A DNA stretch of 34,477 bases. Source: Halobacteriales archaeon SW_6_65_15 (GTDB lineage Archaea > Halobacteriota > Halobacteria > Halobacteriales > Haladaptataceae). Below the pieces are notes generated by a model. It did not search any database, had not been told where the DNA came from, and saw only the letters and a list, made by a program, of their open reading frames with translations. Made by a program: the position numbers and the translations under genes. Location of the stretch: positions 6,849 to 41,325 of the forward strand of contig PXSM01000149.1 of NCBI GenBank assembly GCA_003023465.1. Reading direction: 5' to 3'. Position 1 is the first letter of the stretch. The number at the start of each line of letters is the position of its first letter. This document shows positions 1 through 34,477 of this stretch, piece by piece.

Positions 1-332
1 CGCAAAAGCCTGACTTATTCATGACGGGCGAGATGTGTTTTGAAGGGCCGTGTTAAGTTAGGAGCGCATCCCGCCGCAGCAGTGCGATTTTAAGTCGTCG
101 GTGTTGGTTGCGTCAAACATTGATTTCATCGGCTTCACTTCGAAACAGCGTTGATCGGCCACAGCAGACATCCGTTGCTTCCGCACCAACACAAACGACG
201 TATAAAGCCGCCAGAATGAACTCCTGAAATACGGTCTACATCCATCGATTCTGCCTAAGTTAACACGACCCTTTACGGAACCCCAAAATATCTATGTCTT
301 GCAGAGTCTAATGTGAATTGAAACGGTAGAGT
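1..332. other. Left-edge intergenic region with a MITE-like element
   Basis: No credible gene is seen in the first 332 bases. The stretch is clearly lower in GC than the window average and is mostly filled by the inverted-repeat element at 45-271. Bases 284-313, ahead of the gene at 333, are AT-rich and could hold its promoter, but no single convincing TATA box at the leaderless distance stands out. Confidence 0.5.
45..271. mobile_element. MITE-like element with 18-bp terminal inverted repeats
   Basis: The left end (45-62) and the reverse complement of the right end (254-271) share the consensus GGGYCGTGTTAASTTAGG, matching at 16 of 18 positions over a 227-bp element. This is the layout of a non-autonomous miniature inverted-repeat element or an internally deleted insertion sequence. 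On the minus strand a frame is open from about 253 down to a TAA at about 60, just inside the terminal repeat, giving about 63 residues that I do not recognise; it may be chance or a transposase remnant. I see no clear target-site duplication in the flanks (gttttgaa on the left, tttacgga on the right), so the insertion may be old. The parent transposon family is not known to me. Confidence 0.6.
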
Positions 333-1148
333 ATGTCCGACATTCAGCCAGAGAACGACGTTTCACAATCTACCCCCCGAGAATTGCTCGGTAATCCATT
401 CGAGCCGCTAGTTTCTCAACTTGAGCAATTCGAGGCTGGTCTACAGCTCATTTTCGACAATCCTCGGGAGTTCTTCGAAGAAGTGGTTAACGACGTTTTG
501 TCCCGTCCCCCCGAGGAACGATTTACTGGCTCCACCGAAATTATCAGGGAACACGTCCGCACCGAGTTCGGGAGTACCGACGTTTTTCGATCACAATTAC
601 CCGACCTCGATCAGGACCGTTTGCTGAGCTTTTTGGAACGAATCGTAAAGAAACTCCGCGACGATACCTTAAAAGGTGTCTTTTACGAACGGGAGGCAGA
701 CGATTACCTCATATTAGCTGGCGCTCACCAGTGGGTTCTGAGCGGAATCCGGGAGATGAGAGAGTCCGACGATGACGTAAATGACGAACAGATTCTTGCA
801 ATCATCACTGCACTCTGGGCTCGACTATACGAACTCATACGAAGTGATCAGCCCTCGGTGGACCGCGAGACTATTCGTGATATTGGGCGGGCTCGCTACT
901 ATCTCGCTCGCGCAACTGGCGACGTGCCCGAAAAAAATCCGGAGAAACAGGACGACGACGAGCTATACAGAGACGCACTGGAGTTGGGGGCTGTCGTCGC
1001 ATACACTCACCTAAGCATCTCCGTCAATCGTGGGGCAGAACTCGTTGATCTTTCTCAGCAAGCGTTTATCGAGCTTCTTAGTAAGTACGATGTTCAACCC
1101 CGATACGGACCACAATCCCCCGAGAAACTCTATGAGGACGACGTTTGA
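333..1148 (+). CDS. Hypothetical protein, first gene of a PIN-nuclease module
   Basis: A 271-residue acidic soluble protein with no signal peptide, membrane segment or motif that I recognise. It looks largely alpha-helical, with charged helices around residues 95-125 and 140-180 and a final helix-rich part at 205-255. Its TGA overlaps the ATG of the following PIN-domain gene (TGATG), so the two are translationally coupled and probably work together. Codon usage is markedly more AT-rich at third positions than in the housekeeping genes downstream, and a MITE-like element lies just upstream; both suggest horizontal acquisition. By analogy with two-gene PIN modules it could be the antitoxin or a target-recognition partner, but at 271 residues it is far larger than classical VapB antitoxins, so this role is inference only. 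Confidence 0.75.
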   Translation: MSDIQPENDVSQSTPRELLGNPFEPLVSQLEQFEAGLQLIFDNPREFFEEVVNDVLSRPPEERFTGSTEIIREHVRTEFGSTDVFRSQLPDLDQDRLLSFLERIVKKLRDDTLKGVFYEREADDYLILAGAHQWVLSGIREMRESDDDVNDEQILAIITALWARLYELIRSDQPSVDRETIRDIGRARYYLARATGDVPEKNPEKQDDDELYRDALELGAVVAYTHLSISVNRGAELVDLSQQAFIELLSKYDVQPRYGPQSPEKLYEDDV

Positions 1149-1636
1149 TGAGTTCTGCTCCTTCACTCGTCTTGGACAACAGCATCCTATCCGCCTTCCG
1201 AGCGGCAGGCTGGTTTCATTCATTGGGATTTTGGTGTGGCGAGTATCAACCGAGCGTTTCTCAGCGAATCTGGAGAGAAGAGTTTCTTCCACATCACGAC
1301 GTGACCTCAAAACCGGACTGGCTGATAGTGTCATCCGCCGACCTCAAAAGCGTTCAAACGTCGGCACGTGGGCAGCTTAGCAAAGCAGACTGGACCTGCA
1401 TTGGTCTCGCCGAGAAACACGAGGAGAGCAGAATCATAACTAACGACCGCGCATTAAGGGAAGTGGCCCAAAACCGCGATATTGCTGCGGAGTGGGGGAC
1501 GAAATTCGCTATCGAGACCTTCGAACGATGTGGCATCTCCAAACGCGAATACGATGCGGGAAAGAGTAGGTACATCAGCGATACACTTATCTCTGGAGAT
1601 ATTGCTAACGCCGTAAGAAACGCAGAGAAACGATAG
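1148..1636 (+). CDS. PIN-domain nuclease-like protein
   Basis: I chose the ATG at 1148, overlapping the previous stop, over the TTG one codon upstream; this gives 162 residues. The fold signature of PIN ribonucleases is visible: an N-terminal hydrophobic strand ending in Asp10 (LVLDNS), an acidic pair near Glu44-Glu45, then Asp81 in LSKADWTCIGLA and Asp100 in RIITNDRALR, the usual late acidic positions that bind Mg2+/Mn2+. A C-terminal extension of about 50 residues follows the PIN core. PIN proteins are usually RNA-cleaving toxins (VapC) or RNA-processing nucleases. The partner gene upstream is unlike known VapB proteins, so I call only the nuclease fold. Codon use is AT-richer than the core genes, matching its partner. 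Confidence 0.75.
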   Translation: MSSAPSLVLDNSILSAFRAAGWFHSLGFWCGEYQPSVSQRIWREEFLPHHDVTSKPDWLIVSSADLKSVQTSARGQLSKADWTCIGLAEKHEESRIITNDRALREVAQNRDIAAEWGTKFAIETFERCGISKREYDAGKSRYISDTLISGDIANAVRNAEKR

Positions 1637-1675
1637 TTCGGTTTTCAGTCGCTCCGAACGACTGTTCAAGAAGGT

Positions 1676-2458
1676 TCAATCGAGGTCGCCCTGCCGAATC
1701 GCTCGTTCGGCCGCCTCCAGTGCCGCCTCGCGGTCGAACGCCGCGACGATTCGGCGGAGTTCGTCCTCGGTTGCACCCTTCAACTCGCGGGCGTGTCTCA
1801 TCACGTTCGGAATCGCCCGGACGATGTTGTCCACGATGGGAATCGCCGCGGTCTGCGCGGAGCGCGACAGCGGGTTCAGGTCGATCACGATCTCGGTCTT
1901 GCCCATCTCGGCCAGCGCCTCGGCGCGGTCGCCGTCCTCCAGCGGCACCAGCACCACGTCGGCGTCGTGGATGCCGTCGGCATCGACCTTGGCGCGCTCG
2001 TGGTCCAGCCCCGGGACGTGGGCGTCGGCGTCGAGCCCCTTCACGTCCTCCGCGCCGTGCTCTCGGAGATGGTCGGCGATGGCGTTCATCCGTTCGGGCG
2101 TGCGATTGAAGAGGTTAACTTCGAGGTCGGCACCGACGGCGTCCGCCAGCTCCACCATCTCTCCGGGGACGAGCGCGGCCACGTTGCCGTTGACCGAGAG
2201 GACGGGGTGGTCGGCCAGCAGGAGCTGAGCCGCGGCCGCGCGCTCGGCCTCGTCGGCGCTCGGGATGGTCTCTTCGCCGATCAGGTAGTCGAAGGCGCTG
2301 CCGCGGCCCTCGGCGTGCATCCCCTGGAGGTGGGTGATTCCCTTCCGGACGCCCTCCTCGATGCGGTGGCGAGTGACGAGGTCCTGATAACGGGGGTGGT
2401 CCGTGGGAATCTCCTCCTCGTCGTCGACCTCGGCCGGGGCGGTTTCGTGGTCGCTCAC
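1676..2458 (-). CDS. 4-phosphopantoate--beta-alanine ligase (archaeal phosphopantothenate synthetase)
   Basis: This 260-residue protein matches the archaeal DUF137/phosphopantothenate synthetase family, which joins 4-phosphopantoate and beta-alanine using ATP to make 4-phosphopantothenate in coenzyme A synthesis (EC 6.3.2.36). Typical segments are HPRYQDLVTRHRIEEGV near residue 21, the SVNGNVAALVPGE segment near 88, LFNRTPERMNAIADHL near 115 and the VIDLNPLSRSAQTA segment near 190. The length is normal for the family and the frame is intact. The next gene upstream on the same strand is pantoate kinase, the preceding step, so the two form a CoA pair, although each seems to have its own promoter. 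beta-Alanine for this reaction may come from the MfnA-type decarboxylase at 30655. Confidence 0.93.
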   Translation of the reverse strand: MSDHETAPAEVDDEEEIPTDHPRYQDLVTRHRIEEGVRKGITHLQGMHAEGRGSAFDYLIGEETIPSADEAERAAAAQLLLADHPVLSVNGNVAALVPGEMVELADAVGADLEVNLFNRTPERMNAIADHLREHGAEDVKGLDADAHVPGLDHERAKVDADGIHDADVVLVPLEDGDRAEALAEMGKTEIVIDLNPLSRSAQTAAIPIVDNIVRAIPNVMRHARELKGATEDELRRIVAAFDREAALEAAERAIRQGDLD

Positions 2459-2481
2459 GGCCGAACGATAGCGTCCGTCGG

Positions 2482-2488
2482 TAAAAAA
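2482..2488 (-). promoter_or_regulatory. TATA-like box for the phosphopantothenate synthetase gene
   Basis: On the minus strand this reads TTTTTTA, centred about 27 nt upstream of the ATG at 2458. That is the spacing expected for a haloarchaeal leaderless transcript starting at or next to the start codon. No Shine-Dalgarno sequence is evident. Confidence 0.5.
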
Positions 2489-2584
2489 CGGTCCGGAAGT
2501 ATCCGACGACCGCGATGTCGGTGGTCGGTCGATTCGAATCGTCGCACCTGCCGGACGACTCGTCGCATCCGGACTCGTCCGGTG

Positions 2585-3360
2585 CTACTCCAGCCTCGCG
2601 CCCGCCGGATGGGTCTGACACGTTTCGGCGTCGTAGCCCGCGTCGGTCAGTCCCGTCCCGAGCGCGAAGACCGTCTCGCCGAGCATCGCCATGGCGGCCT
2701 CGCCGCCCTCGGCCTGTACGTCCGCAACCACCGATTCGACCTCGGGGGTGAGGAGGTTGGCTCGCTCGGCGAACTCCCGGGAGGCGTCCATCAGCACCGG
2801 CAGGGTAGGCTCCTCCACGAGGCGGACGAGCATGTCCACGCCCGCTTCGGAGAGCCTGTCGGTGTTGCCCGAAAGCACCGACTCCGTGGAGCGTTCGCCC
2901 AGCGTCAGGTACTCGACGCGAGTCCGGTCTGGCACGCCGTCCATCCGGTTGTACTCGGGCGCGCCGGGGTCGAGCCGGATGGGCACGCCGCCGCGGGCCT
3001 GGGCCACCACGTCGCCGAGTCCGGTCCCGGCCTCGACCTCCGCCGCGTGGGCGACGGCCACGAGTTCGTTCTCCGAGCGCCCGCAGTCGAACGCGTCGTT
3101 GGCGGCCAGCGCGGTCCCGAGCGCGGCCGCGCCCGAGACGCCGAACCCCGCGGCTACCGGCAGGTCGGTCCGGACGGCGCGAGTTCGTCGTTCAACTGCA
3201 TCGAGGTCTCGGCGGCGGATTCGACCTCGACGGTCACGCCGTCCGAGAGGGTCAGTCCCGCCCCGCGCGAGCCGGCCTGCTCGGGGTCGTCGGCCTCGTG
3301 GACGCTGAAGAAGCCGGTGACGTGGCCCGGCACGAACGCCCGCGACGAATCGTCTGTCAT
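2585..3360 (-). pseudogene. Pantoate kinase (GHMP family), frame broken by an internal deletion
   Basis: The product would phosphorylate pantoate with ATP (EC 2.7.1.169), the step before the downstream ligase. The N-terminal part (from 3360) has the hallmark AFVPGHVTGFFSVHE and GSRGAGLTLSDG. The rest is in another frame: reading on from about 3180 gives RTDLPVAAGFGVSGAAALG, the GHMP glycine/serine-rich ATP loop, then HAAEVEAGTGLGDVVAQ and the end at 2585. The frames switch between about 3175 and 3190. The whole span is 776 nt (not a multiple of 3), some 20-30 codons shorter than I expect for the family, so a short segment between the first strands and the ATP loop has been lost. The enzyme is essential in archaea that make CoA this way, so an assembly error is more likely than true decay. 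Confidence 0.85.
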
Positions 3361-3383
3361 CGGTCGGAGATGAGGGTCGCGGG

Positions 3384-3390
3384 TTTTTAA
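3384..3390 (-). promoter_or_regulatory. TATA-like box for pantoate kinase
   Basis: Minus-strand TTAAAAA centred 27 nt upstream of the ATG at 3360, the leaderless spacing. The same AT-rich patch also lies upstream of the plus-strand antitoxin gene at 3451, but too far away to be its TATA box. Confidence 0.5.
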
Positions 3391-3437
3391 CGGTTGCAGT
3401 CTTGTCCGGGCATAAGTTGATAAGTGATTACGTCGTA

Positions 3438-3450
3438 GTACACTGTATAC
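3438..3450. promoter_or_regulatory. Imperfect palindrome, candidate antitoxin operator
   Basis: GTACACTGTATAC consists of two half-sites GTAYAC in inverted orientation around a 1-nt centre and abuts the ATG at 3451. Toxin-antitoxin pairs are usually autorepressed by the antitoxin's DNA-binding domain, and a site at the probable transcription start of a leaderless mRNA would fit. Binding is inferred, not shown. Confidence 0.45.
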
Positions 3451-3724
3451 ATGCCTTCGATAAGTGCCCGTATCTCTGACGACGAGGAAGCGACCTTGGA
3501 AGAGGTCGCAGAACTATTGGAGGAAGATAAGAGTACAACCATCAGAAAGGCACTTCAGGAGGGGCTTCGTGACCTCCGCGGGCGAAGTATCGGTCAATGA
3601 AGCGGCCCGAATCGCGGGGGTGTCGCTAGGCGAGTGGCTTGAAATCGCCCGTGAGCGGAACCTGACTTCGCAGTTGTCGCCCGAAGACCTGGAAGCCGAT
3701 GCTGATTCCGCGCACAAGCTATGA
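3451..3724 (+). pseudogene. UPF0175/RHH-type antitoxin, frameshifted in the middle
   Basis: Two halves of one antitoxin are present in different frames. The first, from ATG 3451, reads MPSISARISDDEEATLEEVA and continues as a ribbon-helix-helix-like N-terminus to about DKSTTIRKALQEGLRDLR, then hits a TGA at 3598. The second, in the +1 frame from about 3575, reads AGEVSVNEAARIAGVSLGEW and on to the TGA at 3724, which is the typical UPF0175 C-terminus. The short helix that normally links them (about 8-10 residues) appears lost at 3568-3582. The stop overlaps the ATG of the DUF3368 gene (ATGA), a normal antitoxin-toxin arrangement. Decay of a toxin-antitoxin gene is plausible biologically, but the same type of lesion occurs in essential genes in this window, so an assembly fault is equally likely. 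Confidence 0.7.
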
Positions 3725-4254
3725 GAGTGTTATTGGACGCGAGGACTCTTATTGCGTTGGGTCAGATTGGGGAAACCAGATTGTTAGAATGCCTTGATGG
3801 AGAAATCGAAGTTCCTGATGAAGTACGCTCCGAGGTAACGACCGAACCAGCACGAACAAACACGCAACGATTCTGTGAGAGCGATGATGTCGTGGATAAG
3901 CCGCTTATCGGAGGTGGTGACGCCATGTACGACATGGCTACCGACATTCTTGAAGAGCCGGAGCAAAACGGTGACGTAGCGATTATCGCCAATGTCCTTA
4001 CAGCCGTTCGTCTTCTCGACCGCGAGATAGGTGTGGTCTCTGACGACAAGCGCGTCCGAACTGTGGCTGACGGTCTCGGCGCTACAGTCACGGGGACGGT
4101 CGGAGTCATCGTTCGCGCTGTCGAAGAGCACGGTATGACTGCCGAAGAAGGCAAAGACCTCGTTCGCCGAGTCGACAGCCACGGCCTGCACATGACCGGC
4201 GAACTCCGAGAAAAAGCGTACGACTTGGTCGAAGAAGCCGCGGAGGGCGAGTAG
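3721..4254 (+). CDS. DUF3368-type PIN-fold toxin-like protein
   Basis: A 177-residue protein with the PIN-like start MRVLLDARTLIALGQIG (Asp6), a central acidic segment around NGDVAIIANVL, and VVSDDKRVRTVADGLGATV near residue 105, the layout of DUF3368 proteins that accompany UPF0175 antitoxins. The C-terminal part (residues 125-175) has the LVRRVDSHGLHMTGELREKA type helix pair common in this family. It starts inside the antitoxin stop codon (ATGA), so translation is coupled. Presumed activity is metal-dependent ribonuclease, held in check by the upstream partner. If the upstream antitoxin is truly broken, an active toxin would be unsafe for the cell, which is one more reason to doubt the frameshift. 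Confidence 0.75.
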   Translation: MRVLLDARTLIALGQIGETRLLECLDGEIEVPDEVRSEVTTEPARTNTQRFCESDDVVDKPLIGGGDAMYDMATDILEEPEQNGDVAIIANVLTAVRLLDREIGVVSDDKRVRTVADGLGATVTGTVGVIVRAVEEHGMTAEEGKDLVRRVDSHGLHMTGELREKAYDLVEEAAEGE

Positions 4255-4259
4255 ACAGC

Positions 4260-5586
4260 TTACGGCGAGAGGCGCTGACGGTCCCGCGGGAAGAGGACGG
4301 CCTCGCGGATGTTCTCCAGTCCGAGCATCGTCATGACGAGGCGCTCGCCGCCGAGGCCCCAGCCGGCGTGTGGCGGCATGCCGTACTTGAACATCTTGGT
4401 GTAGTAGTCGAACGCCTCGGGGTCGAGACCCTGCTGCTCGAAGCCCTCGACGAGTCGCTCGTAGCGGTGCTCACGCTGGCCGCCCGAGACGAGTTCCATG
4501 TTCGGGTGCATCATGTCGAAGCCCGTGGAGAGCTCTGGGTCGTCGTCGTGGTCCTTGATGTAGAACGGCTTGATCTCGCTGGGCCAGTCGGTGATGAAGT
4601 AGTGCGAGCCGACGTCGTCGCCCAGCGCCTTCTCGCCCTCGGTGGGCAGGTCGTCGCCCCAGACCAACTGCTCGTCGAGTTCGCCCGTCGCGTTGATGCG
4701 CTCGATGGCCTCCTCGTAGGTGAGCCGCGGGAAGTCGCCCTCGGGAGCCTCGAAGTCCTCGTAGCCGAGCGCTTCCAGTTCTCGCTGGCAGTTCTCGGCG
4801 ACGCCCTCGTAGGCGGCCTTCACGACGTGTTCGCACGCGTCCATCGCATCCTCGTGGTCGAAGAAGGCGCTCTCGAAGTCGATGGAGGTCGCCTCGTTGA
4901 GGTGGCGGGGCGTGTTGTGCTCTTCGGCGCGGAAGATGGGGCCGACCTCGAACACGCGCTCCAGCCCGGAGCCGACCATCAGCTGCTTGAACAGCTGGGG
5001 GCTCTGGTTCATGAACGCCTCCCGACCGAAGTACGTGACGGGGAACAGCTCCGTCCCGCCCTCGGTGCCGGTGGCGACGGCCGCCCTCGGTGCCCGTCGC
5101 CACGATCTTCGGCGTGTTGATCTCCGTGCAGCCGAGGTCGCGGAAGGCGTCGCGGACCGACCGCAGGACCTCCGCGCGAATCTCGAAGATGGCCTTCGTC
5201 TCCTCCTTCCGGAGGTCGAGGGTGCGGTTGTCGAGGCGAGTCGAGAGGTCGGCGTCCACCTTGCCCGAGGGGTCCAGCGGGAGTTCGGGGTCCGCGGAGG
5301 CGACGACCTCCACCGACTCGGGGACGATCTCGACGCCGGTCGGGGCGCGCTCCTCCTCCTCCACGTCGCCCGTGACCTTCACGACGCTCTCGCGGTTGAC
5401 GTTGATGCCGGTCTCCACGAGGTCGTCGTCCATCTCGTCCTTCTCGAACTTGACCTGAATCCTGCCGGTCGCGTCCCTGACGATGAGGAAGGCGATGCCA
5501 CCGAGGTCGCGAATCTCGTGCGCCCAGCCAGCGACGGTCGCGCTGTCGCCGGGTTCGGCGTCCGCCGTGTACGTTCGGTCTTCCAT
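4260..5586 (-). pseudogene. aspS: Aspartyl-tRNA synthetase, archaeal type, interrupted by a 25-bp near-duplicate
   Basis: The enzyme attaches aspartate to tRNA(Asp); in archaea lacking AsnRS it may also charge tRNA(Asn). From ATG 5586 the OB-fold anticodon domain runs through [20 protein letters not shown] to the linker [10 protein letters not shown]. The class II core then continues in another frame from about 5060: [14 protein letters not shown], motif 2 [20 protein letters not shown], and motif 3 [11 protein letters not shown], ending RDRQRLSP at 4260. Between the two lies an added 25 bp repeating the ATGTEGG codons. Taking it out gives 1302 nt, exactly 433 codons plus stop, the normal family length with a single open frame. 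That arithmetic makes me confident the natural gene is intact and the insertion is an artefact or a very recent change. Confidence 0.93.
5057..5103. repeat. Two tandem near-identical copies (period 25 bp) inside aspS
   Basis: Copy one (5057-5078) and copy two (5082-5103) agree at 19 of 22 positions. On the coding strand both encode V-A-T-G-T-E-G and the three differences are all at third codon positions (gtg/gtc, gcg/gcc, acg/acc). Slippage would give identical copies; two synonymous versions imply two alleles joined end to end. Confidence 0.85.
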
Positions 5587-5729
5587 GGTTCCGATTTTCC
5601 GCGGCGTGCTCTTAAGCGCGGTCATTTGAGATAGAACGAACTCGCTCCCGGACCGCCGTCAGTCTGTCTGAGACGTGCTAACGTTTCACTCGTTTGAGTT
5701 TCGTTCTTCTGGGGGACGACAGCCGACTG

Positions 5730-6530
5730 TCATTCGATGTCTTTCCGACTGAACCACCACGCGCTGAGGGCGACGAGTCCGGCGGTTCCCGCGAGGAGGA
5801 TGGCCGCGCCGGCCCAGTCGTACTCTCCGCTGACGAGGATGGCCGTCGGGTCGTAGTACCGGGTGGGGCTGATCGCGCCGAGCCAGCCCAGATCGGCCGA
5901 CTCGCCGATGCTCTCCAGCAGGAAGAGACCGAAGATGACGCCGAGACCGCCCCGCTTGGCGACGTCGGAGTCGTCGGTCAGCACCGACAGGAGGAGGCCG
6001 ATGGCCCCGCAGGCCAGCAGGTACGGAATCGACAACAGGTGCGCCATCGCGAGGTCCGCGACCGAGATGGACTCGCCGATGACGACCACGGCCCCGTACA
6101 CCAGCAGGCCGACCACGAGGTTGACGACGACGACGCCGGGGACCAGCGAGAGGAACTTCTCGACCACGACCCGGCGACGGAAGACGGGGGCCGCGAGCAA
6201 CACGTCCATCCGGCCGCGCTCCACGTCGCCAGCGATCAGTCCGCCCGCCTGATAGGCGAGGTAGATGCCAAGCATCAGTACCCAGAAGAACTGGTAGAGT
6301 TCGACCGCGAGGAACCCCTCGATGGTCGTGATGGCGAGGCCGCCGGACGCCCCGAAGGCCGCCTGTAGCGCAGGCGGAAGGCTCTCCATGTACGCCTCGA
6401 AGTCCACGCCCGAGGAGGCGATGGACGGGAACAGGCTGACGAACAGCACCGACAGCACGCCGAGGAGGACCGCGACCACGAGCGCGCCCTTGATTCGGCG
6501 CTCGGACTCGTACTCGGCGATGTCAAACAT
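5730..6530 (-). CDS. ABC-2 type transporter permease
   Basis: A hydrophobic protein of about 266 residues with six predicted membrane segments (roughly residues 18-38, 82-100, 125-150, 165-185, 195-215, 238-258), cytoplasmic start MFDIAEYESERRIKGAL, and the GRMDVLLAAPVFRRRVVVEKF loop typical of ABC-2/NosY-like permeases that work with a separate ATPase. I favour the ATG at 6530; a GTG at 6539 is also possible. The start lies inside the last codons of the ATPase gene (stop at 6523), so the two are translationally coupled in the order ATPase-permease. The substrate cannot be read from the sequence; haloarchaeal relatives are usually labelled multidrug or copper-related exporters by similarity only. 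Confidence 0.85.
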   Translation of the reverse strand: MFDIAEYESERRIKGALVVAVLLGVLSVLFVSLFPSIASSGVDFEAYMESLPPALQAAFGASGGLAITTIEGFLAVELYQFFWVLMLGIYLAYQAGGLIAGDVERGRMDVLLAAPVFRRRVVVEKFLSLVPGVVVVNLVVGLLVYGAVVVIGESISVADLAMAHLLSIPYLLACGAIGLLLSVLTDDSDVAKRGGLGVIFGLFLLESIGESADLGWLGAISPTRYYDPTAILVSGEYDWAGAAILLAGTAGLVALSAWWFSRKDIE

Positions 6531-7140
6531 CGTCGTCACCTCCCGCAGTAGCCGGTTCCTCGTCCTTCGTCGCGTCGAGTGGGGTCTCGCTTCCGTCCAC
6601 GCCCGCTTCGTCGCCGTAGAACCGCATGAACACGTCCTCCAGCGGAGCCTCTTCGATTTCGAGGTCCCGGACGGAGTAGTCGCGGAGTCGGCCGAGGAGG
6701 TCGTCGTACGCGCCGGTGAACATGAACGAGGCGGTCCCGCGCTCGGGGTCGGTTTCGAGGTCGTGGACGCCCGGCAGCGACAGGTCTGCAGGGTCGAACG
6801 ACCCTTCCACGTCGATCTCGACGCGCTTGCCGCTCCGGTCGAGCAGTTCCTCGACGCCCTCCAGCGCGGCGAGGTGGCCGTCCCGGATGATGCCCACGCG
6901 GTCGCAGACCTTACGGACCTCGCTCAGGATGTGGCTGGAAAAGAAGACGGTCGTGCCGCGGTCGCGCTCGGCCCGGACGAACTCGTAGAACCGGTCCTGT
7001 AGCAGAGGGTCCAGTCCAGAGGTCGGTTCGTCCATCACCACGAGGTCGGGGTCGTGCATGAACGCCAGCACGATGGCGAGCTTCTGCTGGTTGCCCCGCG
7101 AGTAGTCGCCGACGGGGCGGTCTGCGGGCGCGTCGAACAC
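6523..7140 (-). pseudogene. ABC transporter ATP-binding protein, N-terminus missing
   Basis: The C-terminal two thirds of an ABC ATPase is well preserved: PADRPVGDYSRGNQQKLAIV (variant signature motif), Walker B DLVVMDEPTSGLDP, the switch histidine in TVFFSSHILSEV, then a C-terminal domain as in DrrA/CcmA-like exporters. Walker A and everything before it are absent. Upstream of about 7140 the homologous sequence ends abruptly and a fragment resembling bacterial extracellular proteins begins on the opposite strand. The frame stays open to 7203, but residues before VFDAPADRPV are not ATPase-like. About 100 residues including the ATP-binding P-loop are missing, so the gene as given could not hydrolyse ATP. 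It is the partner of the permease immediately downstream. Confidence 0.85.
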
Positions 7141-7480
7141 CTGGACCGTGCAGCTCAGAGAAGTGACCACCTCGGAGAATGCGTCCGGCTCGGGCGGGGG
7201 CACCCTGGTGCCGGGCCAGGCCTACTGGCTCATCACGCGCTCTGGCCAGACCCAGGAGGGAGATCAGGCCTTCGACGTCGGACCGGGCCGCTCGGTCCCG
7301 GCCATCCCCATCCCGATCGAACTTCCGCCCGGCTGCTCGCAGATAGCCAATCCGCGTCCCTACCCGGTCGCCTGGTCGGAGGTAGAGGGAAGCGGGTCGG
7401 TGATGGACCCTGTGGCATACGACCTGGCGGCGACGGATTCCCTGGACTTTGGGGACCTACGAACAGCCGGACAATCAGGT
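7141..7480 (+). other. Foreign, bacterial-like coding fragment joined to the ABC ATPase
   Basis: The plus-strand frame from about 7148 to a TGA at 7495 encodes GTLVPGQAYWLITRSG, then FDVGPGRSVPAIPIPIELPPG, then SQIANPRPYPVAWSEVE and MDPVAYD. This succession (PG-x-YWL, L-PG-x-x-QIANP-x-x-PVAW) is what I know from secreted beta-sandwich proteins of Bacteroidota/Rhodothermota and similar bacteria, not from haloarchaea. It has no start, no promoter and no complete domain. The left seam is about 7138-7150. The right seam is unclear, somewhere in 7420-7500, after which the sequence again looks haloarchaeal. I take it as a chimeric join, with transferred DNA the less likely reading. Confidence 0.6.
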
Positions 7481-7495
7481 TTGCGCTCGGTCTGA

Positions 7496-7829
7496 CGGCT
7501 ACATTCGGAGTTCTCGCCCCGCCATCGTTCCCGACCCGGCGTGCGCTCGCTTGACTCAGACAGTTCGGCGTGCGCTGGCGAGCCCTCGTGGCGAGCCATC
7601 ATCGCACGAGGGACGACCATCGGAGGCCTCGGTTTCGGGAGTGACTAGCTACTTCTGTTGCGTCTTCGGCCTTCTATAGGAATATTTTGACTATTTATTT
7701 CTATTTTAAATATCGCTATATATTCTGGAAGAACGACCGGAAAGTACCGATAGAGACCGTTCGGAGACGAGTTCCGAGCGCCCAGACGAAAGCGGAAGGA
7801 TTCTTTCACCGGCAGGTGAACGACGGGGT
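7496..7829. other. Intergenic region before the Lrp gene
   Basis: No gene is supported here. It contains a stem-loop, CCCTCGTG at 7583-7590 pairing with CACGAGGG at 7605-7612 around a 14-nt loop, then a very AT-rich stretch at 7679-7728 that stands out from the GC-rich surroundings, and the promoter/operator of the Lrp gene at its right end. Confidence 0.5.
7805..7820. promoter_or_regulatory. Perfect palindrome, probable Lrp auto-operator
   Basis: TTCACCGGCAGGTGAA is a 6-4-6 inverted repeat ending 9 nt before the ATG of the Lrp-type regulator at 7830 and immediately downstream of an AT-rich TATA-like patch (7800-7806). A dimeric regulator bound here would cover the promoter and start point, which fits the negative autoregulation common in this family. 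Binding by this protein is inferred from position. Confidence 0.55.
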
Positions 7830-8309
7830 ATGGGCGACGAGCAACTCGACGACCTCGACAAGTACATCATCCACATGCTCCAGCACGACGCCCGGAAGAC
7901 CTCCACGAGCACCATCGCCGAACACGCGGACGTGTCGGCCAGCACCGTCCGCCATCGCATCCGCCAGCTCGAAGACTCGGGCATCATCGCGGGGTACCAC
8001 CCGGAGATCGACTACGAGGAGGCCGGGTTCCAGCTACACACCCTCATCGTCTGCACGGCCCCGATTCCCGAGCGCGAGACGCTGGCCCGGGAGGCGCGAA
8101 AGGTCGAGGGCGTCGTGGCCGTCCGCGAGGTGATGACCGGCCACGAGAACATCCACGTCGAGGTCGTCGGCACCGACGGCGACGACCTGAGCCGCATCGG
8201 ACAGGAACTCGACGCGCTCGGCCTCGAAATCGAGGACGAGGACCTGATCCGCAACGAGTACGAGAACCCCTACGAACAGTTCCGGACGTTCGAGAACGAC
8301 GGGGACTAA
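7830..8309 (+). CDS. Lrp/AsnC family transcriptional regulator
   Basis: A 159-residue protein with an N-terminal AsnC-type helix-turn-helix (residues 6-60: LDKYIIHMLQHDARKTSTST, then SASTVRHRIRQLEDSGIIAG) and a C-terminal RAM/effector domain (residues 70-150) with VEGVVAVREVMTGHENIHVE. Such proteins sense amino acids or related small molecules and assemble as dimers to octamers. The gene sits upstream, in the same direction, of an amino-acid-type APC transporter, so control of that transporter is a reasonable inference. A perfect palindrome overlaps its own promoter and a second, different one lies in the leader region before the transporter. The length is normal for the haloarchaeal family. 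Confidence 0.93.
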   Translation: MGDEQLDDLDKYIIHMLQHDARKTSTSTIAEHADVSASTVRHRIRQLEDSGIIAGYHPEIDYEEAGFQLHTLIVCTAPIPERETLAREARKVEGVVAVREVMTGHENIHVEVVGTDGDDLSRIGQELDALGLEIEDEDLIRNEYENPYEQFRTFENDGD

Positions 8310-8822
8310 CTGCTCCTCGGGGATATCCGCGAACAGTTCCGCAGTGGCGACGCAGCGACCGCTTTACGACCGTTGACGCGGTCTTGTCCAGCGACCGCCT
8401 ACGGTCCCCTTTCCCCGCAACTGCCGCCGGTACTCTCGTCCCGCGACCGCCGATGGCGTCCTCGCCCCGTTAGCTCGCTACCCCCTCTTTTCTCCGATGT
8501 GGGGATTATAGTGATAAATTTTGTCGAATCGAGTATTATACCGGTCGTCTTATGGGGTTCCGGGAGGAATCACCGCGTGACGGAGACATGAACTCGACTA
8601 AACCCCATTTACGACGGAGTTCTAACAGAACTTCTAGTGACGACGCTCGACGACGAATGCAGCCCGCCCGAAACGGAGGTGAGTACGGATGCTCCGAGAC
8701 GGACCGGCCGCCCGGGTGAGGCCGGCCGTCGAGGCGGCGAGTAGCGATGGTGCCGCCCAATCGGCCGGTAGCGGTGGCACAGTCCCATCCGAATCGACCG
8801 CGGACGGAGTCACTGGGTGACC
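8310..8822. other. Long leader/intergenic region between lrp and the APC transporter
   Basis: An AT-rich promoter-like island lies at 8507-8540 (attatagtgataaattttg and tattata). Downstream of it is an ATG at 8588 opening a 43-codon frame ending at 8719; it is rich in Arg and Ser and I do not trust it as a gene without conservation. The palindrome at 8618-8632 lies inside that frame. No Shine-Dalgarno or leaderless promoter is seen directly before the transporter start, so the transporter mRNA probably has a leader of about 260 nt. Confidence 0.4.
8618..8632. promoter_or_regulatory. Perfect palindrome in the transporter leader
   Basis: AGTTCTAACAGAACT is a 6-3-6 inverted repeat. It is unlike the lrp palindrome (TTCACC-GGTGAA) in sequence, so if it is an operator it may belong to another regulator; it could also form a small RNA hairpin in the leader of the transporter mRNA. 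Confidence 0.4.
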
Positions 8823-10946
8823 ATGGGGAAGGAACTCGAACGAGACCTCGGCCTGTTCGCCGTGGTCGCCATCAGCATCGGCGCGATGATCGGGAGCGGC
8901 ATCTTCATCCTGCCCGCGCTCGCCCTCAAGATGGCCGGACCGGCCGTCATCCTGGCGTATCTGGTCGCCGGACTACTCGTCCTCCCCGCGGCTCTGAGTA
9001 AGGCCGAGATGGCGACTGCGATGCCGGAGGCCGGCGGGACCTACATCTACATCGAGCGCGGGATGGGACCGCTGCTCGGAACCATCGCCGGACTCGGGAC
9101 GTGGTTCTCGCTGTCGTTCAAGGGCGCGCTCGCGCTGGTCGGCGGCGTCCCCTACCTCGTGGTCCTGTTCGACCTGCCGGTGACGCCCGTGGCGCTCGGG
9201 CTCGCGGTGGTCCTCATCGGCGTGAACCTGCTCGGCGCGAAGCAGACCGGGCGATTGCAGGTGGGCATCGTCGTCGCCATGCTCGCCGCGCTCGTCTGGT
9301 TCGTGGTCGGCGGAGCCCCGTCGATCCAGTCCGCCCAGTACGAGGGCTTCTTCGCCAAAGGGGCAGGCGGGCTGTTCGCCGCGACCGGGCTGGTGTTCGT
9401 CTCCTACGCGGGCGTGACCAAGATCGCCAGCGTGGCCGAGGAGGTCGAGGACCCCGGGAAGAACATCCCGCTTGGCATCCTCGGGTCGCTCGGGTTCACC
9501 ACGCTGCTGTACGTCCTCATCGTCTTCGTGGTCGTCGGCATCGTCCCCGGCGAGGAGTTGTCGGGGTCGCTCACGCCGATGGCCGACGCCGCGCAGGTCG
9601 CGCTCGCCCGACCGGGCGTGGTCGCCGTGGTGGCCGCGGCGATACTCGCGCTCGTGAGCACCGCCAACGCCGGACTCCTCTCGTCGTCGCGGTACCCGTT
9701 CGCCATGAGCCGCGACGGTCTGATGCCGGAGTCGCTGGGCACCGTCAGCGACCGGTTCAACACGCCCGCGCTGTCGATCTCGCTGACGGGCGGCGTCATG
9801 CTCCTGCTCATCGCGTTCGTCCCCATCCTCGACATCGCCAAGCTGGCGAGCGCGTTCCAGATCCTCGTGTTCGTGCTGGTCAACGTCGCAGTCGTCGCGT
9901 TCCGAGAAGGCGACGTGGCGGAGTACGACCCCGAGTTCGAGTCGCCGCTGTACCCGTGGATGCAGGGCTTCGGCGCGGTCGGCGGCCTCGCGCTCCTCAC
10001 CCAGATGGGGACGGTTCCGCTCGTCGGCGCGGCCGTCATCACCCTCGGGAGCGCTCTCTGGTACCTCTTCTACACTCGCGGGAAGGTCAAGCGCGAGGGC
10101 GTGGCCAAGGACGCGGTGCGCCGGTCGGTCGGCCGCCGGGTCGTCGAACGCACCGAATCCGCCGTCGCCGACGAGAGCGGTTACGAGGTGCTGGTCGCGG
10201 TCACCGAGGACGCGACCGAGAAGCAGGAGGCCTCGCTCCTCCGCATCGCGGCCGACCTCGTCCGGCAGGGCTCGGGCACGGTCCGGGTCGTCCAGTTCGA
10301 CGAGGTGCCCGACCAGACCCCGCTCGCGAGCGCGTCGGCCGGCCACGACACCAAGCACGCCATCGTCAACTTCGCCGACCACCACGACGACGACATGATC
10401 GTCCTCGACCGCGACTCGGTCGAACTCCGGTCGGGCATCCTCGACGACGGCTTCACGTGGCTGGTGGACAACGCGCCCTGCGACGTGCTGACGGTGGGCG
10501 GCCGCGACCTCGCCGCCGTCGAGACCGTCGGCCTCGTCACCGACCGCGGCCCCTACGACCCGCTGAAGGTCGAGGTGGCCGACGCGCTCGCTACGGAGGC
10601 CGACGCGAGCATCGAACTCCTCTACCCCGTGTCCGCGAACGCCAGCCCTCAGCGCCGGGAGACGCTCCGGGATTACCACGAGGAGTTGCGGTCGGTGTGT
10701 TCGGTGCCGGTCGAGTTCAGCCTCGTCGAGTCCGACGGTGACGAACTGGCCGACCTCGCCGACGCGACCTCGGCCATCGACCTCGTCGTGGTCGGCGACG
10801 ACGTTGGACGGCTCCACCGGTCGGTGTTCGGGCGCAAGCGCGACCACCTCGTCGAAACGGCCGAGGCTCCCTCGATACAGGTCCACCCCCACGGGTCCCA
10901 GCGGCCCGGGTTCCTCGGTCGCCTCCTCGAACGGATCGCGTTCTAA
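8823..10946 (+). CDS. APC-superfamily amino acid transporter with C-terminal universal stress (Usp) domains
   Basis: A protein of about 707 residues. Residues 1-410 are an APC permease with about 12 membrane segments, starting LGLFAVVAISIGAMIGSGIF, the conserved first-helix GxxIGSGIF signature that contacts substrate. Residues 440-707 form two tandem UspA-like domains: YEVLVAVTEDATEKQ begins the first, and ETVGLVTDRGPYDPLKVEVA begins the second, which ends with the VVVGDDVGRLHRSVFGRKRD nucleotide-binding-type motif. This fusion is common in haloarchaea, where the cytoplasmic Usp part probably senses nucleotide or stress state. I prefer ATG 8823 (MGKELERDLG) to GTG 8817. The upstream Lrp gene suggests amino-acid-responsive control. 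The substrate is not determinable. Confidence 0.92.
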   Translation: MGKELERDLGLFAVVAISIGAMIGSGIFILPALALKMAGPAVILAYLVAGLLVLPAALSKAEMATAMPEAGGTYIYIERGMGPLLGTIAGLGTWFSLSFKGALALVGGVPYLVVLFDLPVTPVALGLAVVLIGVNLLGAKQTGRLQVGIVVAMLAALVWFVVGGAPSIQSAQYEGFFAKGAGGLFAATGLVFVSYAGVTKIASVAEEVEDPGKNIPLGILGSLGFTTLLYVLIVFVVVGIVPGEELSGSLTPMADAAQVALARPGVVAVVAAAILALVSTANAGLLSSSRYPFAMSRDGLMPESLGTVSDRFNTPALSISLTGGVMLLLIAFVPILDIAKLASAFQILVFVLVNVAVVAFREGDVAEYDPEFESPLYPWMQGFGAVGGLALLTQMGTVPLVGAAVITLGSALWYLFYTRGKVKREGVAKDAVRRSVGRRVVERTESAVADESGYEVLVAVTEDATEKQEASLLRIAADLVRQGSGTVRVVQFDEVPDQTPLASASAGHDTKHAIVNFADHHDDDMIVLDRDSVELRSGILDDGFTWLVDNAPCDVLTVGGRDLAAVETVGLVTDRGPYDPLKVEVADALATEADASIELLYPVSANASPQRRETLRDYHEELRSVCSVPVEFSLVESDGDELADLADATSAIDLVVVGDDVGRLHRSVFGRKRDHLVETAEAPSIQVHPHGSQRPGFLGRLLERIAF

Positions 10947-10981
10947 AACGACGCGTCCCTGCGCTCAAAGTCAGCTACGGC

Positions 10982-11716
10982 TCAGGCGTCGGTCGTCCCG
11001 ACGGTTCGTTCCTTCTGTGCGTCCTTCGCGCCCTCGACCGTCTCCCTGACGGCGTCCACGCCCTCGTCGTGGACGAGGTCGCCGACGACGACGGTGTCGG
11101 CGTGTTCGGCCATGGCGTACGCCGAGTCGTAGTCGTGGATACCGCCGCCGTAGAAGAGAGTTGCGTCGTCCATCGCGGACTGGGCCGCCGCGACGACCTC
11201 GGGGTCGCCGAACGTGCCCGAATACTCGACGTAGACGATAGGCTGGCCGAACTGGTGTTCGGCGATTTCGGCGTAGGCCGCCACGTCCTCGGCGGTCAGG
11301 TCGCAGTCGGCCTCGGTGAGTTCGGCCACGCTGGCCTCGGGGTTCATGATGACGTACGCTTCCGAGAAGGTCCGCGACCAGTCGATCTCCTCCATGCGCG
11401 CCCACTCCTTGTGGGCACCCGCGATCCAGAACACGTCGCCCGCGTTCAGCACGGTCGGGACGAGGTAGCCGTCGAGGGCGTCGTCCTCGACCACGACCGC
11501 GGGGTTGCTCGGCTCCTGATACAGCGGAACGTCGTACTTCGCGCAGGCGTCGATGACCCGCTGCATCTTCTCGGTGGTCACGTCGAGCGTGCCGCCGATT
11601 TCGAGGGCGTCCGTGCCGGTTCGACAGACGTCCTCGAACGTCTCGCCCTCCACCAGCGTCTTGTCGGGGTCCAGTTTCACGATGTGGTCCCAGTCGTCCC
11701 ACGGTGCAGTACTCAT
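10982..11716 (-). CDS. Geranylgeranylglyceryl phosphate synthase
   Basis: The enzyme makes the first ether bond of archaeal lipids, joining geranylgeranyl diphosphate to sn-glycerol-1-phosphate (EC 2.5.1.41). The 244-residue TIM-barrel protein shows [11 protein letters not shown] near residue 11, [15 protein letters not shown] near 33 and [20 protein letters not shown] near 85. Phosphate- and substrate-binding loops follow: [11 protein letters not shown] near 160 and [13 protein letters not shown] near 187 (standard phosphate-binding Gly-rich loop), then [11 protein letters not shown]. Frame and length are normal. The neighbouring topA gene on the same strand matches an arrangement I recall from other Halobacteria. 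It uses a TATA-like box at 11741-11747. Confidence 0.93.
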
Positions 11717-11740
11717 TGTTCGTAGTTTCAGAACTTGCGG

Positions 11741-11747
11741 CTAAAAC
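11741..11747 (-). promoter_or_regulatory. TATA-like box for GGGP synthase
   Basis: Minus-strand GTTTTAG centred 28 nt upstream of the ATG at 11716, the leaderless spacing used by many genes in this window. Confidence 0.5.
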
Positions 11748-11922
11748 ATCTTCGAAAGGGCGAGTGCGGGGGTTGACTCGGGGTTCTGACCTGTCGAGTC
11801 CGACGGTCTCCCGTCGGAGGATTGACGTTCGGCCCCATAGGAAAAACCACGTTTGGAAAACTAGGAGGATACTGAAACACGTATAAATAATTCTAAAATC
11901 CGCGTCTCGCCCCGTGAGAAGT

Positions 11923-12861
11923 TCAGAACCGCGGCGACTGCTGGCGGATGATGTGGCTGACGTTGTAGAACTCCTCGGCCAGCAGGACGATCACGTCGTC
12001 GAGCGAGACGATCCCCTTCAGGTCGCCCCGGTCGCCGACGACCGGGATGCGTCGGACGCCCTTGTCGCTGAGTCGCCGGACCAGATCGAAGATGTTCGCG
12101 CCCTCCGGGACGGTAAACAGGTCCTCTGACATCAGGTCGGTCGCCTGTAACTGCGAGGCGTCCCCGGTTTCACCGAGTGCGAGTGCGATCTTTCGGTCCG
12201 TGACGATGCCGATGGGCCTGTTGCCCTCCGCGACCACGACGGACCCCACGTCCTCGCGGGACATCTTCTGGACCATCTCAGAGACGGACGCGTCGGGCTG
12301 GACGGTTACGACCTCGGTCGCGGCCACGTCGCTGACGGTTACCGGTTTGATCAGACTCTGCTGGGACGACTGGCCGCCCATTCGGCCGACGTCCTGACCC
12401 ATCTGGCTGGTTCCCTGACCTGTCTGTCCGGTTCCTCGGCTCATCTGGCCGGTCCCCTGACTCATCTGCTGGCCGCCCATCGGGTCGGTCTGGTGACCAC
12501 CCATCTGGCCGGACCGGCGGCCACCCGTTTGACCGCCAGTCCGTCCGGCGCTCGTCTGTCCGCCACCCATCTGTTCGCCACTCGTTCTCCCACCGCCCAT
12601 CTGTCTACTAGTCTGCCCACCGCTCATCTGTCCACCTCCCATCTGACTACCGCGCGGGCTCGGCTGTCCACCGGTTCCGTAGCTCGACCGTTGACCCATC
12701 CGGCCACCGGTCTCGTGGCCCGTCTGCTGGCCGGATTGCGGACCCATCTGACCGCCTTGTCGGCCCCACTGGTCACTCCCGCGACCGCCCTGCTGGTATC
12801 GTCGTCCTGCGGTCTCCTCTGTGCGTCGCTTCTCGGACTGGTTGTATTCGTGTTCGGTCAT
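11923..12861 (-). CDS. CBS-domain protein with a long Gly/Gln/Met/Ser-rich low-complexity N-terminus
   Basis: I chose the ATG at 12861 (MTEHEYNQSEKRRTEE), because the open frame farther upstream (to 13020) has no haloarchaeal character; this gives 312 residues. Residues 25-175 are a disordered, repetitive tail built from short units such as QMGGGQ(T/M)S, RMGG, GTGQMS and TGGQ, rich in Gly, Gln, Met, Ser, Thr and Arg and nearly free of acidic residues, unusual for a halophile. Residues 185-312 hold two CBS motifs: first DVAATEVVTVQPDASVSEMV with VGSVVVAEGNRPIGIVTDRK; second TDLMSEDLFTVPEGANIFDL with VRRIPVVGDRGDLKGIVSLDD. CBS pairs bind adenosyl nucleotides and act as energy sensors. The tail resembles phase-separating or sticky domains; its role is unknown. 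Confidence 0.85.
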   Translation of the reverse strand: MTEHEYNQSEKRRTEETAGRRYQQGGRGSDQWGRQGGQMGPQSGQQTGHETGGRMGQRSSYGTGGQPSPRGSQMGGGQMSGGQTSRQMGGGRTSGEQMGGGQTSAGRTGGQTGGRRSGQMGGHQTDPMGGQQMSQGTGQMSRGTGQTGQGTSQMGQDVGRMGGQSSQQSLIKPVTVSDVAATEVVTVQPDASVSEMVQKMSREDVGSVVVAEGNRPIGIVTDRKIALALGETGDASQLQATDLMSEDLFTVPEGANIFDLVRRLSDKGVRRIPVVGDRGDLKGIVSLDDVIVLLAEEFYNVSHIIRQQSPRF

Positions 12862-13230
12862 GTATTCTCCCCGCTGGCCGCTGAAACGGTCGGCCAGCGA
12901 CGGGGACTTCGGCGGGAGAGCCGGTAAAACGCCGCCACTGTTCACGGTAATTTCGAACGGCCCGATGAGTAATTCCACCGCGAACAGTCGTAATTGTATG
13001 TTTCGTGGCAGTTTCGCCACAACCTTTTACCGCAACCTTTTGCTGCGGAGCCACTCGGGGAATGGCTCGCTTGCAAAACGTTGATGAAAAATCGCAACCC
13101 ACGGCCCTTCGGCGGCTAACGCCGCCTCCGGGCCTCTTCCCATCCTCCAGTGAGGACTGCTCGCGTGCTGGGGTGGAAACCAGCGGATGCGCGAAACGTG
13201 CGAGATCGGTCGGTCTCCGGGCGAAAAATC
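12862..13230. other. Intergenic region between topA 3' end and the CBS gene
   Basis: A TATA-like patch for the CBS gene is seen at 12926-12933 (GTTTTACC on the minus strand), leaving a leader of about 40-45 nt. Farther right there is a direct repeat CAACCTTTT (13020-13028 and 13033-13041, period 13 bp) and a hairpin at 13104-13132. I see no gene here. Confidence 0.5.
13104..13132 (-). terminator. Stem-loop downstream of topA
   Basis: GGCGGC (13111-13116) pairs with GCCGCC (13121-13126) around TAAC, and outer GCCC (13104-13107) pairs with GGGC (13129-13132) across 3-nt internal mismatches. It lies about 100 nt beyond the topA stop on the topA strand and, in that direction, is followed by a short T-rich run (gattttt) at 13087-13093. 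It may end or stabilise the topA transcript; it could equally be a member of the intergenic structured repeats seen elsewhere. Confidence 0.35.
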
Positions 13231-15750
13231 CTAGTCCGCCTTCGCCTGCCAGCTTCGGAGTCGGTCCTCGCTCACGCCACTGACCTCCGAGGCTACCGTC
13301 TCGACTTCGGCGTCCTTGAGGTCCTCGATGCTCTCGACGCCCGCGTCGGCGAGCTTCTCGGCGGTCTTCGCGCCGATTCCCTCGACCGTTTCGAGGTCGC
13401 TCCCCGAGTCGCTCTCGCGGGCCTTGAACTCGCGGTAGTTGCAGATTGGGCAGCCGAGTTCCCACGGCTCGTCGCCGTTGTGGATCACGAGTTCCGGCAG
13501 GTCGTGCTCCTCGCAGAACTCGTCGGTGATCTCGATGTCGCCCCGGCGGGGAAGCGGCAGCGAGTAGTCGCAGTCGGGATACCGCGTACAGCCGACGAGC
13601 CGGGAGCCGTTCTGGAGGTGCTTGATGGCGAGTTCGCCGCCCTCCTCGTCGCCACACTCGGGGCACTCGCCGATGACCTCGTCGTCCTGCTCTTCGGCCT
13701 CCTCGGCCTTGCAGAGGGGACAACCGTGGACGAACGTCTGTCGGCCCGCGAGCATCTTGACCTCGTTGAGGCCGTGCTCCTCGCACTCCTCGTCGAGGAT
13801 GAGCGGCTTGCCCGTGTTCGGGAGCGGCAGGGTGTACTCGCAGTCGGGGTAGCCGTCGCACCCGACGAAGTACGACCCGTTCCGGCTCTGGCGGATGAGG
13901 AGTTCGTGGTCCGAGTCGGGGCAGGGGCCGAGCGTCTTGTCGGCCTTCAGCGACTCCTGCAGCAGGTCGCCGACCTCCTCGCGGGAGTCCCGTAGCTCCT
14001 CGAACACCTGCTGGAGGTACTCGCGGGACTCGTCGGCCACCTCGCTCAGGTCGGCGTCGCCCTCCGCGATGGCGGTCATGTCCTGTTCCAGTTCGCGGGT
14101 CATCTCCTCGCTGACCACGAGGTCCGCGAACTTCTCGGCGGCCGTGACCACGGCCTTCGCCAACTGCGTGGGTCGGGGCGGGTCGCCCTCGACGTAGCCC
14201 CGGTCGTAGAGCTTCTCGATGGTGTTGTGGCGGGTGGACTTCGTCCCGATGCCCATCTTCTCCATGGTCTCGATGAGCCGCGACTGGCCGTACCTGCGGG
14301 GCGGCTGGGTCTGCTTGTCCTCGATGCGGGCGTCCGTGACTGCCAACTCCTCGCCCTCGGTCACGTCCGGGACGTAGTTCTCGCTGGTGTTGAAGTAGGG
14401 GTAGACCGCGTGGTAGCCCTCCTTCACGAGACGCTTGCCGTTGGCCTTGAGCCGGTGGGTCTCGCCGTCGCCGATGCCGGCGACCACCTTGAGGTGTTCC
14501 CACGTCGCGGACTCCGCGACGGTGGCGAAGAAGCGCCGGACGACCAGTTCGTAGATCTCCCACTCGTCGTCGCTCAGGTCGCCCCGGTTCGGGATGTCCT
14601 CGGTCGGGTGGATCGGCGGGTGGTCGGTGGTCTCCTCGTCGCCCTCGGTCGGCGTGATCTCGTCCAACTCCAGCAGGCTCTCGGCGTCGTCGCTGAAGTG
14701 GTGGTTGGCCGAGAAGGTGTCCAGTAGCTCCTCGGGGTCGAGGTCGTCGGGGTAGACCGTGTTGTCCGTCCGCGGGTAGGTCATGTACCCCGCGGTGTAG
14801 AGGTCCTCGGCGATGCTCATGGCCTGCTGGGCCGAGTAGCCGAGACTCCCCGCGGCGCGGATGAACTGCGTGGTGTTGAACGGCGCGGGCGGGTCGTCGG
14901 TCCGGGTGCGCCGGGAGACGCGCTCGACGACGGCCTCTCCGGCGGATTCGAGGGCGTCGAAGACCGCCTCGGCGACCTCCTCGTCCCAGACGCGCTCGGC
15001 CTCGTTGTCGTCCTCGTCCAGATAGAAGTACTGGGCCTCGAACTCGACGGAGTCGTCCCCTCCGTCGCTTTCCGCTTTGAGGAGGTCGGCGAACAACTCC
15101 CAGTAGTCCTCGGGGTCGAACGCTTCGATCTCGCGCTCTCGGTCCACGATGAGCTTCAGCGTCGGCGACTGCACCCGGCCGACCGAGATGAAGTCGTCGC
15201 CCAACTGGCGGGCCGACAGCGAGAGGAACCGGGTCAGGGCCGCACCCCAGATGAGGTCGATCTCTTGGCGGGCCTCCCCGGCGGCCGCGAGGTCGAAGTC
15301 GAGATCGTCGGGGTCCTCGAAGGCGTTCGTCACTTCGTTCTTCGTAATCGAGGAGAACCGGACCCGCCGGATGGGCACCTCGTCGTTCACCTCGCGGACG
15401 AGTTCCCACGCCTCCTTGCCGATGAGTTCGCCCTCGCGGTCGTAGTCGGTCGCGATGGTGACCTGATTCGCCTTCCGGGAGAGGATGCGGAGGGTGCGGA
15501 CGATGTTCTCCTTGGTCGCCTTCTTCTCGATGGGTGCGTCGATGAGTTCGACCGGCTCCACGTCGCGCCAGTCGTTGTACTCGTCGGGGAAGTCCACGCC
15601 GACGACGTGACCCGACAGCCCGATGCACCGCCGTCCGCCCCACTTGTAGACGTTGACGCCGTTCTTGCGCTCGGTCTCGGCGGACTCGCCGCTCAGGATG
15701 TCGGCGATTCGCCGGGCGGCGTTGTCCTTCTCCGTGATTATCAGCTCCAT
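13231..15750 (-). CDS. topA: DNA topoisomerase I (type IA)
   Basis: An 839-residue type IA topoisomerase that relaxes negative supercoils by single-strand passage. The TOPRIM domain starts LIITEKDNAARRIADIL, with acidic metal site DYDREGE at 102-108. The active-site tyrosine is Tyr325 in GYMTYPRTDN. The C-terminal third carries zinc-ribbon repeats: CPDSD..CDGYPDC near 610-640, CPLC near 680, CPECGDEEGG and CTRYPDC near 700-730, CPIC near 775. It ends with a helix-hairpin-helix motif, VEGIGAKTAEKLADAGV. Frame and length are normal for Halobacteria. The ATG at 15750 is preceded by a strong Shine-Dalgarno sequence and overlaps a 21-codon upstream ORF, which suggests coupled translation. Confidence 0.96.
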   Translation of the reverse strand: MELIITEKDNAARRIADILSGESAETERKNGVNVYKWGGRRCIGLSGHVVGVDFPDEYNDWRDVEPVELIDAPIEKKATKENIVRTLRILSRKANQVTIATDYDREGELIGKEAWELVREVNDEVPIRRVRFSSITKNEVTNAFEDPDDLDFDLAAAGEARQEIDLIWGAALTRFLSLSARQLGDDFISVGRVQSPTLKLIVDREREIEAFDPEDYWELFADLLKAESDGGDDSVEFEAQYFYLDEDDNEAERVWDEEVAEAVFDALESAGEAVVERVSRRTRTDDPPAPFNTTQFIRAAGSLGYSAQQAMSIAEDLYTAGYMTYPRTDNTVYPDDLDPEELLDTFSANHHFSDDAESLLELDEITPTEGDEETTDHPPIHPTEDIPNRGDLSDDEWEIYELVVRRFFATVAESATWEHLKVVAGIGDGETHRLKANGKRLVKEGYHAVYPYFNTSENYVPDVTEGEELAVTDARIEDKQTQPPRRYGQSRLIETMEKMGIGTKSTRHNTIEKLYDRGYVEGDPPRPTQLAKAVVTAAEKFADLVVSEEMTRELEQDMTAIAEGDADLSEVADESREYLQQVFEELRDSREEVGDLLQESLKADKTLGPCPDSDHELLIRQSRNGSYFVGCDGYPDCEYTLPLPNTGKPLILDEECEEHGLNEVKMLAGRQTFVHGCPLCKAEEAEEQDDEVIGECPECGDEEGGELAIKHLQNGSRLVGCTRYPDCDYSLPLPRRGDIEITDEFCEEHDLPELVIHNGDEPWELGCPICNYREFKARESDSGSDLETVEGIGAKTAEKLADAGVESIEDLKDAEVETVASEVSGVSEDRLRSWQAKAD

Positions 15751-15806
15751 GCCTCACCTCCACCGCGGGGGAGTGGTACAGCGTTCGGGGGTCGCTGGTC
15801 GGTCAT
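15741..15806 (-). CDS. 21-codon upstream ORF overlapping the topA start
   Basis: The ATG at 15806 lies about 32 nt downstream of a TATA-like box (15835-15843), so the transcript would start within a few nt of it, as for a leaderless gene. The frame encodes a Pro/Gly-rich peptide beginning MTDQRPPNAVPLPRGGG and stops with TGA at 15741-15743, 10 nt inside topA. The topA Shine-Dalgarno lies within the peptide's Gly-Gly-Glu codons. A ribosome that translates the micro-ORF would therefore terminate on top of the topA start. I infer a translational coupling or attenuation device; no conservation data are available here. Confidence 0.45.
   Translation of the reverse strand: MTDQRPPNAVPLPRGGGEAWS
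15754..15761 (-). promoter_or_regulatory. Shine-Dalgarno sequence of topA
   Basis: Minus-strand GGAGGTGA matches the 16S anti-SD core; the GGAGG part ends 6 nt before the topA ATG at 15750. It is notable because most genes here look leaderless. It marks topA as an internal, SD-driven cistron and supports the start chosen. Confidence 0.65.
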
Positions 15807-15834
15807 CGTCTTCTCGGTAGGTCTACAGTGTGGG

Positions 15835-15843
15835 TAAAGCTTT
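15835..15843 (-). promoter_or_regulatory. TATA-like box upstream of the topA leader ORF
   Basis: Minus-strand AAAGCTTTA, about 32 nt upstream of the ATG at 15806. The expected start of transcription is thus around 15808-15812, giving topA a leader of about 60 nt that contains the micro-ORF. Confidence 0.4.
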
Positions 15844-16008
15844 CGCCAAGTGAAATCGCAAGCAAGCGGCGGGTCAAGGCGCGTGCGTAGCGCGTGTGAG
15901 CGTGGGCGAAGGTGGGTGCGAGCGTGGGCGCAACGGTTCAATGGCTACTCTCACTGATGGCTACTCCCGCTGGACTACTTTTTTGTGGCGAGCGCGAGAG
16001 GTCCGACC

Positions 16009-16599
16009 GTGACCCTCCCGGCTGGACTCGTCCCCGTGACCGTATTCGCCCTGACCGTCGGCATCTCGACGCCGGTCGCGGTCGGCGCACACCTGCTCGC
16101 TCGCACCGGGAACGGGACCTTCTTGTCGGCCCTCCGGACCGCCATCGTCGGGACCGGCCTGCTGTACCTCGTCGGCGTGGGCGTCGTCTGGGCCATCGCA
16201 GGTAGCCTCGAAGCCGCGGACGTCGCTGCGATGCTCGTCGTCGCTGGCGCGGTGGCGTTCGCGGTGGTCGTCTGGCTCCCGCTGTTCGTCGGCCGAAGGT
16301 TGGTCGAGTACGCGGCCGGGGTCGATTCGGCGACCGCGCTCGACTACGCGACCACCGGACTGCCGGTCGCCGCGCTCGTCGTCTTCGCCATCTTCGTCGC
16401 GCCCGGCGGACTCGCGACGAACGCCATCTTCGGACTCGGCGAGAAGACAGTCTGTCTCGCTGGCTTCTGTGGCGTCGCTCGTGGGTTCGCGGTGGCGGTC
16501 TTCCTCCAGCTCGTCGTCGCGCTCCTCGGCCCCGGACTCGTCGGGCTTGCACTCGCCTCGTCGTCGGCGACGACGGGTGACACGAGGGCGCAGTCGTAG
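16009..16599 (+). CDS. Hypothetical four- to five-span membrane protein
   Basis: A hydrophobic protein with membrane segments at about residues 5-25, 45-65, 75-95, 120-140 and a long one at 160-185. The frame is open from a GTG at 15985, but I prefer the GTG at 16009 (VTLPAGLVPVTVF), which sits about 27 nt after an oligo-T TATA-like patch (15976-15984), the leaderless spacing. There is no recognisable family motif and little charged sequence outside the membrane. It is followed by a MATE exporter on the same strand after 68 nt, which has its own promoter-like box, so an operon is uncertain. Function unknown. Confidence 0.7.
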   Translation: MTLPAGLVPVTVFALTVGISTPVAVGAHLLARTGNGTFLSALRTAIVGTGLLYLVGVGVVWAIAGSLEAADVAAMLVVAGAVAFAVVVWLPLFVGRRLVEYAAGVDSATALDYATTGLPVAALVVFAIFVAPGGLATNAIFGLGEKTVCLAGFCGVARGFAVAVFLQLVVALLGPGLVGLALASSSATTGDTRAQS

Positions 16600-16667
16600 C
16601 GTCGCGGCAACCCCGAACGGGAACGGACGAGTTTAAGAGCCACTCGGACGACCTTCCACCGAGAGCA

Positions 16668-18095
16668 GTGTCGCAAGGAAACGAGAGTCGGGTCGACATG
16701 ACGACGGGAGCCATCACGCCGAAGCTCGTGAGCCTCTCGTGGCCCCTCGTCGCCGGGAACCTCCTCCAGACGTTCTACAACCTCGCGGACATGTTCTGGG
16801 TGGGCCGAGTCAGCCCGGAGGCGGTCGCGGCCGTCTCGCTGATGTTCCCCACCTCGTGGATGTTCGTCTCGGTCGCGATGGGACTCACCGCGGCCTCGGT
16901 CGCGCTGGTCTCCCAACACGTCGGTGCGGGCAACGACCGGGAGGCTGACAACGTGGTCGCCCAGACGACGATGCTGACGGTCGCGATGGGACTCGTCCTC
17001 TCGACGGTCGGGTACACCTTCCGCGAGCCACTCGTCTCGCTCGTCGGCGCGGAGGGGCAGGTGTACACCGAGGCCCTGGCGTACATCGAGGTGCTGTTCG
17101 TCGCCATCCCGTTCACGTTCCTCTTCTTCGTCTTCCGGGCGGTGCTCCGGGGTGCCGGCGACACCAAGACCGCGATGTGGCTGATGGTGCTCTCGGCGGG
17201 CCTGAACGTGATTCTGGACCCCTTCCTCATCCTCGGCTACGGGCCGTTCCCTGCGTGGGGCACCCGCGGGGCGGCGGTCGCCACTCTCATCTCGCGGGTC
17301 CTCGTGGCCATCGCGGGGGTCTTCGTCCTCCTGAAGGGCGACTGGGGCGTCCGGCTCCGCCTCGAAGACCTCCGGCCCGACTGGCCGGTGCTCAAGAAGC
17401 TGGTCGGCGTCGGCTATCCGGCGACCATCGACGGGGCGGCCCGGAGCTTCGCCGCGGTCGCCATGGCCGCGCTGGTCGCCAGATTCGGTCCGATTCCGAC
17501 CGCGGCCTACGGCGTCGGCGTCCGCCTGATGTCGGTGTCGTGGACCGTCTCGGGCGCGGTCGGACAGGCCACCGCCACCGGCGTCGGCCAGAACCTCGGC
17601 GCGGACACGCCCGACCGGGCCGCCGAGGTGACGTGGAAGGCGACCGGCGGGACGATGGCTGTCCTGTTCGGAGCCGGAGCGCTCATGTACGCGTTCCCCG
17701 CCGAGGCGATGCGCATCTTCATCGACGACGCCGCGGTGGTCGCGGAGGGCGTCAACTTCCTCCGCATCATCGGTCCCTTCCTCGCGTTCTTCGGCGGCCT
17801 GATGGTCGTGCAGGGCGGATTCCGCGGCGCGGGCGACACCCGGACGGCGATGATCCTGTCCTTCCTCTCGCGGTGGATACTCCGGATTCCGCTCGCGCTC
17901 CTCTTCGGCTATCAGTGGGCGGTGTCGGTCGGCGCACTCTCGCTGTCCGGCTTCGCGTGGGGCGTGAACGGCCTCTGGTGGGCGTGGTCGGCCTCGGCCA
18001 TCGGGTCGTTCCTGATCGGCGTCCTCTGGTTCAGCCTCGGCAACTGGGAGGAAGGCGTCGTGGAGAAAGAGGGAGCGGCCGCGCCAAGTGACTAG
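16668..18095 (+). CDS. MATE-family efflux transporter
   Basis: A 475-residue, 12-span membrane protein in two homologous halves, as in MATE (multi-antimicrobial extrusion)/DinF proteins, which export cationic compounds using a Na+ or H+ gradient. Repeated family motifs are FYNLADMFWVGRVSPEAVAA near residue 36, FRAVLRGAGDTKTAMWLMV near 161, and the second-half match GGFRGAGDTRTAMILSFLSR near 383. The start is GTG at 16668 (MSQGNESR), with a TATA-like tttaaga at 16633-16639, the leaderless distance. An ATG at 16698 is a possible later start. The frame is intact. A perfect 18-bp palindrome follows 8 nt after the stop. Confidence 0.93.
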   Translation: MSQGNESRVDMTTGAITPKLVSLSWPLVAGNLLQTFYNLADMFWVGRVSPEAVAAVSLMFPTSWMFVSVAMGLTAASVALVSQHVGAGNDREADNVVAQTTMLTVAMGLVLSTVGYTFREPLVSLVGAEGQVYTEALAYIEVLFVAIPFTFLFFVFRAVLRGAGDTKTAMWLMVLSAGLNVILDPFLILGYGPFPAWGTRGAAVATLISRVLVAIAGVFVLLKGDWGVRLRLEDLRPDWPVLKKLVGVGYPATIDGAARSFAAVAMAALVARFGPIPTAAYGVGVRLMSVSWTVSGAVGQATATGVGQNLGADTPDRAAEVTWKATGGTMAVLFGAGALMYAFPAEAMRIFIDDAAVVAEGVNFLRIIGPFLAFFGGLMVVQGGFRGAGDTRTAMILSFLSRWILRIPLALLFGYQWAVSVGALSLSGFAWGVNGLWWAWSASAIGSFLIGVLWFSLGNWEEGVVEKEGAAAPSD

Positions 18096-18102
18096 TACTT
18101 AA

Positions 18103-18120
18103 ACAAATCTATAGATTTGT
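18103..18120. repeat. Perfect 18-bp AT-rich palindrome after the MATE gene
   Basis: ACAAATCTATAGATTTGT is fully self-complementary (9+9, no loop), 8 nt beyond the MATE stop. It has no T-tract typical of archaeal terminators and no room for a hairpin loop, so a dimeric-protein site or an insertion target is more likely than a terminator. Confidence 0.5.
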
Positions 18121-18225
18121 GTAGAATAGGTTTACATTTCTTTAGCACAGGGACAGAGGTCTTCGTTAGCGGTTTGAGTAGCTATCACTAGTTGGTTTCG
18201 TGAATCTCCACAGACTAGAGGACGC

Positions 18226-18345
18226 GCCGCGAGGGCCTTGTGCCCGAGCAGGCGGGGAGGCGTGGGGCGCGAGGACCTTGGGGGATGAAGGGCGAGCGAC
18301 GATGAGTGACCGCAGGGAACGAACCGAGCGAGGGCTTCTTTCTCA
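18226..18345 (-). repeat. Diverged member of the intergenic structured-repeat family
   Basis: On the minus strand it begins gagaaagaagccctcgctcg and later has cgcccttcatcccccaag, the same 5' (AGAAAG..GCCC) and 3' (GCCC(C)TTTCATCCACCC-like) ends as the elements at 19502 and 25090. The similarity is loose and judged by eye. Confidence 0.35.
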
Positions 18346-18527
18346 TTGGCTTCGGGAGTAGTTAGCTTCGTGTTGACTCTCTTCGTCTCGGTACAGCAGT
18401 GCTAGAAACATTCCTACGTCCGAAACACACCAAATCAAATCCTAAGCGAACGTATTCATGTCTCTCGATACGGAGAACACGTCCAAAGAAAAAGAAGCAA
18501 CCGAAGAAACCGAAAGACGAAGACCGA

Positions 18528-18710
18528 TTATCCGCCGACGGCCAGAATCGCGCGGGCGAAGACGAGCAGGGTGGTGGCCGCACCCAGTGCGACGAAGAAG
18601 GCGTTCTCCAGCGATGGCGACCCCGGTTCGAGGTGCTGGTCTCTCTCGTCCTCCTCTTCAGATTCGGCCTCCTCGCCGACCTCGTCGAGGTCGTACTTCC
18701 AGTCCGACAT
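18528..18710 (-). CDS. Small single-span membrane protein, conserved haloarchaeal type
   Basis: A 60-residue protein, MSDWKYDLDEVGEEAESEEE, with a very acidic N-terminal half and one C-terminal membrane helix (about residues 36-57, NAFFVALGAATTLLVFARAI). The ATG at 18710 is preferred to an in-frame start 21 nt upstream because a TATA-like box lies 27 nt before it. I recall similar short MSDWKYD(L/V)DEVG proteins (a haloarchaeal domain of unknown function) in many Halobacteria, so I am fairly sure it is a real gene. Function unknown. Confidence 0.75.
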   Translation of the reverse strand: MSDWKYDLDEVGEEAESEEEDERDQHLEPGSPSLENAFFVALGAATTLLVFARAILAVGG

Positions 18711-18732
18711 GGGTACGAGTACTCGCCCCACG

Positions 18733-18742
18733 GCTAAAAGAA
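18733..18742 (-). promoter_or_regulatory. TATA-like box for the small membrane protein
   Basis: Minus-strand TTCTTTTAGC centred about 27 nt before the ATG at 18710, consistent with a leaderless transcript. The patch lies between this gene and the divergent gene to the right and might serve both. Confidence 0.45.
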
Positions 18743-18888
18743 TTGGCTACGCGGGACCGTCGAATCCGACGACTGCGGCGGGTCGTTCCGTTCGCGAATC
18801 TCGAATCGTACGCCAATCCGGTTCACGACTGCCCGCCGACGAGCAGTTACAGACGAGCGGACACGTCGAGCGCACCATCCTCCACCAC

Positions 18889-19332
18889 ATGGTTGGTGAC
18901 GACTACGACCGGTACGCGCCGACGACCGTCAGCGCCGTCCTCGACGACGTCGCGGCGGTCATCGAGCGCGGCGGGTACGCCAACATCGGTCCCCCAGACG
19001 CCACCAGCGCGACCGTCCGGAAATCGACCATCCGGCGGACCTTCAAGCAGCTCTGCGAGAAGGGACTCGTCCAACGCGTCGAGGAACTCGCCGAATCGGA
19101 ACTCCGCGACCAGCGCTTCGACCTCGGTACGCTGGATTCTGACGGCGACCCCGACGACCCGTCGGCCTACCCCCGAACGTCGGACGACGCGCGCGTGACC
19201 GACTGGATTCTCACCGACGAGGGACGCCGAGAGGTCGAGCGACTCGACGCCCGATACGCCAAAACGCTGGACGAGCTCGCGGCGCGACACGGTCGCCCGC
19301 GAGGGGAGACGACGGTCCGCGTCGATGCGTAA
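18889..19332 (+). CDS. Winged-helix-like hypothetical protein, N-terminus uncertain
   Basis: From the first in-frame ATG (18889) the protein has 147 residues: MVGDDYDRYAPTTVSAVLDD, then TSATVRKSTIRRTFKQLCEK with GLVQRVEELAE (a helix-turn-helix followed by a wing, as in winged-helix regulators), and RTSDDARVTDWILTDEGRRE. The frame upstream is open and reads PADEQLQTSGHVERTILHHM, which looks like genuine protein, yet no ATG, GTG or TTG in frame is found until far upstream inside the antisense small gene. Either the start is 18889 or the true 5' end has been lost, as in several other genes of this window. It is probably a DNA-binding regulator; target unknown. Confidence 0.6.
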   Translation: MVGDDYDRYAPTTVSAVLDDVAAVIERGGYANIGPPDATSATVRKSTIRRTFKQLCEKGLVQRVEELAESELRDQRFDLGTLDSDGDPDDPSAYPRTSDDARVTDWILTDEGRREVERLDARYAKTLDELAARHGRPRGETTVRVDA

Positions 19333-19501
19333 CGATTCTATTCTCGGAGACTCCGCCTGTTCGCGGTTACTGTGCGGTTTCACCGGTTCGGCGGTCGTCG
19401 TCGTAGTTTGAGAAGCGGTGATGAGGGACACGTGTAGAAAGTCCTCATCCGGTCGCTAGCAATCAAAGAAACCGCAAACGAAACCGTCATCGAGATTACT
19501 T

Positions 19502-19628
19502 AGAAAGCCCCCGCCCGGTCGCGGTCGCTGAGCAGGATATTCGGCGCTCTCCGCACCGCCCGCGCCGAATAGGGCCTGCTCAGGCGACTGAAGTGGACGC
19601 GACCGCTCGGCCCCTTTATCCACCCAAA
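19502..19628 (+). repeat. Intergenic structured repeat with long imperfect stem, full copy
   Basis: It begins AGAAAGCCCCCGCCCGGTCG and ends GGCCCCTTTATCCACCCAAA. Between these, three blocks pair in nested order: GTCGCG with CGCGAC, CTGAGCAGG with CCTGCTCAG, and ATTCGGCG with CGCCGAAT, around a 16-nt loop. A shortened copy with the same two ends is at 25090-25130. The layout suggests a non-coding RNA or a palindromic repeat spread between genes. Confidence 0.6.
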
Positions 19629-19709
19629 CAGGCAATACGCGAGGGCCACGTCCTCCCCAGACGATTGCGTTACTCACTCCACTTCGTTCCGTTGCGTTAC
19701 TCATCCACC

Positions 19710-19730
19710 GGCAGACACACCGCGTCTGCC
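19710..19730. terminator. Hairpin downstream of pyk
   Basis: GGCAGAC (19710-19716) and GTCTGCC (19724-19730) form a perfect 7-bp stem with a 7-nt loop, about 100 nt past the pyk stop on the minus strand. No strong T-tract follows, so the terminator role is tentative. Confidence 0.3.
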
Positions 19731-19831
19731 GAGCCGTCGTTCACTCCGTTCACGACGACCTCGCGCGGTTTCGGCGCGGCACGAGGACCAAGTGCAATGG
19801 ATTCGGGAAAATCGATAGCTTTCGCAGGTGA

Positions 19832-21536
19832 TTACAGCCGTTCGTCCGACGTCACGTCGCCCTCGTAGACGACGCCGCGCTCGGCGTCCAGCGTCACCCT
19901 GTCGCCGTCCCGGATGGCGGGGTCGAGGGGCGCGCCGCTCACCATCGGGATGTCGAGTTCGCGCGCGACCATCGCGGGATAGCCCGTCATCCCTGGTCGG
20001 GCGTCCACGATGCCGACCAATTTCTCGGGGTCGCCCGTGAACTCGCCGTCGAACTCCGGGTCGATAGCGAGGACCGAGCCCTCGGGCACGTCCGAGAGGT
20101 CGCCGTCGGTGGTCCGGAAGACGGGCGCGGCGACCCGGCCCTTAACCACGCTCCGACCCGTTGCGATGGTCTCGGCCGCGACGTGGACCTTGAGGGTGTT
20201 GGTCGTGCTGGTGCCCTCCAATTCGGACATCATGCCCGAAAGGACCACCACGGTGTCGCCGCTCTCGGCCACGCCCGCGTCGAGGGCGGCCTGCACTGCG
20301 TTCTCGATGACGTTCTCCACGCCCGAGGACATCGGCGTGTACTCGGCGTTGACGCCCCACGAGAGCGCGAGCTGTCGGCGCACCTCGTCGTTGGGCGTCG
20401 TGGCGACCACGGGGACCTTCGGGCGGAACTTCGCCACCTTGAGGGCGGTGTAGCCGGACTCGCTGGCCGCCACGACCGCCGAGGCTCCGATGTCCCGCGC
20501 GAGGTAGCGCGCCGACCGCGCGAGGGCGTCCGTGCGGGCGTCGTCGGCCGCGGGCACGCGCTGTTCGCGGACCTCGTCGTACTCGTCGCTGGCCTCGACC
20601 TGCCGGACGATGCGGCTCATCGTCTCCACGACGCGAACGGGGTCGTCACCGATGGCGGTCTCGCCCGAGAGCATCACCGCGTCGGTGCCGTCCAGCACCG
20701 CGTTCGCCACGTCGGAGGCCTCCGCGCGGGTGGGCCTACGCGCCCGGACCATCGAGTCCAGCATCTCGGTTGCGGTGATGACTGGCGTGCCGGTCTGCTG
20801 GCACTTCCGGACGATGCGCTTCTGGATCATCGGCACGTCTTCGAGTGGGCACTCCACGCCGAGATCCCCGCGGGCGACCATCACGCCGTAGCTCGCGTCG
20901 ATGATCTCGCCGAGGTTCTCGACCGCACCCCGGCGCTCGATCTTCGAGACGATGGGGATGTCGGCTCCAAGCTCCTCCAGCACTTCGCTGACCTCAAGCA
21001 CGTCCTCGGCGGTCCGGACGAAGCTCGCAGCCACGAAGTCCGCCTCCTTCTCGGCGGCGAGGTCGAGGTCCCGCCGGTCCTTCTCGGTCACCACGTCGAG
21101 GTCGAGGTTCACGCCGGGGATGTTCACGCCCTTCCGACTGCTCAGGTCCCCTCCAGATTCGACGTGCGCGAGGACTGCGCTCTCGGCGTCCCCGCCCTCC
21201 TCGACGTCCTCGACGGTAGTCTCGATGCGGCCATCGTCGAGCAACACCTTGTCGCCGGGTTCGACGTTGGTGATGGCGTAGCTCAGTCCGACCTCCTCGG
21301 GCGTCGCGGTGTCGCCTTTCACGAACCGGACGGTCGAGCCGGTTTCGAGGTGGACCGGCTCCTCGACCTCGGCGGTCCTGATCTCGGGTCCCTGTAGATC
21401 GACCATCACTGCGAGGGGGTCCTCGGTGGTCTCGTCAACGTCGCGCACGCGGTCGATGATCTCGGCCCGGTCCTCGCGCGTCCCGTGGCTCGCGTTCAGC
21501 CGGGCGACGCTCATCCCCGATCTTCGCGTTTCTCAT
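19832..21536 (-). pseudogene. pyk: Pyruvate kinase, 5' part missing a short segment with loss of frame
   Basis: It converts phosphoenolpyruvate and ADP to pyruvate and ATP. The true start is ATG 21536: MRNAKI, the invariant beginning of MRNAKIVCTLGPAS. After GGGG (21518-21515) the sequence jumps to MSVARLNASHGTREDRAEII at 21514, in another frame. About 20 codons (the VCTLGPAS strand and the following helix) are missing. The rest is complete: SKIERRGAVENL, the catalytic loop VMVARGDLGVE, TATEMLDSMVRARRPTRAE, VMLSGETA, then the allosteric domain. A C-terminal PEP-utilising-type domain (from about VVKGRVAAPVF to the end) is found in haloarchaeal enzymes. A TATA-like box at 21558-21566 fits ATG 21536. 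A start at 21514 would delete the first barrel strand and is unlikely in nature. Confidence 0.92.
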
Positions 21537-21675
21537 ACCCCCGCGTACGCCCGTCCCGTGCAAAAACCCCCGGTGATTCGTCCGATTCACTCGGCGGCGA
21601 GTTGCAGACTCGGGGTACCCTCAGTCGTTGCACTAGCCGCAACTCCTTATTGTATTGCCCGCGAATGAGAGAGAT

Positions 21676-21960
21676 ATGCCGGAGTACGTCTCGCTAGTCA
21701 AGATCAAAGAGGAAGTCCAGAACCCGCAAGAACTCTCCTCCATCTGGGGCGACATCCGCGCCGACCTCGATGAGTTCGAGACCGACCTGACCGACACCTA
21801 CGCCATCCTCGGCGAGTACGACTTCCTCGTCATCATGGACGCGCCCGACCGCGACGCGGCGTTTCAGGCGGGTATCGCGCTCGAACGCCACGGCCTCGAC
21901 GGCCAGACGATGGAGATTCGGCCCACGGAGGAATTAGCGCACGTCGTGGACGACGTGTGA
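21676..21960 (+). CDS. GYD-domain protein
   Basis: A 94-residue protein from ATG 21676 (MPEYVSLVKIKEEVQNPQEL) with the ferredoxin-like alpha/beta layout of GYD-family proteins; the family motif appears as TYAILGEYDFLVIMDAPD near residue 46. The family is widespread, and its function is not established. A TATA-like ccttattg at 21642-21649 sits at the leaderless distance. It is divergent from pyk, with the two promoters sharing a gap of about 140 bp. Confidence 0.85.
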   Translation: MPEYVSLVKIKEEVQNPQELSSIWGDIRADLDEFETDLTDTYAILGEYDFLVIMDAPDRDAAFQAGIALERHGLDGQTMEIRPTEELAHVVDDV

Positions 21961-21994
21961 CGTATCCCGAGGAAATATGCGCTAAGAGGTCGGC

Positions 21995-22444
21995 TTAGAG
22001 GTGGTGTTCGACACTGACGTAGTAACCGTCAGTGGCGTGTGCACTTATACCGTAGATAGTACCGTCGAGATAGTAGCTGTCCGTGTCGCTGAAGCCGAGC
22101 GTCCCTTCACACTCGTCGCCATTTATGACGCCGTCGCCGGATTCGAGATTATCGTAGTCCTCTCGCATGTCGTCGGACGCCTTGACCCAGTACGTGGAGT
22201 CACCGCCTCCCTCGATATCGAGTCGACCGCCGCGATTCATGCCGTTTGGATATCTGACCTCTAACCACACGTTACCGCCAAGAGACGCATACACGACTTG
22301 ACCACTGAACGTGTACTCGTCTCTGTCTCCGTCGGAGAGGGTTCCACTAAAACGAGACTTATCGCTTCCGTTTTCACCGATGGTAGTCGTGATTGCTGCC
22401 TTTTTCAAGAACTCGCGTCGCTTGGAGTAGTTTTCCTCTGTCAT
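21995..22444 (-). CDS. Small secreted protein with a twin-arginine motif
   Basis: A 149-residue protein starting MTEENYSKRREFLKKAAITT. The RREFLKK segment is a classical Tat motif, the main export route in haloarchaea. The hydrophobic part that should follow is only about eight residues (AAITTTIG) before the charged GENGSDKSRF, too short for a working signal, so either export is lost or part of the h-region is missing from the sequence. The mature part is Gly/Asp/Tyr-rich, with strand-like segments (RDEYTFSGQVVYASLGGNVW, TYWVKASDD, DSYYLDGTIYGISAH), suggesting a small beta-sandwich resembling bacterial pre-peptidase or jelly-roll C-terminal domains. The gene lies in an AT-rich islet, which suggests recent acquisition. 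Confidence 0.7.
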   Translation of the reverse strand: MTEENYSKRREFLKKAAITTTIGENGSDKSRFSGTLSDGDRDEYTFSGQVVYASLGGNVWLEVRYPNGMNRGGRLDIEGGGDSTYWVKASDDMREDYDNLESGDGVINGDECEGTLGFSDTDSYYLDGTIYGISAHATDGYYVSVEHHL

Positions 22445-22658
22445 TCTTGGACTCCATGTAACTTATTGGAGTTAGAAATTTTAAGTTTTTCTTCTAGAAT
22501 TTTCTATAATGGTCTTTCCTATTTATTATAATATTATTATGATTATTACCTAATAACAAATCGTGTGGTGGGAAGTATCGAGCTTATACTCCGCCAAACG
22601 ATAGTTACCACTGTAGGATCACTATGGATTCTCGGGAAATCGAAAGATAGGCAGTCGC
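22445..22658. other. AT-rich intergenic islet
   Basis: Strongly AT-rich (for example 22485-22560), including runs of ta and at steps suitable for promoters on the minus strand for the Tat-signal gene. No gene or repeat is recognised. Confidence 0.4.
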
Positions 22659-24672
22659 TTACCGAACCTTCGTCCCCGGCTCGCTGTCGCCGTGTGTCGT
22701 CAGCAGGTCGGCCTCCTCGCCCGCGGCGAGCACCATTCCGTTGCTCTCGACGCCGAACAGCTCGGCCTTCTCCAGATTCGCTACGACGACCACCTTCTCG
22801 CCGGGCAGTGCGTCGAGGTCGTGGAGTTGCTTGATGCCCGCGACGATCTGGCGGGTCTCGACGCCGATGTCCACTTCGAGGCGCGCGAGGTCGTCAGCGC
22901 CCTCGACGCCTTCGACGGTCTCGATTCGCCCGACGCGGACGTCGAGGTCCTGGAAGTCTTCGAAGCTGATGCGGTCGTCTGCGATGGGTTCGATGTCGGA
23001 TTCGTCGGTCATGGGTTCGTCCTCGGGGTCGGTCTCCTGTTCGTCGTCCGATTCGTCCTCGGCGGCGGCTTCGATGCTCTCCTGTAGCGTCTCGTTGAGT
23101 TCTTCGACACCCTCGTCTTCGATCTGTTCGAACAGTTCGTCGGGTTCGCCGAACGCGCCCGGCGGGGATTCGAGGCAGGCGTCGAGGTCGGCGTCGTGGA
23201 CCGACCCGGATTCGCCCAGCTGTTCCCAGAGAGTCTGGGCCTTGTCGGGGAGGATGGGTGCCGAGAGCACCGCGACGGCTTTTGCGAGCTGGACGCAGTC
23301 GTAGATGACCTGCTCGGCGCGTTCAGGGTCGTCACCGGTCAGGTTCCACGGCTCGTTGCGCTGGATGTACTCGTTGCCGAAGCCGGCCAGCGAGAGCGCG
23401 GCGTCGCCGAGGTCCTTGAGCGAGTAGTCCCGGACGGCGACCTGGAACTCCTCGGTGGCCTCCGCGATGCGCTCTCGGACCTCCTCGGAGGTATCCGCAC
23501 CGTGGGACGAGGTCCCACGAGCTTCCGAGCGTGGCTCGGAAACGTCCGGAGCCCCGTCGTAGTTCCGGGCCGCGAACAGCAGACTCCGGTAGGCGAAGTT
23601 GCCCAGCGTGCCGACCAGTTCGCCGTTGACGCGCTCCTGGAACTTCTCCCACGAGAAGTCCACGTCGTTCTGGAAGCCGCCCGTCGTGGTGAGGTAGTAC
23701 CGGACGAGGTCGGGGTGGAACCCCTCGTCGAGGTAGTCGTCGGCCCAGACGGCGCGGTTGCGGCTGGTCGAGAACGCCGCCCCGTCGAGGTTGACGAAGC
23801 CGCTGGCCATCACCGCGCGGGGCTCGTTGTAGTCTGCCCCGTGGAGCATCGACGGCCAGAAGACGGTGTGGTGCTGGATGATGTCCCGACCGATGACGTG
23901 GATGATCTCGCCCTCCCCCTTCCAGGGTCGCTCCCAGTCGAACTCCTCGTGGCCGACGCGCTCGGTGTACTGCTTGGTCGAGGAGACGTACTCGATGGGG
24001 GCGTCCACCCAGACGTAGAGGACGAGGTCGTCGGCGTCGCCTTCGGAACTCCTTGAGGTAGTCCTGAAACTCGGAGACCCGGAAGAACTTGTGGGTTCGC
24101 TCGCGGTACTCCGCGGGGTTACCGCTGATGGCGGAGACGGGGTCCTCGATCTCGCCGGGTTCGAGGTGGCGGCCACAGCCCTCGTCGCACTCGTCGCCGC
24201 GAGCCTCCGCGCCGCAGTAGGGACAGGTCCCCTCGACGTAGCGGTCGGGGAGCCACTGGTCGTCGGTGGGGTCGTAGGCGACCTTGATCTGCTTCTCATA
24301 GATGTGGCCCACCTCGTCGAGGGCGCGAACGATCTCGGTCGTCAGCTCGGTGTTGGTCTCGTCGTGGGTGTGGCCGTAGTTGTCGAAGTCCACGTTGAAC
24401 TTCGGGAACGTCTCCTCGTACTTCTCGTGGTGTCGCATCGCGAACTCCTCGGGGGAGACGCCCTCCTTCTCGGCGTTGACCGCCACCGGGGTTCCGTGCA
24501 TGTCCGACCCCGAGACGAACGCGGTCTCCTGCCCGAGCGTCTCCAGTGCTCGGGCGTAGGCGTCGCCACTGATGTACGTCCGGAGGTGGCCGATGTGCAG
24601 GTCGCCGTTGGCGTACGGCAGGCCGCACGTGACCACCGCCGGGTTCTCCGTCGGGAAGTCGTCGTGGCTCAT
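22659..24672 (-). pseudogene. metG: Methionyl-tRNA synthetase with fused tRNA-binding domain, frame broken
   Basis: It charges tRNA(Met). From ATG 24672 (MSHDDFPTENPAVV) the N-terminal part has GDLHIGHLRT (HIGH motif), zinc ligands CPYCGAEARGDECDEGCGRH and VSEFQDYLKEF, where the frame is lost at about 24043-24046. The other frame takes up at EGDADDLVLYVWVDAPIEYV and continues through the KMSKS-like AAFSTSRNRAVW and the anticodon domain. It ends with an EMAP-II-like tRNA-binding domain, FQDLDVRVGRIETVEGVEGA to KVR. I estimate 40-50 codons lost, the stretch that normally carries QPREWIEG-type and DMDWG-type motifs. The C-terminal linker (around 23501-23541) contains a double palindrome in frame. 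The enzyme is essential, so the gap is probably an assembly fault. Confidence 0.92.
23501..23541. repeat. Double-hairpin palindromic insert inside metG
   Basis: Two perfect palindromes, each 8-bp arms with a 3-nt loop, are placed 3 nt apart: CGTGGGACGAGGTCCCACG (23501-23519) and TTCCGAGCGTGGCTCGGAA (23523-23541). They are translated in frame as part of a hydrophilic linker (SEPRSEARGTSSHGAD) between two helices of the anticodon-binding domain. The symmetry is far beyond chance for coding DNA and suggests a small mobile palindrome that tolerates translation. Confidence 0.75.
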
Positions 24673-24969
24673 ACTATGCAGTCCTCCCTCGCGGGTGTAA
24701 AACCCGCCGATTTCCGTGTTCGGGCATGGATTTTTGATTCGTTCTCGGTAGGTGCAACTGTTTGGCGATTCGACCAACGAGCCGGGTTTCGCCACCGCAA
24801 AAACCGTCCGCGTGTCACGGTCCGGGCGACTCCTCCCGACGCTATGCGGTGCTCTCCGTGCGCATACGCATAGCGTGCGAGGGTGCCGTCGGCAGGTATC
24901 GAGGTCTGTGGACCGTGACTGGCACGTTCTCCGGTTGGGTGTCGTGATATTTAAACGTTGGTTCGGGAC

Positions 24970-25079
24970 GTGAGGGAGTGGCGTGGTCGTAGAGACTCCG
25001 TGCTGTTGCAGTCGTCGTTGCTGTGGCGGTTGCAGTCCTCATCGGTTCAGCGATAGCCTCGTGGTTGCAGGAGTTGTAG
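24970..25079 (+). pseudogene. Possible small single-span membrane peptide, frame broken by an AG duplication
   Basis: A GTG at 24970 follows an AT-rich box (tatttaaa, 24948-24955) and reads VREWRGRRDS. Two nt later another frame reads RLRAVAVVVAVAVAV and then LIGSAIASWLQEL with TAG at 25077-25079, a clear membrane helix plus short tail. The frames would join if one AG of the AGAG at 24990-24994 were removed, giving a peptide of about 35 residues. The hydrophobic run with valine/alanine codons is too regular for spacer DNA, but I have no homologue in mind. Confidence 0.35.
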
Positions 25080-25089
25080 CGAACGTTTC

Positions 25090-25130
25090 AGAAAGCCCCC
25101 GCCCGGGCGGCCCCTTTCATCCACCCAAAC
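25090..25130 (+). repeat. Shortened copy of the structured intergenic repeat
   Basis: It has the same ends as the element at 19502-19628 (AGAAAGCCCCCGCCCG and CGGCCCCTTT.ATCCACCCAAA), but the whole 80-nt stem-loop middle is absent. Either a solo remnant or another collapse at the hairpin during assembly. Confidence 0.6.
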
Positions 25131-25208
25131 GGTAGATTGCGAAGAAAAGCGTAGCTAGAAACAGATTATTATTTACTTAAGGAACAACATCTTATCCTAA
25201 AACCGTAT

Positions 25209-25766
25209 TCAGAGTCCTTCCAGCGACCGGAGTTTCTGCTCGACGCCCGGCGGGGCGGCGCTCGGACCGTCCCGAACCCGGTGGTCGGGAATGAGCAGGG
25301 GAGCCGGGTTCTGGTCCAGCGCGGTCCGGACCGCGTTCAGGTCGTCTTCCTCGGTGTGGTCCAGCCCGCTGGTCATCCGGGTCAGCGTCTCGACGTTGAT
25401 CTGGTCGCCGTAGGGAATCTGACGGACGCGCTCCAGCACTCTGCGGTGGTCCGTAGGCACGGTCAGGGCGACGATCACGTCGTCGAATTCGTCCTCCTCG
25501 ACGCCCTCCAGGTACTTCTCGATGCGGTCGAGGAGTTCGTGGTCCGGCTGGGCCTCCTCGTCGGGCGTCTCAGGGAACGAGACGCTGAGGACGCGCCCGC
25601 TGGCGATGCCGAGCTGGACGTACCGCTCCAGATACGGTGACTCGCGCGCGAAGATGCCAGCGACCTCGTCCGCACCCCCGACGCGTTGTGAAACGCCCGA
25701 CTCGGCTTCGCCGCGCGGCTCGTCTCCACCATCTCCTTCGTCGCCAGTGTCGCCCGTATCGTCCAT
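25209..25766 (-). CDS. Alkyltransferase-like (MGMT-fold) protein lacking the catalytic cysteine
   Basis: From ATG 25766 (MDDTGDTGDEGDGGDEPRGE) the protein has 185 residues: an acidic disordered first 30, an alpha/beta N-domain, and a C-terminal MGMT-type winged helix with RQIPYGDQINVETLTRMTSG near 115 and NPAPLLIPDHRVRDGPSA near 153. True O6-alkylguanine-DNA alkyltransferases have PCHRV at this point; here it is P160-D161-H162-R163, so the acceptor Cys is Asp. Known ATL proteins, which bind alkylated DNA and recruit nucleotide excision repair, carry Trp or Ala there. It lies divergent from trpC with under 100 bp between starts. Damage recognition without transfer is a plausible role, but a different role is possible. 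Confidence 0.75.
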   Translation of the reverse strand: MDDTGDTGDEGDGGDEPRGEAESGVSQRVGGADEVAGIFARESPYLERYVQLGIASGRVLSVSFPETPDEEAQPDHELLDRIEKYLEGVEEDEFDDVIVALTVPTDHRRVLERVRQIPYGDQINVETLTRMTSGLDHTEEDDLNAVRTALDQNPAPLLIPDHRVRDGPSAAPPGVEQKLRSLEGL

Positions 25767-25826
25767 GGCCGCCGATTCGGGCGGTTCGGACTTGAAGATT
25801 CCGCGGCGGGGCCGACCCCAACGCAA

Positions 25827-25836
25827 GCCTTATGTA
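25827..25836 (+). promoter_or_regulatory. TATA-like box of the trp operon
   Basis: The sequence gccttatgta lies about 30 nt before the trpC ATG at 25862. No leader peptide or Trp-rich attenuator-like ORF is seen between it and trpC, so transcription should start just upstream of the ATG. Confidence 0.45.
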
Positions 25837-25861
25837 CAATTCCGTCCGTTGATGCACAACG

Positions 25862-26626
25862 ATGAACGATAGTCAGGAACTCGCGCCCGCGGTGGCCTCC
25901 ATCCTGCGGGCCGCCGAGGCCCGGGGCGACCCGGATTCGAAGGACGGACCGGTGTCCGTCGATGCCCGGTCGCTTCCCGACGCCCTCTCTCGGGCCGAGG
26001 CGGACGGCCGCGTTCCGGTCATTGCAGAGGTAAAGCCCACGAGTCCGACGACCGAGGGGACCCGCGAGGCCGACCCCGTGGAACTGGCCGAAAAGATGGT
26101 CGAGGGCGGCGCGGCGGCGCTGTCCGTCCTCACCGAACCCGACCACTTCGGCGGGTCGCCCGAGGCCCTCCGCCGGGTCCGCGAGGCCGTCGAGGTGCCG
26201 GTCCTCCGCAAGGACTTCGTGCTGGACGAGGCCCAACTCGACGCGGTGGAAGCCGACGCCGTCCTGCTCATCGCCCGGTTCGTGGGCGACGACCTACCGG
26301 ACCTCGTTGCGGCCGCGAAAGAGCGAGGGTTCCAGCCGTTCGTGGAGGTCCACGACCACGACGAACTGACCGCGGCCGTCGATTCGGGAGCCGAGCTAAT
26401 CGGCGTGAACAACCGCGATTTAGCACAGTTAGAGGTCGATCTGGGTACCTTCGAGAACGTCGCTCCCTTCGCACCCGAAGACGCAACCCTCATTGCCGAG
26501 AGCGGCATCTCCACGCCCGAAGACGCCCGCCGGATGCGGGAGGCGGGTGCCGACGGCCTGCTGGTGGGGAGTGCGATCATGGACGGAGACGTGACGGAGA
26601 ACACCCGGGGGTTGACACAGACATGA
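25862..26626 (+). CDS. trpC: Indole-3-glycerol phosphate synthase
   Basis: A 254-residue TIM-barrel enzyme that closes the indole ring of carboxyphenylamino-deoxyribulose phosphate in tryptophan synthesis. Family motifs are [16 protein letters not shown] near residue 50 (catalytic Lys), [14 protein letters not shown] near 79, [20 protein letters not shown] near 104 (second catalytic Lys), FQPFVEVHD near 150, [16 protein letters not shown] near 172 and [14 protein letters not shown] near 203. Its TGA overlaps the ATG of a 16-codon ORF (ATGA), which in turn overlaps trpB. It heads the operon trpC-trpB-trpA. The frame is intact. Confidence 0.96.
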
Positions 26627-26673
26627 TTCCGGAGATCGACGCGAGCATGATTCGGAGGATGATGCAAGGATGA
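26623..26673 (+). CDS. 16-codon ORF bridging trpC and trpB
   Basis: [16 protein letters not shown] occupies the entire gap between trpC and trpB. Its ATG overlaps the trpC stop (ATGA at 26623-26626) and its TGA overlaps the trpB ATG (ATGA at 26670-26673), so one terminating ribosome could pass from trpC to the peptide to trpB. Five of its 16 residues, counting the start, are Met or Met-adjacent Arg pairs, and it has no Trp. It may be a translational relay with no function as a peptide, a small regulator, or simply a chance frame; the two exact overlaps argue for use. Confidence 0.5.
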
Positions 26674-27920
26674 GCACCGATTCCAAGTTCGGCGAGTACG
26701 GCGGCCAGTACGTCCCCGAGGCGCTGATGCCTGCCATCGAGGAGCTGACCGACGCCTACGAGCGCTACGTCCTCGACAACGAGGACGGTTTCATGGACGA
26801 GTTCCGCGCAACCCTGCGCGAGTTCGGCGGGCGACCGACGCCACTCCAGCGGGCCGGCCGACTGAGCGAGCGCTACGACCGCGAGGTCTACCTCAAGCGC
26901 GAGGACCTCGTCCACGGCGGCGCGCACAAGCTCAACAACGCCCTCGGTCAGGTTCTACTGGCGAAGTACATGGGCAAGGACCGCATCGTCGCCGAGACTG
27001 GTGCGGGCCAGCACGGCACCGCGACCGCGATGGCGGCCGCGCACCTCGGCGTTGACTGCGAAATCTACATGGGTCGGACCGACATCAACCGCCAGCGACC
27101 CAACGTCTTCCGGATGCGAATCCACGACTCGGAGGTCAACCCCGTGGACGCGGGGTCGGGAACGCTCAAGGAGGCCATCAACGCGACCCTGCGCGACTGG
27201 GCGACCAACGTCGAGGACACCCACTACGTCATCGGCTCCGTCGTCGGACCCGCCCCGTTCCCCCGGATGGTCCGGGACTTCCAGTCGGTCATCTCCGAGG
27301 AGGCCCGCGAGCAGATTCAGGAGCGAGCAGGCCGGCTCCCCGACAGCGTGGTCGCCTGCGCCGGGGGCGGGTCGAACACGATGGGCGCGTTCCACGAGTT
27401 CGTTCCCGACGAGGACGTGTCCCTCTACGCGGTCGAAGCTGGCGGGTCGGGCCTCACCATCGACGAGGACGAAGGACTCGCACCCCACTCGGCCTCCCTC
27501 TCGGCGGGCGAGGAGGGCGTTCTCCACGGGGCGCGCACCAAGCTCCTCCAGAATTCCGACGGCCAGATTCTGGAGTCCCACAGCGTGAGTGCGGGGCTGG
27601 ACTACTCCGGGGTCGGCCCGGAGCTCGCCCACCTCGCCGACGAGGGCCGGGTGACCCCCGTCAACGTCGGCGACGAGGCAGCCCTCGAAGCCTTCCACCG
27701 GCTCTCCACGTTGGAAGGGATTATCCCCGCACTGGAGAGCAGTCACGCGCTGGCCTATTTGGAGGAGGCCGCACTCGGCGACGCCCCCGACGACCTCGGC
27801 GACCTCGTGATCGTCAACGTCTCCGGACGGGGCGACAAGGACCTCGACACGGTCATCGAGGAGAGCGACAGGCGCGACCTCGACGCGGCCCCCGACATGG
27901 AGGTGTTCGAAGGTGAGTAA
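26670..27920 (+). CDS. trpB: Tryptophan synthase beta subunit
   Basis: A 416-residue PLP enzyme that condenses indole with serine to give tryptophan. It begins [20 protein letters not shown]. Further motifs are the PLP lysine in [16 protein letters not shown], the conserved catalytic loop [19 protein letters not shown], the phosphate-binding [13 protein letters not shown] (GGGSN), and [12 protein letters not shown]. The C-terminus EVFEGE overlaps the start of trpA by 8 nt. It is the classical TrpB1 type that works in a complex with TrpA. Frame and length are normal. Its ATG overlaps the stop of the 16-codon ORF, so no separate ribosome-binding site is needed. Confidence 0.96.
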
Positions 27921-28610
27921 ACTCGAAGCGGCCTTCGCCGACGAACCCGCACTGGTCTCTTACGTTGCGGCGGGCGACCCCGACGCGGAGTCCACGAAGG
28001 AGTACGTCCGCGCGCTCGTGCGCGGCGGGGCCGACGTGGTGACGTACCCCTCGTCTGCATGACGTACTTCAACCTCATCTATCAGTACGGCGGAGCCAGC
28101 GCGGAGGACGAAGGCGTCGAGCCCTTCGTCGCGGCCGCCGCGGACGCCGGCATCTCGGGTCTCATCGTCCCGGACCTCCCGGTGGACGAGAGCGACCCCC
28201 TGAAGGCGGCCTGCGACGCCCACGGTCTCGACCTCGTGTTCATGGTCGCGCCGACGACGACCGACGAACGCCTCGACCGGATGCTCGACCGCGCGACCGG
28301 CTTCGTCTACGTGCAGGGCCGACTGGGGACGACCGGGGCGCGCACGGACGTGAGCGACGAGACCCACGTCAGCCTCGACCGCCTCGGGGAGACCGACCTC
28401 CCCAAAGCGGTCGGATTCGGCATCAGCGAACGCGAACACGCCCGGGAGATTATCGCAGGCGGCGCGGACGGCGTCATCGTCGGGAGCGCGTTTGTTGACA
28501 TCGTGGCGGCACAGGAGGACACCGCCGACCGCCTCGAAGCCAAAGCCCGCGAACTCAAGGCGGGCGCGCTCGAAGGAGCGGGCAGAGTTCCGGAACCGGA
28601 AGGCAAATAA
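27913..28610 (+). pseudogene. trpA: Tryptophan synthase alpha subunit with a central deletion
   Basis: It cleaves indole-3-glycerol phosphate to indole and glyceraldehyde-3-phosphate. The start is GTG 27913 ([20 protein letters not shown]), reading to GGADVV. At 28040/28041 the sequence jumps to [18 protein letters not shown] in another frame, which runs to TAA at 28610 through [42 protein letters not shown] and [11 protein letters not shown]. About 45 codons are missing, including the ELGxPFSDPxADGPTIQ segment with both catalytic acids (Glu49 and Asp60 of the Salmonella enzyme). The span is 698 nt; a family member needs about 834-840. As written the gene is dead, yet trpB and trpC beside it are perfect, so an assembly collapse is likely. 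Confidence 0.92.
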
Positions 28611-28637
28611 CGCATCCTTGCTACAGATTCACATACT

Positions 28638-29432
28638 ATGGACACAGGAACCGCGGCACGGCTCGAACGCATCGGCACAGACGGAAAGTACGTAATCGTC
28701 CCGATGGACCACGGCATCACGCTCGGTGCCGTCACGGGACTCGCGGACATCGAATCGACCATCGACGCAGTGACTCGGGGAGGTGCGGACGCCGTCCTGA
28801 CCCAGAAGGGCATCGCACCCCGGGTTCACCCGAACAAGAACGGCGCGGGGTACGTCGTCCACCTCAACGCCTCGACCTCCATCGGGCCGGACTCGAACGA
28901 CAAGCGACTGACCGGAACCGTCAAGGAGGCCGTCAGGGCGGGCGCGGACGCGGTCTCGTTCCACATCAACGTCGGCAGCGAGTACGAGCGCGAGCAGTTG
29001 GAGAACCTCGCCGAGATCACCGACGAGGCCGACGAGTACGGCATGCCCGTGCTGGCGATGGCCTACGCTCGCGGGCCGGGCGTGGACGAACACGACGCGG
29101 AGAGCCTCGGCCACGCGGTCCGACTCGCAGAGGAGGTCGGCTCGGACGTGGTGAAGACCTCCTACAGCGGCGACGCCGAGAGCTTCGAGCGCGTGGTCGA
29201 ATCGACCCGCCTCCCGGTGGTCATCGCCGGCGGGGAGCCGGAAGGAGACGAGGCGACCCTCGAAGCCGTCCGCGGTGCGATGGACGCCGGGGCCGCGGGC
29301 GTCTCGATGGGCCGGTCCATCTTCCAGCACGACGACCCGGAGGCGATCGCGCGGGCGGTCTCGGCGGTGGTTTACGAGGGCTATTCCGCGGACGAGGCGC
29401 TCCGCGAAGCGGAACTCGGCGTGGAAGTCTGA
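28638..29432 (+). CDS. 2-amino-3,7-dideoxy-D-threo-hept-6-ulosonate synthase (class I aldolase, AroA')
   Basis: A 264-residue class I aldolase of the FbaB/DeoC-like group. In archaea without the DAHP route, AroA' condenses a 6-deoxy-5-ketofructose phosphate with aspartate semialdehyde at the start of aromatic amino acid synthesis. It begins MDTGTAARLERIGTDGKYVI, then VPMDHGITLGAVTGL (substrate loop), GADAVLTQKGIAP, and the Schiff-base lysine in DVVKTSYSGD near residue 172. Later come VVIAGGEP and GVSMGRSIFQHDDP (phosphate site). It follows trpA by 27 bp and belongs to the same aromatic block. The usual partner, dehydroquinate synthase II, is not downstream; a MntA/HepT pair on the other strand is there instead. 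Confidence 0.9.
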   Translation: MDTGTAARLERIGTDGKYVIVPMDHGITLGAVTGLADIESTIDAVTRGGADAVLTQKGIAPRVHPNKNGAGYVVHLNASTSIGPDSNDKRLTGTVKEAVRAGADAVSFHINVGSEYEREQLENLAEITDEADEYGMPVLAMAYARGPGVDEHDAESLGHAVRLAEEVGSDVVKTSYSGDAESFERVVESTRLPVVIAGGEPEGDEATLEAVRGAMDAGAAGVSMGRSIFQHDDPEAIARAVSAVVYEGYSADEALREAELGVEV

Positions 29433-29525
29433 CCAGCCACCTTTGGACGCAGATGGTCAATCTTATTGCTCTAATAATTATAATTCTGTGTTTAAGATAA
29501 CTATACACACTTTAACGCACGCAAA

Positions 29526-29545
29526 AGTGACGAGGAAACGTCACT
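29526..29545 (-). terminator. Hairpin terminator at the hepT stop codon
   Basis: AGTGACG (29526-29532) and CGTCACT (29539-29545) form a perfect 7-bp stem with loop AGGAAA. On the minus strand the hairpin includes the hepT TGA and is followed directly by TTTT, a compact intrinsic-like terminator. The plus-strand transcript of the aldolase would also cross it. Confidence 0.55.
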
Positions 29546-30002
29546 CCTCAAATGCACCGATCGAATCCAGATGTTCGCGCACCTCGACCACGAACGTCCG
29601 ATATCGTTCGAGGTCGTCCTGCAGCGCGTTGTAAACGACGTCGTGGTCGATGATCCGACCGTAGGTGTGCGAGAGAACGTTCCGGAATCGAGCGGCCTGT
29701 GCCATCCGTTCGGCCGTCCCGGTTGAGAGAACGCCGACTTCGTCGAGCAGGTGCATCGACTCGGGATTACTCGCGGGCCGTTCTCCTCGTTCTTGCTTGA
29801 CGAGTGTCTCGGCGATGTCGATTGCCGCTTCGGTCATCTTCACGAATCGTCGCTCGACCACGTCACGGGCCTCCGAGTCGGCCTTGTACTCCTCCCGGTC
29901 GAGGTGTTGCTTGCGAGTGAGGACGCCAATACTTTCCTCGATGGTTTCGACGGCGTCGAGAATTCGATTGAGCCGGTCGTCGGGGAACGAATCCGCGGTC
30001 AT
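29541..30002 (-). CDS. HepT-like HEPN-domain ribonuclease toxin
   Basis: A 153-residue all-alpha protein of the DUF86/HepT family. The HEPN catalytic motif R-x4-H-x-Y is complete: Arg107, His112, Tyr114 in RFRNVLSHTYGRI. Such HEPN proteins cleave RNA (some target tRNA) and are silenced when the MntA partner adds AMP groups to the tyrosine region. Its ATG at 30002 overlaps the mntA stop (ATGA), so both are made together. Codon use is more AT-rich than in the trp genes, consistent with a transferred defence/addiction module. Confidence 0.88.
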   Translation of the reverse strand: MTADSFPDDRLNRILDAVETIEESIGVLTRKQHLDREEYKADSEARDVVERRFVKMTEAAIDIAETLVKQERGERPASNPESMHLLDEVGVLSTGTAERMAQAARFRNVLSHTYGRIIDHDVVYNALQDDLERYRTFVVEVREHLDSIGAFEE

Positions 30003-30484
30003 CGGCCACCACGGGAGCCGTCGGTTGCCGGGACGGGCGAGTTATCGCCGAGATGCTCGTCGATCTTTCCGATTGCGGCATCGAATCGCTCGCGAGGTGA
30101 CCGTTCGTCGGACGATTCGGCTACGATTCGCTGTAGCAGGTCCGCAGCGTGGGCCAAGTCCCCGACGAGTATCACTCCATCTTCGAGGATCGATTCTGCG
30201 ACGCCAGGGGAGAGTGTTTGGACAGCTACGACGTCGACGTCATCAGTCATGAGTACGTCACTCAGGTCGGCACCCAACTCGAAAAACATCTCGTTGTAGG
30301 CCGGACTCTCCCGGTCTATCGACTCGAATTCGACCGCAATATCGACGTCACTCGACCGATGGGTGTTGCCGGACGCGTATGATCCGAAGAGGATTGCGAG
30401 TCGAACGGGATACTCACGGAGGACGGACTGGAGGTCCGCAATCGGGAGAGAATCACCGAGACTGGCTGATTCGACCGGTTTCAT
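29999..30484 (-). CDS. MntA-like nucleotidyltransferase antitoxin
   Basis: A 161-residue protein from ATG 30484 (MKPVESASLGDSLPIADLQS). It has the minimal nucleotidyltransferase motif GS-x9-DxD: ILFGSYASGNTHRSSDVDIA with Gly34-Ser35 and Asp46/Asp48, and the third acidic residue probably in DDVDVVAV near residue 81. MntA proteins neutralise HepT by AMPylation and not by binding alone. I use ATG 30484 because a very good TATA box (30507-30516) lies 28 nt before it; the frame stays open farther upstream without meaning. The pair replaces what would normally be the next aromatic-pathway gene. Confidence 0.88.
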   Translation of the reverse strand: MKPVESASLGDSLPIADLQSVLREYPVRLAILFGSYASGNTHRSSDVDIAVEFESIDRESPAYNEMFFELGADLSDVLMTDDVDVVAVQTLSPGVAESILEDGVILVGDLAHAADLLQRIVAESSDERSPRERFDAAIGKIDEHLGDNSPVPATDGSRGGR

Positions 30485-30506
30485 CGTCAGGAACCACGTA
30501 CTCGCA

Positions 30507-30516
30507 ATATATAAAA
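30507..30516 (-). promoter_or_regulatory. Strong TATA box of the mntA-hepT operon
   Basis: Minus-strand TTTTATATAT centred about 28 nt before the ATG at 30484; the closest match to a consensus archaeal TATA box in the window, in line with a leaderless mRNA. Confidence 0.6.
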
Positions 30517-30654
30517 ACTCAGTCGGGACGGAGATGTGCCCTCTGGTGACGTCAGTTGACCCGAAGACGGTCACAAATGTTCGCGTTTCGATTCCATTCC
30601 TACCAGCGAACGATAACAGAACCGATAAACGCGCGCCGCAAAAATTCCCTCGCA

Positions 30655-31638
30655 ATGAACAGAGAGCCCCAGGTTTTCGGGCGCGTCCTCTCCTCGATGT
30701 GTACGAAACCCCATCCGGAGGCCCGTGAGGCCGCCCAGCGCTTTCTCGCCGACAACCCCGGCGACCCGACGACCTACCCCGCGGTCGCCGAACTGGAGCG
30801 CAAAGCCGTCGAGACCCTCGGCGAGATCACCGGTCTCGCCGACCCCGAGGGGTACGTCGCCAGCGGCGGCACCGAGGCGAACTTGCAGGCCGTGCGCGCG
30901 GCCCGGAACCTCTCGGACTCGGCCGATCCCAACGTCGTCGCGCCCGAGAGCGCCCACTTCAGCTTCCAGAAGGCCGCCGACGTGCTGGACGTGGACCTGC
31001 GGCTCGCCCCGGTGGACGACGACCGGCGGGCCGACCCCGCGGCAGTACGCCGACTCGCCGACGAGGACACCGCGCTGGTCGTGGGCGTCGCCGGGACCAC
31101 GGAGTACGGCCGGGTGGACCCCATCCCGGAACTCGCCGAGGTGGCGCAAGCAGTGGACGCACTCCTACACGTCGATGCGGCGTGGGGCGGGTTCGTCCTG
31201 CCGTTCGCGGACTGGGAGTGGAACTTCGACCACGCGCCCGTGGACACGATGACCATCGACCCGCACAAGATGGGCCGCGCGCCGATTCCCGCGGGCGGGT
31301 TCCTTGCCCGCGACGAGACGGTACTGGACGCCCTCGTCGTGGACACCCCGTACCTCGAATCCACCTCGCAGGCGACTCTGACCGGGACGCGCAGCGGCGC
31401 GGGCGTCGCGGGCGCGCACGCCGCCCTCTCGGCCCTCTGGCCCGAGGGCTACCGCGAGAACTACGACCGCGGGCAGGCGAACGCCGAGTGGCTGGCCGAG
31501 GCGCTCGATTCGCGGGGCTACGAGGTCGTCGAACCCGTTCTGCCCATCGTCGGAGCCGGGGAGTTGCGGGTGGTCTGCATGCCCCACGTGACTCGGGAGA
31601 TGCTGGAGGAGTTCGTCGCGGATCTGGATTCGCTCTGA
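30655..31638 (+). CDS. mfnA: MfnA-type L-aspartate/L-tyrosine decarboxylase, probably with an in-frame loss near the C-terminus
   Basis: A PLP enzyme of group II decarboxylases. In haloarchaea it is thought to make beta-alanine from aspartate for coenzyme A, which would feed the ligase at 1676. From ATG 30655 ([20 protein letters not shown]) come [18 protein letters not shown], the cofactor Asp in [10 protein letters not shown] (Asp174) and the PLP lysine in TIDPHKMG (Lys205), then [20 protein letters not shown]. At residue 299 PVLPIV is followed directly by [17 protein letters not shown]. In relatives I remember about 20-25 residues (a helix with LRERGWRISRT-like sequence) between these. The product is 327 residues against about 350 expected. 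The frame is kept, so a real shortened enzyme cannot be excluded. Confidence 0.88.
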
Positions 31639-31791
31639 TCCGGGATACGAGGGGTGTCGAACTCCTCGGCAGACGATACATTTCGACAGGCCTGCTGAAT
31701 ACAGGGCGCATATCATCACGGACACTGCGCCATCGTATTCGCAAGACGGTGAACGCCCAGTTTTACGTTCGCTCTCGAGGTATGGTAGTCC

Positions 31792-32625
31792 ATGACAAGC
31801 GAGGCTGACAAGGAGAACTCCACGTTACTGTCGCCCGACGAGGCGTTCGCCGTGTTGGGGAACGAGACGCGCATCCAGATTCTGCGCGTTCTCGGGCGGG
31901 CCGACGCACCGCTGGCGTTCTCGGAGTTGTACGACCGGATCGAGTACGACACGACCGCGAACTTCAATTACCACCTCGACAAACTCGTAGGGCACTTCGT
32001 CCGCAGGACCGACGAAGGGTACGCGCTCCGACAGACCGGCCGTCGCGTGGTCCAGGCTATCCTGTCGGGGGCGGTGACCGACGACCCCGTGGTGGAGGCC
32101 ACCGAGGTCGATTTTCCCTGTCGTCACTGCGGTGCGCCGGTGGAGGTCAGTTACAGTCGTGGGGAGATGCGGCTATCCTGCACGGAGTGCAGCGGAAACG
32201 TCGATATATCAGCAGTTCGTGACGTGGACGAAGACGTGGAATACGGGAACCTCGCCAACAGTTCGTTGCCGCCAGCAGGTGTTCAAGGACGGACGGCGGC
32301 GGGCGTCTTCCGGACCGCAGCGACCCAGATCTGCGACCAGTGCGACCGTCACTACGCCGTCCTCGTCCACTTCCGCTGTACGAACTGCATCTACGAGGAG
32401 GGTTTCCCGGCCGTGATGGCTCTCCTGAACGTCCCCGAGTTGCTGACGTTCGTCGGCGAGCACGGACTCAACGTGACCGCCGACGGCATCGAATGGGGCT
32501 GGGACTTCGACGAGGAGATCCTCTCGACTGACCCCTTCGAAACGCGATTCACCTTCACCATCGACGGAGACTCGATCACGCTGACCGTCGACGACGGCCT
32601 GAACGTCGGTCGAGTCAGTCGGTGA
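31792..32625 (+). CDS. ArsR-like winged-helix regulator with two zinc ribbons
   Basis: A 277-residue protein. Residues 12-95 are an ArsR-type winged helix: SPDEAFAVLGNETRIQILRV, then TTANFNYHLDKLVGHFVRRT as recognition helix and wing. Two zinc ribbons follow: Cys110-x2-Cys113 with Cys130-x2-Cys133, and Cys181-x2-Cys184 with Cys196-x2-Cys199. The C-terminal part (200-277) has the FxLxWxxDEEILSxDPFETR type sheet typical of haloarchaeal DUF7347/7351-like regulators. A TATA-like tttacg at 31762-31767 sits at the leaderless distance from ATG 31792. The next gene, on the same strand after 120 bp, is an aldo/keto reductase with a palindrome over its TATA box, a candidate target. Confidence 0.85.
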   Translation: MTSEADKENSTLLSPDEAFAVLGNETRIQILRVLGRADAPLAFSELYDRIEYDTTANFNYHLDKLVGHFVRRTDEGYALRQTGRRVVQAILSGAVTDDPVVEATEVDFPCRHCGAPVEVSYSRGEMRLSCTECSGNVDISAVRDVDEDVEYGNLANSSLPPAGVQGRTAAGVFRTAATQICDQCDRHYAVLVHFRCTNCIYEEGFPAVMALLNVPELLTFVGEHGLNVTADGIEWGWDFDEEILSTDPFETRFTFTIDGDSITLTVDDGLNVGRVSR

Positions 32626-32707
32626 GTCTTTCTTCGAGTCTCGCTGAACGATTGGGACCGGAGCAAGGTTCGTTCCGGCCCGAGCAGGGACGGTACAGTA
32701 GTTACTC

Positions 32708-32722
32708 ACCAAACTATTTGGT
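32708..32722. promoter_or_regulatory. Palindrome covering the TATA box of the aldo/keto reductase gene
   Basis: ACCAAACTATTTGGT is a perfect 6-3-6 inverted repeat; its AT-rich centre (32712-32719) lies about 30 nt before the ATG at 32746, exactly where TBP must bind. A dimeric repressor here would block initiation. The upstream winged-helix gene is the nearest candidate, by position only. Confidence 0.6.
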
Positions 32723-32745
32723 ATCGACAAGCGTGTTCTGAGGGT

Positions 32746-33771
32746 ATGGAGTACGTTAGACTCGACGGGACGGGTCTCGAGGTGTCGCAACTCTGTCTCG
32801 GTACGTGGATGTTCGGGACCGAAACTGAGGACGGCGTCGTCACTGATCGCGAACAGGCCCACGATCTGCTCGATGCCGCCTTCGAGCAGGGAATCAACTT
32901 CTTCGACACCGCGAACAACTACGGTGGTGGTGACAGCGAACGCTACATCGGGGAGTGGCTCGGGGACCGAGACCGCGAGGACGTCGTCATCGCGAGTAAG
33001 GTGTACTGGGCAACGCGAGGACGACGCGAGGCCGGACTCTCCCGGAAGATCGTTCGCGCAGAAATCGAGGGAACCCTCGAACGGTTGGGTACCGACTATC
33101 TCGACATCTATTACGTCCACGGCTGGCACGAACCCTCACCGCTCGTGGAGACGCTGTCGGCGTTGAACGATCTCGTTCGCGATGGGAAAGTCCACTATCT
33201 GGGCGTGAGCAATTTCGCTGCATGGCAACTGCTGAAAGCCCTCTGGATTAGCGACTCCCATGATTGGGAACCCGTTTCTGTTACACAGCCCCGCTTCAAC
33301 GCCGCTGATCACGTCCCTTACACTGTCGACCCCGAAGAGCAACCGCTTCCAGACCTGTTCGATGCCTGCCGGGACCAAGAAGTAGCCGTCTGTCCCTACG
33401 CGCCGCTGGCCGGGGGCTTTCTCACCGGCAAGTACGAGCGCGGTCCGGACGGTGCCATTCTCGGTCCCGATGGAGCCCGGGCCGACCTTTCGGAGAACTT
33501 CGGCCCCTTTTCGGATCGGGAGTGGGCAGTCCTCGACGCGGTCCGCGACGTAGCCCTCGAACTCGACGCCACTCCAGCACAGGTCGCGATCCGGTGGGCG
33601 ATGGAGGTCGACGGAGTCACGTCGGTTCCGATCGTCGGCGCTCGTTCCAGCGGCCATCTGGCGGAGAACGTCGGTTCGCTAGACGTATCCCTCTCGGCGG
33701 ACCAGCATAATCGAATTGAGAGAGCCGGTGGGGCTGGCGATACCTCTTCCTGGCCGGTTTACGGGGGCTAA
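32746..33771 (+). CDS. Aldo/keto reductase
   Basis: A 341-residue (beta/alpha)8 NAD(P)H-dependent oxidoreductase. The catalytic tetrad is visible: Asp in INFFDTANNYGG (with the catalytic Tyr in NNY), Lys in VVIASKVYW and His in IYYVHGWHEP. The cofactor segment near the C-terminus is GVTSVPIVGARSSGHLAENV, the usual IxGxR-type NADP(H) site. It belongs to the large AKR group with YghZ/Kvbeta-like members and the substrate cannot be deduced. Promoter overlap with a palindrome suggests inducible expression. The frame is intact and the length normal. Confidence 0.92.
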   Translation: MEYVRLDGTGLEVSQLCLGTWMFGTETEDGVVTDREQAHDLLDAAFEQGINFFDTANNYGGGDSERYIGEWLGDRDREDVVIASKVYWATRGRREAGLSRKIVRAEIEGTLERLGTDYLDIYYVHGWHEPSPLVETLSALNDLVRDGKVHYLGVSNFAAWQLLKALWISDSHDWEPVSVTQPRFNAADHVPYTVDPEEQPLPDLFDACRDQEVAVCPYAPLAGGFLTGKYERGPDGAILGPDGARADLSENFGPFSDREWAVLDAVRDVALELDATPAQVAIRWAMEVDGVTSVPIVGARSSGHLAENVGSLDVSLSADQHNRIERAGGAGDTSSWPVYGG

Positions 33772-33887
33772 CGCCCGTTGTAAATCCGCTGTTGATAGAT
33801 AGAGTCTGTATCCAGCACGCGATTCCCGTCAGGCGTCGGGACCACTAACGACGGCGATGACGTTTCAGTGCTGCTCCCGGCCTCGCC

Positions 33888-34477
33888 CTACGACTCGGCC
33901 GTTCCGCTCTCCGAACCCTCGTTCTCGGCGTCCGACGCCGAGCGCACGTCGCGCTCGGCCTCGCCGCCGACGGGTTCGACCGGCGCGCCGAGGGCGTTGC
34001 GCTTGACGCTCCGGAGCCCCTTCTGGGCCGACCGCTTCGAGGAGTAGCCCTGTCCGGAGTCGGCGATGACGTTGCCGTTGTCGTGGACGAGTCGCCAGCG
34101 CCACTTGCCGTCCTTGCCCTCGTACACCTCGAAGGTGGACTTCGCCGGGGGTCGAAGCGCCTCCACGGTCTCGCCGTCCAACTGGGTCATCTCGATGCGA
34201 CCGCCCTTGCGCCGGCCTGCGACGCGCGAGGCGGCGTGCTTGCCACGACGGGCGACCGACGGCGCGACCTCCTCCAGCGCGTCCACGGCGCTCAGGGCGT
34301 CCGAGAGGAGCGACGACGAGAACTCGCGGGCCATCACGCGCTCGCCGTCTCGATAGAGCGAGAGGTGCAGGCCCTGCCACTCGATGCCGGACTCCTCGGG
34401 GTGTTCGGGGAGTTCGACCGCAGTTCCGGCCTCGGTCCACTCGTCGTCTTCACGTCGGTAGTCGAGTCGGACGGGCG
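33888..34477 (-). CDS. HVO_2922/YegP-like (DUF1508) protein, 5' end outside the window
   Basis: The frame is open without a stop from the window edge to TAG at 33888-33890, about 195 residues of a longer protein. It carries a DUF1508-type unit, KSTFEVYEGKDGKWRWRLVH with DNGNVIADSGQGYSSKRSAQ and KGLRSVKRNALGAPV, the fold of YegP/HVO_2922 proteins that are small stress-linked beta-alpha modules of unknown role. Ahead of it are a hydrophilic linker (RKGGRIEMTQLDG) and a preceding part with GIEWQGLHLSLYRDGERVMA. The Met at 34337 is internal and not a start. The C-terminal 25 residues are acidic and Ser/Glu-rich. Confidence 0.8.
   Translation of the reverse strand, partial: PVRLDYRREDDEWTEAGTAVELPEHPEESGIEWQGLHLSLYRDGERVMAREFSSSLLSDALSAVDALEEVAPSVARRGKHAASRVAGRRKGGRIEMTQLDGETVEALRPPAKSTFEVYEGKDGKWRWRLVHDNGNVIADSGQGYSSKRSAQKGLRSVKRNALGAPVEPVGGEAERDVRSASDAENEGSESGTAES

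Follow-up and report, generated by a model that had tools for sequence, protein, structure and literature searches.

A 45-bp double-hairpin repeat in frame in metG and other genes of the Halobacteria, very probably a non-autonomous mobile element

The best-known examples of protein-coding palindromic elements come from AT-rich, reductive intracellular bacteria. As described in two accounts (PMC10969869, PMC3767692), the palindromic elements of Rickettsia (RPEs) and Wolbachia stand in frame in unrelated housekeeping genes and add a peptide to their products; RPEs form several families in alphaproteobacteria and are 100–150 bp long (size from PMC3767692). Coding palindromic repeats are also cited for the archaeon Methanocaldococcus jannaschii (PMC2996958), and because of that citation coding palindromes as a general idea are not new to archaea. 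The GTAG- and CGTC-tagged REPs are short hairpins with covarying stems, often paired and sometimes intragenic, and the reported families are bacterial (PMC3733652); the CGTC REPs have no known transposase and carry a CGTC tag, an 8–9-bp stem starting with A/T pairs, a 4–5-nt loop and a CCA tail (PMC3733652). Haloquadratum contains PATEs, which PMC3119063 describes as transposase-free, palindromic, lacking target duplication, as short as 52 bp and matching IS605-type termini, together with small mobile repeats of 80–110 bp with terminal inverted repeats. The element reported here was not found described in haloarchaea in the literature searched, most subscription papers being beyond the reach of the search.

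The window is a stretch of 34,477 nucleotides from Halobacteriales archaeon SW_6_65_15 (contig PXSM01000149.1) and includes metG, in which a first-pass annotation had noted two palindromes inserted in frame at 23501–23541. Both are present where it placed them, with perfect 8-bp arms and 3-nt loops: CGTGGGAC-GAG-GTCCCACG at 23501–23519 and, 3 bases from it, TTCCGAGC-GTG-GCTCGGAA at 23523–23541. The in-frame insertion is real, but there is one insertion and not two, the palindromes being the two hairpins of a single element, and comparison with uninterrupted orthologues sets the limits of a slightly larger unit, 23499–23543, of exactly 45 nt. Judged from sequence comparison, this feature is very probably a copy of a palindromic mobile element of 45 bp, non-autonomous and belonging to the class Halobacteria. 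The features of the locus are as follows.

22659..24680, (-) strand: host gene metG (methionyl-tRNA synthetase), matching the solved MetRS 1rqg_A and others
23499..23543, (-) strand: 45-nt element (GTTTCCGAGCCACGCTCGGAAGCTCGTGGGACCTCGTCCCACGGT), encoding VSEPRSEARGTSSHG in frame with metG
23501..23519, (-) strand: hairpin A, CGTGGGAC CTC GTCCCACG, 8 bp, 3-nt loop
23520..23522, (-) strand: spacer between the two 8-bp palindromes, GCT on the metG strand
23523..23541, (-) strand: hairpin B, first in the metG reading direction, TTCCGAGC CAC GCTCGGAA, 8 bp

The insert (VSEPRSEARGTSSHG) runs along the minus strand from 23543 to 23499 and comprises 15 codons, and an exact gap of 15 aa (45 nt) is present at its position in at least 25 metG orthologues of the same family. 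When metG genes with and without the insert were compared, as the first-pass annotation had proposed, all others displayed lacked it (19 and 22 genes in two overlapping sets, 25 together), which is the opposite of a sequence conserved in every metG and found nowhere else. The residues flanking the insert, NYDGAPD and ADTSEEV, are shared with relatives such as G013, and the junction at the DNA level is GAC|GCG. Because the nearest relative in the metG tree, G023, lacks the insert, this copy was most likely gained after the two species parted. When the host protein is aligned with the MetRS of Pyrococcus (1rqg_A), the insert is in a gapped region that separates the catalytic part from the helices after it, and in an AlphaFold model of the host protein, of modest mean pLDDT (51.6), it forms residues 165–179 within a stretch (160–180) of pLDDT below 50 between two helices. 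The GCT spacer is conserved in the family, with G22, C23 and T24 invariant in alignment A1, and hairpin B has 8 bp in the metG copy compared to 7 bp in the family model. We also note an apparent frameshift in metG at window positions 24035–24060, where ORFs 24795–23332 (N-terminal) and 24299–22659 (C-terminal) overlap near 24045 in different frames; metG is one long open frame in nearly all relatives and, since the source assembly is fragmentary and 62% complete, this is possibly an assembly error.

Palindromes of this size are singly not rare, with 1.3 ± 1.2 expected in the window and 4 observed, and the expectation of about one per window is what a chance origin in a variable, GC-rich linker would draw on. 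The pair goes beyond chance, however, because other genes contain it again as a single unit. When up to 2 mismatches are allowed, CGTGGGACNNNGTCCCACG is found at 9 sites in its own genome compared to 0 for the reversed pattern, and several of these sites represent the two-hairpin unit within further genes, where it is read in the same frame (VSEPRSEARGAESHG, VDEQRSSARETKSHG, YASNDASARRTESDG and VDGLRPSARRTESDG). The exact recurrence of the unit in other genes and species, together with its precise empty sites, refutes coincidence, to which we give practically no weight.

A covariance model of the two-hairpin unit was built from seven copies, and it matches the metG copy with 67.1 bits (E 3e-12). 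Dispersal of the element is class-wide: the model finds the unit in all 28 of the 28 genomes of the family with 1–37 copies each, in genomes of the same genus with 5–37 copies each (E up to 0.5), and in 219 of 292 Halobacteria genomes (E up to 0.001), these genome-wide counts resting on a search that scored at most 150 candidates per genome, with copy numbers and frame proportions not free of bias because R1 was trained for the most part on forward copies within genes. Among the carriers are Halorussus aquaticus, Haladaptatus pallidirubidus and Natronococcus sp. A-GB7. Across a phylum sample at E up to 1e-4, 20 of 197 genomes match, all in the window's own order, and about 160 genomes from other classes of the phylum gave no match to the model at that threshold. 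Copies also occur in arrays, with three head-to-tail at exactly 45-nt spacing and read as a 15-aa repeat (L085:2960-3093), and three at 45-nt spacing in G033 (C1:1571287-1571420). The latter genome also has three pairs of copies at a constant spacing of 68 nt, not a multiple of three (C1:555834/555902, 1109548/1109616 and 1520512/1520580), possibly reflecting a larger repeated unit.

The stems covary strongly, and the palindromes are maintained as the sequence changes. In an alignment of 77 copies, which was fitted to the model and contains related copies and so leans towards structure, although the original seven copies agree with it, 98.3% of stem cells are paired and 14 of the 15 stem pairs have changed on both sides. 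Double changes number 261 compared to 73 in shuffles, and the covariation score is 0.625, compared to 0.209 in shuffles and at most 0.114 in slid controls; covariation extends to all 7 modelled pairs of hairpin B and to 7 of the 8 pairs of hairpin A. Only 21 of about 1083 paired cells (about 2%) are G-U or U-G, and the rarity of such pairs among strongly covarying stems favours pairing at the DNA level, i.e. a DNA hairpin. Folding of the metG copy gives z = -5.1 as DNA and -4.5 as RNA. A structured RNA or a selected peptide function (translation pausing, an RNA-stability element or a salt-adaptive linker) could also keep such an element, and would accommodate the strong covariation, the stable RNA fold and the hydrophilic peptide. 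We consider this very unlikely, since the low G-U proportion is unlike that of a typical RNA helix, the host genes have no function in common, the element is missing from most orthologues, and two entirely different peptides are in use. In 8 loci compared with Rfam (E up to 5) nothing matched on the element itself; weak matches to the families HgcC and sot0042 lie downstream of the unit and were set aside.

The element is mostly found within genes and in both orientations. By the codon-usage score of the flanks, 62 of the 74 copies examined lie within coding sequence, and 58 of these 62 are on a codon boundary, 39 in forward frame 0 and 19 in reverse frame 2 of the 44-nt hit, which correspond to the two orientations of the 45-mer on a codon boundary. 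In four genes of the window 66% of CpG steps are at codon boundaries, and 58 of 62 exceeds the 66% expected from a C|G target alone (P about 3e-7), with selection and target preference mixed in the frame bias. Among 45-nt copies the reading in use contains no stop in any of 33 forward or 19 reverse cases, with a mean hydropathy of about -1.35 in each. As the proposal of the peptide as a signature for finding other copies would have it, SEARGTESHG-type peptides and their DNA are present inside many unrelated proteins. The unit is read two ways to give only two hydrophilic peptides, SExxSEARxTESHG forward and VEHGSTSNRxxxDD in reverse, and it is also present in non-coding tnpB 3′ regions.

Host proteins identified with Pfam are varied, and include RNase Z-like proteins, S9 and M24 peptidases, riboflavin synthase, iPGM, TruB, TsaD/Kae1, a class I tRNA synthetase (ValRS-like), Pus10, a Cys/Met PLP enzyme, a PolX-like protein, an E1-E2 ATPase, a FAD-binding (NadB-like) enzyme, a GlmM-like protein, PheT, an ABC ATPase, IMPase and histidine kinases. 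A further host is a putative DUF255/YyaL-like protein, a label read from sequence, the fragment giving no Pfam match at 1e-8. The histidine kinases are a hot spot with 13 of the 62 in-gene copies, and because their own motif NAVEHGS is similar to the end of the unit when read in reverse (AVEHGSTS), insertion there may be guided by short homology, which we offer as a suggestion only. In histidine kinases across the class the N-box motif N(A/S)VEHG is occupied by a single copy or by several, some of them in arrays (L038, L040, L042, L063, L074-L076, L078, L083, L087, L092 and most of L132-L142), and one histidine-kinase-like ORF contains two directly abutting copies in opposite orientations, both in frame (L075:2969-3056).

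Precise 45-nt insertions relative to empty orthologues are present in nine protein genes and one non-coding locus. Orthologues of nine hosts were located in the genus by one combined query and eight were aligned, and both filled and empty forms were found for eight genes besides metG: those for the DUF255/YyaL-like protein, riboflavin synthase, RNase Z, the NadB-like enzyme, iPGM, IMPase, GlmM and PheT. The inserts, forward or reverse, are 45 nt long, but 48 nt in riboflavin synthase and PheT, and they occupy short Asp/Gly-rich turns (e.g. FKD|GDVAI). The target is biased, the first host base after the insert being G in 49 of 52 copies compared to a background of 50% (P about 8e-12), and the codon before it begins with G in most copies; because the unit also begins with G, the cut can be placed only to within one base. 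At the aligned filled and empty sites, target duplication was not seen to exceed one or two bases. In iPGM the element occurs at two different sites in two Halorussus genomes (L046, L080).

In the DUF255/YyaL-like protein the insert occupies one shared site in Halorussus, Haladaptatus and Natrialbaceae (L024, L030, L031, L033, L235, L239 and L241), and most Halorussus lack it. This pattern could arise either by recurrent insertion or by repeated loss, and because one site is filled in several families, part of the spread of the element may be due to vertical inheritance or gene transfer and not to new insertion. Copies from different genera at this site differ by paired changes in both stems, which could reflect co-evolution, template-switch repair or separate insertion. 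It can be argued more broadly that there is little or no transposition at all, and that a few ancient copies were spread by gene transfer and homologous recombination of host genes; the shared DUF255 site, the agreement of filled genes with host phylogeny, and the many histidine kinase copies at one motif, which may recombine, are in keeping with this. We nonetheless find it improbable, as alleles with and without the insert, their flanks otherwise unchanged, occur in nine or more unrelated genes, and the metG insert is confined to one genome, where it is nearly identical to that genome's DUF255 copy (41 of 45 positions, by eye).

In G022, and in seven genomes from other genera, the unit is also located 3′ of IS1341-type tnpB genes. 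Plasmid BLAST reveals tnpB 3′ versions shorter by 44–45 nt, and in the alignment the empty forms read GCCGTC|GTTGAC, with the 45-mer in between in the filled ones; the 45-nt length is thus a property of the element and not of frame selection alone. As tnpB 3′ forms exist with and without the 45-mer, the alignments indicate that one tnpB lineage carries the unit as a passenger. An origin from tnpB 3′/omegaRNA hairpins, prompted by the G022 copies adjoining tnpB, was rejected, since exactly this unit is missing from related tnpB 3′ regions of Haloprofundus, Haloterrigena, Natrinema and Halorussus, and from most tnpB loci. Separately, BLAST of the tnpB 3′ region L010:1365-1735 gave 64 Klebsiella plasmid records, known by record listing alone, among 106 matching.

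The same tnpB copies bear on whether the unit is what remains of IS605/IS1341-type transposons reduced to their termini, like the PATEs of Haloquadratum, and is moved by a Y1 transposase (TnpA). Such a remnant would have palindromes and no target duplication and could adjoin tnpB, as some copies do, and terminal-only PATEs of 52 bp are described from haloarchaea in PMC3119063. We regard this as unlikely, although less so than the alternatives above, since the copies in tnpB 3′ regions are themselves insertions for which empty alleles exist, and 30 tnpB loci of the genus have only 2 confident matches to the model, neither at an element end. Moreover, Y1 transposases are absent from 8 of 18 genomes of the genus, including the copy-rich G011, G018 and G021, although such an enzyme may have mobilised the unit in the past. 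A Y1 transposase as the current mobiliser was rejected, there being by inspection no positive relation with copy number, as was a haloviral vehicle, the strict DNA pattern having no match in viral contigs.

For the mobile element that we favour, we envisage that the unit as single-stranded DNA would form two adjacent hairpins and would be copied to new sites reading mostly G-A/G-C|G, with target duplications of at most one or two bases. Most insertions would keep the frame because 45 nt equals 15 codons and GAC|G or GGC|G is usually on a codon boundary in GC-rich genes. Copies in surface turns (Asp/Gly-rich loops) would be tolerated, because both codon-boundary readings are stop-free where used and strongly hydrophilic, and those damaging the protein would be lost. 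It would be the hairpins and not the peptide that are maintained, most likely because a recombinase or a replication template-switch recognises the folded single strand, the form in which the element presumably moves; one tnpB (IS1341-type) lineage with a 3′ copy may have helped it to spread between genomes. More tentatively, and as a possibility that we hold well short of conviction, the 15-codon length, the codon-boundary GRC|G target and the stop-free hydrophilic readings may be adaptations to harmless insertion into genes, in a class-wide archaeal gene-invading element that would be moved as a single-stranded double hairpin independently of known Y1 transposases.

Gene-invading DNA of this type is known mainly from Rickettsia, and here it would be represented in free-living haloarchaea by a unit of 45 bp. 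Haloarchaeal hosts are genetically tractable, and with dozens of copies and clean empty sites both the movement of the element and the usefulness of the added protein sequence are directly testable. There is also a consequence for annotation, in that 15-aa inserts in conserved enzymes could pass for functional linkers.

First, by the features compared with known systems it is not a GTAG REP, a CGTC REP or a PATE. The aligned copies have no GTAG tag and the Y1 family is missing from 8 of 18 genomes of the genus; the loops are mostly of 3 nt and the GC-rich stems do not start with A/T pairs, unlike CGTC REPs, although the host C and the GTC after it, with which the unit opens on its 5′ side, are similar to the CGTC tag without being constant. 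It also differs from REPs in being mostly inside genes. Like PATEs, it is transposase-free, palindromic, haloarchaeal and without target duplication, but its palindromes are not at IS605-type ends (2 of 30 tnpB loci, neither terminal), and frame-preserving insertion in conserved genes does not appear in the available part of that description (PMC3119063). MITEs have terminal inverted repeats matching a transposon and usually a target duplication, and the unit has neither a target duplication nor a terminal inverted repeat spanning it. Secondly, the repeats of M. jannaschii, as cited, are likewise coding palindromes in an archaeon, but of a different archaeal class. Thirdly, as in RPEs, a palindromic repeat is found in frame in unrelated protein-coding genes, but the unit is 45 nt (48 in two hosts) and not about 100–150 bp, consists of two hairpins, is read in both orientations, is GC-rich, and was found only in Halobacteria in the searches made. 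The likeness to Rickettsia remarked on in the first-pass annotation applies to the way of working. The best explanation is that the haloarchaeal element works like the RPEs but represents a separate family, set apart by its length and known host range.
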